Origin: Lineus longissimus
Taxonomy: Eukaryota > Nemertea > Pilidiophora > Heteronemertea > Lineidae
Direction of reading: 5' to 3'
Assembly: GCF_910592395.1 (NCBI RefSeq)
Contig: NC_088313.1
Span: 14,526,437-14,590,436 of the forward strand
Length of the DNA stretch: 64,000 nucleotides
Part shown: one piece after another, positions 1-64,000 of the stretch
How the letters are laid out: every line of letters starts with the position of its first letter
Numbering within the stretch: the first letter of the stretch is position 1
Notes under the pieces: model-generated
Told to the model about the DNA's origin: nothing
Databases searched by the model: none
Seen by the model: only the letters and a program-made list of their open reading frames with translations
Program-made: the position numbers and the translations under genes

Positions 1-3000
1 TCCCCTGCTCAGGCAATCGACAGGTAGGCCTGCTTGGATTTCTTTTTACATTGTATGGAGGCCTAGGGTTTGACAGGACTTGAAATGAAATTGCCAGGAC
101 TTGCCCCACTTTCCAAATATTTTCACTGATTGTAGTAGGGAACTTGCTATAAACAAGAGGCCCAAGGGCCTGGAGCTCTGCTGAATTTTTGCCAACATTA
201 TTCCTGAACTTCTCAAGAAACAAATTTGAGCATAATATAAGATTTTGTTCACGATGTTACAAACTTTGGTGATTGAATAAAAACTCGAATATGAATTGTT
301 ATGTAATTTTATGTACGCAAACCCCACCTGGGACTGCCACCTCGCATATGAAAAATATCGAGCCGACTAAGTTGTGAAATATCGTAATTATTAGCATATG
401 GAAAAGACACCTCATTTGCATTTTGAAAAAAAAGGATACATTGAAGAACGTAGGCCTTGCGCAACTTGTGCAAACTGGTCCACAAAAACAACACCATGGG
501 AGATGTGAAGAAAACCCAATTGAGACTGATTTTCATGATATATTCTCAAAGTTTAATGAGGGATTATTCTAAAAATTGTATGACTAGGTCGTCGCATTGA
601 TTTTATTTCCTTACGATGCTCGCCTGTTCCCACTGTCCGACTCCCGGGATTGTACAAGCAACTTTTCCACTCCTCAGCGCAATGTTGTGATATTAACCCG
701 TATGCGAAAATTCCTTGGTGTATTTCGAAACGACATTACCATATTTTGGCATCCCTATTGTGGCAGCCATTTTTTTTTGGATAGTACCGTGATTACTTCG
801 ATTGAATAGATGATGAGGTTGACAGTAATCCCGGATGTCAGGTATTTTTCGGAAAAACGTCCCAAGATGACTCGAGGAAAGAAGACTAGGCCGATCATCA
901 CCCCTTTTGGTTTTACATTATTTGCATAATATGCAATCTGCCAAACACCATTTCCACTGAGAATACAACTTTTGGTGAAGTTTTTAAAGTTAATCAAAAT
1001 ATACTCAGGAACTTTTTCTGATCTTTTTACATGTTTTTCGCGACCAGCAAAATTCGCAAAAAATAAGACGCCACGAAAAACAAAATGTAATGAAATCCAC
1101 CAAAAAAATTTCTCTTCCAGTTTTTCAAATCAAGAACTATCATCACACTTTTCATTTGGCAAATAGAGGTTCTTTAAGGAATTCTGGAAAATAAAATCCT
1201 TGTGATTGCAGTAGGTGGTTGCAGTATTTTGCGCCAATCCGATTCTCAGTGTTGGAGAAAGTTCAATCCACATACAGATGGATAAACTCTCCATATTACC
1301 AACCGAATGATAACTCAAACTCAATTTCAAATCATATTTGCAAACCTTTTGCAAGATTGAAGCGAATAATCTGATTGGCTGTCACAAACAGGTCAGGTGA
1401 TCATTCCCAAACTTATTACGGATGGTAAACTTATCACTGGTATAATGCGTTGTTATTGTGGAGGCGTTTGATCGTGAGCTGGTATGATAGGATCATATCT
1501 GTTTTGGTTTGATGTCAAAGTCGCGATAACCGGATCAAAGGAGTCTTATTATCCGAACATTAGCCTGATATGGGATGAGCAATGTCACCTGTATTGCCGT
1601 TGCCGAGTGTTACTCATGTAATACTCTAAAACTTTGTCAGTTCATCCAATCCTTCAACTCACCAGCAACAGATTTTAGACAGGATTGGAAGCCGCCCAAC
1701 TCCGACTCACGAGTATGAGGTGATTCCCTTTTTGCATTATACGTCATCAAACCTTCATTTGTAGTTAAGCTCATAAAACGCGGCTAGGGCAGGATCTACT
1801 CATAAGTGCGCTCCCACTACAAATTTATCTTTCCTCATCATTGATTTAGGACATTTCTTTATGGTTTCTGAATCTATACAGGAGCTCAGCCAAACGTTAA
1901 TGCCCAGTGATGTACTTTTAATGGCAAGAGCACTCATTAAAATGGACGGTTTTTGCCATATTTTGTAAGCTGGTGTGCATACATTCATGTGCATCAGCTC
2001 AGACTGAGAGTAGTGACAGTGCTGACTGGTTGAACTCAATGTTGGCATGAGGATCCCAATCAGACTCGGACGCATACTTGGAATCAGTGGCTACTAAACC
2101 TATCGATTATATACCTACCCTGTCAAGATAGGAACCCTGCCTAATAAAAACAAACACAAGCATATATAGCTATCTTCCTCAGGTTTTAAATGAAGAATCC
2201 CATCTGAGCGTAGAGCTCCCCACCGATTGGAATGTTTTTTCCCCGGATGGGGTTTCAAAGGAAGATCTGCACCTCGCAACCAGCAGTATCTGCCAGCATC
2301 CATGGCCGAAGTCTACACTCTAAACTCCCGAAGGCTTCCCCGTTTCGTCTCAATTTTCATAACATTGATGCCACCTGTTTTTTACCTTGCTGTGAGTTTG
2401 ATCAAATCAAGTTGGAAGGGGATTTGAGTGCATTTCGTATGTGGCGTCGTATTGATCTCCTCGTAGGTCAAGGTGGAGCAGAGTCAAAATCATTCACCCA
2501 TAAACAGAATCCACAGTCGATAGAAGAGCAATATCACTTTCTGCAAACAAACATGATCACTCATTTCAAGAACATGTCTCCCCTCTTTACAGTCTCAGAG
2601 TAAGCCCAGAAAGTTCTCAAACATCAAAAGGGTTTATGACACTGTTGATGGAGCTGGGGTGGGCAACATGGATGGAATTCTGGCTTTATGGCGGCAACAC
2701 GCTCCGATACATAATTGCTAGTGCCAAAGCAGCTTCAACTGAACGGAAGTAGGCCTCGGTTTGATGAGTGGAGGTACGTATACATGTAGGTCACTCCAGC
2801 CCCAAGCCTTGGTTCTCAGAAAGCATTCCTTTTTATTTATTTTATGAACAGAATGGAGTCAAGGTTCATGTCACTTGAGCTCTCAAACATTGTTTTCAGA
2901 ATCCCTTCCTCGGTGCCTCCTCCATCAACCGAAGGGAAGTAGGCATACTCAGTAAGATTTAGTTGGCTGTGGTTCAGATCACTTCAGCTCCCAAACCCTG

Positions 3001-5198
3001 CCTTCAGAATGCCATTCTCTATGCTTTTTCAAATGGCACAAGAATCACAACGTTCATTTCTCAGGAACGGTGCAGCAGGCTTCATGAGATAGTATCGATG
3101 GAGTCAGAATTCTTCCCAGCAGATTCGGATGTTGATCAGGTAAACACGAATAAAAGGAAAGCAAGGCATCGAATGGGTTTATAGCGATGTTGATACAGCC
3201 GGGGTGCGCAAACATGATGGGAACTTTGCTTTATGGCGGCAACAAGCGATACATCATTGCTGGTGCCACAGATTGATTCTACAGAATACCTGGACCAGCT
3301 TCTACTGAAGGGAGGTAGATTTGGTGAGACTTGATGGTTCGCGTATCATTCCAGGTTAAAATTGGATACCAAACTTTCCTGAGCAAGCTGTTAAGGAAGT
3401 GATTTCCATGATACCGCTGAAATCGATACCAGCAGTTAAACTTAGCATTGTGCAAACAAGAGATCTTAGCTGGTGTGACCTACATTAGAGCCATAATACA
3501 TGACAAATGAGTGTCATTTAGTTTTGACATGCAAGGGTCCAAGATTGCAATGTCCCTTCATCAAGGTCCAAAGGACTGCTTTTATAACACAGACTTCACC
3601 TGTTTTTCAATCAAAAAAATCTTTTTGCAATCTTTTTGCAAATTTAGGTTAGGTTAGGATATTTAGGTTACAAAATTAGCGCAAATGAGATGCCGGTGAA
3701 TATTCGGTGGCTTGCAGTATTCCAAAACCACTAATATCAGGATAACACGTTTAAGCAGGCCTGAAAGGGTTAATCCAGGTACGCCAATGTAATTGTAAGA
3801 CAAGTGCATTGGATCGTACAGGTCAATATCTCATCAATATCCGGGAGAAAATTAATATTGGGTAATCACCCGATATCTCATCTACGTCTGGACGCCGTCA
3901 TGCGAATATGTGGCAAACCCACGCCTGCTTATCTATGCACAACACGGTTGTTTTTAACACGCCAAAACAACCACTGCGAAAATTGTAAAAATTTGAATCA
4001 TCGTTCCAATTGACAGACGCCATTGTGCCGTCTATAGAATTTATTGTGTCCAATTATAAGTGACTTTAGCTGTGGATAATTGATTATCGATAGATGCGAC
4101 AATCCGCGCTCATTAACGTTCCGCCTCGTGAGAATGAGTAACGGCCATCCCAGATACAACCTTGACCTTTGTGACCCCCTGTAGAATTGCACGGCATTCT
4201 CAGGGAGGCAGAACTATCAGACAGGTGAGACTGAAAATGTGTTATCACAAAACCTTGGCAAGACAGAAGTTGTGTGTACAGTGATTTGTCCTTGGTCAGG
4301 CTCCAGAACATTTCAGCTGAAGCACCCCACAGACAAGGGACTTTTATTGCTGCAACCTGCAATAGTTAATCATGGTGATCAGTGTGAACCCCACACCAAT
4401 GAATCCTATGTGGCGGCCTGCCAAGCCAATATATACAACAACCTTATCCTGCCATAGCCTCAAGGAAAATATCAAGGGCCTAAATTGCGTTGAAAAAGAG
4501 GTGTTCAAGTGCAGTCGTACACGCCATTGCTAAAATAATCTGACACTAATCGTTCCAAAGTTGTAACAGTTTAAACCGGTTGTACAAGGCATAGTTCAAT
4601 AGGCCTTGTGCTTCGTACACATCGGCCCAATGTTTTAAGCTTCAATGATTTTGATTGGCAGTTATGTTGGACCGCCAAGCGTGATGTGATTCGGGTTTGT
4701 GTGCTTAGCCGAACTAAAACATTTCCTACACTAATGCTTCAAATTTCTGTTCGCCATGCACTGCAGTGCATTCACTGGCAACTGATTTACAGGCATTTTC
4801 TTGCAGACGCTAACTTCGTTGGTCGATATTTTGAAAAAGATCAAAGTTTTACAATTTTATGGACATTAAATGCTTCTTAAAGGGTTTTTGAGTCGTCTGG
4901 GTGAATTGGGTAATGGTTTCAGTTAAAAAAATACTAAAGGAGGTCTTAGCAATGATTTCTAAAGAGAATTTCAAAATAAATTAATTCAGGCAAAATCAGA
5001 TATGAAGCTTGTTCTATACATGCTTCCCGAAATTGGTGGCTTGCATTGGAACTAACTTTTTCCCCCTTGTCCATCATTAAAGGCATTCAAGTGTATTGGT
5101 CAACCATGACTATCTCCCTTGTCCCTCCACCATAAGGCCTAGTTTCCCCTTATGACATCACTATTTCGGACACTCAGCGCCTCATTTCTGGAAAGGTG
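1..5198. other. Spacer without recognised gene
   Basis: Only short chance frames are present. Apart from the local duplication at 2.6-3.3 kb I see nothing that can be assigned. Confidence 0.6.
2620..3330 (+). repeat. Local duplication, two diverged copies about 540 bp apart
   Basis: The segment around 2632-2780 (GGGTTTATGACACTGTTGAT, TTTATGGCGGCAACACGC, CAGCTTCAACTGAACGGAAG) recurs at 3176-3330 (GGGTTTATAGCGATGTTGAT, TTTATGGCGGCAACAAGC, CAGCTTCTACTGAAGGGAG). No coding potential is evident. Confidence 0.6.
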
Positions 5199-5256
5199 TA
5201 TATGATGATGATGATGAGGATGATGATGATGCTGATGATGATGATGATGATGATGC

Positions 5257-5288
<32 letters not shown>

Positions 5289-5289
5289 T
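5199..5289 (+). repeat. GAT microsatellite
   Basis: About 30 ATG/GAT triplets with GAG and GCT interruptions. Apparent poly-His reading on the minus strand is an artefact of the repeat. Confidence 0.9.
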
Positions 5290-5463
5290 AGAACCTCTCT
5301 ATCAAGGACGGCACCCTTGAGAACTGACAAAGCCTGTTTCTAACAGGAAGGTGTCCTGACTACAGAGGTCAAGTTGTATAGAAATAACCTGTTTGGGACT
5401 AAAACCACTGTCCATAATAGGGAAGCTGTCCTGCTAAGAGAGGTGTCCAGAACGGTAGGTTCC
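5288..5463. mobile_element. MITE family 1, diverged copy
   Basis: Reads GTAGAACCTCTCTATCAAGG at the left and GGTAGGTTCCAATGTA at the right, with GAGGTCAAGTTGTATAGAAA inside. Heavily mutated; abuts a GAT microsatellite. Confidence 0.6.
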
Positions 5464-6479
5464 AATGTATGAGAAAATATAATTTCGATGTAAAAAGCTT
5501 TTGTTTTATGTTGCCCAATCTCCATGTATGACAACACATCATCCAATTCTGAATGTGTAAAATGGCCCGTCATAAAAACATCAATCTATTCTCATCAATC
5601 ATGTTGTCACTTTATCGTAATGAAAAATAAATAAAAGGACATGTGTCATTTTGATTCTTAATGATTTCATTATTGAAAAACATGATTGAGCTGTTTAATT
5701 TGATTGATATGATTTGACAGGTGTCAATTAAATTTGTCAATATGTACTGTTCACATCAAAGCTCCAACATTATGACATTCCTTGTGACGGTTTTTATAGT
5801 GTGAAAGTTCAAAGGGTTAATGCATATTGTCTCCTTAAAGGGACTCCATTACCCACAGGACAAAGCTGACAAATCTCCTGTGAAAGAACTCAAGCTGTGA
5901 AGGCGGGCACATTTAATCCCCAAAATGGATATTGTGCCAAATGTTTGTGAACTTTTCCTGCCTGAATTGCCGATCAAAACTTTTAAGAATGGTTGTCAAA
6001 ATTCTCAAATGTTCCTATTCACTGCCAATTCAAGAAATGTGCACAACAAAAGTGCTCTCAAATGGAATCACTTGAATTTTTTTCAAAGTTTTCGGTTTGT
6101 CGTTAAATATCAACTCTAGTGGGGTGTGTCATCTGACTTAACCCTTCAAGCCTGGTCTATCCTGAAAAATTTTAGTAGATATCAGATGAGCTTAACTGGC
6201 TCTACAACTTAGGCATTCCTGACTCTACCCTTTTTAACCTGGGTGGTGCAAAATGCTGCACGAAAAAGCGATTTTCGTCACTGCCACCTGTGACCGAACA
6301 ACAACAAACGTTTGCCAAATAATGCAAAATAAAATGTCCAGCTTGAAAAAAAGTTCTGATCACTTTTTACTGTGCATCAGTCTCAATGTGTATTACTGGG
6401 TACCGGAAACTTTTCACGTACTGCACAACTCTTGGCTGTTCCAGGCCAGTTGAAGGGTCACGCTATTCCTACTGGTCGG

Positions 6480-6680
6480 TCAGGATAGTGAAATGCTGGT
6501 GCAGTTATCATGCATACAAATTTGCCGAAACTTCGTAAATATAGTATGCGCATATCAGTCTACACGACGGCAAAGTTGAATTTTTATTCGGTACATATTT
6601 ACATAATTGGAAATTTTCAAATTCAATTACGAATTTCAAATTTTAACAAACAGCGTAGGCTTTAAACAGTGTACATGGTG
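6480..6680 (-). repeat. AT-rich family 2 copy
   Basis: Reverse orientation: TGCAGTTATCATGCATACAA, TATAGTATGCGCATATCAGTC, then AATTGGAAATTTTCAAATTC and CAAACAGCGTAGGCTTTAAA. Confidence 0.6.
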
Positions 6681-7402
6681 GCACTGGATGAGCCTTTATT
6701 AACCCATGACTTTCCGATCACAAGTTGATTGAAAACTCTTCCACGTGCCACCGCAGAATTGTTAATGATTTGCTGCTATAAAAAGCTCAAACCGTAGCTA
6801 ATTTTTGCAAAAAAAGAACTTGCCACGTTGAAGCTGTGAAATTTGCCTGAAGGGCCATTAGGAAAGTATGAAGGATCCTTCGAGCAGCCTGTCGTGTCTG
6901 ATCAGCATTTGGACGCACTTTCCAACGTCACCGCCAATTATTTCATTATTCAAAACCAATCAATCAAATCAAACAAGCGAATAACACCGATGTTCAAGAA
7001 CGCACGATTTTCTCCCCTCCATCATCTGTATAAACTGGAGAGGTTGTTGCCATCGTAATCGCGAGTCTCGCTGCGGTTTGTATGGTCGTCCAAGGCGGGC
7101 TCTTGGCATTAATTGGTCTCAAAACAATGAATGAGTGGTCACATCGCAAGGGTGAACCTGGGGAAAAAATGGCATTATCGGTGCCATGGTTACGTGAACA
7201 ATGCATGTCTATAGTTAATCGACAGCTTAACCCTTCACCACATGTCCACCATCAAACATTGTTTTTTTTAAATATATGGTGTTTTCACGGCCCGTCATGT
7301 TGGCAGGGCAGAAAAATGATTTGTCACACCAAACTTAAAGGAATCAAATGCTGTCATGGTCATTTGGGGGTGCTTTTTTCGTCTGTTCCTCCAACCTCTC
7401 TA

Positions 7403-7489
7403 CAGGGTGGCCCAGAAAGGTTTTCCCTTGCACAATAGAATTCTATTGTGCATCCATTGTGTGAGGGAAAATAATTCTGGGCCACCCTG
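7403..7489. mobile_element. 87-bp palindromic Tc1/mariner-type MITE
   Basis: Ends CAGGGTGGCCCAGAA and its perfect complement TTCTGGGCCACCCTG, flanked by TA on both sides (7401-7402, 7490-7491), the signature of Tc1/mariner insertion. The centre is the 16-bp palindrome CAATAGAATTCTATTG, so the element is almost one hairpin. Confidence 0.85.
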
Positions 7490-7723
7490 TATAGTGTTTC
7501 TTCAGATAGATCTGGCCAAAGGTACATGCCTGACCTCGTGTCACTAAACAGAAATAGCGTGATCAGAAATTATAGTAATGTCACACAGCCCCGAGCAGTC
7601 GGTGTCATAGTTGACACCATGAAAGAGCACTGGTCAGGCCTACCCTGAGGATAATCTAGTGTTGCAACACCACTATCTTTTGGTAAATGTGATCCGGTCA
7701 CATTCCCGAGTTCAACTAAGTAC

Positions 7724-8627
7724 GGTTACAGGAAAATTCGTCCCCGGATAATTCGTCCCCGGAAAATTCGTCCCCGCAAATTCGTCCCCGGATAATTCGT
7801 CCCCAAGGAAAATTCGTCCCCGGAAAATTCGTCCCCGAGGATAATTCGTCCCCGAGGATAATTCGTCCCCGGAAAATTTGTCCCCGAGGATAATTCGTCC
7901 CTGGAAAGTTCGTCCCCGAGGATAATTCATCCCCAGAATATTTTACAAAGTTGAAAGTTTCTGACTTTACTTTCTAAGACTCTTTAGTCTTGTCGAATGG
8001 ACTGTAGTAATAACTACTACTTTCGATTTTTCTCATTCAGTGTAACACCTCTCTTTACTACCATACTAGCTAGTTACCTATCCCACTATTTTTATAGTAG
8101 GTAGAAGTAGGCAGGCAAAATATTTTATTGAAGAATTTAGAGCTTTTTTTTCATTCTGACCAGTAAAAATACTTATTTGAAGAAAAAAAAAATTACTTCG
8201 CCTGCCTTCCTCTACCTACTATGAAAAGAGTGGAGTAGGTAACTAGCTAGTAGGGTAGTAAAGCGAGATATAATGAATGAGAAAAGTCGAAAGTAGTAAG
8301 TAGTACATGTAGTTATTACTAGAAAGTAATGTCAGAAACTTTCAACTTTTGGGGACGAATTATCTTCGAGGACGAATTTCCCAGGGACAAATTATCCTAG
8401 GGCACATATTTTCCGGGGACGAAATATTCCTCTGGGACGAATTTTCCAGGGACGAATTATCCTCGGGGACGAATTCTCCAGGGACGAATTATCCTCAGGG
8501 ACGAATTATCCGGGGACGAATTTTCCTCGGGGACGAATTTTCCGGGGACGAAGTTTCCTAGGGGACGAATTTTCCGGGGACGAGTTTTCCGGGGACGAAT
8601 TTTCCGGGGACGAATTTTCCTAGAGCC
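7724..8627. mobile_element. 904-bp foldback transposon, MULE-like, with 9-bp target duplication
   Basis: The whole stretch is an inverted repeat folding around about 8150. The outer 210-270 bp of each arm are tandem AGGAAAATTCGTCCCCGG-type units (left) and their complement GGGGACGAATTTTCC (right). The inner arms (about 7950-8130 and 8190-8350) are a diverged palindrome sharing TTGAAAGTTTCTGAC and CTAGCTAGTTACCTA. Both termini read GG-N-T-N-N-AGGAAAATTCGTCCCC. The element is flanked by the direct repeat ACTAAGTAC at 7715-7723 and 8628-8636. A 9-bp duplication and very long terminal inverted repeats suit non-autonomous Mutator-type foldback elements. No transposase is present. Confidence 0.85.
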
Positions 8628-9142
8628 ACTAAGTACATATACCTTTGGCCAGAACGCTACGAAAAACAGGCATAACGAGTTAAAACATTACCAATAATAG
8701 GAAAATATAGCTGTTGTGGATGCAAGCACTTTGGCTCCGATTACAACAGAATGTAAGAATAGCAAGAATCCGTTGGAAACACGGGAGTCACCAAGTTGGT
8801 GGTCCCGGTGGAAGTGCTCGAGAATATTTGCGTTGTCGTGAAAACGAGACTAATGAGGGTACTTGTTTCTCATAGCAGCTGAACTGATGTTTACATGAAA
8901 AATACTTGTTGGATCTATTGAATATTTCCATCAGTCAGGCCGAATGAAAATAATTTTTGGATCACCGTCCTGTCTTGACAGTGCTATTTGACACAGAGAA
9001 GACAAAGGGCCAGTGTGAGGCGTTCGGAATGTCGGCACCAAGAGGTCCCTGGTTTGTACCCCCTTCCCCATGTCCCCCAGTCTGCCTGACACTTAAGGCA
9101 GGTTTCTTTGTTTTCTTCTTGTTTTTCAGCCTTTGCTCTGTT

Positions 9143-9400
9143 CTTCGAGGTGACTTTCTCCAGCGGGTATTACTCCTCCAAGGCGAGATGGGCATTTTGT
9201 GTGCCACTACAATTGAGGCACCAATTGGGTTTATTACCCTAGTGAGTCGACTTTTGCCAGAGGTAGAGTCAACGTAAGCTACTCAGGAATTTTATTTCCT
9301 TGAGAACCAGGCTGGTTCATCCAGAAATACAATCCTGGGTTCTCACCGGGATCGAACCCGGGCCCTATTGTGTGGTAGCTACGAGGCTATGACTCTCCTT
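9143..9400 (-). mobile_element. tRNA-derived SINE, near full length
   Basis: On the minus strand the head reads ATAGCCTCGTAGCTACCACA (A-box region) and CCCGGGTTCGATCCCGGTG (a classic RNA polymerase III B box), followed by a shared body (AACCCAGGATTGTATTTCTGG, GACTCTACCTCTGGCAAAAG, TTGGTGCCTCAATTGTAGTG). The same element occurs at 41510-41855 (minus), 19256-19386 (plus) and 53280-53375 (plus). Not a functional tRNA: the acceptor stem does not close. Confidence 0.8.
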
Positions 9401-10588
9401 GTTTTTTCCTCACTGCACCCAAGCAAAACGCGGGTACGGGTCAGAAAACTTGAGCTTATTTTGATCCGCCTAATGCACTAAAAAGTCACTCTTGTTGAAT
9501 CTGACATTTGCAATGACATTCTGTTACCCATACCATCCGAAGTTCAAGACTCTTATCCGGCTCTTCTGCTACTTCCACACACTTCAATTTCTAAATCGAC
9601 AAATGCAATATTTATTTTCGACTTAAGGAGTGGGGCCAACATGGCAGAGAAGTTCAGCATTTTATTCTAGAACGAGAACAAGGTTATTTTTTCACTGGTT
9701 GACGTCTTCAAGCTAATATTGTTTTGTGTTATTGTTTCTAGGCATAGCAGTCAAAAAGACATACAATTTCATTGCCTAATTTCGGACAACGGGTAACGCG
9801 ATATCCGCTGCTTAAGATTTTGGAGCAGGATCAGTTTACACGTTCTTTGTCCGAACATCGTTCTTAGTCCATGTTGTCCGAGCAAAGGGAGTTGAATCAA
9901 GCCGTCGACATCAAGTCAAACCGAGCTACTACATTACACAGAGATCAGTGACTAAAAAATATACTTAAACTTTAAACAAGCAATTTTCGTCACCAAGACA
10001 AAACCACGACATCTTGATTGGTGATAGCAACTTGACCAATCATCAGACGCACTCCAGCCACAATCGTCACATTGTCATGGTTCCATCGAAGCTCGCTGCA
10101 ACAAAAATTGCTTGTTTGCACAGCACTTTAGGGACCTTTGATTATGAATCATACATTAGTCTAACAACTCAATCACAAGGCACAAATGATTCAGCCCCCC
10201 TCTAGCCATGGCTTCTATTTCTAGACACCCCCAATGGCACCAGAAATTGAGCAATTTGTGATTGATATGAAAGCAACAAGGCAAACCCTGATAATATGGA
10301 TAAAGAGAAGGAAATAAGTGCTGCAATGATTAATGTACTTTCACTGAAATGGACATGGGTGGAGTGTACTAAGGTAACATGACTCAGTCGACTTCTGGCA
10401 CTCTGCAAAAAGGGATTTCATTACATCAATCGGGGAGACGAAGCTGCTCACTATAAACGCTTCTTGATCTTCATATGGAAAGAGCTTGTCCTTCAATCTT
10501 CCATCTCGAAGTTGATTGTTGAGTCGGACCCTTCAGCAAACAAGTGTAAATCCGCTAGTGGAATACTGTTTGAAATCTTTTAACCTGG

Positions 10589-10710
10589 ACTAGTGAAGAC
10601 CACTACTACAACCAAATGAAGCCTGGCATTCAAATCTGGTGTAACTCTTAATGGACAACTCATATTTCCCTGGTATAATTCAAACATTTCTGCCTGTGGT
10701 CTTCACTAGT
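10589..10710. repeat. Small inverted-repeat element
   Basis: ACTAGTGAAGACCAC at 10589-10603 and its exact complement GTGGTCTTCACTAGT at 10696-10710, 92 nt apart, with weaker pairing just outside (CTGG / TCCATG). MITE-sized; single copy in this window. Confidence 0.5.
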
Positions 10711-11059
10711 TTCGTCCATGATTTTGTTATAGGACCCATGCAGTCTGCCCTGGAGCTCATCAGCAGGATGGCACACCACTAGAACTTGAGCCAACAAGAA
10801 CAGAAGTTAATAAGAACAAAACTATTGAAACAAAAATGGTTAGTAGAAAAGTTAGACTTAAGATAAATTGGCAAGAACAAGATTATGAATTCCTCTTGTC
10901 AAATGTGATGGTTGTGACAAGGACATCCATGTGTTCTTAACAGTTAAGCACTGGGCAAAACAACAAGAAAACCATTGCACCTTGACGATGCAGTGATTCT
11001 GTTGGGAGGCATTCTGTAGTTAATATGCATCGAGTCACTTAAAGAGTAGATATCACACT

Positions 11060-11240
11060 TTTTAGGTTTCCACTTTTGGCCCCCTGATGGCCAAGTCAAG
11101 AATCAGATCAGACTGAAATTCAGTGTCAGAGTTCATAGCCCTAGCGGTTAAGAAACGTGCCACTGTTTTTGAAACGGGATACAGATGACGACGATGGACA
11201 CTGCGGTATTGTATAGACTCGCCTACGGTGAGCCAAAAAC
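11060..11240 (+). mobile_element. 3' part of the HINE-like element
   Basis: TTTGGCCCCCTGATGGCCAAG, then GCGGTTAAGAAACGTGCC, a short GACGACGATGGAC and a CTCGCCTACGGTGAGCC terminal hairpin remnant. Confidence 0.6.
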
Positions 11241-12520
11241 CACTAGATTGCCACACTCATTTCTTTGCAAGAGAAGCTAATTTAACACCGTTCTCTAATA
11301 TCCACTCCCTCCCGCGCTTCCTTGTCACCTTGGTAAGGAGATTGCGCAATCACCGCCACAGAATGACTCTGACGATGATAGGTGCGATGATTGCTCTTTG
11401 TGACCAGGTAATTAGTAATCAGGAAATCAGTAGGCAATTATAGGTTGTAATCAAAGGATACGTTAATTACCATGTTATGGCTAATGCTGGCTGTGAGACC
11501 TCTGATCTTAGGAGTCTGGCCAGGCCTTTTTACATGTGCCAGGCTGTCAGATGCAATGCATTCTGGCGCAACCAACTTGCCAGTGAAAACTTTATCTTTA
11601 AACTATGACATTCTTTAGGTGCAGTTAGGTAAAAGTATAAGTTAAACTTTGTATTATTATGCTAAGAATTACTGCAAACCGCCAAATATTCGCACTGTTT
11701 TATTTTTACAATTTGCAAAATAAAATATTCACAATTTTTACTTCAACAGATTAGGAAATTACCTTCAGCTTTTCCAGTAAAAAATACTTTTGCAAATCTA
11801 GGTTATTAGTGAAACCCGTGAAAAAAGCCAGCAAAATTGTTACGGTTTCCAGTATGTACATGTAATAGCAGATCAAACACATCTGCACTTTTCCCCGCAT
11901 TTTTCACCTCAACTACAGTGTTGTATTATGGGTAATTACGATCCAAGATGAAGAAATGATTGCCCGGAGGATGAGGTCGCATGTATGTTTAGTTACGTTA
12001 CATTACGCCATCGCAGACCTCAGCTTCTTCTTGATCATGAAACAGTTGCAGATGTTCAACATCCGTGATACAATAACAATTGCGTTGCAGATGCAGCAAA
12101 GATTGTTCTCTTTAACCCTCTGCAACCCATGCCTGTACACATCCACTGTTAACTGGGAAAGATCCGCAGCTATGACATTTGTTTATAGGTCTATCCATAG
12201 TGTGTCCAATAATTTGCTGAATGCGACCTCTTCTTTACCGTAATCACCAACACGAAACTCAATGTCAGCCCTGACTGGAGCCAATAACGCACGCACAATG
12301 TCATGATGTCAACGACTTATTGTGCGTATAAATATCCGCTGAATGGTTCAAATGATGACTTAGGTCTACACGCATTTATTAACGACTGCATGCATCTTTC
12401 AGCTCGCAATCGAATATTGATTGATCGGATGCAGAGTTGATCACGTTTGTGACCAGCGCAACTGCATGTGAAGCGAGAAAGCTGCAGCGCCAACACAGTT
12501 AAACTGAGCGATGCATGTTA

Positions 12521-12632
12521 CAGTAGAACCTCTCTCTTAAGGACACTCACAGGACTGTCCTTGATAGAGAGGTGTCCTGATAAGAGAGGTCAAATTGAAT
12601 GGAAAGTACCATTTTGGGTCCAATAATGGGTA
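12521..12632. mobile_element. MITE family 1 fragment
   Basis: Left half only: CAGTAGAACCTCTCTCTTAAGG through GAGGTCAAATTGAATGGAAA and a GGGTCCAATAATGGG remnant. Confidence 0.7.
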
Positions 12633-13673
12633 AATGGGTACATATCTATATATTCAGTAGAAGTTCCAAATTCCCAATGAGGAACCGGCGTTAAGATAAA
12701 TGCCAGTGGCGGCGCCACAATCGATTGTACCTTCTGACGCCATGATGTCATTTTCTGGTTGTTGACGTCGCATGAGGTCAATCACGGGAAACCATTGCGT
12801 ACATTTTTGCACAGGATTTCAACAACAGAAAACGTGCCCAATAACTGGCATCGTGCATATTTTCCGCAAAATTATCTTAAGAAACTGATAGCTCAATAGA
12901 TTTAAAACAGGAAGATGCAAACGTTGCCGAAATCGGTCGAAAATAAGCGATCGTTTTCGGGCTCAGAAATAACATGATAATGCATTGGAAATGGAGAGTT
13001 TTGGTATGATCGATTGCAGCGCCACGCAGCGGATAAATCGCGCCGGTTCCTCATTGCTCGGGTTCGCCTTACTCTGGAATGTATATTTTACCTTGGACTT
13101 TAGAGAAAGCGTGGTGGTATGACTGGGGTTTCAAGCAAGTCCAACAAACCATATAGCCTAGCGATGCCCACTTTAACAAATCTGAGTTGCCCAAAACATG
13201 ATTCTTCAGATCGAAGGGTTAAATGGCGAGAGCATGCATGTTGAAAATGTTTACATTTGTGAGCAACAAAATAAATGGAATACCAAGCTGAAATTGATGA
13301 TGAACACAACTTGGGGAAAAAATGTTCACCATCTGATACCATCAATGACTGACAACTTAACCACAGTTTCTCAACTAGAGGGCTGCTCTATAAAGCAACC
13401 CGCAAATGACTGATTTAAATAGCTGCAACTTGCGATCTGAATCCCATGCGATGATATTCTCTCATCTGCGGTGGTCATCGCAGTGAGCTGTGACTAAAAT
13501 CAGTGATCGCAGCATCCTGCGATCAATATTTAACCAGGTTTTACCTGCAGACGAGAGTTTTTTTGTCGCACATACATGTACACAATGATTTAAATCATTT
13601 GTTTGAGTGTGCTTTAAAGTTTAAAAGCTTCTAAGATTTTACAGTATGTTTTTTTTTAAATGTACCAAACGTA

Positions 13674-13805
13674 ACCCCTGGTAGAGACCATAGGGAGGAC
13701 ACTGACTGTACTCAATGTTTTGTACCACCTGGAATAGACCCTGCAAGAGGACACCAATTGTACCCAACCAACCCCTTGGTGGAGACTGCAAGAGGACGCT
13801 GATCG
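13674..13805 (+). repeat. Imperfect 46-49 bp tandem repeat next to the LRR exon
   Basis: Three degenerate units share a pattern of CCTGG(T/A)(A/G)(G/T)A(G/C)(A/C)CC...GGAGGACACTGA/GCAAGAGGACACCA/GCAAGAGGACGCTG followed by TGTAC. They end 20 bp before the LRR exon's donor and lie in its first intron. Confidence 0.45.
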
Positions 13806-13824
13806 CAATGGAAAATATACTTAC

Positions 13825-14033
13825 AGTTGCAACGTATCCAAAGGAAGACTGGTCAAGCGTATCTCCTCAAGGGACCGAAACTGGGCATTGGGCATGCCTG
13901 CACACACCACCTTACGCCCCTGTGAGATGGGCGACTCACGTGACCTCATCGTAGTACAGGTGCATCGTGGGGGACAAGCACAAGCCACGGCGATACATGT
14001 CGATATCCACAGAAATACGAATAAGTAGTTCAT
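13825..14033 (-). CDS. First coding exon of a leucine-rich-repeat protein (partial gene)
   Basis: The ATG at 14033 opens a signal peptide (NYLFVFLWISTCIAVACA) followed by an LRRNT cysteine cap (CPPRCTC, then VVCAGMP) and the start of a leucine-rich repeat (LEEIRLTSLPLDTL). The frame ends at a consensus donor (GTAAGTAT) in phase 2 after 69 codons. This layout is typical of extracellular LRR receptors and adhesion proteins. Following exons should lie at lower coordinates on the minus strand, but I could not recognise any between 1 and 13.8 kb. They may be beyond the window, or the exon may be a stranded remnant. Confidence 0.68.
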
Positions 14034-14194
14034 GCTAACGCCTCTAGGGGTCGTTGTGATAGGGCCACCAATTGTTGCATTCTGGTGAGGGCGGCGTCAT
14101 GGGTTGACAACCATGTACATGTACGATATCTGGAAATAGAAAGATTGCGAGAGTCGTTAACAAAAAAATGTGGAACCCAAAGGATACCCAGGGT

Positions 14195-14348
14195 TGGGAC
14201 TGACAAGTGCTGTCCTAAATGGAGAGGTGTCCTGATAAGAGAGGTTAAATTGAATGGAAACAACCAATTTGGGATCAGAACTAGTGTTCCCCTTTATAGA
14301 AAGGTTGTTTGTTATAGAGAGGCGTTTACCAAGGGAGGTTCCACTGTA
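14195..14348. mobile_element. MITE family 1 fragment
   Basis: Right part of a copy in reverse: GACAAGTGCTGTCC through GAGAGGTTAAATTGAATGG to the terminus GGTTCCACTGTA. The left end is missing. Confidence 0.7.
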
Positions 14349-14843
14349 CATTCACAGAGCTGCCAACCCCTAAATACCCCTTTCAGTATTTTCCCCCTGA
14401 ATTTGTCACTTTTTCAGTATTTTGGGGGGGTCTTTCAGTAACACATAAATTTCTCATTATCACAAACTTTCAGTAGGTTTTTTGTTCCTTGAGAAGCACT
14501 AATAAAGTCCAATCTCCGTGCGAACATCAAATTCAAGCCGTCAAAATCGAAATCCGCCATATTGTAATCTGAGAGTGAGTCGTGCGCAACGCAGGAGAAA
14601 CGCTGGCAGTATCATAATGCCAATGTATTTGAAAAAGTTAATGTGATTTGCGCGAGACTTGGCGGTGCACAGATATCAACAAAACGAAATCGACGAAACG
14701 AAAAAAAATCGAACTTTTTTTTGAAAATAGTATTTTTGATAGCAATTCCGTAACGACGTACTAAAATGCGTTTTTCGGCCAAAATCCGTACTAAATACGG
14801 AAAATCGTAACAGGTTGGCAGGTCTGCATTCATGTTTATGTAT

Positions 14844-14925
14844 AGTGGAACCTCCCTTAGCGACACTTCTCTACTAATAGAACACCCTCTCTATTGAGAA
14901 CACTGCATTTGGTCCCAACCTTGAA
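14844..14925. mobile_element. MITE family 1 fragment
   Basis: AGTGGAACCTCCCTTAGCGA through CACTGCATTTGGTCCCAACC; stops at the usual midpoint of the element. Confidence 0.65.
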
Positions 14926-14929
14926 ATTG

Positions 14930-17900
14930 GCATTCACTTTATTTCAAAGAAGTTGTAATTGCTTTGGGATTTCAAGTTCTACCCAAAATGGTGGTGCCTC
15001 TGGTCAACCCTTACAGTGGAGAACACCAGAACACCGATTAGTGTTACACTCACCTACGCACTGTAATCCTCCACAGGAAATTGACAGAGCAAGCCAATTA
15101 TCACTGGAAACCATTCAAATATAATCACAAGAAAGAAATCACAAAACTACACTGGCATAGAGTACAGCCTTAATCCTGTATCGCTTGTTCCAATAGCATA
15201 CACTGATACAGTGTGCAACGTCCACACTGGATGAATACACACCGTTAATACACACACGTCGAATGCACTCTCATCCACCCTGGAGAATAGCGCAGTTCAC
15301 ATCAGGTGTCATATTCTACACGGGAACGGACAAACGACGTGAACGCACTTCAGCGTACACGGAGAGTTGGGATGACGGACAAGATAGGACTATTGTTGGC
15401 AAATTAAGTATCGGTTAAGTCCATTTCGAGCTAAGATTAAGAATATCAGTCTAGTTCACGTGAAATAACCTTCGAAGTAACAAAAACTGTCAACTGGAGG
15501 TGCACTGGTGTCCAAAGCACATACACAGGCAAGGTGGGTGAACTCTAGTCCAAGAGGTGCACGGAATCATTTTGACGGACACAGGACACCCGGGCGCATC
15601 CTGCTGCTCAGGACAATCAATGTTTATCATGAACTTGCACCATGGACAATAGATCCGTGGGTCTGGTGCCGATCTCTGTGAAACCCTCCTGCGACAATTC
15701 AGCGAATAATAAAAATTTTCTATGCAGCTGTCAGCCTGCCACGGTGATGGTTGTCACTCGGTCTAAATTTGGATATTTCTGATAATTTCTGGTGGACGCA
15801 CACCCATCGCATGCAAGCGTGTTGCGATTTGGCCTCCTCTGAGCCGGGACAGATCCCTTGGGGTCATCGGGATAGGCCCGACTAAAGAATTCTCGGGACC
15901 TGGACAAAGGTTTTGGAGGAATCTGCTGGGAAAATGGCAGTTCAAAGAAATAAATGGAGCAATTAAATTCATTTACTGGTCATGCTAGTACTTTTATCGT
16001 GATGAAGATTGGACATCCTACACTCTTAGAAATATCACTTTTTCAGCTTTTGCAAAAAATTTCAAGGTTACCGGCCAATACGTACATTGTAAGCACCCCT
16101 TTGAAAAAAACCTCCAAGCTCAGCATCCCAAAACCTTTTTTAAATTTTCCTGAAAAACTGTTGTCTTCTGGGAGGTGGATATTTGTGACGGGTGAAAACC
16201 CTTTAAACGAACAATGCGTTTGCAAAAATCAACTCCTTACCAAATTTCACGATTTACTTCAGTGACAGCATGAGCACTACACGACGCCGGTAGCATACCT
16301 TTTAGCACAAGGTGAGCTACATCCTCAGCTGCACAGAAAACAGGCAACACGAACTCTTTCCGAAATCAATCAATTCCACATTCTAAAAGATAATCCGTAA
16401 CCAGAAACAGGAGTGTTAATTCTCCAGCTTAAACTTTACATGTTCATTTCCCAGGTTTCTCATGGTACAAGCTGCAAACTAGACAGCCATATGCTACATA
16501 CAATGTAGCCTACCTAGCACAGGCATTCAAATACCCTCTTGTTTTCCAGCCAGAAAGGTGATATTCAAATACAGTTAAACTTTTTTTAGGACCTTCTGAG
16601 CCCCGAGAGTGACCCTTTCCCACATTCAGTCTCATGCTTTACAAGCATCTCCGGACATGCTACACAACCTACCAAGGCCACGTATTCAAATAAAATCCCA
16701 TTTCCCAGCCTAGAATGTGATATTCAAATGCACTAAAATCTTTTTTAGAGTCTTATATTATAATTCTACATGCACAGTTGAGATATGTTACCTAGTACGG
16801 AGCTAGGATCTGGTCTGATAGATTCACATTTAAGATATTATGGCTTATTTTGGTGTCCACCGACAACAATGCGTTAATGCTCAAAGTTGCAGTGCAACTT
16901 TCCTCTGCTATGTTCCCCGCGCTACAACCCCGCTACATGCACAATTCAGATAGGCTACGTAGCTAACAAGTACCGCGCTAGGTTCGTATCTGATAGATTT
17001 TCACTTCCACTCGATGACTCAATGCCAGAGATACGAGAAAACGAGCTCAAATAGATCTGTGGATTGTACGCCAGCCTTTGAAGATAGCGTGAAGGCAGGC
17101 TTCCACATTTTATACAAAGCAATGAAATTGATGAGGAATGAAGCAGTAGAAGCAGGGATGCAGGACCATAGATCTGAAAGTTGCAGTGGCAGACTATGAT
17201 TTAGGGGTGACTCAACCTCAACCAAATTCATACATGCAAAGTTGCGGGCGTGGATAACTGCACCACGGCATTGCGTAAACTCATTTATGTTTTCCTGGGT
17301 CCACTGTAATTATGAACTGTGTCCCCATTTATTCAGGCTGTTATCCATCTAGACTGTTGGCAGTTGCTGCAGTTTCTGCACAGATTTTGTCAGTTTTGTG
17401 TTCACTTCATCAGGCATCCAATCATTGAAGTGACCAATAAAATCAAACAGCAATATTATAATGTCACCTGTCGAACAAACCTCAATATTTACGTGGCGAT
17501 ATCGAATCCTTGCAACCTTTTCAAAACATTCGACAATTGCGCGATGAAATATTCATCAGAATTATGATCGAGGAATAAAGAGGTGGCGTGGCGCTACGCC
17601 CCCTAATGGCCACATCAGGTGAATAATTAATGTCGCTGCGTGACGAGGGCACTCAAAGCCGCGAATAAGCCTTCAATCCTCATATGAAGTTTACAATCAA
17701 TTGACCAGGTTGTCGATAATCAAAGTACAGTAGAACCTCCCTCAGCCAACACCTCCCTATTAAGGACAACCTAGTTTTGGTCCAAAGTGGTTGTTTCCAT
17801 TCAATTTGACCTCTCTAATCGGGACGCCTCTCAATTAAGGACAGCAGTTGTCAGCCCCGAGGGTGTGCACTCATTGGGAGACACCACCCCGCCCCGGTGC

Positions 17901-19250
17901 TGGTATACATGTAGTAAGACCGGAGTTCAGAAGTCGAATCAAGTTCACTCGGTATGAACATAAAAACTAAGTTATTTATGACAGATTTTTGTAACGATCT
18001 TGTGGACATGCTCAAGAACGCCACACATAAATCAGCAAAAGTGTCAATGGGCCATTGTCAAACCAAATAGATTTTTTCAATTTATGAGATTATAATTCAA
18101 CTACATTGTAATTGATAATTCTCAATTTTAAAAAGGTTCTTGATATAAAGATCCGGTTTTGTCCAATTCAGGAAAATTATGATAAATTATTTTTTTCAAA
18201 CTGACGAAAAAATTATAAGGATTTTCTATAACACCACCTTTTAAAATGTCACTCCCTCCCGTTTGAATGGAAGGTGTGCACCTTTGTTGCATTGGAGCAC
18301 CGTTTTCTCACCAAAATCACAAGGGTGTCAGAGCTTAAAATGTTGACGAAAACCGAGGTGGTTTTGGCCAACGTTTTAGCTCAAACTTTGTGGTGTTTGG
18401 TGAGAAAAGCAATACCTCCAGTCGAGTATCATGAATTCCTTTACACATTCAAATATTTCGGAATTTTCAGAGATGGAAAAACAAGGAAGGGAGGGGGTCC
18501 AAATGTTTATCGTTTTCATTGAACTTTTGAGCGATGTTTGCGAAAATGTACTTTAGTCTGAATACGTGAACTTCCTCGACCTTTGTGATGTCTGAAGAGA
18601 CGTAATTTGGCATCGAATTCCACTTCGTATTCATACGCAGCCTGTGCGATTTACCGATTTAGCCACCCTGGTGTGGATCATTCACAACTCACTCACAGGT
18701 AATTTAATTGAATATGATTGGCAGGTCTGTGACATACATGATAATCCACGAAAGTCTCTCTCCACATGATGGTGGTATTGAGTGGGATAGTTTTGCAGGG
18801 AAACATGTTGATTTGGCGAGAATGGCAGGACAATTGGAGATATTTGAGAAAGTTCCGTGGAGGAGGCTAACATTGATGAATTAATTTTGTTGAGTGTTTG
18901 TCAATGGACTCCCTCCGGAGCTTGAAATGTGGCTTGTAACAATACAATCCTTGATGAAGGTACTTATTACTCCCATGTTCTGGTCTACATGAATCGGCAG
19001 GCCGAGCTCGGGTGTGATCTCGACACAGGCAATGGTCTCCATCAATGAATCATGGATCCCATTGACCATAGATTCTATGAGGGCCAAGGGTAGAGCCAGC
19101 GATACACATGGACGATCCATTGATGGGAATTCCATCATAGATCCAAGATCGAATGATAGGTTCCATCATTTATCCCATATGAATACACATAATTCATAAG
19201 CAGTAACAAACCCATTCGAGAATTCTTCGATAGCCGGTCTTATGATAGGA
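14930..19250. other. Spacer upstream of the LRR exon, no gene recognised
   Basis: Could contain untranslated 5' exons of the LRR gene on the minus strand, but nothing identifies them. Only MITE family 1 remnants are assignable. Confidence 0.5.
17728..17875. mobile_element. MITE family 1 copy, right end lost
   Basis: Starts TACAGTAGAACCTCCCTCAG and keeps CCATTCAATTTGACCTCTCT and GACAGCAGTTGTCAG, then breaks off before the right terminus. Confidence 0.75.
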
Positions 19251-19255
19251 GATTA

Positions 19256-19386
19256 GGGGAGCCTCATAGCCTAGTGGTACACTGCTGGCTACCACGCAAG
19301 TAGGACCCGGGTTCGATCCCGGGGAGAACCCAGGATTGTATTTCTGAATCTGAACCGGCGTAGCTTTTAAGGAACTAAAATTCCTG
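19256..19386 (+). mobile_element. tRNA-derived SINE, 3' truncated
   Basis: Head TAGCCTAGTGGTACACTGCTGG (A box) and ACCCGGGTTCGATCCCGGGG (B box) with body AACCCAGGATTGTATTTCTG. Ends at AAAATTCCTGG; the distal body seen in other copies is absent. Confidence 0.8.
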
Positions 19387-19500
19387 GCTCTTCAAAACAC
19401 ATACAACATACAAAATACTCGAGGGTTTGTCAGATGAGATTTAAAGCCATGGTCCCTTGCACTTGACCCCGGTAATGATATGCTGGAATGATGATACCGA

Positions 19501-19501
19501 T

Positions 19502-19536
<35 letters not shown>

Positions 19537-19537
19537 A
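19501..19537 (+). repeat. GAT microsatellite
   Basis: Twelve uninterrupted GAT triplets within a CCATGG/ATGATGG-rich stretch (18.95-19.65 kb) where short blocks such as TCCATCATAGATCCA recur. Confidence 0.9.
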
Positions 19538-19987
19538 GCCCATGGCAGATATGATACAACCATGGTTGCATCCGCATGATGGAGATTCTCCATCATAGAT
19601 CCATGGATAGAACATTGATGATCAATCCTCGTCCTAGATCCAAGGATGGACAGTTTTGCCTATGATGTACCCAAGCAGAATGGTACGAGACCTGAAGTGA
19701 AGGCTTAAAGCTCAAAATTCATTATTCAAACCTCAAATCTGGTTCGTCAGCAATGCCAGGGATTAAAGTGGTGAAGCAGGAAAATAGCTCTTCCTTTGCC
19801 AACATAAGAAATGCTTCAAGCCGCATGCAACTCTTTGCGCTGTGCCAATAGCTGAAACAATCTGCCAACCTGTACTCACGGCGTTCTGCACCGACCAACC
19901 TCACCTGGCGTGGTGCGGCGAATCTTATACATAAAACGAAACTACGTGGTGGCTCTTCCTTGCAATGATTCATCGGCGATCAAAGTA

Positions 19988-20165
19988 CAGTAGAACCTCC
20001 CTAAGCGGACACCTCTCTATTAAGGACAACCTCTCTATCAAGGACACTGGTTCTGATCCCAAATAGGTCATTTCCATTCAATTTGACCTCTCTATTCAGG
20101 ATACCTCTCTATTATGGACAGCATTTTGTCAGTCCAAGGGTGTCCTTAATAGAGAGGTTCTACTG
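19988..20165. mobile_element. Full-length copy of MITE family 1 (CAGTAGAACCTC ends)
   Basis: Both ends read CAGTAGAACCTC (right end as complement) inside TA dinucleotides, pointing to a Tc1/mariner-type MITE of about 180-195 bp. Internal hallmarks are CTCTCTATTAAGGACA, CCATTCAATTTGACCTCTCT and GACAGCA...TTGTCAGTCC. The same family recurs across the window: 5288-5463, 12521-12632, 14195-14348, 14844-14925, 17728-17875, 21380-21575, 30440-30475, 32209-32243, 40383-40577, 42769-42935, 44353-44505 and 51988-52075. Confidence 0.85.
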
Positions 20166-21379
20166 TATATCCTTCTAAAACATGCTTTTTGAAGAATCCA
20201 TATGTACCTCATCACTTCTGTTCAGCCACCAGAAATGTTTGGAATTCTTTTTTACGTTTTATAATATTCCACTGGGGCTCGCACTATATGGGACAAAACC
20301 CATATAGCGCGGAGAAATGTAGCACGCATCTGCACAAACACATTATTTGAATAAGATTTTCTTGATCAGCACAAAAGTTTTCGACACGGAAACATCGATC
20401 TGCATAAAAAGGATTACGTGAATTGTGTTGTTTACTTTTCGATTTTGAGCAGTTCTCGAGTGCGGTGCCACGTTTTCCCGCCGTGGACAGTCGAGCAAAA
20501 GATGAGGAGCAAACTCCACTCCAGGTTGTCATTTTACAACGTAGTTTTAAATGGCGGGCGGAAGATGAAAGAGCTCTGTAGCACTTGCCGGCATGACAAG
20601 TGGGTGAACAAACATGATGAATAATGCCGGTCCGCATTGAACACTTTTTGAATTGAGGAAAAAAGTACTTCATTCCATTTAGTACTACAGTCCAAGTCAC
20701 AAATGACATCCGTGAATCGCGTCATTGACTCATTGGCGCGTAAGTCACACGGAGACCGAACGCAAATGCGAAACATAGAGAGAGATAAGCGCGTCACTGG
20801 TGGGTCGTTGACTTGATCAGCAATAACAACGTGCCCACAATATGGTGGTGATTGCAAGACAATGAAAGGGTTAATTTCCAATGATTGGGGTGTTCCTGAG
20901 GAGCTTGCAGACACTTGCAGATTATTCAGTTGTTTCATCATAAATGCTCCAAAAATATCCAGTTACCATTAAATGGTATCGAATTCAAATAATTTCAAGA
21001 ACTTTGATAATCTTTTTTATGAGACGGCAAGAAAAAGATACACTTTGTTGCCAAATCAGTGTCTCTCCTATCCCACATACAACCAGGGCACAACAAAACT
21101 ATTCAAGTTTGCACAACAATATTAATCCCTGAACTATACACAATTAAGTCCCCTAACTGTGTTGGTCCTATGTAATTTACCTGAGGATCACCTATTTGAC
21201 CCCCCCTAGCTTCTTCAATGAAGCTAATATGCTCCTTCCAATACTTTAGTCCCTTTTTTAAACAATAAAGATACCGATTAATACTACGTCTACGTGATTG
21301 TGTGCGTGTAATTAATTGCATTTCTATTTTCCTTGGCCAACAGTAAACCAATGTTGTACAAAAACACACCATTTTAGTA

Positions 21380-21575
21380 CAGTGGAACCTCCCTTAGCGG
21401 ACACCTCTCTATTTAGGACACCCTCTCGAGTATTAAGGTCATGACACTAGTTTTGGTCTCAAATTGTTTTGTTTCCATTCAATTTGACTTCTCCTATCAG
21501 GAAACCTCTCTATTAAGGACAGCACTTACTTGTCAGTCCCTGGTGTGCCCTTAATAGAGAGGTTATGGGCCTACT
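21380..21575. mobile_element. MITE family 1 copy
   Basis: Begins TACAGTGGAACCTCCCTTAG and ends in GAGAGGTTATGGGCCTACTG; internal TTCCATTCAATTTGACTTCTC is retained. Near full length, diverged at the right end. Confidence 0.8.
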
Positions 21576-22189
21576 GAAAATCATTGTCAATTATCATTGC
21601 ATCAGGATCTAAATCAACCCACCACAGATTCCTTTTGCTGATAGCACGTGTTTTATGAATACAGATGTCATAAAGTGATGTATTATAGCCCCCAACCATG
21701 GGGTCATTTGTACCAGTTCTAAGAATAGCTGAAGAACAAACCCCTATACATCCGTGTACATAATGTACACTGTACATCGCTATCCACAACAAAAACATCT
21801 GTTTTTGCAGGCTTCTACTGGCGTTATCCTTCATCGAAAAGAGCTAGGATTTGGTCAACATGAAGAGATTTCCGAATCAAGAAGACTGATAACATCGAAC
21901 CTAAAATCAGGGTTGCAGGGCGGGAAGGAGAAATCGCAAAATCTTATCTTTCAGAAAGGAGAAAGAAAAGTTGTGAATCATCCATCATCTACAAACATCT
22001 ACACCATTTCTAATTTCATGATTTCTCTGCAATGCGCCCACCGATTACTAAGTTTCGACCGCTATTGGATTGTAAATTAACTCACCTTTCTAATAATTCC
22101 AGAGATTCGATGATTCTATCAACAATTTTCGAGAAAACGTACAAATTTCAGAGCGTAATCCAAACATCAATGAAAACTACAGCCATTTA

Positions 22190-22290
22190 AACTGTGACGT
22201 CAGAACCAATCAATAAGTTAGAAGTCTTCCCATTGGCCAAGACGCCATGTGAAAATATTGCGCCATAAAACCGTCTTTGATTGGTGTGCT
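22190..22290. promoter_or_regulatory. CRE plus clustered CCAAT boxes, orphan promoter-like segment
   Basis: TGACGTCA at 22195-22202, CCAAT at 22206-22210, and reversed CCAAT (ATTGG) at 22232-22236 and 22280-22284. Such spacing is typical of promoters, but no gene was found beside it. Confidence 0.3.
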
Positions 22291-22360
22291 GTGACTTTCA
22301 CTCTCCGACAATGACATCATCACACAATCCACTCTCCAAAGCAGAGGTAATATTCAGGTC

Positions 22361-23021
22361 GCATTATACAGTGCGGAGGACGGCGTCAAGGGCAGCGTCA
22401 ACTAGGCCCCGGCAACCGATACGAGGTAGTCTTTTGGATCCTGCTGAGGCCTAATCATACATCATAGGCACCATAATCCATACATTTAAGGTTCATATGA
22501 ATCCAGAGAAGAGAAGTCTGCAGCATTTTCATTGCATTTAATTCACAATTCGACAATAATTGACAAAGAAATGGCATGATGTTTGCGATCTTCAAACGGG
22601 CCTCAATCGGTTCAAAATGAATGATTTGGGAACGCCATTACCACAGGCAGATAGCCAAATGCATATAGTTTCTTTATTTGATGTGAAAAAATGGGGTCAT
22701 CTCGGCTATTTTTATTTCTCTGGGGGGGGGGGACAAATCGGACCCCGTCCCCACTGTGTAGTGCCACCTTAATGGGTTTATGATGTTCTATACTGCCCCT
22801 CAAGACGACAGATACAGAAACTGGAGGTGATTACAAACACAAAGGTGTGTCACATCATGGGTTAATGTGAAATGGCTTGGTTTCATTTGCCATTTGAGAA
22901 TTGAAGGCAAATACACCACGGTGAGCTTTTCAACAACCTTCCCACAAGGTGACTTCAAGCCGGTTGCCCGGGGCCTATTTGACGCGGCCCTTGACGCCGT
23001 TCTCCGCACTGTGTAGTGCCA
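22361..23021. mobile_element. 661-bp element with 60-bp terminal inverted repeats
   Basis: The left arm (22361-22420; ACAGTGCGGAGGACGGCGTC, then AGGCCCCGGCAACC) is the complement of the right arm (22961-23021; CAGTGCGGAGAACGGCGTC when reversed) with a few mismatches. The right-end motif CACTGTGTAGTGCCACC also occurs internally at 22750, as if one end was duplicated or another copy is nested. No target duplication is obvious, so the class is unknown. Confidence 0.65.
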
Positions 23022-26000
23022 CCCAAGAGTTCCGGTCATGCGCAAGGAGGTTGCACCCATCGTCTGCCACGTGCTAAATAAATTCACTGAGCGGGAGCTT
23101 CAAAATTTCTCCTAAAAAACTTCGATTTTACGTTTCTTTTCACAAGTAAAGACTTTTTTGGGCGGTAAGTTTATAGATAAGATATCATAGCTCAAACGTA
23201 CATATATTTTGACCCGTTTCTTTCAGTTTTGATGCAGTATTTCATGATTTTTGTGCAGTGCGCAAAATTTTTTCATGGCGCCCACATTTTTGACGAATGG
23301 GCGTTCATCTCATCTCCAAAAAAATATCGATTGGGAGTTCCAGCATCCTAGTCGAGTTGCCTGATTCAGATATTTGTGTTCTATTCGTATTTCTGCGTCT
23401 GGCGAACAAGATTTTATAAATAATTTGAGCGTTTTTTCGATTGAAAAACGTGCACCAAAAAATGATAGGTGAGAACGGAATACAATGTCTCAGTCCTGCT
23501 GACCATGTGCTATGCCATGTGCATTGTGCGTGCATTGGACTGGATGCTGAGTTCAGAAGAGGGGTTAAAGGGGGACTATTGGCAGAAGCAGAGGGGCTAA
23601 TCTGGCCATCTTCAGGTGACTAATATACACAGAAAGGGTCATGTCAGATTCAGCACTAAATATATTCCTGGTACAAGCGTCAATCATTTCAACATACTGT
23701 GAGATGTGAGAGACCCCTATTGGTGACTTTGTGTAACTTTATCTTGCCCGCCTAGCTGCTGCCTATATTTTGCCTTTAATAATAATATTGAAAACATAAG
23801 TGCCAATTAAAGAGGGGTTAGTGAGATTTAAAAGGGGAACTCAATAGGAACCGACCCCCTGTGGTTGAAAATTAAGTTGTCTAAATTCTTGTAATTTGCA
23901 AGGTCTGCTTTTTTGCAGAATTAGAATTGAAAATGGCTCCCAAACACCAGAAGTCTGCATGGCTAATACAGAGGCTCTGGCCATGATGGTTGTGCCGATC
24001 GGTCTTGAACATCGAGAACTTTTAGCCGAGTGGTGACTGGAGCCAGGCAATGAGGCATCTCAGGTGGGGTACAGTCACATTGGTGTTGGCACAAGTCAAG
24101 CATTGAACTAAAATTTGTCAGTATGATTATGAACAAGTTTGAATAAGTTTGGTGGCCAGCTACTACAGGATGCATACAACAAGGACAGTAGTGGACGATT
24201 GTCCGACAGGAAGTATGACAGTACCTGCCACATTCTTACAGGGTTGGGCTGAGGATTATGGGGAGAATTCCCCAAGAATTGTGATTACTACAAATTGATG
24301 CATTATCCTTAACTTTTTGCGTTCTTTTTCAGCCTGGTTTCATAAGGTAGTTTGGCAAACCATCATCTTTATTCTCCATCTTAGATGGACGGTCCTGTTC
24401 TAGTAAAGAATCCATTGTCTGTCATAATCCATCCCAGCCACCGCATCTGATGGACTTTGTCAGGACATGGTTCAGGTATGCAGTAAAAGTAAGCTTGTTA
24501 GTGATGAAGGTGTGGTACACTGCAAATTTGCAGCGCTTAGAGAGCATCAGTCAAATAGGGGCCTACAGCTATGCCCATCCTATGACTTGTGATACTGAAA
24601 GCTTGACAACAGAGGGAAATGGTCTGAGGTTGAGAATCTCTTTGTGTTACTGTTATATCCTACAAAAATCTAATGGTTTGAGTTCTTTTTCAGTCTGGTT
24701 TCAAGATCATTGGAGAGAACCAGAACCACTACAGTAGAAAGCCTGGATTTATTCAGCGGAAATGGATGTCAAGGGGAGACTTGTACAGTAGAATAAAAGA
24801 AGACGGAACAGTTTGGTTTTGCGTGGCTAAGTATCCATAGACAAACTGTCAACCAAAGGGATGGAGAGCTGCGTACCTCCGACGCATGAAGTTTCTTGTC
24901 AGTTTTTTTGTGACAGAGGTCATTCTGCTGTACTTTTGCAGTTTGAAACGTCCTTGCCTCTGATCCAATGCAGTCGAGCTGCCGACATAGTGATGCCAGT
25001 CATTGCACTTGTTATAGCTGACAATGACAAAATTAAGCTGAATAAAGTTTCTGAATTGTCGGAAGACGAGAGGAGGGCTCTAAAACAGGATGCCTTGCCG
25101 TATATATGTACCAAGTAGCCACCTCAGCAAGGCAATCTTGTTACGATGAAATATCAACAGCCAGTCAACGAAAGGATTGAATCTTTAGGATGTCAAGTGT
25201 CAGAGAATTTCGTGTCTAATGACACACAAATTTATGCTAGTTATAATAGTTTGGTTTCTTTTCCAGCTGAGGTCCAAGATTTGTGCTGCATCTGTCACAT
25301 AGCCCCAGGGAAACCATCAAAGGGTGCTCGGAGACTCTTCAAACCTCATATCAGGAATGCCTGCTGTGAAAAGTAGCTGAGGGCCGCACCTAGCTAACGA
25401 TTAGTAATTGCCGCCATGTTGCCTGCGGCATGAACAGCAGAGCTGGAGAAACAACTGAATATATTGTCACAGAGGCTTTGCAAGGCTGCCGACAGAGACA
25501 TGATCGTGGTTGATGCCAAGGAGGGTCCTCGTTCACTTCCTACCTTGACAATTAAGAAGTGGCATGATAGTTTGTTTAGTAAAAAATATGCTATGCTGTT
25601 GGGTTGATTCCATTTGGTTGTGACCTGGGCCAGTCAGAGACAGCAATTAGGATTCTAGGACTTGGTGAGAAAGTGACAGCTGGTCAGTATAAAGAAGACT
25701 CCCCACCGTAAGTATAAGTGAAATTTGGTGGTGGATGACTGAGGACGTCTTCGCAGTAAACAGAATTTGAGGTTGTGCCAAACTTACACAGTGGCTGATT
25801 TATTAATCTTGAGAAATAGAAGGCCAGGAAGCATTTAAATCTTGCAGAAAGCCTGTAAACACCATTAACTGCAGATGGTCACTGTTTTTAATTGCTGATC
25901 ACAATTTCACCCGACATGACAGTTATTTCATGGTTCACTTCAGATCAGAGTGATTTGATTGCAGCTGTTTCTACAAAGGCTTCAAATTATCTTCAACAGT

Positions 26001-26149
26001 TGAATATCTAGATGTGGAAAATTGAAGTTTACGGTGACTAGTTTGTGTTAATTTTGGATTTATCATTTAGAACAAAAAATTTAAAATTGTGATCCTTTCC
26101 AGTACCTCAGTGTGTTGATGATCAAGCCGGAAAGTAGTGCAGCTGATCA

Positions 26150-26260
26150 AAGATGGTATAGCACCTCGGTCCTACTGGTTAACAAGTCTAGGGTAGTTCA
26201 CTACCGAGGGTTGCAGGTCCCACCCGTACCACGGCCAACTTCTCATCAAGATTTGCTGAC
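26150..26260 (+). repeat. Possible tRNA-like SINE head
   Basis: CTACTGGTTAACAAGTCTAGGG resembles an A box and GAGGGTTGCAGGTCCCACC a B box, 30 bp apart. Only one copy is seen here, so it is tentative. Confidence 0.3.
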
Positions 26261-26969
26261 CCCTGAGGCAACACCATTCGGACGGGAGATCAGAAGACTG
26301 GGCAGAGGACAGCAACAATGGATCAAATCTATCAGAATACAAGGTTTGTGGGGAGGTTGAACTTGTGTACGGTATGTGATTATATGCTGTAGCCTTCTTG
26401 TATTGGGAAGCAACTCCACGGAACATACTAGAATGATCCCTAGGTCTTGTCCAGCCAATTTGTCTTGTAAGCTCAGGGAAGATCAGGATTTATCTACTTC
26501 ACGTGACTGAAACTCTGAACAGGTCATCTTTATGATGGCATCGTTGCACAAAAAAGATTCTGTGCTGTTTTGATATGATTCAGTCCATTCAACTGAAATG
26601 GGTTGTTTTATGACAAAGTCACATCCACAATGCCAGGACTGGGTCTCTTCAAAATTGTCAACTAGTAGTCAACAGGGTGAGTCTAGTATTTGATATGGCA
26701 GCAAAATTTTGTGAACATCATCAATGAAGGACAAACATCAGTTCATGTTGATGTTTTCTACTTTGGATGATTCCCTGAAGGGCATGCTCGGTGAATTCAA
26801 GATTTCTTCAGGGATATCTAAGGCAGTGAGCAAGTTGGACTTCACCAAAACCTGTGCAAGATGAGATCATTGAATTGCACTTCAGAAAGGGAAGCAAGCT
26901 AAACTTTGGTTTTGTTTTACTCATAATCTGAGTGTCATTATCATTATTTCAGCATTGGTTCACATGGAA

Positions 26970-29150
26970 GGTCATTGAATGGTACGGCACGTTCAAGACA
27001 TTGTGAGCATGAAGGACTTCGATGGCAACAAAAATACCTGGACAATCGAATTGTTTGTTTTCAGTGTAGGCCTAAAGGTTTTCCAATATATAAGTTGAAT
27101 TCTGCTGTTCTACAACCAGAACTGAATGAATTGTCCGCCTCCTGATAGGAGGTTGACTACTCTCAGAGAGCCTTAAAACTATTCATCCTCCTGGACAGAG
27201 GGAAAGAATGGTAGTTAGTTTTCTTGTTCAAGGATGCAGACACAGACGTTAATCATCAGCGATCTTTCTGAGAGGCAAACCAATACCCTTCCGGTATTCT
27301 AGGCACTGTAGTTACTGATAACTGGCATATTTCTTAACTGCTAAAGCTATGAACTTGAAATTTAGAACCTTGACTCCTTACGTCATGTAACCTCGGACAC
27401 CGAATTTCGATCCGATCTGATTCTTGACTTGGCCACCAGAAGGCCAAAACTAAAAAGGTAAAAGGTGCAATATCTCACTTATTAGTGACTTCTTTTCGAT
27501 GATATTTTTATGGTATTTACTCCAAGCAACAATACATTACATGTCATACCGACTTTGGTTTGACCTATGTACTATATATGTAGCATGTTTCTTAACCAGG
27601 ATGAACTCCTAATCACCAAATATCTATACGGTGAGCACAATGGCCCTTGGCCGTTTCATTTTAGTTTTAAAAGCCATGCAATTAGTCACATTAGACCTTC
27701 CTGAGATGGTTGATTTGGGTCCAGTGATTGTATTGAAATAATCAAAACCTTTTTACAAATGTAATGAATTGTTAGCATTTTGGTGTAACTCCATATAACT
27801 GTCAGATGATTGCGCTCTGAACTGGTGACACTCTGATTGGTTGGAAAGTGTCATTATCGTCCGTTCCTCTTGCCAAATTTGAGACCTGATTGCTCCTTTG
27901 TTAGCGCCTGAGAGATGGTGACCTCAAAGGGGCAGGACGGTGGTTACACCTATTGCGAATGGATACCACAATCAGGCGAGTCGGGTGGAGGCTATTTGGA
28001 AACCATTGCACGATCCTGAATCTGCGGTGGGTTGGTACCCCACGCTACGTAAGGAGAAGGTTTCCTTGTAAAACTTGATTCACGTGAATAGGCTGTACTG
28101 AGAAAAGATGCGAATTGCCGCCCTGTGAATATGTCTGTTGATCAGCTAGTGCCAACTGGTCACTGTCTCCTTGGTCACCATGCCTCGGTCAATGAGCAGA
28201 CGAAGCACCCAATGGCTCCGTCAGGAGTACATCGTCAACTTCAGCCTGTAGTCAAACCGGTATGCACAAACATCTTAGCTGCTAGTGATGGACGTTCAGC
28301 TTCTCATCGGGGTAATACAGTACCACTGTATACAATGACCCCATTTTTTGTTGGATTCATTTTCACTGAGGGGTGGTCAATAGTGAGAATTTCAGGCCAT
28401 CTGATTGTCATCAGTTCAGAGAGTGATTACCTGACAATTATGTGGAGTTCCCCCAATTTGCTAACTTTTTCATTCCATTTGTAAATTATCATTGCTTATT
28501 TTACATCACAATCATCGGGCCTTTTGTCCTTAGAAAGATTTGAAGTTGCGAGAAAAAGCACTGATTACTTATTGTAGATTGTGAAATTTGTTTTGCCTCT
28601 TTTGTCCTTGGCAAAATGTAGGTGAGATGTTCTCAGAAATAAGTCAGCGTGCAAGACATTGTGAGCACGAAGGACATGATGAAGGACGCAGGGAAAGGGT
28701 GTAGCTAGATTTCTTGTAATAGTTGGTTCTAGAGCTAGTTTTCTTGTACAAGGACACAGATACCAATGTTAATCAACAGTAGTCTTTCTGAGTATTCCAC
28801 TCTGGTTTAGTGATAACTCTGGTTTGTTTTGTGTTTTAAAAGCCATGCAATTAGTCGCATTAGCACCTTCCTGAGATGGTTGATTTGGGTCCAGTGATTG
28901 TATTGAAATAATCAACACCTTTTCACAAATGTAATAAATTGTTAGCATTTTGGTGTAACTCCATATAACTGTCAGGTGATTGTGCTCTGAACTGGTGAAA
29001 CTGTTTCATAACATTCATTGCGCCTTTGTCCTTAGCAAGATTCAAAGTTGTGAGAAAAAGCACTGATCACTTGTTATATATTGAGAAATTTGTGTTGCTT
29101 CTTTTGTCCTTGGCAAATAGAGGTGAGAAGTTTTCAGAAATTCACCTTAA
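26970..29150 (+). repeat. Local segmental duplication with indels
   Basis: 27650-27830 and 28835-29010 are about 93% alike (AAAAGCCATGCAATTAGTC through GGTGTAACTCCATATAACTG). 28510-28640 and 29020-29130 share GAGAAAAAGCACTGAT and CTTTTGTCCTTGGCAAA. 26985-27010 and 27210-27260 match 28652-28680 and 28730-28790 (AAGACATTGTGAGCA; TAGTTTTCTTGTNCAAGGA). The HINE-like copy at 27290 sits in only one of the copies. Confidence 0.7.
27290..27655 (-). mobile_element. Single-unit copy of the HINE-like element
   Basis: The minus strand reads GGGCCATTGTGCTCACCG (the 5' end of the 31021 element), then GTTAAGAAACATGC, GGCCTTCTGGTGGCCAAG and AGCAGTTAAGAAATATGCC. The 3' hairpin is missing. Confidence 0.65.
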
Positions 29151-29602
29151 CATGATATTGTATCATACCAGTTTCAACTTTGTAGTTTCAGCTCTGGATG
29201 TGACTTAAAAAAATAGTGCTTTTTATTCATTATTTGTATTTATTAGAATAAAAATTTTACAATTTGTTGTCATTTGGTTAGCTTAAGTGTATTGCATAAC
29301 ATTACAGGATTGGAGCTGCAAAAGAAATAAAATTATAAGTTCTCATTTCAAGCCAAATGCTTTGCATGGACAGGCATTGTATCTGCGTTCCTGTTGGGAG
29401 TCAACAGTCTAAGAAATAATTTCTTTGACTGGCTGGCACTCCAGTGAAACTCTCCCTAAAGAATACTGTGAGTTTTGCCTTGCAATTTTGGATGAAGAAT
29501 GCCCAAAACATTTATGCTCCACTCCTGAATTGGTTATGAATAGATGTTTTTTATGGCTTTGCCATAGGCCTTGTTATTTCAGTGATCTGCCAATTTTTTT
29601 GT

Positions 29603-29855
29603 ATTGCCAGGGACAATGTCACAACCTGTCTGGATACTCCAGGAGTGATGTCCAAGCCATGGGTGTCTACACCAACTTTTAGTATATATTGCCTGGGATG
29701 ATATCACAACCTGTCTGGATACTCCAGGAGTGATGTCCAAGCCATGGGTGTCTACACCAACTTTTAATCTATGTTGCCAGGGACAATGTCACTACCTGTC
29801 TGGATACTCCAGTAGTGATGTCCAAGCCATGGGTGTCTACACCAACCTGGGGCTA
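29603..29855 (+). repeat. 85-bp tandem repeat, three copies
   Basis: Units start at 29603, 29688 and 29773, each with ACAACCTGTCTGGATACTCC, AGTGATGTCCAAGCCATGGG and TGTCTACACCAAC; a degraded fourth start (TATGTCACAACCAGTGATGG) follows. Units 1 and 2 are nearly identical. Confidence 0.85.
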
Positions 29856-30179
29856 TGTCACAACCAGTGATGGTACTGCAGCAGTGAAGCCTTGCATGCA
29901 GATAGTGACATCGCAGCTACGAGTGGTTGCTGAAATAGTCCATGCCAAGAGAGCAATGGTGCGTCAGACAGTCTGTGCTGCCACCTGTTATATCAATTTT
30001 AACTACCGGGTATCATATATCAGTGAGCAATTTATGAAAACAGTTTAAATTCACATCGAGCCATTATTTGATATGGGAAGGCACATGTCTTGTCAGTCTC
30101 CCTGTAGAGACCATGTCACAACCAATCTGATGGCAGTAGCTACTGCAATGTCCCAGATTTGAGGGTCGAGGAGGCCTCA

Positions 30180-30395
30180 TCGATTTACCTGAGAATACCG
30201 AGAGCGCTGGTATTCCTTGGCTCGAGGACCGGACACCTGAAGCTAACGCCCCCGAAATCGAATTCATGACAAGTGAATTGCCAGCCTCTGTAATGAGTGA
30301 ATGGAGGTGACTGGTGAAAGAGTCGAAGTTCGCGCCACGCCTGTATTGTGTAAGTCCTTGGGCAAGTCACTTACAAGGATATCCGAATCTTGGAA
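30180..30395. repeat. SINE-like interspersed fragment
   Basis: Contains GTCCTTGGGCAAGTCACTTACA, a string typical of vertebrate and invertebrate SINE bodies, and GTCGAAGTTCGCGCCACGCC. It is isolated in this window, so the family assignment is weak. Confidence 0.35.
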
Positions 30396-30585
30396 GGCAA
30401 CTTCCGGGATGACCAAAACCAAGTGAAGGGTGAAACTACGATGTCCTTAATAGAGGTTCTACTGCAGTACCATTTCATACTTCAGATGAGCGAAACACAT
30501 CATCACACATCATCCATATCTCAGATCTCTCTGCTGTCCGAAATAACAAAACTACAAAATATTTACCCTTTGATAATAGAAATAC

Positions 30586-30591
30586 TTTATT
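30586..30591 (-). terminator. AATAAA poly(A) signal for WDR6
   Basis: The minus strand reads AATAAA about 64 nt past the WDR6 stop codon (30655-30657), implying a very short 3' UTR. No other signal was seen closer to the stop. Position and strand fit, but cleavage there is inferred. Confidence 0.55.
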
Positions 30592-30654
30592 GATTACTTG
30601 AATTGTGGAAATTACATCCAATGCAAGATATTGAGCAATGCTTGTCACCATCAA

Positions 30655-32059
30655 TCAACTGGTCGGTTCCTTATTGCGAGGCAGTCGAAGAAGTTGAAGG
30701 CCAGTCCCAGATAAAACTACCACGTCTTCATCGCTGCAATAGATAATGCAAGACAATTATGAATAATATCATTAACTACTGTGATATAATATAATTCATC
30801 TTTTAGAAATGTTTGTAAAGTGCTAAATAAAGTGGCACAAAAATTTGGTGATTCACAGTACGTTACAACAGTATTTACATGTGGAACATATAGAGAGGAT
30901 AAAAAAACACAACTTGCCTGTAGCGCCAGTGATCACATGAAGAGATATCTGCCACGTCCACAAACTTGACTTCACAGATTTCCAGAGTCTGAAAAAATAA
31001 CGGATTTAAAATGAAATGGCCAGGGCCATTGTGCTCACCTCATGTGGAGGAAAGATGGATAAAGAGCATGGTATTGTGTCATGTAGTGTTAGGTTTGATG
31101 TAGGTCCAAGCAATTACAATTTCCCCAAAATGGCCAATTTACAGTACATTCGACCTATGTGACCTTGAAAAGTAGGTCAAATCAAAGAAGACCCAGGTGA
31201 CACATTGAATGGTTGTTAGAACTAGATGTACCTATGATATAAAATTGGTGCCAATCGGGCAAGTCATTACTAGAAATAATGGCATTTTGAAGAATTTAGG
31301 ATTTGGCCCCCTCCCTGGAGGCCAAACGGCAAATCAGATCGCACCAAACTTCGGTACCTGCGATCACCTGACCAAGGGGTACATGTGTACTTAATTTGTG
31401 ATCAATAGTCATTGCAGTTAAGAAACGTGCCATAGTTACGGCCTGACGGCGAATTTACGCCATTTGACCTCTGTGACCTTGACAAGAAGGTCAAATTAAA
31501 AACCTGTGTGACATATACTGTATGGTGGTTAGATGTACCCATGATATCAAATTGGTGGCAATCGGGCAAGAAGTTAAGGAATAATCACATTTTTAAGGTT
31601 TTTGGATTTTGCCACCTGGTGGTCAAGTGGTGAATCATATTGGACCAAACTTCGGTCCCTGAGATCACCTGACTAAGGGGTAAATGTGTACCAAATTTGG
31701 TATCAATAGTCATTGCAGTTTAGAAACGTGCCATCGTTACATCCCAATGGCCAATTTACACCATTTGACCTCTGTGACCTTGAAAAGGAGGTCAAATCAA
31801 AAACCCGGAGGATATATGATGCACCTTTGCTAGAAGTACCTACCATATTTTTTTCAAAATTTCCCGACTACTATTAAGGGAGATATTGCATATTTTCACT
31901 TTTAACGTTTGGCCCCCTGGTGGCCAAACCATGAAACGAATCGGACCGAAACTTGGTCTCCAAGGTGTCATTACATAAGGGTACATGTGTACCAAGTTTC
32001 AACTCAATAGCTCTAACAGTTACGAAACGTGCCCTGCTAACGGACGACGGACGACGACG

Positions 32060-32100
<41 letters not shown>

Positions 32101-35100
32101 ACGACGGACGCCACGGTATGGGATAAGCTCACCTCTGCTAAGAGGTGAGCTAAAAATGGAAGAGACAACCGCACGAGCCATCCTTGCAAGAGCGCACCGT
32201 TGCCTGATGCAACAGAACCCCCCTAAGCGGACACCCCTGTGATAGATGGCGACACTGTCTATCTTCTCTGTCAGCAAATTTAAAAAGAAATTGTGCTACC
32301 TAATCATTTGCTGCTTGAGCACCACAGTGAGATGTTCTCATAGTACATATATCATGCATGGTACCATGAACTAGAAGGGACCAGAATCAGTTAACACTTG
32401 AACCCAGGGTTTCAAGAGCTGGGCTTTATGTCCTGTCTAATCTCAGCCCATCACTTTTTAAACTTTTGATAAGTTTTTTGTTGCCAATACCTTATTTTCA
32501 AAAGACCACTTCCAGCTAACCGCCCTTTGATCGATGGAGATGGTCATCAACTGTTCCCCTATGAATCTGATCCCTGTGATCTGCGTGGCGTGGGCAGATG
32601 CCTGGCGTATCTCTCTCCGAGCAGCCACAGCACTTGGCGAATCTGTTATGCAGAACTCTGTCAGGACAAGAGCATTGTCGTCACCACCGCTGGCCAACAG
32701 GTAGACATCATCTAAAACAAATATAGAATTGTTAAAATCTTTAATCTCCTGAGCCATTTGTTTTATTTCTCAACAATGCCAGTGTGAAAACAGATAAGCA
32801 AATACCTTAAAGACTGAGACTGTCAGAGACAATGGTGATCTTACCAGTGAGTTTCCGGACAGCCAATGCGTTCACACCAGACTGGTGGGCTTCGATGACG
32901 CAGGAAGGCTCCACGAATACTTCCACGGATTCTGAACGGATGCATCCAGCTGCAGCAACATCCGTATCCCCGGCTGCATCATAGATTTCCTCAGCGTCAC
33001 TGACATCACTGCCTGTAACTTTATCTTGAACACCAGCAGCTGCCACAGTTTTTGTAATGTCCCAAAAAGCTATTCTGCCATCCGTACCAGCAGACAACAG
33101 CAAAACTTTCCGTGAGGGCAGCTCTCCTGTTATCAAATGTTCAACACAGAGTAAACAATGATCGTGAAACTCGGTCTCCCCAAGAAGTTTAAATTGGTTC
33201 AATCCTACACAGTACTTGAACAACCGCAAGAATCCATCCGAGCAAGCTGCACTGATAAAATGTATTTTGTCGTCATAGTCGGGATGTATTTCATTGGCAC
33301 AGAAACATGACAGGGCCATAAATCGCGTCTCCAAACTTGGATCGTATTCAAATTTCTTCCACGGTTTGCTGGCTTTTTTGCTTTTGTACTGTAGCATGTG
33401 GGTGCTGAGGAGTTCATGACTGCATGTGATGGATTGGCTATCGAGAATGCACATGAAAGATTGGACATCAGGACTGCACGTGTCAGATTGGGCATCAGGA
33501 CTGCACGTGATGGATTGGATGTCAGAATCAACCATCTGATTCAGAGAATTACAAACTGCTTTTGCATCTTGTAACACGTCTGTTTTATCAAGTGAAATTT
33601 CACCAGCACCGGAATTAGCACGACCAAGTTTCAAATCTCGCAACGGTTCATCAACACAATCTTGTTTAGCACCATTACCACCCCTGAATCTTTCCACGCA
33701 ATCGGGAATTTTCAACGTCAACCGCCAAGATTTTAACTGGGCTCTTCCTCCTGCCGAGAAAAGAATGAATTCAGACACGTTGCCTGTAGTTTTGGGAGAT
33801 GAGAGTGCCAGACAACGAACGTTAGAGAGATGACCCTGTAGGGTCTTCAGGGGGTGAAGTGTGACATTCCCTTCCTCATTATCTGAGCTGGCATTAAGGA
33901 TATGATCAACTTAAAGTTGAGTATCAAATGGAACATGAAAGAAACCTTCTTGTTTTCTTTAACACGATGGTTACTTCTACAGCAAGTGGTTGAGAGAATA
34001 TTTCTTCATGACTTCAGATATCGCAATAGCTTTTCGTCAATGTTGATAACAATATCAAATGAAGGATTTGTGAACTCTGCTGCAATCTTTTACAAATTAA
34101 TTTCACATTAGAATTTTCGGACCCCAATCTGCCCCTACATGAAAAAACATGTTCATTCATGACTCAAGGTGTTTAAAAATTCAGGGACTCTTTTTGGTAT
34201 CTTAGAAATTTCGCAATACGACCCTTCAGATTCCTTGCACACTAACCTCCATCGAGCCAAGAACCAACACAAAAAGGATACATTCTACAGCTACAATATT
34301 GACGTCAGTGTCTTCGCTACTTGTACACAGAACATGGACGTTGCCTGTGGTCAGGATGTGTTTGACATCTGTCAGTTCTCGCCCATGTAATGGTGGCTGA
34401 AATACGAAACATAGAATTACATAATGATGTAAATAAACATCGAAATTTTTAGCCAGGAGTGATTTTTGGAAGGGAATAATTGGTTACCTACGCACGAACA
34501 GGGAACGAGATGCACCAAATGACATTGAAACGTTGTGGCATTGTGATGATGGGAACAGCCAGTCCTGGCCCTCAAAATCATGGCATTTTCTAACTTTCCT
34601 TCATGTTAATGTTACTTTATAAAGCAAGAGCTCTTGATGGGAGCGTCTCATTATAAGTTTTGTCATTTTGGAAGTCATAACAAAGTCGATTTATAGGATG
34701 AATTTCTGACCCCTCAACAAACCTTTATGATTTGTTGATTTGACCGCAACTCCCCCTGGTGTAGAACAATGTCACCCTTCTTGATGTAAACAAATACTGC
34801 CTGGTTGTCATGGTAACAGAAGTCCCAGTCCCTGTGTCCGCCTCCGCACTCAATCTCCAACATCTTCTGATTGGTGTTCAGGCTCCAAAGTTCAAAGTTC
34901 ACCTGGAATAATTGGTGAACATCTATAACATGTATTAGTGCTCTAACAATCAAGTTCTCCTCTTTGGCCTTACTATGGAGGGTATATTTGCCATGTCAGC
35001 TTTAAATTCATCCCAACCTCGAGGCGACAAACAATATGATGATATGACGTCTATTCACACTCGGTCTAAATTTACACTTGGTCTAAGATGATTAATTATT

Positions 35101-38100
35101 AAATCCTTCAGAGAAATGGTTGGTTTTCATGGGCAACTTTTTATGTCTAAAACAATGGGATTACAACCGCATTCAACCAACCGCTAGATTAGCAACGTAA
35201 ATAAAGGTGTTAAAAGGGCTCAAAGGGTTAATACACGCAATATCAGCTGTCACAAATGTATGTGCTCATGGGCCTTGTAACAATCGGGGTATGTGTTTTT
35301 GTGAGTCCCATCCTAGGCCTATATGTACACAGAGGGATGAAGCCTAAAAGAGTTTTATTGATTTGATCGACACTTAAAGGCCTGGGTTCACACCGAGGGT
35401 ATAGGCCAGGAAAAGCGCATTATTCTCGACACAATAATTGCTCATGTGATTTGTTTAGTTGTTGAAAGAATTTAACGAACGACCCGGCATGGTCGATCAT
35501 GGTGCTCCGTCATTACAGCTCGAGTTCCACATAAGTACTGCAGTAATTAGGCCCTAGTTATGTGTCTACTCCCACACAATAGTGCCTGGTTAAAACAAGA
35601 ATGTCAAAGGCCCTTAGTACATATGGATTCGGCTTGTGAACATGGATACACCACAAGAGTTTATATCAACTCTCATTTATTTAGGACTTGACCGGAAAAA
35701 GACGGATATTTACTCAGAGGATGATGGGATGAGAAGGCTGTGAGATGGATTACAAAGCACACAATAACTGGACCACACTAGGATAGGCCTACTTCAGCTG
35801 AGGAGCAGGCCTAAACCTTCAGGCTTCAGTGCCGAGAATAGGACTCAAAGCCAAAGGACTCATAGGACAGACGGGCGATGTCTGCAACTGGATAGATTAC
35901 AAATGAGACAACTGCACCACGGGATATTTCAGCTAAAGAGCAGGCCTACTGGCTTCAGTGCTGGGAACAGGAGCTCATGGGACAGGTTGAAGAGACTGTA
36001 AGTGCATCAGATAGATAACATACTAGACAAGTTGATGACATTTGCACCAAGAAGGCCTACAACCAGGTTTCAGTGCTGAGAATAGCGGCTCATAGGACAG
36101 GATAAGGAGACTCTGAGTGCAATCAGATAGATAACAAACTAGACAAGTTGATGACATTTGCGCCAAGAAGGCCTAAAACCAGGCTTCAGTGCTGAGAATA
36201 GGGGCTCATAGGACAGGATAAGGAGACTCTGAGTGCAATCAGATAAGTAACAAACTGGACAACTGGACCACATTAGAACTTTTGAGGCAAGATGCAGGCT
36301 GAGAATAGGAGCTCTTAGGACAAGAGGAGAGACTGTTACAATTGATAACAAAAAAACTAGACAACTAGACCACATTAGGACATTTCAGGAAAGAAGGCCA
36401 GAAGGAGACCTGCAGCTCTGCTCTTAGCTCAAAGAACAGGATGCCGTGACTGTAAAAAGTGCAATTGATAAAGCACAATTGAACAAAATTAGGACAGTTG
36501 CCAGCGGTATGCATACAATGTAGCACTATTAACTGAGATTTCAGCTTCTACAGCACATGTTTTGTATGTGAGTAGGATAAAATGTGGTCACTGCATATGG
36601 TCCAGATCACATTTGTTATCATAACCAAGTGAAGAGTTCTAGCAAGTTCATCAAAGTTTAACCCGAAGGAAACATTACTTCTGAAGGATATACGATTGGA
36701 AAGAAAGTGCAGTCACTAGAATTAGCCTGAGAATCCCACTGAAAATCTGGCACAACTTCCATTGAAGGATAGACTAGTGGTAGCCTAACGTTTATTCTAA
36801 AGGATATTAGTCGTGAAAAAGTCTTGCAGGAAGATCAGGAAGATAGCGTATTCTTGGAAAATAACTTTAGGAATCCCATTTGTGACATTCGTAAAAGTAC
36901 TCTCCGAAGAAATCTAGCTACATTATTGCAGCATACTTTGATGGTAGCCTGACATTATTTTGTGAGGATTATCTGTGTGACTGGAAACATACTATAGGAA
37001 GTCATGTTGCAGTCACCAAAAATCAGTCAACAAAATGACAGAGTCGGAACTGGTGGGAACAATGGGGCCAAAGCCCTGCGAGAGAGGGTGTTCAGGGATA
37101 ATAAACAGCTAGACAGGGGTGGGCCTGTCAGTGTCAAGACAATGGTTGTGTGGCGGTCGCGACAATCTGGTACTGCTAGCGAGGACAAAAGTACAAATCT
37201 TTCTAAGAGAAGGAGCATTTCGACGAGTGATCTTAGCAATGGAGGAAATGTGGAGCAAAGGGATAATGGGACGACTTTTCAACCAATGAGCATTTCGGGT
37301 CTGCGGCCAGTGTCGCCCCAAAGACAGGGTCAGGGTAGAAAAAGTAAGCCACATGGAACAAATCTGAACCAAAATTCTAGCTCGTCTTCTCAGGATGTAC
37401 GACAAGCAGCTGGAGGTGATGTTAGCTTGAGCAACCTTGGGCCCAGGAGGAAACAGGACAAGAGAAATGATAACAGATCTCACCGGGCTAATCTTTCTAA
37501 GGCTGGCAGTGCCTCAACCTGTGACTTAAGGGAAGTCGGTACGAAAGATACAATTATGTCACCAGGGACTCGGGCTCACCAGGGACGGAAAAATACAAAT
37601 CTTCAAAAGGCAGGCCTCAGTGCTTCGATGTGCGACCTCAGCAAAGGAGTGGCGTACGATTCAAGGTCGCCGCAAAAAGCAAGGAAACCACGGAAACGGA
37701 GGCAAAGTGGGTCAAGGTCACGAGAAATTAGCATAACGGGACAGAAGGAGATGAGGAATGGAGGAGGTAATGGACGGAGTAACCTTATCAAAGTCGTAAG
37801 TTCTTCTTCATTTGACTTGAGGCATGCGGGTTTTGATGACTCGGGTCGGCCTGCGCGGCCAGAATCGTTCCTACTTGCACCAAGGACGCGATATGATTCG
37901 TATAGCGATGCGCTCAAATATGGCAGCCAATCAAATCTGTCGCAGATGCGTAGTGTGTCTTCTCTTGATATCTGGGACGTTGAGCAGCACGACTCGACGA
38001 GCACGGATCAAATTGACCTCGGGAACGATTTTAAGGGGCAGGGTGAAAGACTTGGATCTCCAAACAATGGTGAAAAGACAAAACTAGTGCTAGGCACGGA

Positions 38101-41100
38101 CTCGAAACAGGGAGGTTATCAGGGTGAAGGTGCTCTAAGAACTGGCTCCGAGTCGACGGGTAGTAAGGGAAACCGCTATCATAAGAGACGAACGAATTCT
38201 GAACGTCATCCTCGCGATAGGCAATCAACGCAGACCTCACAGAACAAGAGCACTGGGCATGTGAAAAGGAAACTGCACCTCACAGATTTGCAGCTGGAAG
38301 GAGGAATGCCTTCAGCTGATCAAGTCACTGTCACCCAAAATGGCAATGGCACTTCGCCAGTTCCATCAAGTAATGATTCTGAAGAATCTTTTCGAGAGGA
38401 AACAAGATGGTCCTACTCCAAAGGGGACATCGTTTTCCCAAGTCACCAAGACTCTTCAAAACTTTTGTCCAACTTCAGGATCGACGTGGAAGATCATCAT
38501 TCACAGACGGAACACCCAAATTATTCAATCCAGGATGAGGCTATGGCACGTGCCATTGAATACATTCACCTCGCGGATAAAAACAATCTTTCATCTTCGA
38601 CCGATATTGATTTGAGTGAAAAGGTTCGGCGGGAAATCCGGGACATAAAATGTCAAATGAAATTATCGGCGATACCAACGACTTCCAAGATCGGCAACAA
38701 ATCTGCTGCAATCGAGAATAATTTAGACTCCATGATAAGGGCGTCAGACATTCTGAAAGACTCCATGGAGAGTCAGCGAACGGATATGGAAGAATTTCGC
38801 AACGGTGCGAAAAGCATGATTGAAAACCTCGACGATACTGACAGCATGCTCGCAAAAATGGAGGCGCGATTCGGCGATATGAAACGGAAGAATCTAAGAC
38901 ACGAGTTGACGTTGATGAAAAATAATATTCTGATTCTCGGGATGCGTGAAGATGACAATGAATGTCCTGATGAGACCGTTAGAACGTTTTTCAAGAAACG
39001 TCTTGGGGTTGAAGCAGGTCCGCTCCTGAAGACATGTCGCTTAGGATTTCCGCGGCCCGGAGTTGATCGGGCTATTAGGGTCATCTTCCCCTCTTACAAG
39101 GAAAAGGAATTAATCAAGAGAGCTAAATATAGATTAAAGGGGACGCATTTTATCGTTTGTGACGAGTATCCGGCGGAAATTGAGATGCATCGTAAGAAGT
39201 TGTATCCGGTGCTGCGGGAGGCGAGGAGGGATGGTAAGACGACGAAGCTTAAGGTGGATACGTTGTTCATTGATGGGGAGGTATACAGGGGTGTAGGGCC
39301 CGGGCCTCTTGGTTACAAACAAGGTCCGGATGTACTGACGCTTACTGGAGAGAGTTGGTCAGATAGTGAGGTATAGCGTGACATTTTTCATAGGTTGGGA
39401 GGTATACAGGGGTGTAGGGCCCGGGCCTCTTGGTTACAAACAAGGTCCGGACGTACTGACACTCACAGAAGATAGTTGTTCAGAAACTGAAATACTACAG
39501 ATAGTTTTGTCATGATGCCATGAGATATTCAATGATTTCATGACATGGTGTGATGTCGCTCTGTTGGGCGGACGTCTTGATAATGCGCTTCTACCTGGTG
39601 GGTGGGGAATGGGCCGAGTGTCTTTATGAGAACTCATCTCTGTCAAAAGTATATGATCATTGATAAATTGTATTCATGCATCCTCTTTGGGGGATCAAAC
39701 TGAGTGCTTAGCTCTTTTGTTGCAGTTGACGTGCATAGCATGCCATGACACAATGTCATGTCCTCTGAGGAATCTTGGGGAACATTAGTTTGACCCAAAT
39801 ACCACAGATGGCAACGCTTTTGAATACGATCTAAGCACTCTGAAAGATGTCGCCACTGGTCAGCACTGTCAGCCACAGCACTGAGCACTGCTGGCCAGAA
39901 ATGACTCCCACAGCAAAAGGTCTAAGTTCTAGCACAAAAGAAGTTCATTGCTGAGAAGAAATTCCACACAATTGTCTGTGAATATTTACCTATCTCTCTT
40001 GGTTTGTTCAATTTTCTCTTTTTCATCATCTGTATTTTTCATGTTGGTACTGGTACTGGGCCTACCTGGCCATTACATGTGACCTACTCTGTCAAAAGTA
40101 CACAGGGGCTCTCACGTAAAAGACAGACATTGGGTGATATGAATAAAGACTAGCAAATGCTTTTACTCTGGTTTTGTACAGGAAGGCCTAGTGTAAATGT
40201 ACATGGAGATTTAGATAAAAGCATTTGCTAGTCTTTATTCATATCACCCATTGAGCTATTATCGTCAGTCGATTTTTAAACAAGTAATTATCAAGAAGAA
40301 AGGTTTTCTCATCCAGTTTTTCTTCCTATTCTCGATACGCAACAAGCACCAGCTATACTTCGCACAAAGCAGGTCACATAAACAGTAGAACCTCCTTTAG
40401 CAGACACCTCTCTATTAAGGACACCCTCTCTATTAAGGACACCTTCTCTATTAAGGACACTAGTTTTGGTCCCAAATTTGGTCTTTCCATTCATTTGACC
40501 TCTCTAAGCAGGACACCTCTTTATTAAGGACAGCACTTGTCCGTCCTGTAGGTGTCCTTAATAGAGAGGTTCTACTGTATATTCTCAAACTGACTTGGGA
40601 TACTATATGTTAAAATGTGAGGGTTTACAGATCAAAGGTCAGCTGTTTGATCAATTGTGTGTCAATTTTTCTTGCTGAAATAAAATATTGATCACAGAAA
40701 CTTGGATCTTTCCTTTGTGTTATTTTCCGATTTTACCTCTGAGCTGATATCCCGAGCAACATGGCTCTGTAGCACTTCCTGGCACCATCTGAGACAAGAC
40801 CACTAATGAATATTCATAGGTTGGAGGGTCGCGGCCTATCAATTAGACGAGTGCATGTTTTTAACTCTCAAGTACATATTTGGAGAGGTATTGAAAAAAT
40901 ATTTGTTGTGGCAAGTCTACAGATATAAAGAAATTATTTGATGAAAAAATTAATTTCGAATTTTGCTAATTGGGTAATAGGGGGCGTGTTTTGAGTTTTT
41001 TCTGCCAGTTGGCTGAAAAGAGTGGAAATATCAAAGTCTGTCTAATTTGTCGATTATCAAAAAATTTCCGTGGTCAATCACCATTTTATTTTTCACCATT

Positions 41101-44100
41101 TACTTGCCCGACTGTCCGGAATAACATAATATTAATTTCAGATTCACAACACCACGCGTTCTTTGATGCGTCGCGGTCAAACATTGACAATTTAACTGCT
41201 AAAAGGCTTAAAAAATCAATTGTGGTCTTGTCTCATCTGCCATCAAACCATGCAAGTTATTTAGAAACTGCAACATTTATATTAAGTACACTGTACATGT
41301 AAGACGTTTGAGATCATCTCAAATATGTTTTGCAGAAAACTGCATACTTACAGTGTGAAATCCGAGCGCAAATGTGTCATTGTCTGTGAAGAGCAACTGA
41401 CAGAGCCACTCAAATCCTTTGGCAACCTGCAACAGAAGAAGACATGGTTAAATGGTTAAATGATCTGTTATGGTCGAAGGCATTACCTGTTGGCCTATGC
41501 CTATAGAAGTGCGGGGACACTCTGGGAGAGTATTCCTCCTTCAAGCCTTTTTTGTGTGCCACTTCAGTTAGGCACCAATTATTGGCCCCATGACTCTGAC
41601 TTCAGATAGAGGTAGAGTCCACGCAAGCTTCTCTTGTTTCTCACTTGGTGGGGTCTTTTGCTAGACACCAGATACAAGGAACCTCGTTTTTTTAATCTCA
41701 TGCTAACGCCTCGTAACAGCCAGGAATTTTTTTCCATGAAAGCTAGGGTGATTCATCCAGAAATACAATCCTGGGTTCTCCCCAAGATCAAACCCAGGCC
41801 CTATTGCGTGGTAGCCAGCAGTGTTAACCACTCATCTGTGTGGCTCTTCATATTGTACACAAAATGTACAGCAGATTTAATTGTATACAGAACCCTCTGT
41901 TTCATACAGAAAGTTTCCTGCTGCCAGAGGCGTCTGCTGAGGGGGCATTCCACTGTACCTTGTTGGCATTGAGTTGCTTCAGTTGACCATCCTCCAAGCT
42001 ATACTGCACGTATTTACCATCTCTGCCACAACTGTATACATGGTCGTCATGGAAACAAACATGGCTGACGCCCGACTTCCCATGAACCTTGAGGAATGTT
42101 TTGGACGGGGACGATGACGAATCGGAAAGGTCGTACACATGGAGCGTCCCACCGCGATCGCCACAGACGAGTAGTTCCTCTTCTGGAAGGAGGATGGCGC
42201 TAGTTACCCATCGCTGTTTGCAGTACGGCAGTGTGAAATCATGGAAAAGCTTCACCAGGGTCCCCATGTGACCATCTTCTACCAATAGTTCATATATTAC
42301 CTAGAAAACACAAAATATAGGGAAAAATCATCCAATGAGCTATTCGTTCCAAAACGTATGTCTTTTCACCCAGGTATGAATTTTTAGCTATTCAGATAAA
42401 CATCACACAAATTACAGGATTAAACAAATACCTCTACTTCAAACTAGCAATGACCAATTTTCAATCAAGAAATACAAAGTTTAACGCAGCTCCGACAGAC
42501 AATGCTCTGAATGGACGCTAGAGACAGCGTCAGGAAATTTTGAGTAATTGCGGGTAAAAAGAAAGTCCATGATTTACATTGCTTCGTGCGAACGCAGAAC
42601 GGCGTCTGGCAGAACAGAACGAGTCGACTCACAATTTTTCCATCAGGTCCCGAGACCAGCACAGTATTACTTCCTCCATCCACCACTAACCATTCGATGC
42701 TGTGTATCTTCCCCTCAAACACTTGATGATCTACAGTCTTGCTGTCAGCTGTAAGAACAACAGGTTGTAAGTGGAACCACCCTTAGCGGACACTTCTCAT
42801 TGAGGACACTTCTCATGACACTTCTCATTGACCCTCACCATTGAGGACACTGTATTTGGTCCCACATTAGTCATTTCCATTCAATTTGACCTCGGTAAAC
42901 AGGACACCTCTCAATTAAGGCAAATTTGTCAGTCTGAATCAAATGCAAACTTTATAAAGAGCACGAAAATGTCAACTCTAATGCTTTAACCATTGCAGTG
43001 AACGCGCTATTAACTCTATCGCCAAGTGAAAATGAGCAATATCGCTATATTTTAGCGTCGCCAAAATTTCACCTGGAATTTGTATGTAGCCCATAGGTGG
43101 CACTGTTTTAAAAAGCCCGACACATTCAAAACAGTCAAGGCAAACATACTAGCACATTACTTCGAGAAGATTGAAAGCGACAAAGACACCTTAATTGATA
43201 CCATAGTCACATGTGTTGGCAAAATCTCTCAGAACCCTTTCACACGCAAATGATGGTCATGGGCAAAAGGGTTAAAAAGAAATATGTCCAGGCTACCAGC
43301 AACTTACCTACAGATACTATTTTTATTCCTCCGCTGATGTTCCCAAGCGCAGCGTACGCTCCACAGGGACTTGGAGATAGGACACTATATGATCTGTAGG
43401 CTTCATCGACTAGGAGCTGTTTCCAGTTGCCTGTGATTATCGAGTATTGGAGCAGTGAGCCCTCATTGGTCAGGACAATGATAGCATCGTCGTTAAGGAG
43501 GCCGATGGTTCTGGGGAAGTCGCCCTTTAACTAGAGTAGGACATATTTTTCATTATATCAGAATGCCACGCAACAGGGACTCGTTCCAATCCAAACCAAA
43601 TAAATGTATACCGTTCATTCAAAATTTGAAATTTGTAAATGAATTTGAAAATATCCGATTGTGTACATATGTACCGAATAAAAATTTCAACAGTGCCGTC
43701 ATGTAGATGGATATACGCATACTGTATATGCAAGTTCCAGCTTAGTTGCATACATGATCACTGCACTACAGCATTGTGTATGATTGCATTTCTATTTTCC
43801 CGGACCACCAGTATTTACGAACGGCGTACCCCTTTAAAACACATCAATACTATATTGGACCACCAGTAATTACAAATGGCATACCCCTTTAAACAGATCA
43901 ATACAGTATTGGGTATCTAAGGACAACTGAAACAATGCAGTACTTACCAAACTGGCCGGCAGCTGGAGGACATTGGAAGTGAAGGGGTTAACCTTGCCCT
44001 TTGCCTTCAGATCCCACAGCCGCACACTGCAGTCACCTCCTCCGGTTGCCTGGAATGAAAAGTATAGACATTCACCTCAGTAATATCAAATATGACCACA

Positions 44101-46688
44101 TGTACACTTTAGCAGACTCGAATATTTTAAGTAAATCACCATCAATTGTTTTTAGAATATTGTTCGATTGCGCTGAAAGTGACAAGCCACCAAGAAATCA
44201 CTTACAATGAGATTCTGCGATGGATGGACCCCCACACTCCAGATGCTCTTCCCTCGATGACCTTTGAACCTCTGTACGACTTGACCGGCGTAATCCCAGA
44301 CGCATGTGGTAGAATCCTGCAGAGAAAATGAAATGTTGAAGGAGACAAGCTACAGTAGAACCTCTCTATTATGGACATCCTTGGGACTGACTGAGGCTGT
44401 CCTCAATAGAGAGGCATCCTGATTACAGAGGTCAGTTTGAATGGAAATGACAAATAATGGGCCAACACAGGTGTCCTTATTAAAGAGGGTGTCCTGTTTT
44501 ATTTCAAACAACAATTTTTTGGTAACTTTATCCACAAAGTGGGTATGAGTCTGTGGCTGCGGCCAGTTTCAGTCCAATTTCACTGCGCGTTCACAGTGTA
44601 TAATGTACAGTCACTAATACAATATGGAAGCTAATACTGGCAGAGAGAATATGCTTGAATACCATGTCTGCTTTGGAGTTTGCTAAACTAGTCCTCTTCC
44701 CTAATATTTTCATGAGGAATCCTATGAAATTCAGAACCAATTATATTTCAAAGAAATCTCACCTCCCCTATTGTTATGAATAAGCGGTCCAACAATTGCA
44801 CATTCCAAACTCTTGCAGTATGTCCATATAACCTGTAGACCTTGGTGAATTCCATTTCAGACCAGTCGGCAAGTTTGAACTCTTTCGTCTCTTGTCCGAC
44901 GACTGCATTTGGTGAAGCCAGTTTCCACAGTTGCAGGCTGCGGTCGTCTGATACAGAGCAGAGATACTGGAGGGATGGATGGTAGGCGATGGAAAAGATC
45001 ACACCCTGCCAAGTGAGAAATATTGTAAGATTGGATTTGGATAATGTCAATAGCATTCCGCAAAGTTACTATTAATAGCTCACAAGGTCATTTGCATAAG
45101 ATATTGATGACGTTTTAGTCACGTGACAGTCGGACATCGACACTTATTTCTACGCATTTGAGCTTATTTCAAAGTCAATTATCTTTGACCCTGCATTGTT
45201 TTTAGCATGAATGATACCATAGAGTCAAAGAAAGTAATATTCAGAACAATTATGTAGTATTTCCAACACTCGGACATGTGCCAGATTGAATCTAACTGCC
45301 CTAGTTAGAAAGCCTGAATCCATTACGAAACCGCATGTTTGTCCGACATTGCTTGTAATTCAGCAATGGGGAAATAGAGGGCAGCAGCTGCAGTGACGTC
45401 ATCTTCGCGGAATGCTATTGACTCGATTATTATTTTAAGAATTGTAAAAACCAGGACAAAGTTACATCCAATCACATACCTGGTGTCCACCAAGCCGATA
45501 TAAAACTTTCGAGAAACCTTCCTTCTTTTGCCCACAAACAGCCCAGATCACCACTTGGTTGAAGACAGTTCCAGCAGCCAACACCAGATCAGCCCAACAC
45601 GTACCTAGAAACCTCGCACAATATCTGATGGTGGTCAAGGAAAAGAAAGGTGGATTCGCAAAACGGGCACAATATAAGGTAGGGTGGTACAATTAAATTG
45701 CAGGTAGCAGCAAATTAAATCGTTTTACGGGACACTTTAAGTAACTGATGTGTGAAAATGATCTCGGCTTCTGATGAAAATAAAGGATACAGAATACATA
45801 TCTCTTCACACTGAACACTCTCCAGCACCGTCCTTGTCCTCCAGTCATACAGCTGTACACAGTTGTGGCCCTGGGCAACTGCCAGGGTCGACTCAGCCTT
45901 GGAGGTTACCCAGGCAACATCCCAGATCCAGTCATCAAACCTCGTAGGCTCTTGAACCAGTTGTAAGCTAAAATGAAATGGTGATGTCATTGGCACTCTG
46001 AACACTGTTGTGGGCGAGGTCAACCATTATGTCGTTACATTTGTTTATTTAAACCCACACCGAGGTCAACCATTATGTCATCAATGGGGGTTTCGTACCA
46101 AAGACAAGGCAAAGTTTGTGTCGATTCTTTTGGAATTCATCCGAGGACCCTTGCCCAGCTGCTTACCTTGATCTAGCCTCTTCAAAAGACGCTATCCTGA
46201 GAAATTTCTGACCAAACAGGCAGAAGAGTGCTGAACCCTTTGACGCTGCACCGGGTCTCATTCCATGGATCTTTGAACCAGGGAGGCATTTTGAGCTCGA
46301 TAGATGTTTATTTGTCTTAAGGTCAAACAGATGAAGCCACGGACCAATCCCTGCAGAAAAATCGAAAACCTTTCAAGGGATACGTTGCATATTCAATCGA
46401 ATGATTTAGGCCTTTTTAATGAGCGAGATATAACACTTTTTGTGTTTTCTGTTTTAGCCACTTGGTGGCGAAATCCCGAATCTAACCAGACTGAAATTTG
46501 GTCTCCCTGGGGAACATTATGTACCCAGTTTCAAAACGATAGCTCCAGTAGTTACAAAACGTGCTTTGCTAACAGACACCGCCAAAAATGGATGTGCACC
46601 AGAGGTGAACTAAAAACATACCGGCCAAAAGGTGGTTCTCTGTGAACTCTAATGCTGTCACTGGTCCAATCAGGGGTAGTGCCTTCAT
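30655..46688 (-). CDS. WDR6: WDR6, WD-repeat tRNA 2'-O-methylation cofactor (17 coding exons, complete)
   Basis: WDR6 (yeast Trm734/Rtt10) is the WD40 partner of the FTSJ1/Trm7 methyltransferase, which 2'-O-methylates the anticodon loop of tRNAs in the cytosol. Coding exons, 5' to 3': 46622-46688, 46167-46350, 45798-45967, 45480-45604, 44763-45005, 44206-44316, 43948-44049, 43308-43530, 42633-42748, 41959-42300, 41352-41426, 34723-34902, 34282-34396, 32845-33909, 32491-32711, 30918-30988, 30655-30733. All phases join, giving 3489 nt (about 1162 aa); human WDR6 is about 1121 aa. Family hallmarks seen: LIGPVTALEF at the N-terminus, GVIFSIAYHP, SDDRSLQLW, GHTARVWNVQLL, GGGDCSVRLWDL, ELLVCGDRGG, GGGHRDWDF, LHGRELTDV, SAGGRAQLKSW, AACSDGFLRLF, GTDGRIAFWD and the final LSGTGLQLLRL. 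The ATG at 46688 is the first Met after an in-frame TGA. Intron 16 uses a GC donor with consensus GCAAGT. Intron 11 is 6.4 kb and hosts an opposite-strand ORF. Exons were read by eye; exact junctions could move by a few bases. Confidence 0.95.
31021..32152 (+). mobile_element. Tandem-repeat-bearing element with 3' hairpin (HINE/Helitron-like candidate)
   Basis: Starts GGGCCATTGTGCTCACC and ends in a perfect 10-bp stem hairpin AGCTCACCTC-TGCTAA-GAGGTGAGCT (32126-32151). Between lie three units of about 300 bp anchored by GACCTCTGTGACCTTGA (31152, 31466, 31767), each with GGTGGCCAA, CCAAACTTCGGT, GGGGTACATGTGTACC and GTTAAGAAACGTGCC. A GAC microsatellite (32041-32110) precedes the hairpin. Related pieces are at 11060-11240, 27290-27655 (minus) and 46430-46616. 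Central tandem repeats plus a terminal hairpin suggest a Helentron-associated element; that classification is inference. Confidence 0.6.
32041..32110 (+). repeat. GAC microsatellite near the 3' end of the HINE-like element
   Basis: GACGACGG and then eleven or more GAC triplets, 15 bp before the terminal hairpin region. The poly-Asp or poly-Ser reading frames across it are artefacts. Confidence 0.9.
33416..33523 (-). repeat. 27-bp coding minisatellite inside WDR6 exon 14
   Basis: Four in-frame copies of a 9-residue unit lie in the loop between WD repeats: DIQSITCSP, DAQSDTCSP, DVQSFMCIL and DSQSITCSH. The unit is exactly 27 nt, so copy-number change would keep the frame. Human WDR6 has no such block as far as I recall. 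It probably forms a solvent-exposed, cysteine-bearing loop. Confidence 0.85.
35740..36410 (+). repeat. 116-bp tandem array upstream of the ORF1p-like gene
   Basis: About six imperfect units, with anchors (ACAAACTAGACAAGTTGATG or variants) near 35752, 35899, 36018, 36134, 36250 and 36348. The central units are 116 bp apart and nearly identical; outer units are diverged and vary in length. Each contains a TTCAGTGCTGAGAATAGG block. The array ends about 0.6 kb before the ORF1p-like start codon, recalling the promoter monomers in the 5' UTR of some L1 elements. That role is inference. Confidence 0.75.
37004..39376 (+). CDS. 790-aa intronless ORF with LINE-1 ORF1p-like C-terminus, nested antisense in WDR6 intron 11
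   Basis: A single open frame starts at the first ATG after an in-frame TAG (CTA TAG GAA GTC ATG). Residues 1-500 are basic, Ser/Gly/Arg-rich and predicted disordered. Within them, six degenerate copies of (T/S/A)NL-x4-S-x-S-x2-D(L/V/I) begin near residues 64, 119, 162, 198, 259 and 310. Residues about 535-640 look helical or coiled-coil. Residues about 628-712 (RHELTLMKNNILILGMRED through RAIRVIFPSYKEKELIKRAK) match the RRM-like domain, and 713-765 the C-terminal domain, of LINE-1 ORF1p/Transposase_22 proteins, which bind nucleic acid. Length is about twice that of a usual ORF1p. No endonuclease or reverse transcriptase follows. It is either the 5' part of a broken LINE or, as the undamaged 2.4-kb frame suggests, a domesticated gene. 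Expression is unknown. Confidence 0.72.
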   Translation: MLQSPKISQQNDRVGTGGNNGAKALRERVFRDNKQLDRGGPVSVKTMVVWRSRQSGTASEDKSTNLSKRRSISTSDLSNGGNVEQRDNGTTFQPMSISGLRPVSPQRQGQGRKSKPHGTNLNQNSSSSSQDVRQAAGGDVSLSNLGPRRKQDKRNDNRSHRANLSKAGSASTCDLREVGTKDTIMSPGTRAHQGRKNTNLQKAGLSASMCDLSKGVAYDSRSPQKARKPRKRRQSGSRSREISITGQKEMRNGGGNGRSNLIKVVSSSSFDLRHAGFDDSGRPARPESFLLAPRTRYDSYSDALKYGSQSNLSQMRSVSSLDIWDVEQHDSTSTDQIDLGNDFKGQGERLGSPNNGEKTKLVLGTDSKQGGYQGEGALRTGSESTGSKGNRYHKRRTNSERHPRDRQSTQTSQNKSTGHVKRKLHLTDLQLEGGMPSADQVTVTQNGNGTSPVPSSNDSEESFREETRWSYSKGDIVFPSHQDSSKLLSNFRIDVEDHHSQTEHPNYSIQDEAMARAIEYIHLADKNNLSSSTDIDLSEKVRREIRDIKCQMKLSAIPTTSKIGNKSAAIENNLDSMIRASDILKDSMESQRTDMEEFRNGAKSMIENLDDTDSMLAKMEARFGDMKRKNLRHELTLMKNNILILGMREDDNECPDETVRTFFKKRLGVEAGPLLKTCRLGFPRPGVDRAIRVIFPSYKEKELIKRAKYRLKGTHFIVCDEYPAEIEMHRKKLYPVLREARRDGKTTKLKVDTLFIDGEVYRGVGPGPLGYKQGPDVLTLTGESWSDSEV
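39276..39516 (+). repeat. 121-bp tandem duplication of the 3' end of the ORF1p-like gene
   Basis: The block starting GGGAGGTATACAGGGG at 39276 recurs at 39397, 121 bp downstream, and includes the region coding for the last residues. The first 60 bp are nearly identical; the tail is about 80% alike. The second copy lies after the stop codon, so the present stop is a product of, or was bypassed by, the duplication. Confidence 0.85.
40131..40250. repeat. Perfect 35-bp inverted repeat (hairpin) in WDR6 intron 11
   Basis: 40131-40165 and 40216-40250 are exact reverse complements (TGGGTGATATGAATAAAGAC at the outer end, CAAATGCTTTTA at the inner), separated by 50 nt. No target duplication was seen. 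It could be a young MITE, or a transcribed hairpin on either strand; the size and perfect pairing exceed usual animal pre-miRNAs. Confidence 0.8.
40383..40577. mobile_element. MITE family 1 copy, inside WDR6 intron 11
   Basis: Full-length copy with CAGTAGAACCTCC at the left and GGTTCTACTG at the right. An extra internal repeat of CTCTATTAAGGACACC occurs three times near the left end. Confidence 0.85.
41510..41855 (-). mobile_element. tRNA-derived SINE, full length, in WDR6 intron 10
   Basis: Minus-strand head GATGAGTGGTTAACACTGCTGG and CTGGGTTTGATCTTGGGG (decayed B box), then the shared body to TTGGTGCCTAACTGAAGTGG and CTCCCAGAGTGTCCCC. About 80 bp longer than the 9143 copy because of an extra segment before GACTCTACCTCT. 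Confidence 0.75.
42769..42935. mobile_element. MITE family 1 copy in WDR6 intron 8
   Basis: Begins AGTGGAACCACCCTTAGCGG about 20 bp upstream of the WDR6 exon 9 acceptor (exon 42633-42748) and runs away from it. Internal CCATTCAATTTGACCTC is clear; it contains a small local duplication of GACACTTCTCATTGA. Confidence 0.7.
43545..43914 (+). repeat. AT-rich interspersed repeat, longest copy (family 2)
   Basis: Consensus blocks in order: CGTTCATTCAAAATTTGAAA, GAAAATATCCGATTGTGTAC, AATTTCAACAGTGCCGTC, GATCACTGCACTACAGCATT, CATTTCTATTTTCCCGGACC and ACGAACGGCGTACCCCTTTA. The last 57 bp are duplicated in tandem (43801-43857, 43858-43914). Other copies: 6480-6680 (minus), 52335-52475, 57775-57872 (minus), 61690-61800, 62665-62780 and 63820-63880. 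Ends rich in CCCCTTTAAA and TTAAAGGG suggest inverted-repeat termini. Confidence 0.65.
44353..44505. mobile_element. MITE family 1 copy in WDR6 intron 5
   Basis: Starts TACAGTAGAACCTCTCTATT; the central block is in reverse orientation relative to the copy at 19988 (GAGGTCAGTTTGAATGGAAA). The right end is lost. Confidence 0.75.
46430..46616 (+). mobile_element. 3' part of the HINE-like element, abutting the WDR6 intron 1 donor
   Basis: GCCACTTGGTGGCGAAATCC, ACTGAAATTTGGTCTCC, TACAAAACGTGCTTTGCTAA and the end CCAGAGGTGAACTAAA. Its end is 5 bp from the GT donor of WDR6 exon 1 (exon edge 46622). Confidence 0.65.
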
Positions 46689-46699
46689 CGCCTTTAGAC

Positions 46700-49600
46700 T
46701 CGCTAGTACTGTTGGGCGAAAACAGCCAGACTCACTCAGTCACTGGTAACGTTTGGTGCTTCAAATTTCACCCGAGGCTCCTTCTACAAATGTAGGTGAA
46801 AAAGACATTAATGCCGAGAGTGTAGGCCTACTACACGACTGGGACTTCACAGTATAGGCCTACCCCTGGCCGCCCATACGACGGTATGGTAGTCGGTGGT
46901 GTATAAAATATTTTGTTGGCAAATTGACAATGCCATGCAACTACACTGGTACAAACATCACAGCATTATTCCAATCAAATGCATGGATCTAGAGCCGAAG
47001 TTAATTTGGCAAAAACTGACATTCGAGTTGCCAACCTCACCGGGTTCTTTCCATTCCACATTTTGCACTTAACCACCACACCACCACACCACCACGTGCT
47101 TATCATCATCATCAGTCCAAATATTGGCCTGGATATTAAAAATCCAGCAATGAATACAAAAATTTATGCTCTAGATATATTCCCGACTATTGGGTTCGCC
47201 TCCTCGATGCACGTTTACGAATAACATATTCAGAAAACTCTTCAAATTCCTTTTTTTATCGTCAAAATCATCTATTCTGAAAATCTGGAAGCCATGTTGG
47301 ATTGGGTTGGTTAAAAATGATAAGAAGAAATGGCATTGGCACTGGAGCTGGCTCATGCATTGGTATGTCGAGGGTGATGAAGGGGAATGGTCTTTCTCCA
47401 ATAACGGTGGGAATATATACCTAATTTAGCTGGGATTTGACAAATCTGAAAGGCGATTATTTTCGTCAGGATACACAATCCTAATGGGGACGTTCGTTGT
47501 GACAAGTATAGAGTATCCCGTTCCAGACAAATGGCAAGGCAGCAACCCGTCCCGAAATCCAGAGGACCTTTGGGGAGGCTTTCAATGCCGAACATATTGT
47601 TTTTTCCTCATGATAGCTAAACATCTACGAATTTAGTGCTTCATGGCAATGCCAAATCCAAGTTTTGAACCAACCCATTAATGATGGATGCACCGGTGTT
47701 GAACATGTGCTTTTTGGGTTGGTATAATTAATAGAAATTGGGGCTCGGCAGTTTGAATGTGCAGAAAAACTTCGCTGGCACAATGTGGGCACCCAAATAG
47801 GATGTAAAGATGGATTCACTCGGAGAGGTGGGAGAGGCAATTGTTGGCGATTCTACATGGTGATGCGCTTGCTATTGCCTGCCCTCTACAGACAGATATC
47901 AAGCAGGGTTTTTTTCTCTCAGGATTCTCAGCTTGCCATTGTCAAAGAGTAATCCAAGAATACAAAGAAATAAAAAGACAACGATATCATTTAATTCATT
48001 TTCTTATAAAGAAATAACAATGTACAGCTTGTATAAATTAGAAACATGTCATAAACAATCCGTCTTTTAGCAAAAATGTAAGACTACTAAAAGTCCTATC
48101 AGTATTATCAAGAATAAATAAAGATTAATCATTATTCATTCTTGGTGTCATTCACTTAGCATATACAAGTACAAGTACAAAATGCCATTTTCTTCATCAA
48201 TGTCTACTTTTTCTTCCACCACCACAGACAGAATACAGTTATGTCAATTTCTGGTCTGGTTACATCAAACAAACTATCAGAGTAGCACAGTTGTAAAACT
48301 TATGTTTGAAATCAACATCGGCACATATGATAGAGATATGGTGACCTCTCACTGACAGCTCCGTTCCCCATGACCGCCAGACCCCGTTAGCGAAAGATGA
48401 GCAAAATTGGTGGAATGCCTCTCAGCTGGATGTTTATAATAGGTAAGATAAGCTGATTGATTGCACTCCAAGGCCTTCCTCCTAGACATCTGCTATTGCA
48501 CTACAGACACCACCTGCTGTGTTAGGTTTACCTGTCTTACTGGGTTCATTACACTTGGTGCAATATGGGTATGTGGATTAGATCGAATGCACTCAATGTG
48601 TTGCTGAATTCGTGCCATGAATTGTTATATAATGTTATATAATGATGAGTCATGGATTGGTCAAGGAACAGTTGCTTCAATGATTGTGATGCAGAGAAGC
48701 AGTGTATGCTTCTGCATTGGTTTCTATCTGATGTCCATGAAATTTTCGTTCAAAGTCACTCTACAAACCCTTGGCAGATTTGATAAGCAATATTCCTGTT
48801 TGTCACTGTTACAATACACCTTGGGATTTCACCCCAGACTGACCATAAAATTCCTAGGCCAAGGTCTGCATGGTCTGTGTGTTAACAGAACAGGTAAAGA
48901 TGAAACAGCATGCTTCATGCTAAACTGGACATTGCAGGATAGGCAGTATATCCACACCTGATGCATTGCAATTTTTTTAGCTTAAGTTGAAATTGGACGG
49001 ATAGTTCTGACCTGGCTACAGGGAGTCTGTGTCAGTAAGTAGGCCACGCAATAGCATACATTATATAGGTCGCAGGGATGTGTACTATTTTCAAGTTAGG
49101 TCGAGATAGAGGCAAGGCTCCTCTCCTAAGAGTAAGGGTGGGGTGGTCAAATTCGGATGGATAACAGTGAGCCCAGGGTAATCTAGTTGTACCCCATTCT
49201 GTCCCACCGCTTTGCACACGATCGCTCTTCGCAGGGCGGAACAATATATTGTTTAAAGCCTTCAAGGCCCCTACATCATTATTGTTTACAGGCCTAACTT
49301 AAAAAGCAAGGTACATGTTTTAACCAGTCTGATGAAAAACTATGAATGAAAAAAAAAATGTTTTTTTCACATAGGCCTACTATAAACAAACAGTCCGAAA
49401 AAGCAGTTACATCCTGCACCATGATCAACTACAATATTGCAATATAGAAACAAGCATCCGACAGGACCAATCAGGTCTTCATCTGAAGCATTGCCATTAG
49501 GCCTACATTGAGTACACTCTGATTTTGTCAGATGATGTGCCACTTACAGGCAGGAGTAACGATAACAAATTCTGTAACACCTGCTGTGGTAGGTCAGCCA

Positions 49601-50050
49601 GACATGCCATAGGAGATTAGGCTAGATTGCGCTAATCTCTGATCACGCCTGATTACCCTAATAACAACATCATCGGGCAATTCAAAGAGAAACTCCAACC
49701 TCACGGCCTCAAGGCATTTGCCTTTGCAGCCTGAGGTTCGCTTTTTAACCTTCGCTAACGGGATCTGGCTGTAATGCTCCAGTCTCATCCCACATGACAT
49801 CACAAATCACTCAATATTGTTCACTGAGCTGATAAATGTCCTGGTTGACACTTGCCTCTCAACTATTTTTACAAACTATCTTCTAAAGGGGTACGTCATT
49901 CCCTTTTAATCGTGGGCCAGGAAATAATAGTACTGGATTATTGTATTAGAACAGCATGTCTATCGATAGATTCCTTCATGCTCTACTATACCTCCTATTA
50001 GAATTAGCAGTAAACACACAGCCAATGATATAGTCCAGTTATGTGCCCAA
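46700..50050. other. Spacer between WDR6 and the Ig/EGF gene
   Basis: It should include the WDR6 promoter and the 3' UTR of the Ig/EGF gene. No poly(A) signal or terminal exon could be fixed. No repeat family listed here is clear in it. Confidence 0.45.
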
Positions 50051-50059
50051 AACAATGAA

Positions 50060-50163
50060 CTAAGGTTGCTTAAGGCACATGGTGACACCAGGCCTTGTTC
50101 GACCACGGTTGCAATAGGCATAGAAAGGGTTAAAGAATCCAGATTGCCTCGATCTTTCGTCAC
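50060..50163 (-). CDS. Possible terminal exon of the Ig/EGF gene
   Basis: After a TATTTAG acceptor, two bases complete the split codon left by the exon at 50410-50610, and 33 further codons run to TAG at 50060-50062 (ends CLKQP). Phase fits, but there is no pyrimidine tract and the sequence contains the AACCCTTTC string common in spacers here. Treat it as a candidate only; the true end could be elsewhere between 47 and 50.4 kb. Confidence 0.25.
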
Positions 50164-50409
50164 CTAAATACCCTCGGTCAGTCCTCTGTAGAATTCCAGT
50201 GTGCTATAGCAAACCACCGAACTGAAAAGATAGGCCATAAAAAAACATCAGATATCTACTGGAGAGTAGACACGGACCTACAGTCAGGTTTTGGAGTATG
50301 CCGACAACAGAATTTTAAACCCCCAAAAATTAGAGTTTTATTTCCCCTTGCAAGCAGAATTAAAAAAAATAAACAAAGCAAGGGGGAAGCTGCGATTTAG
50401 GATACTTAC

Positions 50410-53400
50410 TATGATGACAGGACATTCCCCAATACAACTTCGAACAAATGCACCTCCCCCTGTGACATTTGCCGCCATTGTAGCACGGCATCTGACAGCG
50501 ATAGTGCCGCATACGGATGCTACAAGCCTTGCCGATGTAGCCCTTCTTGCACTTGCACACACCCGGCCTCACGCAGACTCCTCTAGGGCTGCAGTCGGGA
50601 TGACAGACAGCTGCAATCAAAATTAGAAGAAACTTTTATTCGGTTCTGGTAAATGGCCAAGGATGGAGTAACTAGGAAAAAATCTCAACTGGCACCTACC
50701 CATAGCAGCATGCACAATGTGCAACCAACCTTGTTGGTGGAATACTCTCTGAAGAAAAACAGCTCCAAGTGCAAAGTGAAAGTAAGAAGATACATCAATA
50801 CAGTTCTGGTAAATGAACCAAATTTATTTCTTAATTTTGAAAATAGAAACTTGTACTTACGTAATTGGCATGTTTGACCACTAAAACCTTCTGGACACAG
50901 ACACTGGTTCGTCGCTATACATCGACCGCCATTCTTACATCCTGAGCTGCACTCGGGGTAAATCCATTTATTAGCTGGAAGATTAAGATAAAATGGAAAC
51001 TAAGGTTGATTTCGAGTTCTCCTATGAATCGCGACCAAGACTTCAAAATCGCCCAAATGCCGTTTATGAAAATCTGAAATTTGTAACTGAATTGAAAAAT
51101 TTCTAACTGCGGAATTTCGTTCTAAATATAGATTTCAGCATGGCTGAATTGCCGCTCCCAAGGAAATTGGAACGCACCCATTACATGGCCCATTAGGTAC
51201 TTGACGGATGGGGGGGGCTTACCTTTTTTATGACTCGGCCTCTTGCTCTTTCTCCTACAGCACAGCACCCCCGACGTCACGCCCGGCATATAATAACATC
51301 CCGACTTCTGCTTCTGGAAGACTGTAACATGTGCAGCTGGGAGGCAGGACGGAGCGCTATTCCTTCTCACCACCCCACAGTTCTTCCCAACACCTGCCAT
51401 GTATTCGCCACGGCACCTAGAAACAAATCATAACATACTAAATTAATCAAGAAATATTTATGCGACTTTTATTGCATGAAAGGCCTCGAAAAAAAATCTA
51501 ACTGAAATTACTGTTGCGGTGTTGTCAAATTGCTCAGTCAATGTTGATGCAATTGGAAAATTTCAAATTCAATTACAATTTTCAAATTTGTAATGAACGC
51601 CGCAGGCCTAAAAGGGACAGCCCCTAGCTCTCCTTGAACATTTCAATTACAAGTTTCAAATTTTTAACGAACGGTGTAGGCATTTAAAGGGACAGTCCCT
51701 GGCTCACCTTGAACATTTACTAGGCATATTGGCAGCATTAAAGGCATAGCATCCCTCCGTTTTTATGATATCGGCCCATGATATGTTATGGAGAGCAGCC
51801 TCATCTTTGGGGCTGCAGACGTGCCATCCCTTGGCACAGAGACTTCGACCCTTCCGGATATGACCGAGCCACGCCCCGGCACAAGCTCGGACATTTATTT
51901 GGTGGCGGAGATTCTCGAGAACACCAGTAGCACAGCCGCTGAGAGGATTAGAAGTAGCACCATCTGAAAGTAAAGTAAAAATAAGTACAGTAGAGCCCCT
52001 CTATGGGCAGCTTCGGGTCTGACAAGTGCTGTCCTTGGGTGTCCTGATTAGAGAGGTCAAATTGAATGGAAAAACCATGGTAATGTGTTGTTGAGCCGAG
52101 CCTGATTTTGGCCGAAAGTTTCAAAAGGTGTCATTTGATAGCCCCCCAAGATCAAAAACCTAGCTATGCCGCTGAAAACATAGGCACTTTCAGGGATGTC
52201 AATTGCAATTGGGACTGTATGGGACTCTCCTGCCACTTGAAAACCACTTAAAGGAGAACAACCTACTTACCCTGCTCCATTAAGCAAGTATGGCAAAAAC
52301 AAACAGAAAAGATACGGCTACAGACAGTGATGATTTAAAGGGACATTGTAAGTGTAAATTTCAATGATGCCATTGTGTAGACATACAAATACTATAAATA
52401 CCAAATTTCAGCAAATTTGCATGCATAGTAACTCAACCATGGCATTGTGTATTTCTTTATTCCTGAACCACCAAAAAATATGATTTCAAAGCTTTTTTTC
52501 TGTCTACTATTGCAACATCTCGAGTTTTCTGTCTACTATTGCAACATATCGAGTTTATCAACTCACGTTTTTGTTCCACAGCAAGTTCCGTCTCTACAGA
52601 AACAAACCGCCCATCAGCCATTGCATAAGTACACGTGTATAGGCCAGAGTCTGTGACCTTTGAGGGAACAATGAAGAGATCGCCTGGAAGTGAAAAAAGA
52701 TTATGTTCAAGAGCATCTTTAGATATGATTAAAAATTAACAAATGTTACGCCCAGTTCCTCTGTCACTACTGACACGATTTCAGCACATAAGGTGGCAGC
52801 CATCTTGGATTTTGATGTGGTGACCTACTTTTCCACAGGGTTCTTTCTTACCTGAGGTGAGGATCGATATCCTCTGCGAGCTTCCCGGCAAGAGTCGGCC
52901 ATCTTTATACCATGTGACTTCGGCTGTTACGGGATCAGTCAATTGACAGGTCACAAATACTGGCACACCTTGAGACACCTTCAAGGTCATTCGAGGACGT
53001 TGCTTGGGGGTCAAGGTTATCAGAAGTTCTGGATCCCTATTAGGGGTCAAGGTTGTCTGTGGATCATGGGTAATAGTAGTTGTCATGGTTGTGGGTACTA
53101 TTTGACCTATAAATAGACAATGGATTTAGTCATTTATGTCACAGCATCATTCTGTCCTATTGGGGACAAATTGGGCCGAAGTTCAGCACCAAACTCAAGG
53201 CAGTAGTTTATACTAAGTAAGGTTGGAAAATAAGTTAGCAAGTTAAAACAAACATTCTACATTTGCTAGTTTGATTTAGTGGAGCCTCATTGTTTAGTGG
53301 TCAACACCGCTGGCTACCACACAATAGGACCCAGGTTCGAATCCGGGGAGAACCCAGATTTGTATCTCTGGATAAACAAAAGTATAAGAATGGTGTATAC

Positions 53401-55165
53401 TGACGTCCATATCTCAATCAATTCTCAAGTGACTGACAAGTGTCATAAATCATTTTAAGGGTAATTTAGTACACAATCAGTCCATCCCAATATAATAACT
53501 CATTATGTCGTTGACACCAAGTGCTAGTTTTGACAGAACAGGTCACAAACGCCTGATAATCTATATTTGACATCGAAATGGTCTTTCAGGGGTGTTCTCC
53601 AACTCCTATTAGTTGCCTACCTGCCGCCGAGCTGAAGTTTCCTACTAATGTCATACTACCGAGTCATAAAAGTCATACTACCGAGTCAAATTTCAAATCG
53701 GGCCTACCACCAAAGCAAAATAATCTACCACTGAGTCAAAGTCTACAAGCAGTAATAATTTCGTCAGCATCACTCTTTCTCATAATTCTGATCCACCCCT
53801 GAAGAACACTGGTCAGGACTTACCATTGCCACTCGTACGATTGTGACAACACAGCACCCCTGACATCAACCCAGGCTGGTATATACACGACTTATTGAAG
53901 TGGGTGTCCACGCAGCAGCTTGCGTCAATCTTTCCACCGGTGATGCAGGAGCTCTGACCGTAGTTCTGGTGGGGGCAGCCACGCCCCACAGCTGCCAGAT
54001 CATCCTGAAGTAATAAAACAAAATGTTATTATAAGTACTATACCAAGGATGGACAAAGCTAGGTTGTGGCAGGGAGTGCCCTAAAATTTGAGGCCGAGTC
54101 ACTTTCTGTGTTGGCAGAGAGAAAATATCCTTCGATCAGCTTGGAGAATGGCTGAAATAGTCATAACAGAGTTTGCATACCTTCTCCAAGTGATCACGGC
54201 ACTCGTGACAATTCCCGCCATCCTGGGCAGCATTGAAAGCAAAACACCCGCCAAACTCAGTCGCGTCTCGCCACGTGATCTCCTTCAGCAACTTCCTGTC
54301 TTCATGGGAGCAGACGCGCCATCCAGCGGCGCAGAGGTGGTCAGCGTTGGTGATATGACCCCGCCATTCACCGCTGCAAGCCGCTATCCGCTTGAAGCTG
54401 TGTAAACCTTGTCTGACGCCATCGGCACAACCGGGTTCTGAAAATAACCATGGCTGTAGATGGATATCTGATCTGATGACGTCATAGCGAATTTGTAAAT
54501 ATCATGCGCACACACTCTCGTATCTCTTCAACATGATTTTCATTAATGCCGTGGTCACACTGGGGTTTTAACACGAATTGAATTCGAATTAAAACGTTGA
54601 TACGCATTGGGGCGTCACACTCAATTCGGTTCATACCGATCTCAATCCGCTTTAACCAACACGGTTCTTAAACCGAATTGAATGCGAATCAGCTAATCCG
54701 AATCAACGAAACCGTATTGAGATTTCAAGTGTGACGTGCTTGATACGAATTAAGAATTTTGATCGCACTGCGCATGCGCCCGGCGCATGGAAAGTGACCT
54801 TTGACCGCGGGAACTAGCGCTCCGAACTAGTTAACTGATGTATTTATAGATGGCGCGTCGTTAGTACGCATTGAGTGTGGCACGTTTTAAACCGATTTCA
54901 ATGCGTATTCGGGCCAGTGTGACGCGACCGTTCTGAAACTGGATTAACCAATTCGTATTCCGGAGAGCGCTCTACGGAATTCGGTTTCAATTCGCATCCA
55001 GTGTGAACACACCATAAGATAAGCTGTGACAAACCATCCACCTCCACCTTGTTTCCATTGCTGGTGCTTACCTATCAGAGAAAGGTCCACAGCATGCGTC
55101 CCAACCATCCATAAGAGAATGACAGAGCACAAGACGTCCCGGGTTACTGGCATTGCAAATATCAT
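50410..55165 (-). CDS. Secreted Ig- and EGF-domain protein with a duplicated cysteine-rich module (3' end uncertain)
   Basis: Exons: 55072-55165, 54181-54437, 53824-54004, 52852-53106, 52567-52683, 51708-51963, 51223-51416, 50861-50974, 50410-50610; all phases agree (about 556 aa to the last sure exon). Order: signal peptide (hydrophobic VLCSVILLWMVG), Cys-rich module 1 (CAAGWRVCS, GGCFAFNAAQ, then SCCVDTHFNKSC and GLMSGVLCC), Thr-rich linker, Ig domain (VFVTC, VTWYKDGRLLP, DSGLYTCTYA), Cys-rich module 2 (CAKGWHVCS, EGCYAFNAAN, then CYYMPGVTSGVLCC), then three EGF domains (CKNGGRCIATNQCLC, CSPRGVCVRPGVCKC, CYNGGKCHRGRCIC). The EGF trio resembles those of WIF1/VWDE-type proteins. I do not recognise the paired module. 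A phase-compatible terminal exon 50060-50163 with a stop is possible but its acceptor is weak. Likely extracellular; ligand unknown. Confidence 0.85.
51558..51707 (-). repeat. 75-bp tandem duplication spanning the donor splice site of an Ig/EGF gene exon
   Basis: Sequence ending at the exon 51708-51963 is repeated 75 bp further into the intron: AAAGGGACAG begins at 51611 and again at 51686, and CCTTGAACATTT at 51632 and 51707. The inner copy therefore includes the last bases of the exon and its donor. There the donor reads GAGAGC instead of GTGAGC and is dead. The rest of the unit is AT-rich repeat (CAAATTTNTAANGAACG). Confidence 0.75.
51988..52075. mobile_element. MITE family 1 fragment in the Ig/EGF gene
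   Basis: CAGTAGAGCCCCTCTATGG through GAGAGGTCAAATTGAATGG, about 25 bp outside the exon 51708-51963. Right half missing. Confidence 0.65.
52335..52475 (+). repeat. AT-rich family 2 copy in the Ig/EGF gene
   Basis: TTAAAGGGACATTGTAAGTG, AATGATGCCATTGTGTAGAC, AACCATGGCATTGTGTATTT and CCTGAACCACCAAA; lies between the MITE at 51988 and the exon at 52567. Confidence 0.55.
53280..53375 (+). mobile_element. tRNA-derived SINE, head only
   Basis: GCCTCATTGTTTAGTGGTCA and CCCAGGTTCGAATCCGGGG, then AACCCAGATTTGTATCTCTGG, where it stops. Lies in an intron of the Ig/EGF gene. Confidence 0.75.
54547..55014. mobile_element. 468-bp PIF/Harbinger-type MITE
   Basis: Termini TGCCGTGGTCACACTGG (left) and CCAGTGTGAACACACCA (right) are inverted repeats matching at 13-14 of 17 positions, flanked by TAA on both sides (54544-54546, 55015-55017), as expected of PIF/Harbinger. 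The interior repeatedly shows AATTCGNTTC/GAATTGAATNCGAAT palindromic motifs and CGCATGCGC. It lies in the first intron of the Ig/EGF gene. No transposase. Confidence 0.7.
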
Positions 55166-56159
55166 CCTCACTACATGATGAGATCTGGAAAACTGGAAAT
55201 GAAAATCTTCAATATAATGGGATACATACCAAGAAAATGCATTTTAGGTATTCATTGCATGAGAATTCAGATACACACCATATTTCAGGCTAAGCGCCCC
55301 ACAAATGAGCGATTTAAGTCACTGCGACCCGCCATCATGAGTGTAGCACCCATCGCAGGGTCACCAACTAACTGATATGGGCGCATTTGCCCCTTGCCGA
55401 CCAAAAAACACCCCTTGTCGCACATTTTTTTAGTACAATCACCAGTCTTTAGCAGGCTAAAGACAAATGCCTCACATTCTCCATCAACCCTTTACAAAGA
55501 TCCCCCAAGAAACTAATGATTAAGTTCACTTCAGCCACACTTTGCCTCAGCGCATTACGTAGTATCAACAATGATATTCGCAGATTCTTCATCTGTGGAT
55601 CTATGATCTAATGATGGGGATAAATCATCAATGTTCCATCCACAAGCCCTTCCATATAGATCTTTGGTGGAGAATCATCATCAGAGACCCGCATTCACGT
55701 GGTACAGAGAATTCTCACATCATCAGAGCGAGCCCATTTTCACACAATGATTTTGATATTTCAAGATGTTTCATTTCATTCCATGCATTTCAGGTTCTAT
55801 CATTAACCGGGAGAGCCTTCGGACAAAAACAAATTGAAGCACCCAGGTGGTCCCGATAATGAATAAATTGACAATTAATTTAAAACTAAATATGGCGCTC
55901 AACACTTTGTTGGTCAAATGTCCTGTTTAAAATTGCCTGCAGTGCCTTTATTGTCACTGTTTGCCAGAATGCCCCTTTGGCTGCCTCGAGTTAATTAACT
56001 ATTTATTATCCAACATAGCTGGAAGGGCCAATTAGTCCTCTGTACCAGTTTAACCCTTGCACCCTCCCCTCTGAACATTATTCAGGCTCTCCTATTAGGA
56101 GTTCATGTGACTGCTGCTATCACAATGTTGTGAATGTAACTGGTCAGACTGGTTTATCC

Positions 56160-56400
56160 AGACTCCATAAGCAATGGTTTCCATCAGAATCTATGATGGC
56201 CCATGGTAGTTTCAATGATGTCACACAGTAGATTCTATGATGGCCTATGGTAGATTCTATGATGACCTATGGTAGATTCTATGATGGCCTATGGTAGGTT
56301 CTATGATGATTGTCACAAACCACATTTTACATCGAATCTCCCATCATAGATTCTTCTATGTACCTCGAGATTCTACATTCTATGGAAAAGGCATAGTTCT
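56160..56400 (+). repeat. 23-24 bp minisatellite (TAGATTCTATGATGGCCTATGG)
   Basis: About five units between 56180 and 56310 with variants at GGCC/GACC, followed by the complementary CATCATAGATTCT. The motif resembles the ATGATGG-rich stretch near 19.1 kb. Confidence 0.7.
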
Positions 56401-56439
56401 TGAATGAAAAATAAAGAGCCCTGTTAGTAAAGATGACTG

Positions 56440-56665
56440 ATTATATCTCAGTCTGTTTATACAAATATACTACAGAATTCTGTCACACTTAAAACTCAAC
56501 CAGCATACAACAGAATTCTGTCGCACTTATAACTCAACTGTAAGAATACCAAAGATTATTATCAAACTTAAAACTCTACCACAACTTCCGCGGAATTCTG
56601 AATTCATGGAACACTCAACTACAAACATAACACAGAATTCTGACAGACTTTAAAACTGGACCAAA
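56440..56665 (+). repeat. Degenerate repeats around ACAGAATTCTGTC
   Basis: The palindrome ACAGAATTCTGT with CACTTAAAACTCAACC recurs at about 56472, 56509 and 56630, with a weaker GGAATTCTGAATTC at about 56590. Spacing is irregular (about 40-80 bp). Confidence 0.5.
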
Positions 56666-57234
56666 TTTTCAAAAATGAAAATGAACCTCATCAACCTACC
56701 TACTTTTGTGTTAATCCAGCATGTTATCCGGCCAAACTGACTTTAAGCAATGTAGGTCCGGAACCGGCGTGTCCGATATCATCAGCAGACATTTGGTTCT
56801 ACCTATTAAATAAGAGTATGATAATATTATCATTAGATCAACAAAGATTGCGGATGGGGTAGTCCATTTTATAAAGGGGAGAAGCCACTCGAATGAAAAC
56901 CCCACAGTGTGTTGAATGATGCCTGACATCATTCATCATTGTGATTTGAGATTTTATTCTTGACCACATCACACTATCATCCCTTAGGCAATATCATCAC
57001 AGAGAAGCAACACCAGGTTACGGGAGCTGAGGTCCTCAGTCAGCAATTCATGCTCATAGTGTGTACTGTAATGTACGGTTCAGTATTTGTTTATCACTCG
57101 TACTTGATTCACACTTGCCATATCATTACTTGGGTTTTTGGCCTGTACATCCCCATTCAAGCTCAACTCCTTGGGGAGTGTACATTCCAGCTGCCTCAGT
57201 CTCAGTGCTAGGACACAACATTCATGGCTGACTC

Positions 57235-57540
57235 TGCCAGCGATACTCTACGTACCCTGCATTCACTCCTGGGTGGAGAGAAGCAAATAGGGTAAGTTCC
57301 TTGCTCAAGGGCACAAAGATGTAACAGCAGCGATTCCTCAGTGCCGAACCCACGACCTCCTGATTATAAGTCCGGTGCTCATTCACTCCTGGGTGGAGAG
57401 AAGCAAGTAGGGCTAAGTGCCTTGCTCAAGGAAACAAAGATGCAATAGTGTTGATCCTGGCAAGTGTTGAACCCACGACCTCCTGAAAATGAGGCCGGCA
57501 CTCTAGTCTAACGACTATGCCTCTAATCTCCCCCTTAAAC
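57235..57540 (-). mobile_element. Second SINE family: two head-to-tail copies
   Basis: On the minus strand the copy at 57380-57540 has a tRNA-like head (GCATAGTCGTTAGACTAGAG, then GTCGTGGGTTCAACAC) and body CCTTGAGCAAGGCACTTAGCCC to CACCCAGGAGTGAATG. A second, head-truncated copy follows at 57235-57379 with the same GTCGTGGGTTCGGCAC and CTTGAGCAAGGAACTTACCC blocks. They are unrelated to the SINE at 9143. Confidence 0.75.
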
Positions 57541-59772
57541 AACTGGAAGATGGAGCTTTACGAATTATTCAGATATTGAGATAAGACAACTTCAACCAAT
57601 CTATTGATGTGAAATCCGGCATCTAACAATCACCACAATGAATTACTATGTTCAGTCAAAATATCAAAATATCTCAGCAGGATGCCTCGCACAACTTGAT
57701 TCATAGGTCTGACCCCGCGCCAGAACACTTCGAGGTCACAGGACAATTCAAACGCATCATTAACCCCCGCAGTCTTAAAGGAGACACGCTGTTCATAGTT
57801 ACTGGTGGTCCAGGAAATTGTATAGTATTTGTATCTCAGTCTACACAAAGGCAATGCAACGCCTTTAATGCCTGTCTTTGAGGATGTGCGTAGAAAGACC
57901 TCCATTTTTACCGGAGTTGACCTGACATAAACAAATTGTGTGGCGTTTTGTGAAGCATAAAAACGAGCACAGCATGGTTCGAATTGCTAACACAAACATG
58001 GTCATATCTGAGACCATCTTTCTCATGATAACCACAAAGCTATGAGAAGTTAGTTCCAGCCTGTCAAATCGGAGGAAGGGCATGCGCTACTGTAAAGCGC
58101 CCCGCAAAGCGACCGATTTAAATTGCTGCTTCCTGTGATTTGAATTGCATGCAACGATAATTGCAGGCTGCTCAATTACATCATTTTTGCCACACTTCAA
58201 CCTCCAGAAAAAAGACAGTCTGTTTGGTTCAGCTTCAACTTTCGGAGACAGCAGCAGTAATTTGCAAGGCACCATGATATCTGTAGACATGACAAACTGG
58301 ATCCCCAAGCGTGTACTTCCAACACCCCTCTCCGCATTCTCGCCGTGCTTTCAGAATATTAGCCAGCACCGCATTCCAAGTAGCCTGGTTACCGGATCAA
58401 AAATAAACAACCTAGTTTGCACAAGTATGACTAGCAGATAGTCTTACAGAAAGATTGTTGACAAAACTTCACAGGAATATCAAGCCTCGTAAGTTGAGTA
58501 TCAGGAGAGCATGAGAGAAGTCAATGATGCTTCATCCTGAAGGAATTGGGGGTTAATGTTTGTTCGCTTCTCCGGCCCTGCACACGAACCCCTGAGACAT
58601 TCGCCCTCATTTGGTGAAGTGTCAGCGCAGGAGTAAGTGCACCCAATCAGCGCATCGCTTACATTTGAGTGTAGGAATCTCAAAGACGTAGTAGCAGCGC
58701 TATTGAAACTCGCATTTTCACTGGTTGTTTGATCAGGCCAAAGAATAGAGAGCACTGTCTCCTTCGAGGTGCGCACTGCAACCTCGATTCTAAGATTTAA
58801 CCCCTGATTTCCTCAGGATGTGATGCTTGGACTGTCGGAGGTGTGGGATGTGGCGGGTGTTGTTATTGGGAGGGCAGGATAAGTCCAACACTGAAGTATC
58901 ATCAAGTCTGCTGCCTTACTTGTATGACCTGTCAATCATCCTCAATTTGTTGAGGCTCAAGACTGGAGACGCAATGGCCGAAAGGTTGTCATGTCTGCCA
59001 ACATGTAACCTAACAAGCAGTAGGTCTTAGGTCATTAAAGCTAAAATCCCAGGTTCTTTAAGTGGTTTGTTGTATGTATGTTGTTGTGGTATGCCATGTT
59101 CCGTGTCAACATGAATGCCAGGGAACCATAGACCCTGCATGCGCATGAATGGGCAGTAGCTAGGTAGCCTGTATAGGCCTTTTTTCGACAAAAATCAATC
59201 AGAGCTCAAACAAACCAATGCGCACACTCGGAACACGTCAGAAGGCCTAAGCCGACTTCGGACAATGCGTTTTAAGCCACTGCGACCCTTTGTCCCAGGT
59301 AAAACACATGACTGGTCAGCGACCAAACAAACTTCTTCTTCTTAGGCGTGTGGCAATGATCATTGTAACGAGACGACTGACTGACAGTGTCTTGAGTTGA
59401 CGATGTGAGTGATGTTATGTTATTGACATCAGATTGGACACTGTTACTTCATTTATTTTCATCTCCACAGAGCCATGGCATAACTTTGAGTTTGACAGCT
59501 CATAACACTGTCATTATGGATGGAAAAGCATGTGTCAGATAGTCAAATTAAATTGAGTCAAAGAAATTTCGGAAATTTCTAAACAAACGACAAAATATGT
59601 GGAAATGACATCAAAATACACAAATGACATACATACCAGATTGACCAACAGTAGCTGACGTATCAGGTAAATTCTAACTGAAGTCAGTTTATTGCTCAAA
59701 TATCATGTAAATTGTGATTTTGTTTGGAATGTTTTGAAGATTTGTACCCGGAAGTAGCTGTCTGTGGCCGCT

Positions 59773-59782
59773 GCCATCTTGG
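59773..59782 (-). promoter_or_regulatory. YY1-type element (CCAAGATGGC) just upstream of RMND5 ATG
   Basis: The plus strand reads GCCGCTGCCATCTTGG 34-49 nt before the RMND5 start codon; its complement fits the YY1 core AAGATGGC. YY1 sites at or just after the transcription start are typical of TATA-less housekeeping promoters. Only the motif and its position support this. Confidence 0.4.
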
Positions 59783-59815
59783 AATGAAAACGAGGCAAAC
59801 AAAACAAAAGTCAAC

Positions 59816-62800
59816 ATGGAGGCTTGCTTGGCAGTCCAGAGAGAAGTTGAGAAAATATTGACGAAATTCAGAAGCATCGATGAACATACCCAGCGAACGC
59901 TGGGACAGCTGATATCAGATGTTCAAAGTATACGTGATGAACTTTCTGGAGGTTGGTTTTTTTGTTCTGAAATGGCGAAAAATGTCCCTCAAAGTGGACC
60001 GCAAAACAAACAGCAAGACAACCAGCTCTAGCCTCTGCTCCCAGCTGTGCATTGCATTACATACATGCATGTGATGTGTACTAGGCTTATATATGTTATA
60101 CTGCACTGCACTGTGAGTGTACTGTGCATTATGTACATTACACCTAACACCCTACTTTGTAACACAGAATTTACACAGGGTGACATATACATCCTTTGAA
60201 ATTGTACCGGTATCGATTGTTTGATTTGAGCCGTTCATCGTCATCAATGACATCATCGCTCGTGACATCGACGGAAACGTTCAACAAAAACGTGCAAAGT
60301 TGAGGTAGGCCTGATCACTGAATCGAACAAAACAATTCATGAATTAGACCAGATCTCATTGGTGTGTGTTTACACAGCAGACCAATTTAGTATATTTTTG
60401 GGTCCTGTGTAAATGGCCCTGTAATACTTTATTTCAGTTCCTGAAAATGCTGAACTTCCTGCAACCCAAGTGATACTGCTGACACAGCTCTCGAAGAGAG
60501 TGAAAGAAATTGCTGGTCGTATTGGACTCGAACATAAAGATCTCCACAGTAGTGTCTCTAAAGTTGGCAAGTCGATTGATCGGGTATGTGGTAATGAGTG
60601 AGAAATGAAGAAAAATAATTTGAGTATTGGGTGCATTCTCCAAGCAGGTCAAAGGATATTTTCTCTGCCAACACCAATTGTCAATATCAGAATCTGCGAT
60701 CATACTTCATTTGAATGTTATTTAAGAATAAATTAGAAAATCAGATTTCATGGTGTTTTATTATGCAGCATTGAGACACACATCAACTCTTCCTTTGACT
60801 ATACTGTACTAGACAGACAATCTTGGTGTACGTATGCAGGGGGTCCTCGGGCTGGTGCATACAAGGGGAAGGTAGCACTGAAAAGTTTATGATTGTGCGT
60901 ATGTACTCTGTGCAAATGAGTCACGCTTCGCGCTCGTTGTGAATTCATAACTATTCCTATTTCAGAATTTCGTCTCAGATTTCGGCGCTGTTGTATCCGA
61001 CCCGACATTTGAGGGACCAGAGAAGAGGAGCCAGTTGAATGCTGTCATATGCGAGCATTTCCTCAGGCAGGGAATGCTAGACACAGCTGAACAGCTTATA
61101 AGGGTGGGTATGAGTAGCCCTGCAATTATAATCGCTTTAATGTGCAACAAAAAAGATCTCTCTTCTGCTGGTAAGACCGCATGTTGTTGCAACCACCGAT
61201 TCTTCCGATGACCACCGCAACCGAGTGATTATCGTTGCGTGTGATCAAATTGCAGGAAGCTGCAATTTAATCGCTTGTCTGCAGGGCGCTCTCTGTTTTA
61301 AAATGCTTGAAATCCTCATTTGATTCAACAAGTTCTGAAAATTCTCTGCTCCTTCTTCAGGATGCGAATTTCTCACTGGAAAAAACGCAAAAGGAGCCAT
61401 TTCTGGAGCTGCACAGAATACTCGAGGCTTTGAAGAAGAGGGATCTGTTCCCTGCTCTGCGATGGGCCGAATTGAATCGCGAGAAACTCAAACAACAGAA
61501 CAGTTTGTTAGAGTTTAAACTCCATCGGTTGCTGTTTATCAGCCTCATCAGTCACGGAATCGAGAAGCAGTCTGAGGCTCTCAATTATGCGAGGAATTTT
61601 GGACCATTTGCGCAGTCGCATTCTAAAGGTAATGTTTAGTCATAGTTATTCTTAGGGGAAAGCTGTTTCCTGAAAGGGTGCCAGCAAAACTACACCCGCG
61701 GCAAATTCGTATTCATGATAACTGCACTAAGGCATTGTGTATAACTGCATTTCTATTTTCCTGGTCCACATGTAATTACGAATGGTGTTCCCCTCTAAAA
61801 TTGTTTCCATCATGTTACAGAACTCCAGATCCTGATGGGAAGTCTTCTCTACCTGAAGCAAAGCCTGTCTAAACACGTCTTACAGAACTCCATATCCTGA
61901 TGGGAAGCCTTCTCTATCTAAAGCAAGGCCTGTCTAAACACGTTTTCTATCATCTTGCAGAACTCCAGATCCTGATGGTAAGCCTTCTCTACCTGAAGCA
62001 AGGCCTGTCTAAACACGTTTCCTCTCATCTTACAGAACTCCAGATCCTGATGGGAACCCTTCTCTACCTGAAGCAATGCGTGTCTAAACACGTTTTCTCT
62101 CATCTTACAGAACTCCAGATCCTGATGGGAACCCTTCTCTACCTGAAGCAAGGCCTGTCTAAACACGTTTTCTCTCATCTTACAGAACTCCAGATCCTGA
62201 TGGGAACCCTTCTCTACCTGAAGCAATGCGTGTCTAAACACGTTTTCTCTATCTTACAGAACTCCAGATCCTGATGGGAACCCTTCTCTACCTGAAGCAA
62301 GGCCTGTCTAAACACGTTTTCTCTCATCTTACAGAACTCCAGATCCTGATGGGAACCCTTCTCTACCTGAAGCAATGCGTGTCTAAACACGTTTTCTCTC
62401 ATCTTACAGAACTCCAGACCCTGATGGGAACCCTTCTCTACCTGAAGCAAGGCCTGTCTAAACACGTTTTCTCTCAACTTACAGAACTCCAGATCCTGAT
62501 GGGAAGCCTTCTCTACCTAAAGCAAGGCATCCACAACAGTCCGTACTCCCACCTCCTGGACCCGATTCACTGGGCAGACATCTGTGACATTTTCACCAGA
62601 GATGCTTGTTCACTCCTGGGTCTTTCTGTGGAGAGCCCATTGGCTGTCAGGTATAAACTGCCATCATTTTTAAAGGCCAACACTGTTCGTCAAAGATTTG
62701 AAATTTGTAATTAAATTTGAAAATGACCAATCGCGTAAATACGTATACTATAAATTTCAACATTGCTGTTGTGTCCACAGATATGCAAATACCAACGTTA

Positions 62801-63286
62801 TGATATATATATTAAAAGGGAACAACTTAATCATAATGTGATTGTTACATTTCAGTATCCGTGCTGGGTGCATGGCGCTCCCACCGCTACTGAACATCAA
62901 GCAGGTCATGCAACAGAGACAATGCTCGGGGGTGTGGAGTGCCAAAGATGAGCTACCCGTAAGTACAGTGCCAGACGGGGTCGTCGAAGTTGCATCCTCT
63001 TGCATATGGCTCGTTGCAAGCATAAAAGGCTTACACTCCTTAAAAATATTGATACTTCCTTTCCGAGTACTGGGTAATGGAAAACGTTCAATTCTGTTGC
63101 AGTATTTTAAATTTTTGTTGGCTTGTTTCAGGTGGAAATTGACCTCGGTTCCGAGTGTCGGTATCACTCCGTTTTTGCTTGCCCCATCCTCCGCCAGCAG
63201 AGCACCGAGAACAATCCACCTGTACGCCTTCTCTGCGGTCATGTGATCTCGCGCGACGCCCTAAACAAACTAGCGAATGGAAACAA
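59816..63286 (+). CDS. RMND5A: RMND5, RING subunit of the CTLH/GID E3 ubiquitin ligase (last exon outside window)
   Basis: RMND5/Gid2 is one of the two RING-type subunits of the CTLH (GID) ubiquitin-ligase complex, pairing with MAEA in cytoplasm and nucleus. Exons: 59816-59951, 60438-60583, 60966-61103, 61361-61628, 62485-62650, 62856-62958, 63132-63286; all phases agree. They encode about 370 residues, against 391 in human RMND5A. Only the last ~20 residues, after GNK and including the KCPYCP-type RING ligands, are missing, so the gene runs off the window. Order: N-terminal helical region ([25 protein letters not shown]), LisH-like ([19 protein letters not shown]), CTLH ([17 protein letters not shown]), CRA ([19 protein letters not shown]), then RING ([22 protein letters not shown]). 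Intron 4 carries an array of duplicated exon-5 acceptors (see separate entry). One gene is expected in invertebrates, equivalent to vertebrate RMND5A and RMND5B. Confidence 0.96.
61690..61800 (+). repeat. AT-rich family 2, distal half, directly before the RMND5 acceptor array
   Basis: ATGATAACTGCACTAAGGCA, GCATTTCTATTTTCCTGGTC and ATTACGAATGGTGTTCCCCT, ending where the first duplicated acceptor begins. Confidence 0.6.
61801..62484 (+). repeat. 75-bp tandem array of duplicated 3' splice sites plus exon-5 start in RMND5 intron 4
   Basis: Nine extra copies of the exon-5 start (AACTCCAGATCCTGATGGGA) begin at 61821, 61886, 61961, 62036, 62111, 62186, 62260, 62335 and 62410; the genuine exon starts at 62485. 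Spacing is 75 bp except 65 (first) and 74 (62186 to 62260). Each unit is 31 nt of intron end (a TCTAAAC branch-like motif, a pyrimidine tract, TTACAG) joined to the first 44 nt of the exon, breaking after the codons for LYLKQG. From 62036 on, units alternate between AAGCAATGCGTG and AAGCAAGGCCTG, i.e. a 150-bp dimer repeated three times. The single-base loss in the 62186 unit separates in-frame acceptors (62260, 62335, 62410) from out-of-frame ones. Confidence 0.95.
62665..62780 (+). repeat. AT-rich family 2 copy in RMND5 intron 5
   Basis: Starts TTTTTAAAGGCCAACACTGT 15 nt after the exon 5 donor, then GATTTGAAATTTGTAATTAA and ACTATAAATTTCAACATTGC; the distal half is absent. Confidence 0.6.
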
Positions 63287-64000
63287 GTAAGAGTTTTATG
63301 TGCTGTGTTAGATTTGAGGCCTCGCTAACCTAAGACATCGTCTTGTAAAGAGCCCGAAAGTAGAATGTCCTATTGACATCACGTGTATTTTCTCTTGCAA
63401 GTGGATTAAAGCCTATCGACCGGCCTGAAAGGTGTTTCGCGGGGGTCAATGTTGCCCTGATGACCGTCTGATAAGACAGCAGAGCAATGGCAATTTTGGC
63501 CTAGGTGTGAGCGGGCTTTGTTTTTGAGAATAGACCCTGTAGTGGGCAAGACCTGAATTCTTTTTAACAGCGAGGAAAGGGGCAAAATAACGTCATGTAT
63601 ATTGTCAGCGGCTTCCGTGCTGGTGGTTTGGTCCCTTGTTTGACGTGCTTGTCGTATGTGTGTGGAATTTCTTGCAGGCCCTGTTCCATTGGAGTCGAAA
63701 AATCCTGGATGAGAAAATCGACACCCACCCATTTTCGCCCAATATGTCGTTAGCTATTCCTTCTCAGGGGTAGGCCTAAGGTGTTTAGACAGGTCATTCT
63801 ATTCCACGTCACTAAAAGGACTAACTTGTACAAAACGTGCGTTCAAAAATCTAAAAATTGGACATGAATTTGAAAATTGAAAAACAACACATTGCTCTCC
63901 TTCTATAATATTTGATAATCAATAATTTTATCTCAGGCCAACCCCTATTCGTTGCCTTGTTGTATGCTTCTACAGTTCCAATCAAAATTGACATCCTAAA

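Follow-up and report, generated by a model that had tools for sequence, protein, structure and literature searches.

Tandem repeats that run across an intron/exon boundary and carry splice signals in many copies are described in amphioxus, where they are called mirages. The cases comprise Adh3, the globins BflGb6 and BflGb9, and TnC, and PGBD5 has similar repeats. Human tandem-array introns, the subject of Zhuo et al. in 2007, are reportedly a further instance in which tandem duplication multiplies splice signals. In BflGb6, the 3′ end of an intron and the 5′ part of an exon are duplicated, with 6 and 3 units in two haplotypes, and units at the edges escape homogenisation (PMC3087553). Globin RT-PCR and Adh3 data are said there to point to undisturbed regular splicing; the authors add that the copies of splice signals could act as cryptic sites, and somatic instability is cited there for Adh3 (PMC3087553). 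PGBD5 displays imperfect repeats over splice sites in a repeat region without cDNA support, and the paper that describes them states that the Adh and TnC mirages give no aberrant mRNAs (PMC3902484).

A comparable array lies in the RMND5 gene of the nemertean Lineus longissimus. It shares with the amphioxus arrays, as these are described, the tandem repetition across a boundary, and the side that is duplicated is the same as in BflGb6, as are the concerted inner copies and the excluded edges. It differs from them in gene, in having nine extra copies each with an AG, in a unit length that is mostly divisible by three, and in the size of the unit, 75 bp compared with reported lengths of 150–160, 157, 10–72, 60 and 108 bp. 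Internal tandem repeats in genes of human segmental duplications also sit at exon-intron boundaries, can alter splicing and form introns, but those genes are recent paralogues with transcript evidence, whereas RMND5 is a conserved gene known here from sequence alone (PMC2812944). Intron gain in Drosophila is likewise described as a tandem duplication that multiplies splice signals; there, exonic AG/GY proto-splice sites give rise to new introns, while at RMND5 the copies are of an acceptor that already existed, and a new intron is not in evidence (PMC2891723).

Exons 1–7 of the RMND5 gene can be read by translation from the + strand of the window, i.e. the whole stretch of 64,000 nucleotides that was analysed. 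The exons, with the evidence for each, are as follows.

59816–59951, + strand: exon 1, its coding part beginning at the start codon; translation, with the end set by us between G and GT
60438–60583, + strand: exon 2; translation
60966–61103, + strand: exon 3; translation
61361–61628, + strand: exon 4, which ends with one codon base (phase 1); splicing and alignment
62485–62650, + strand: authentic exon 5, which is 166 bp long and starts at the canonical acceptor; aligns to human RMND5A without gaps
62856–62958, + strand: exon 6; translation
63132–63286, + strand: exon 7, in which the RING-like region begins; translation and profile search

A last exon was not seen by eye between exon 7 and the window end at 64000. 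The joined product of exons 1–7 matches the Pfam CTLH/CRA profile PF10607 at 132.7 bits (cut-off 26) and is thus a CTLH-domain protein. The RING-like model scores 19.8 bits on the same product, under its cut-off of 25.2, perhaps because the last exon is missing from it. The CTLH/CRA domain and RING-like region of an RMND5A-like protein are therefore both found, the second with a match under the cut-off. Human RMND5A is the best solved-structure match, and the product of exon 4 spliced to position 62485 aligns to its residues 143–284 free of gaps (E-value = 1.7e-59). Position 62485 is thus the canonical acceptor and the nine upstream of it are extra.

The motif (A/G)CAG/AACTCCA, with the boundary at the second slash, is present ten times across the array. 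The acceptors, given as the first exonic base, are at 61821, 61886, 61961, 62036, 62111, 62186, 62260, 62335, 62410 and 62485, and are spaced in that order by 65, 75, 75, 75, 75, 74, 75, 75 and 75 bases, the first step being 65 rather than 75 because of a 10-bp deletion. The AG is intact in all ten, each of which is at the position given for it in the original prediction. The repeat unit consists of approximately 31 nt of the intron 4 tail and 44 nt of the exon 5 head, and the exonic part of the unit corresponds to bases 1–44 of exon 5. Tandem Repeats Finder (TRF) reports the region 61878–62528 with a period of 75, 8.7 copies, 94% matches and a score of 1162, and in a second row 61810–62528 with a period of 299 and a score of 1242. 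A BLAST search with one unit gives ten matches inside 61822–62528; the next-best match in the window is 13 bases long (E-value = 0.051). The parts of the array upstream of exon 5 are listed below.

61794–61820, + strand: native intron 4 tail, at the upstream edge of the array; homologous to the array tails but drifted, with 17 of 23 aligned bases matching and 1 gap
61821–61885, + strand: unit 1, 65 bp, with a 10-bp deletion in the intron-derived part; acceptor 61821, stop at 61898
61886–61960, + strand: unit 2, 75 bp; acceptor with a shortened tract, probably weak
61961–62035, + strand: unit 3, 75 bp; private donor-like GGTAAG at 61978
62036–62110, + strand: unit 4, 75 bp, identical to unit 8
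62111–62185, + strand: unit 5, 75 bp, identical to unit 7
62186–62259, + strand: unit 6, 74 bp; lacks one base compared with units 4 and 8
62260–62334, + strand: unit 7, 75 bp; acceptor in frame, adding 75 residues
62335–62409, + strand: unit 8, 75 bp; acceptor in frame, adding 50 residues
62410–62484, + strand: unit 9, 75 bp; acceptor in frame, adding 25 residues

Among the TRF rows and repeat families listed for the window, no other overlaps an RMND5 exon; this comparison covers the RMND5 gene, and further mirages may lie elsewhere in the window. The window gives 0 Rfam matches at gathering scores. Several other repeats were observed in passing. Two arrays of approximately 15/32-bp repeats of the GGAAAATTCGTCCCC type, at 7731–7942 and 8351–8620, lie in opposite orientation about 400 bases apart and align as inverted copies; the pair may, as a guess, be an element of foldback or MITE-like type whose inverted ends are rich in repeats. 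An 85-bp tandem repeat at 29602–29846 (2.9 copies, 91% matches) is by eye not evidently genic. A 27-bp repeat at 33414–33519 (3.9 copies) lies within the open reading frame of a WD40 protein on the − strand, 32807–33910, which shows a weak solved-structure match to FAP251 (E-value = 0.00061) and which we presume might be WDR6. Tandem repeats of 116 bp at 35951–36262 precede a 792-residue open reading frame on the + strand, 36998–39376, in a purine-rich stretch (35951–39490). This frame has no Pfam or solved-structure match, and the stretch is possibly, again as a guess, a LINE-type element with repeated 5′ monomers. At 57290–57503 one sequence is found in two copies, 121–123 bases apart, which we take to resemble a common tRNA-derived SINE.

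The quality of the acceptors was judged by the length of the AG-free zone, the position of CTAAA and the number of pyrimidines in 18 scored bases, which is not a published scoring matrix. Eight of the ten acceptors show an AG-free zone of 33–37 nt with CTAAA at −23 or −24. Upstream of its own AG, acceptor 61821 is free of AG for 58 bases, and it carries CTAAA at −23, so that nine of the ten have CTAAA at −23 or −24 together with at least 33 AG-free bases. In acceptor 61886 the 10-bp deletion has placed CTAAA at −14 and left an AG-free zone of 22 nt, and this acceptor is probably weak. On paper, nine of the ten copies are seemingly complete 3′ splice sites, with 61886 as the doubtful one. Pyrimidines number 11 in 61886, 13 in 61821 and 14–15 in the other eight, including 62485 with 14. 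The core signals, being alike, therefore do not pick out 62485. CTAAA is a putative branch point only, because it does not match yUnAy. One shared branch point with scanning to the first AG is not favoured, since eight acceptors have their own zone and CTAAA and 61821 has no AG in the preceding 58 bases.

Of the ten acceptors, only 62485 borders on the unique part of exon 5, and it is nearest to the donor of that exon; for this reason it would be preferred. Exon 5 measures 166 nt from 62485 but 241–830 nt from the upstream acceptors, and most of the mRNA would be spliced to 62485 by exon definition. Intron definition could favour 61821, the opposite prediction, because splicing to 61821 gives a 192-nt intron, similar to the other five measured introns of the gene (about 172–486 nt). 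Intron 6, taken from the exon ends, measures 173 nt.

The reading frames were followed by joining exon 4 (61361–61628, intron phase 1) in turn to each of the ten acceptors. The outcome is one normal frame, three in-frame extensions and six early stops. Splicing to 62485 gives a frame open through exon 5 with nothing added, and 62260, 62335 and 62410 give frames open through exon 5 with 75, 50 and 25 additional residues. From 61821 a stop is reached at 61898, in the second unit, and from 61886, 61961, 62036, 62111 and 62186 a stop is reached at 62272, these five being out of frame because unit 6, with a one-base deletion, is 74 bp long. In silico splicing thus agrees exactly with the original prediction as to the three in-frame insertions, the TGA at 62272–62274 and its cause in the 74-bp unit, and the stop from 61821. 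The stops at 61898 and 62272 are 750 and 376 nt upstream of the end of exon 5. By the usual rule, stops at that distance expose an mRNA to nonsense-mediated decay.

The array is probably a mirage-type minisatellite that is near-neutral and tolerated, with most mRNA presumably made from 62485, the main use of this acceptor being what would make the minisatellite tolerable. A piece of approximately 75 bp, the last 31 or so bases of intron 4 with the first 44 or so of exon 5, would first have undergone tandem duplication; slippage or unequal exchange would then have enlarged the array, in its latest growth perhaps by 150-bp dimers. The upstream acceptors would be used rarely, to give three longer RMND5 proteins or six transcripts open to nonsense-mediated decay. 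Such an array would be near-neutral and its length probably unstable, and the assembled sequence may not give the exact number of copies in the organism.

Several comparisons bear on the origin of the array. When the native tail before 61821 is anchored against the array tail, its score is reached by 6 of 20,000 shuffles and by 0 of 1,864 other YAG sites on the + strand; in an unanchored local test, which is weak, 130 of 2,000 shuffles reach the score. Each of the nine copies is 93–96% identical to the authentic exon head. Because the native tail matches the array tail and the exon head matches the copies, the array most likely grew out of this very intron/exon boundary. The period from TRF, the spacing and this local homology all agree with the amplification of a segment over the intron 4/exon 5 border in 75-bp units, as had been proposed. 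No evidence was obtained for a further degenerate copy in intron 4 upstream of the array (score reached in 119 of 1,000 shuffles) or for a copy of the intron tail in the remainder of exon 5 (893 of 1,000).

Two pairs of units, 4 with 8 and 5 with 7, have the same sequence, and a single edit separates unit 6 from units 4 and 8. The expansion or homogenisation of the array is, judged by the two identical pairs, recent. AATGCG and AAGGCC alternate through units 4–9, and this alternation, with the identities among the same units, indicates that the latest growth was probably by dimers. Units 1, 2, 3, 6 and 9 carry private changes. Unit 1 is 13–15 edits from the other eight, ten of these being one deletion. 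Divergence in the array is greatest in the upstream intron tail. The native tail has 55–58% ungapped identity to seven other tails, compared with 95% among those seven, two tails with indels having been set aside. The drift of the upstream tail is consistent with edges that escape homogenisation. However, the exon head of unit 1 does not show edge drift, as only 3 of its 44 bases are off the consensus (93% alike).

A regulatory array is a rather unlikely alternative to the tolerated minisatellite. The extra acceptors would act as decoys that draw off part of the splicing, at a steady or a regulated level, nonsense-mediated decay would lower RMND5, and the copy number would be a rheostat. The six of ten acceptors that lead to decay-prone stops and the nine of ten with CTAAA at −23 or −24 and at least 33 AG-free bases are in its favour, and the globin authors grant that such sites could yield alternative transcripts (PMC3087553). 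Against it, the amphioxus cases are reported to retain regular splicing (PMC3087553, PMC3902484). The recent identical copies speak for an unstable design and not for a preserved one, and the one-base deletion that shuts the frame for five acceptors counts against a regulatory or isoform function. It is quite improbable that the array is a heritable, perhaps somatically variable rheostat in which ten near-identical acceptors share splicing and the number of copies determines how large a part of the RMND5 transcripts is decayed or lengthened in the CRA region.

The array could also be an artefact of assembly, either a real but shorter array that was over-expanded or two haplotypes that were joined. 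The identity of units 4 and 8 and of units 5 and 7 would be expected from this. The amphioxus reports describe one BflGb6 array whose draft assembly was aberrant (PMC3087553) and PGBD5 repeat numbers that differ between two genome versions, 2 versus 7 and 3 versus 6 (PMC3902484). Re-sequencing of PGBD5 is said in the latter to speak against assembly error, and the private changes at RMND5 would not be produced by over-expansion alone. An artefact is distinctly unlikely.

That 62260, 62335 and 62410 are used for functional isoforms, with 75, 50 and 25 residues added in the CTLH/CRA region, is very improbable. All three acceptors are in frame through exon 5, and the product with 25 additional residues, the single variant scanned, still fits the CTLH profile (134.3 versus 132.7 bits). 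However, this score shows only that the insert repeats a matching segment, a unit divisible by three has a one-in-three chance, and the insert is situated at the equivalent of human residue 230 (our count), inside the ungapped conserved region. Nine distinct changes set the copies apart from the authentic head; by our count, six alter an amino acid and three are silent, which is close to the silent share expected without selection, 23% if all changes are equal or 30% if transitions are favoured. There is thus no bias to silent changes between copies and, in this tiny sample of nine, no sign of the repeated peptide being preserved. The nine extra exon heads share a mean pairwise identity of 0.944 and the seven intron tails one of 0.948, so that exonic and intronic parts have diverged equally. 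The changes in the extra exon heads look neutral, nine changes being too few for proof. The claim that the array tunes RMND5 by nonsense-mediated decay or makes size variants therefore finds no support, and of the meaning first proposed for the locus, the amplified border segment and the reading frames are supported but the regulatory or isoform function is not.

The birth of an intron, in which the unit 3 copy with a new donor would become an exon flanked by repeat-derived introns, as modelled for the amphioxus globins (PMC3087553), is scarcely credible here: GGTAAG at 61978, made by a one-base change private to unit 3, is a strong-looking donor and the sole GTRAG match within 61791–62500, but the pieces from 61821, 61886 and 61961 to it are 157, 92 and 17 nt by our count and, not being multiples of three, each shifts the frame.

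The RMND5 array fits the mirages in the anatomical features compared. The repeat spans the boundary and the splice signal is present in the copies; concerted inner copies and a diverged edge are found as well, with a reservation for the exon head of unit 1. No earlier account of an array at RMND5 was found by title in the open-access literature, and one may already be in print. The array looks like a new example of a structure already described in lancelets. Ten near-identical acceptors with one upstream donor and one downstream exon end form a natural experiment in acceptor competition. With core signals nearly equal, the share of junctions at each acceptor would show directly if the choice depends on position, on the length of the exon or on that of the intron, and the locus would show how a mirage-like minisatellite can be tolerated by a conserved gene.
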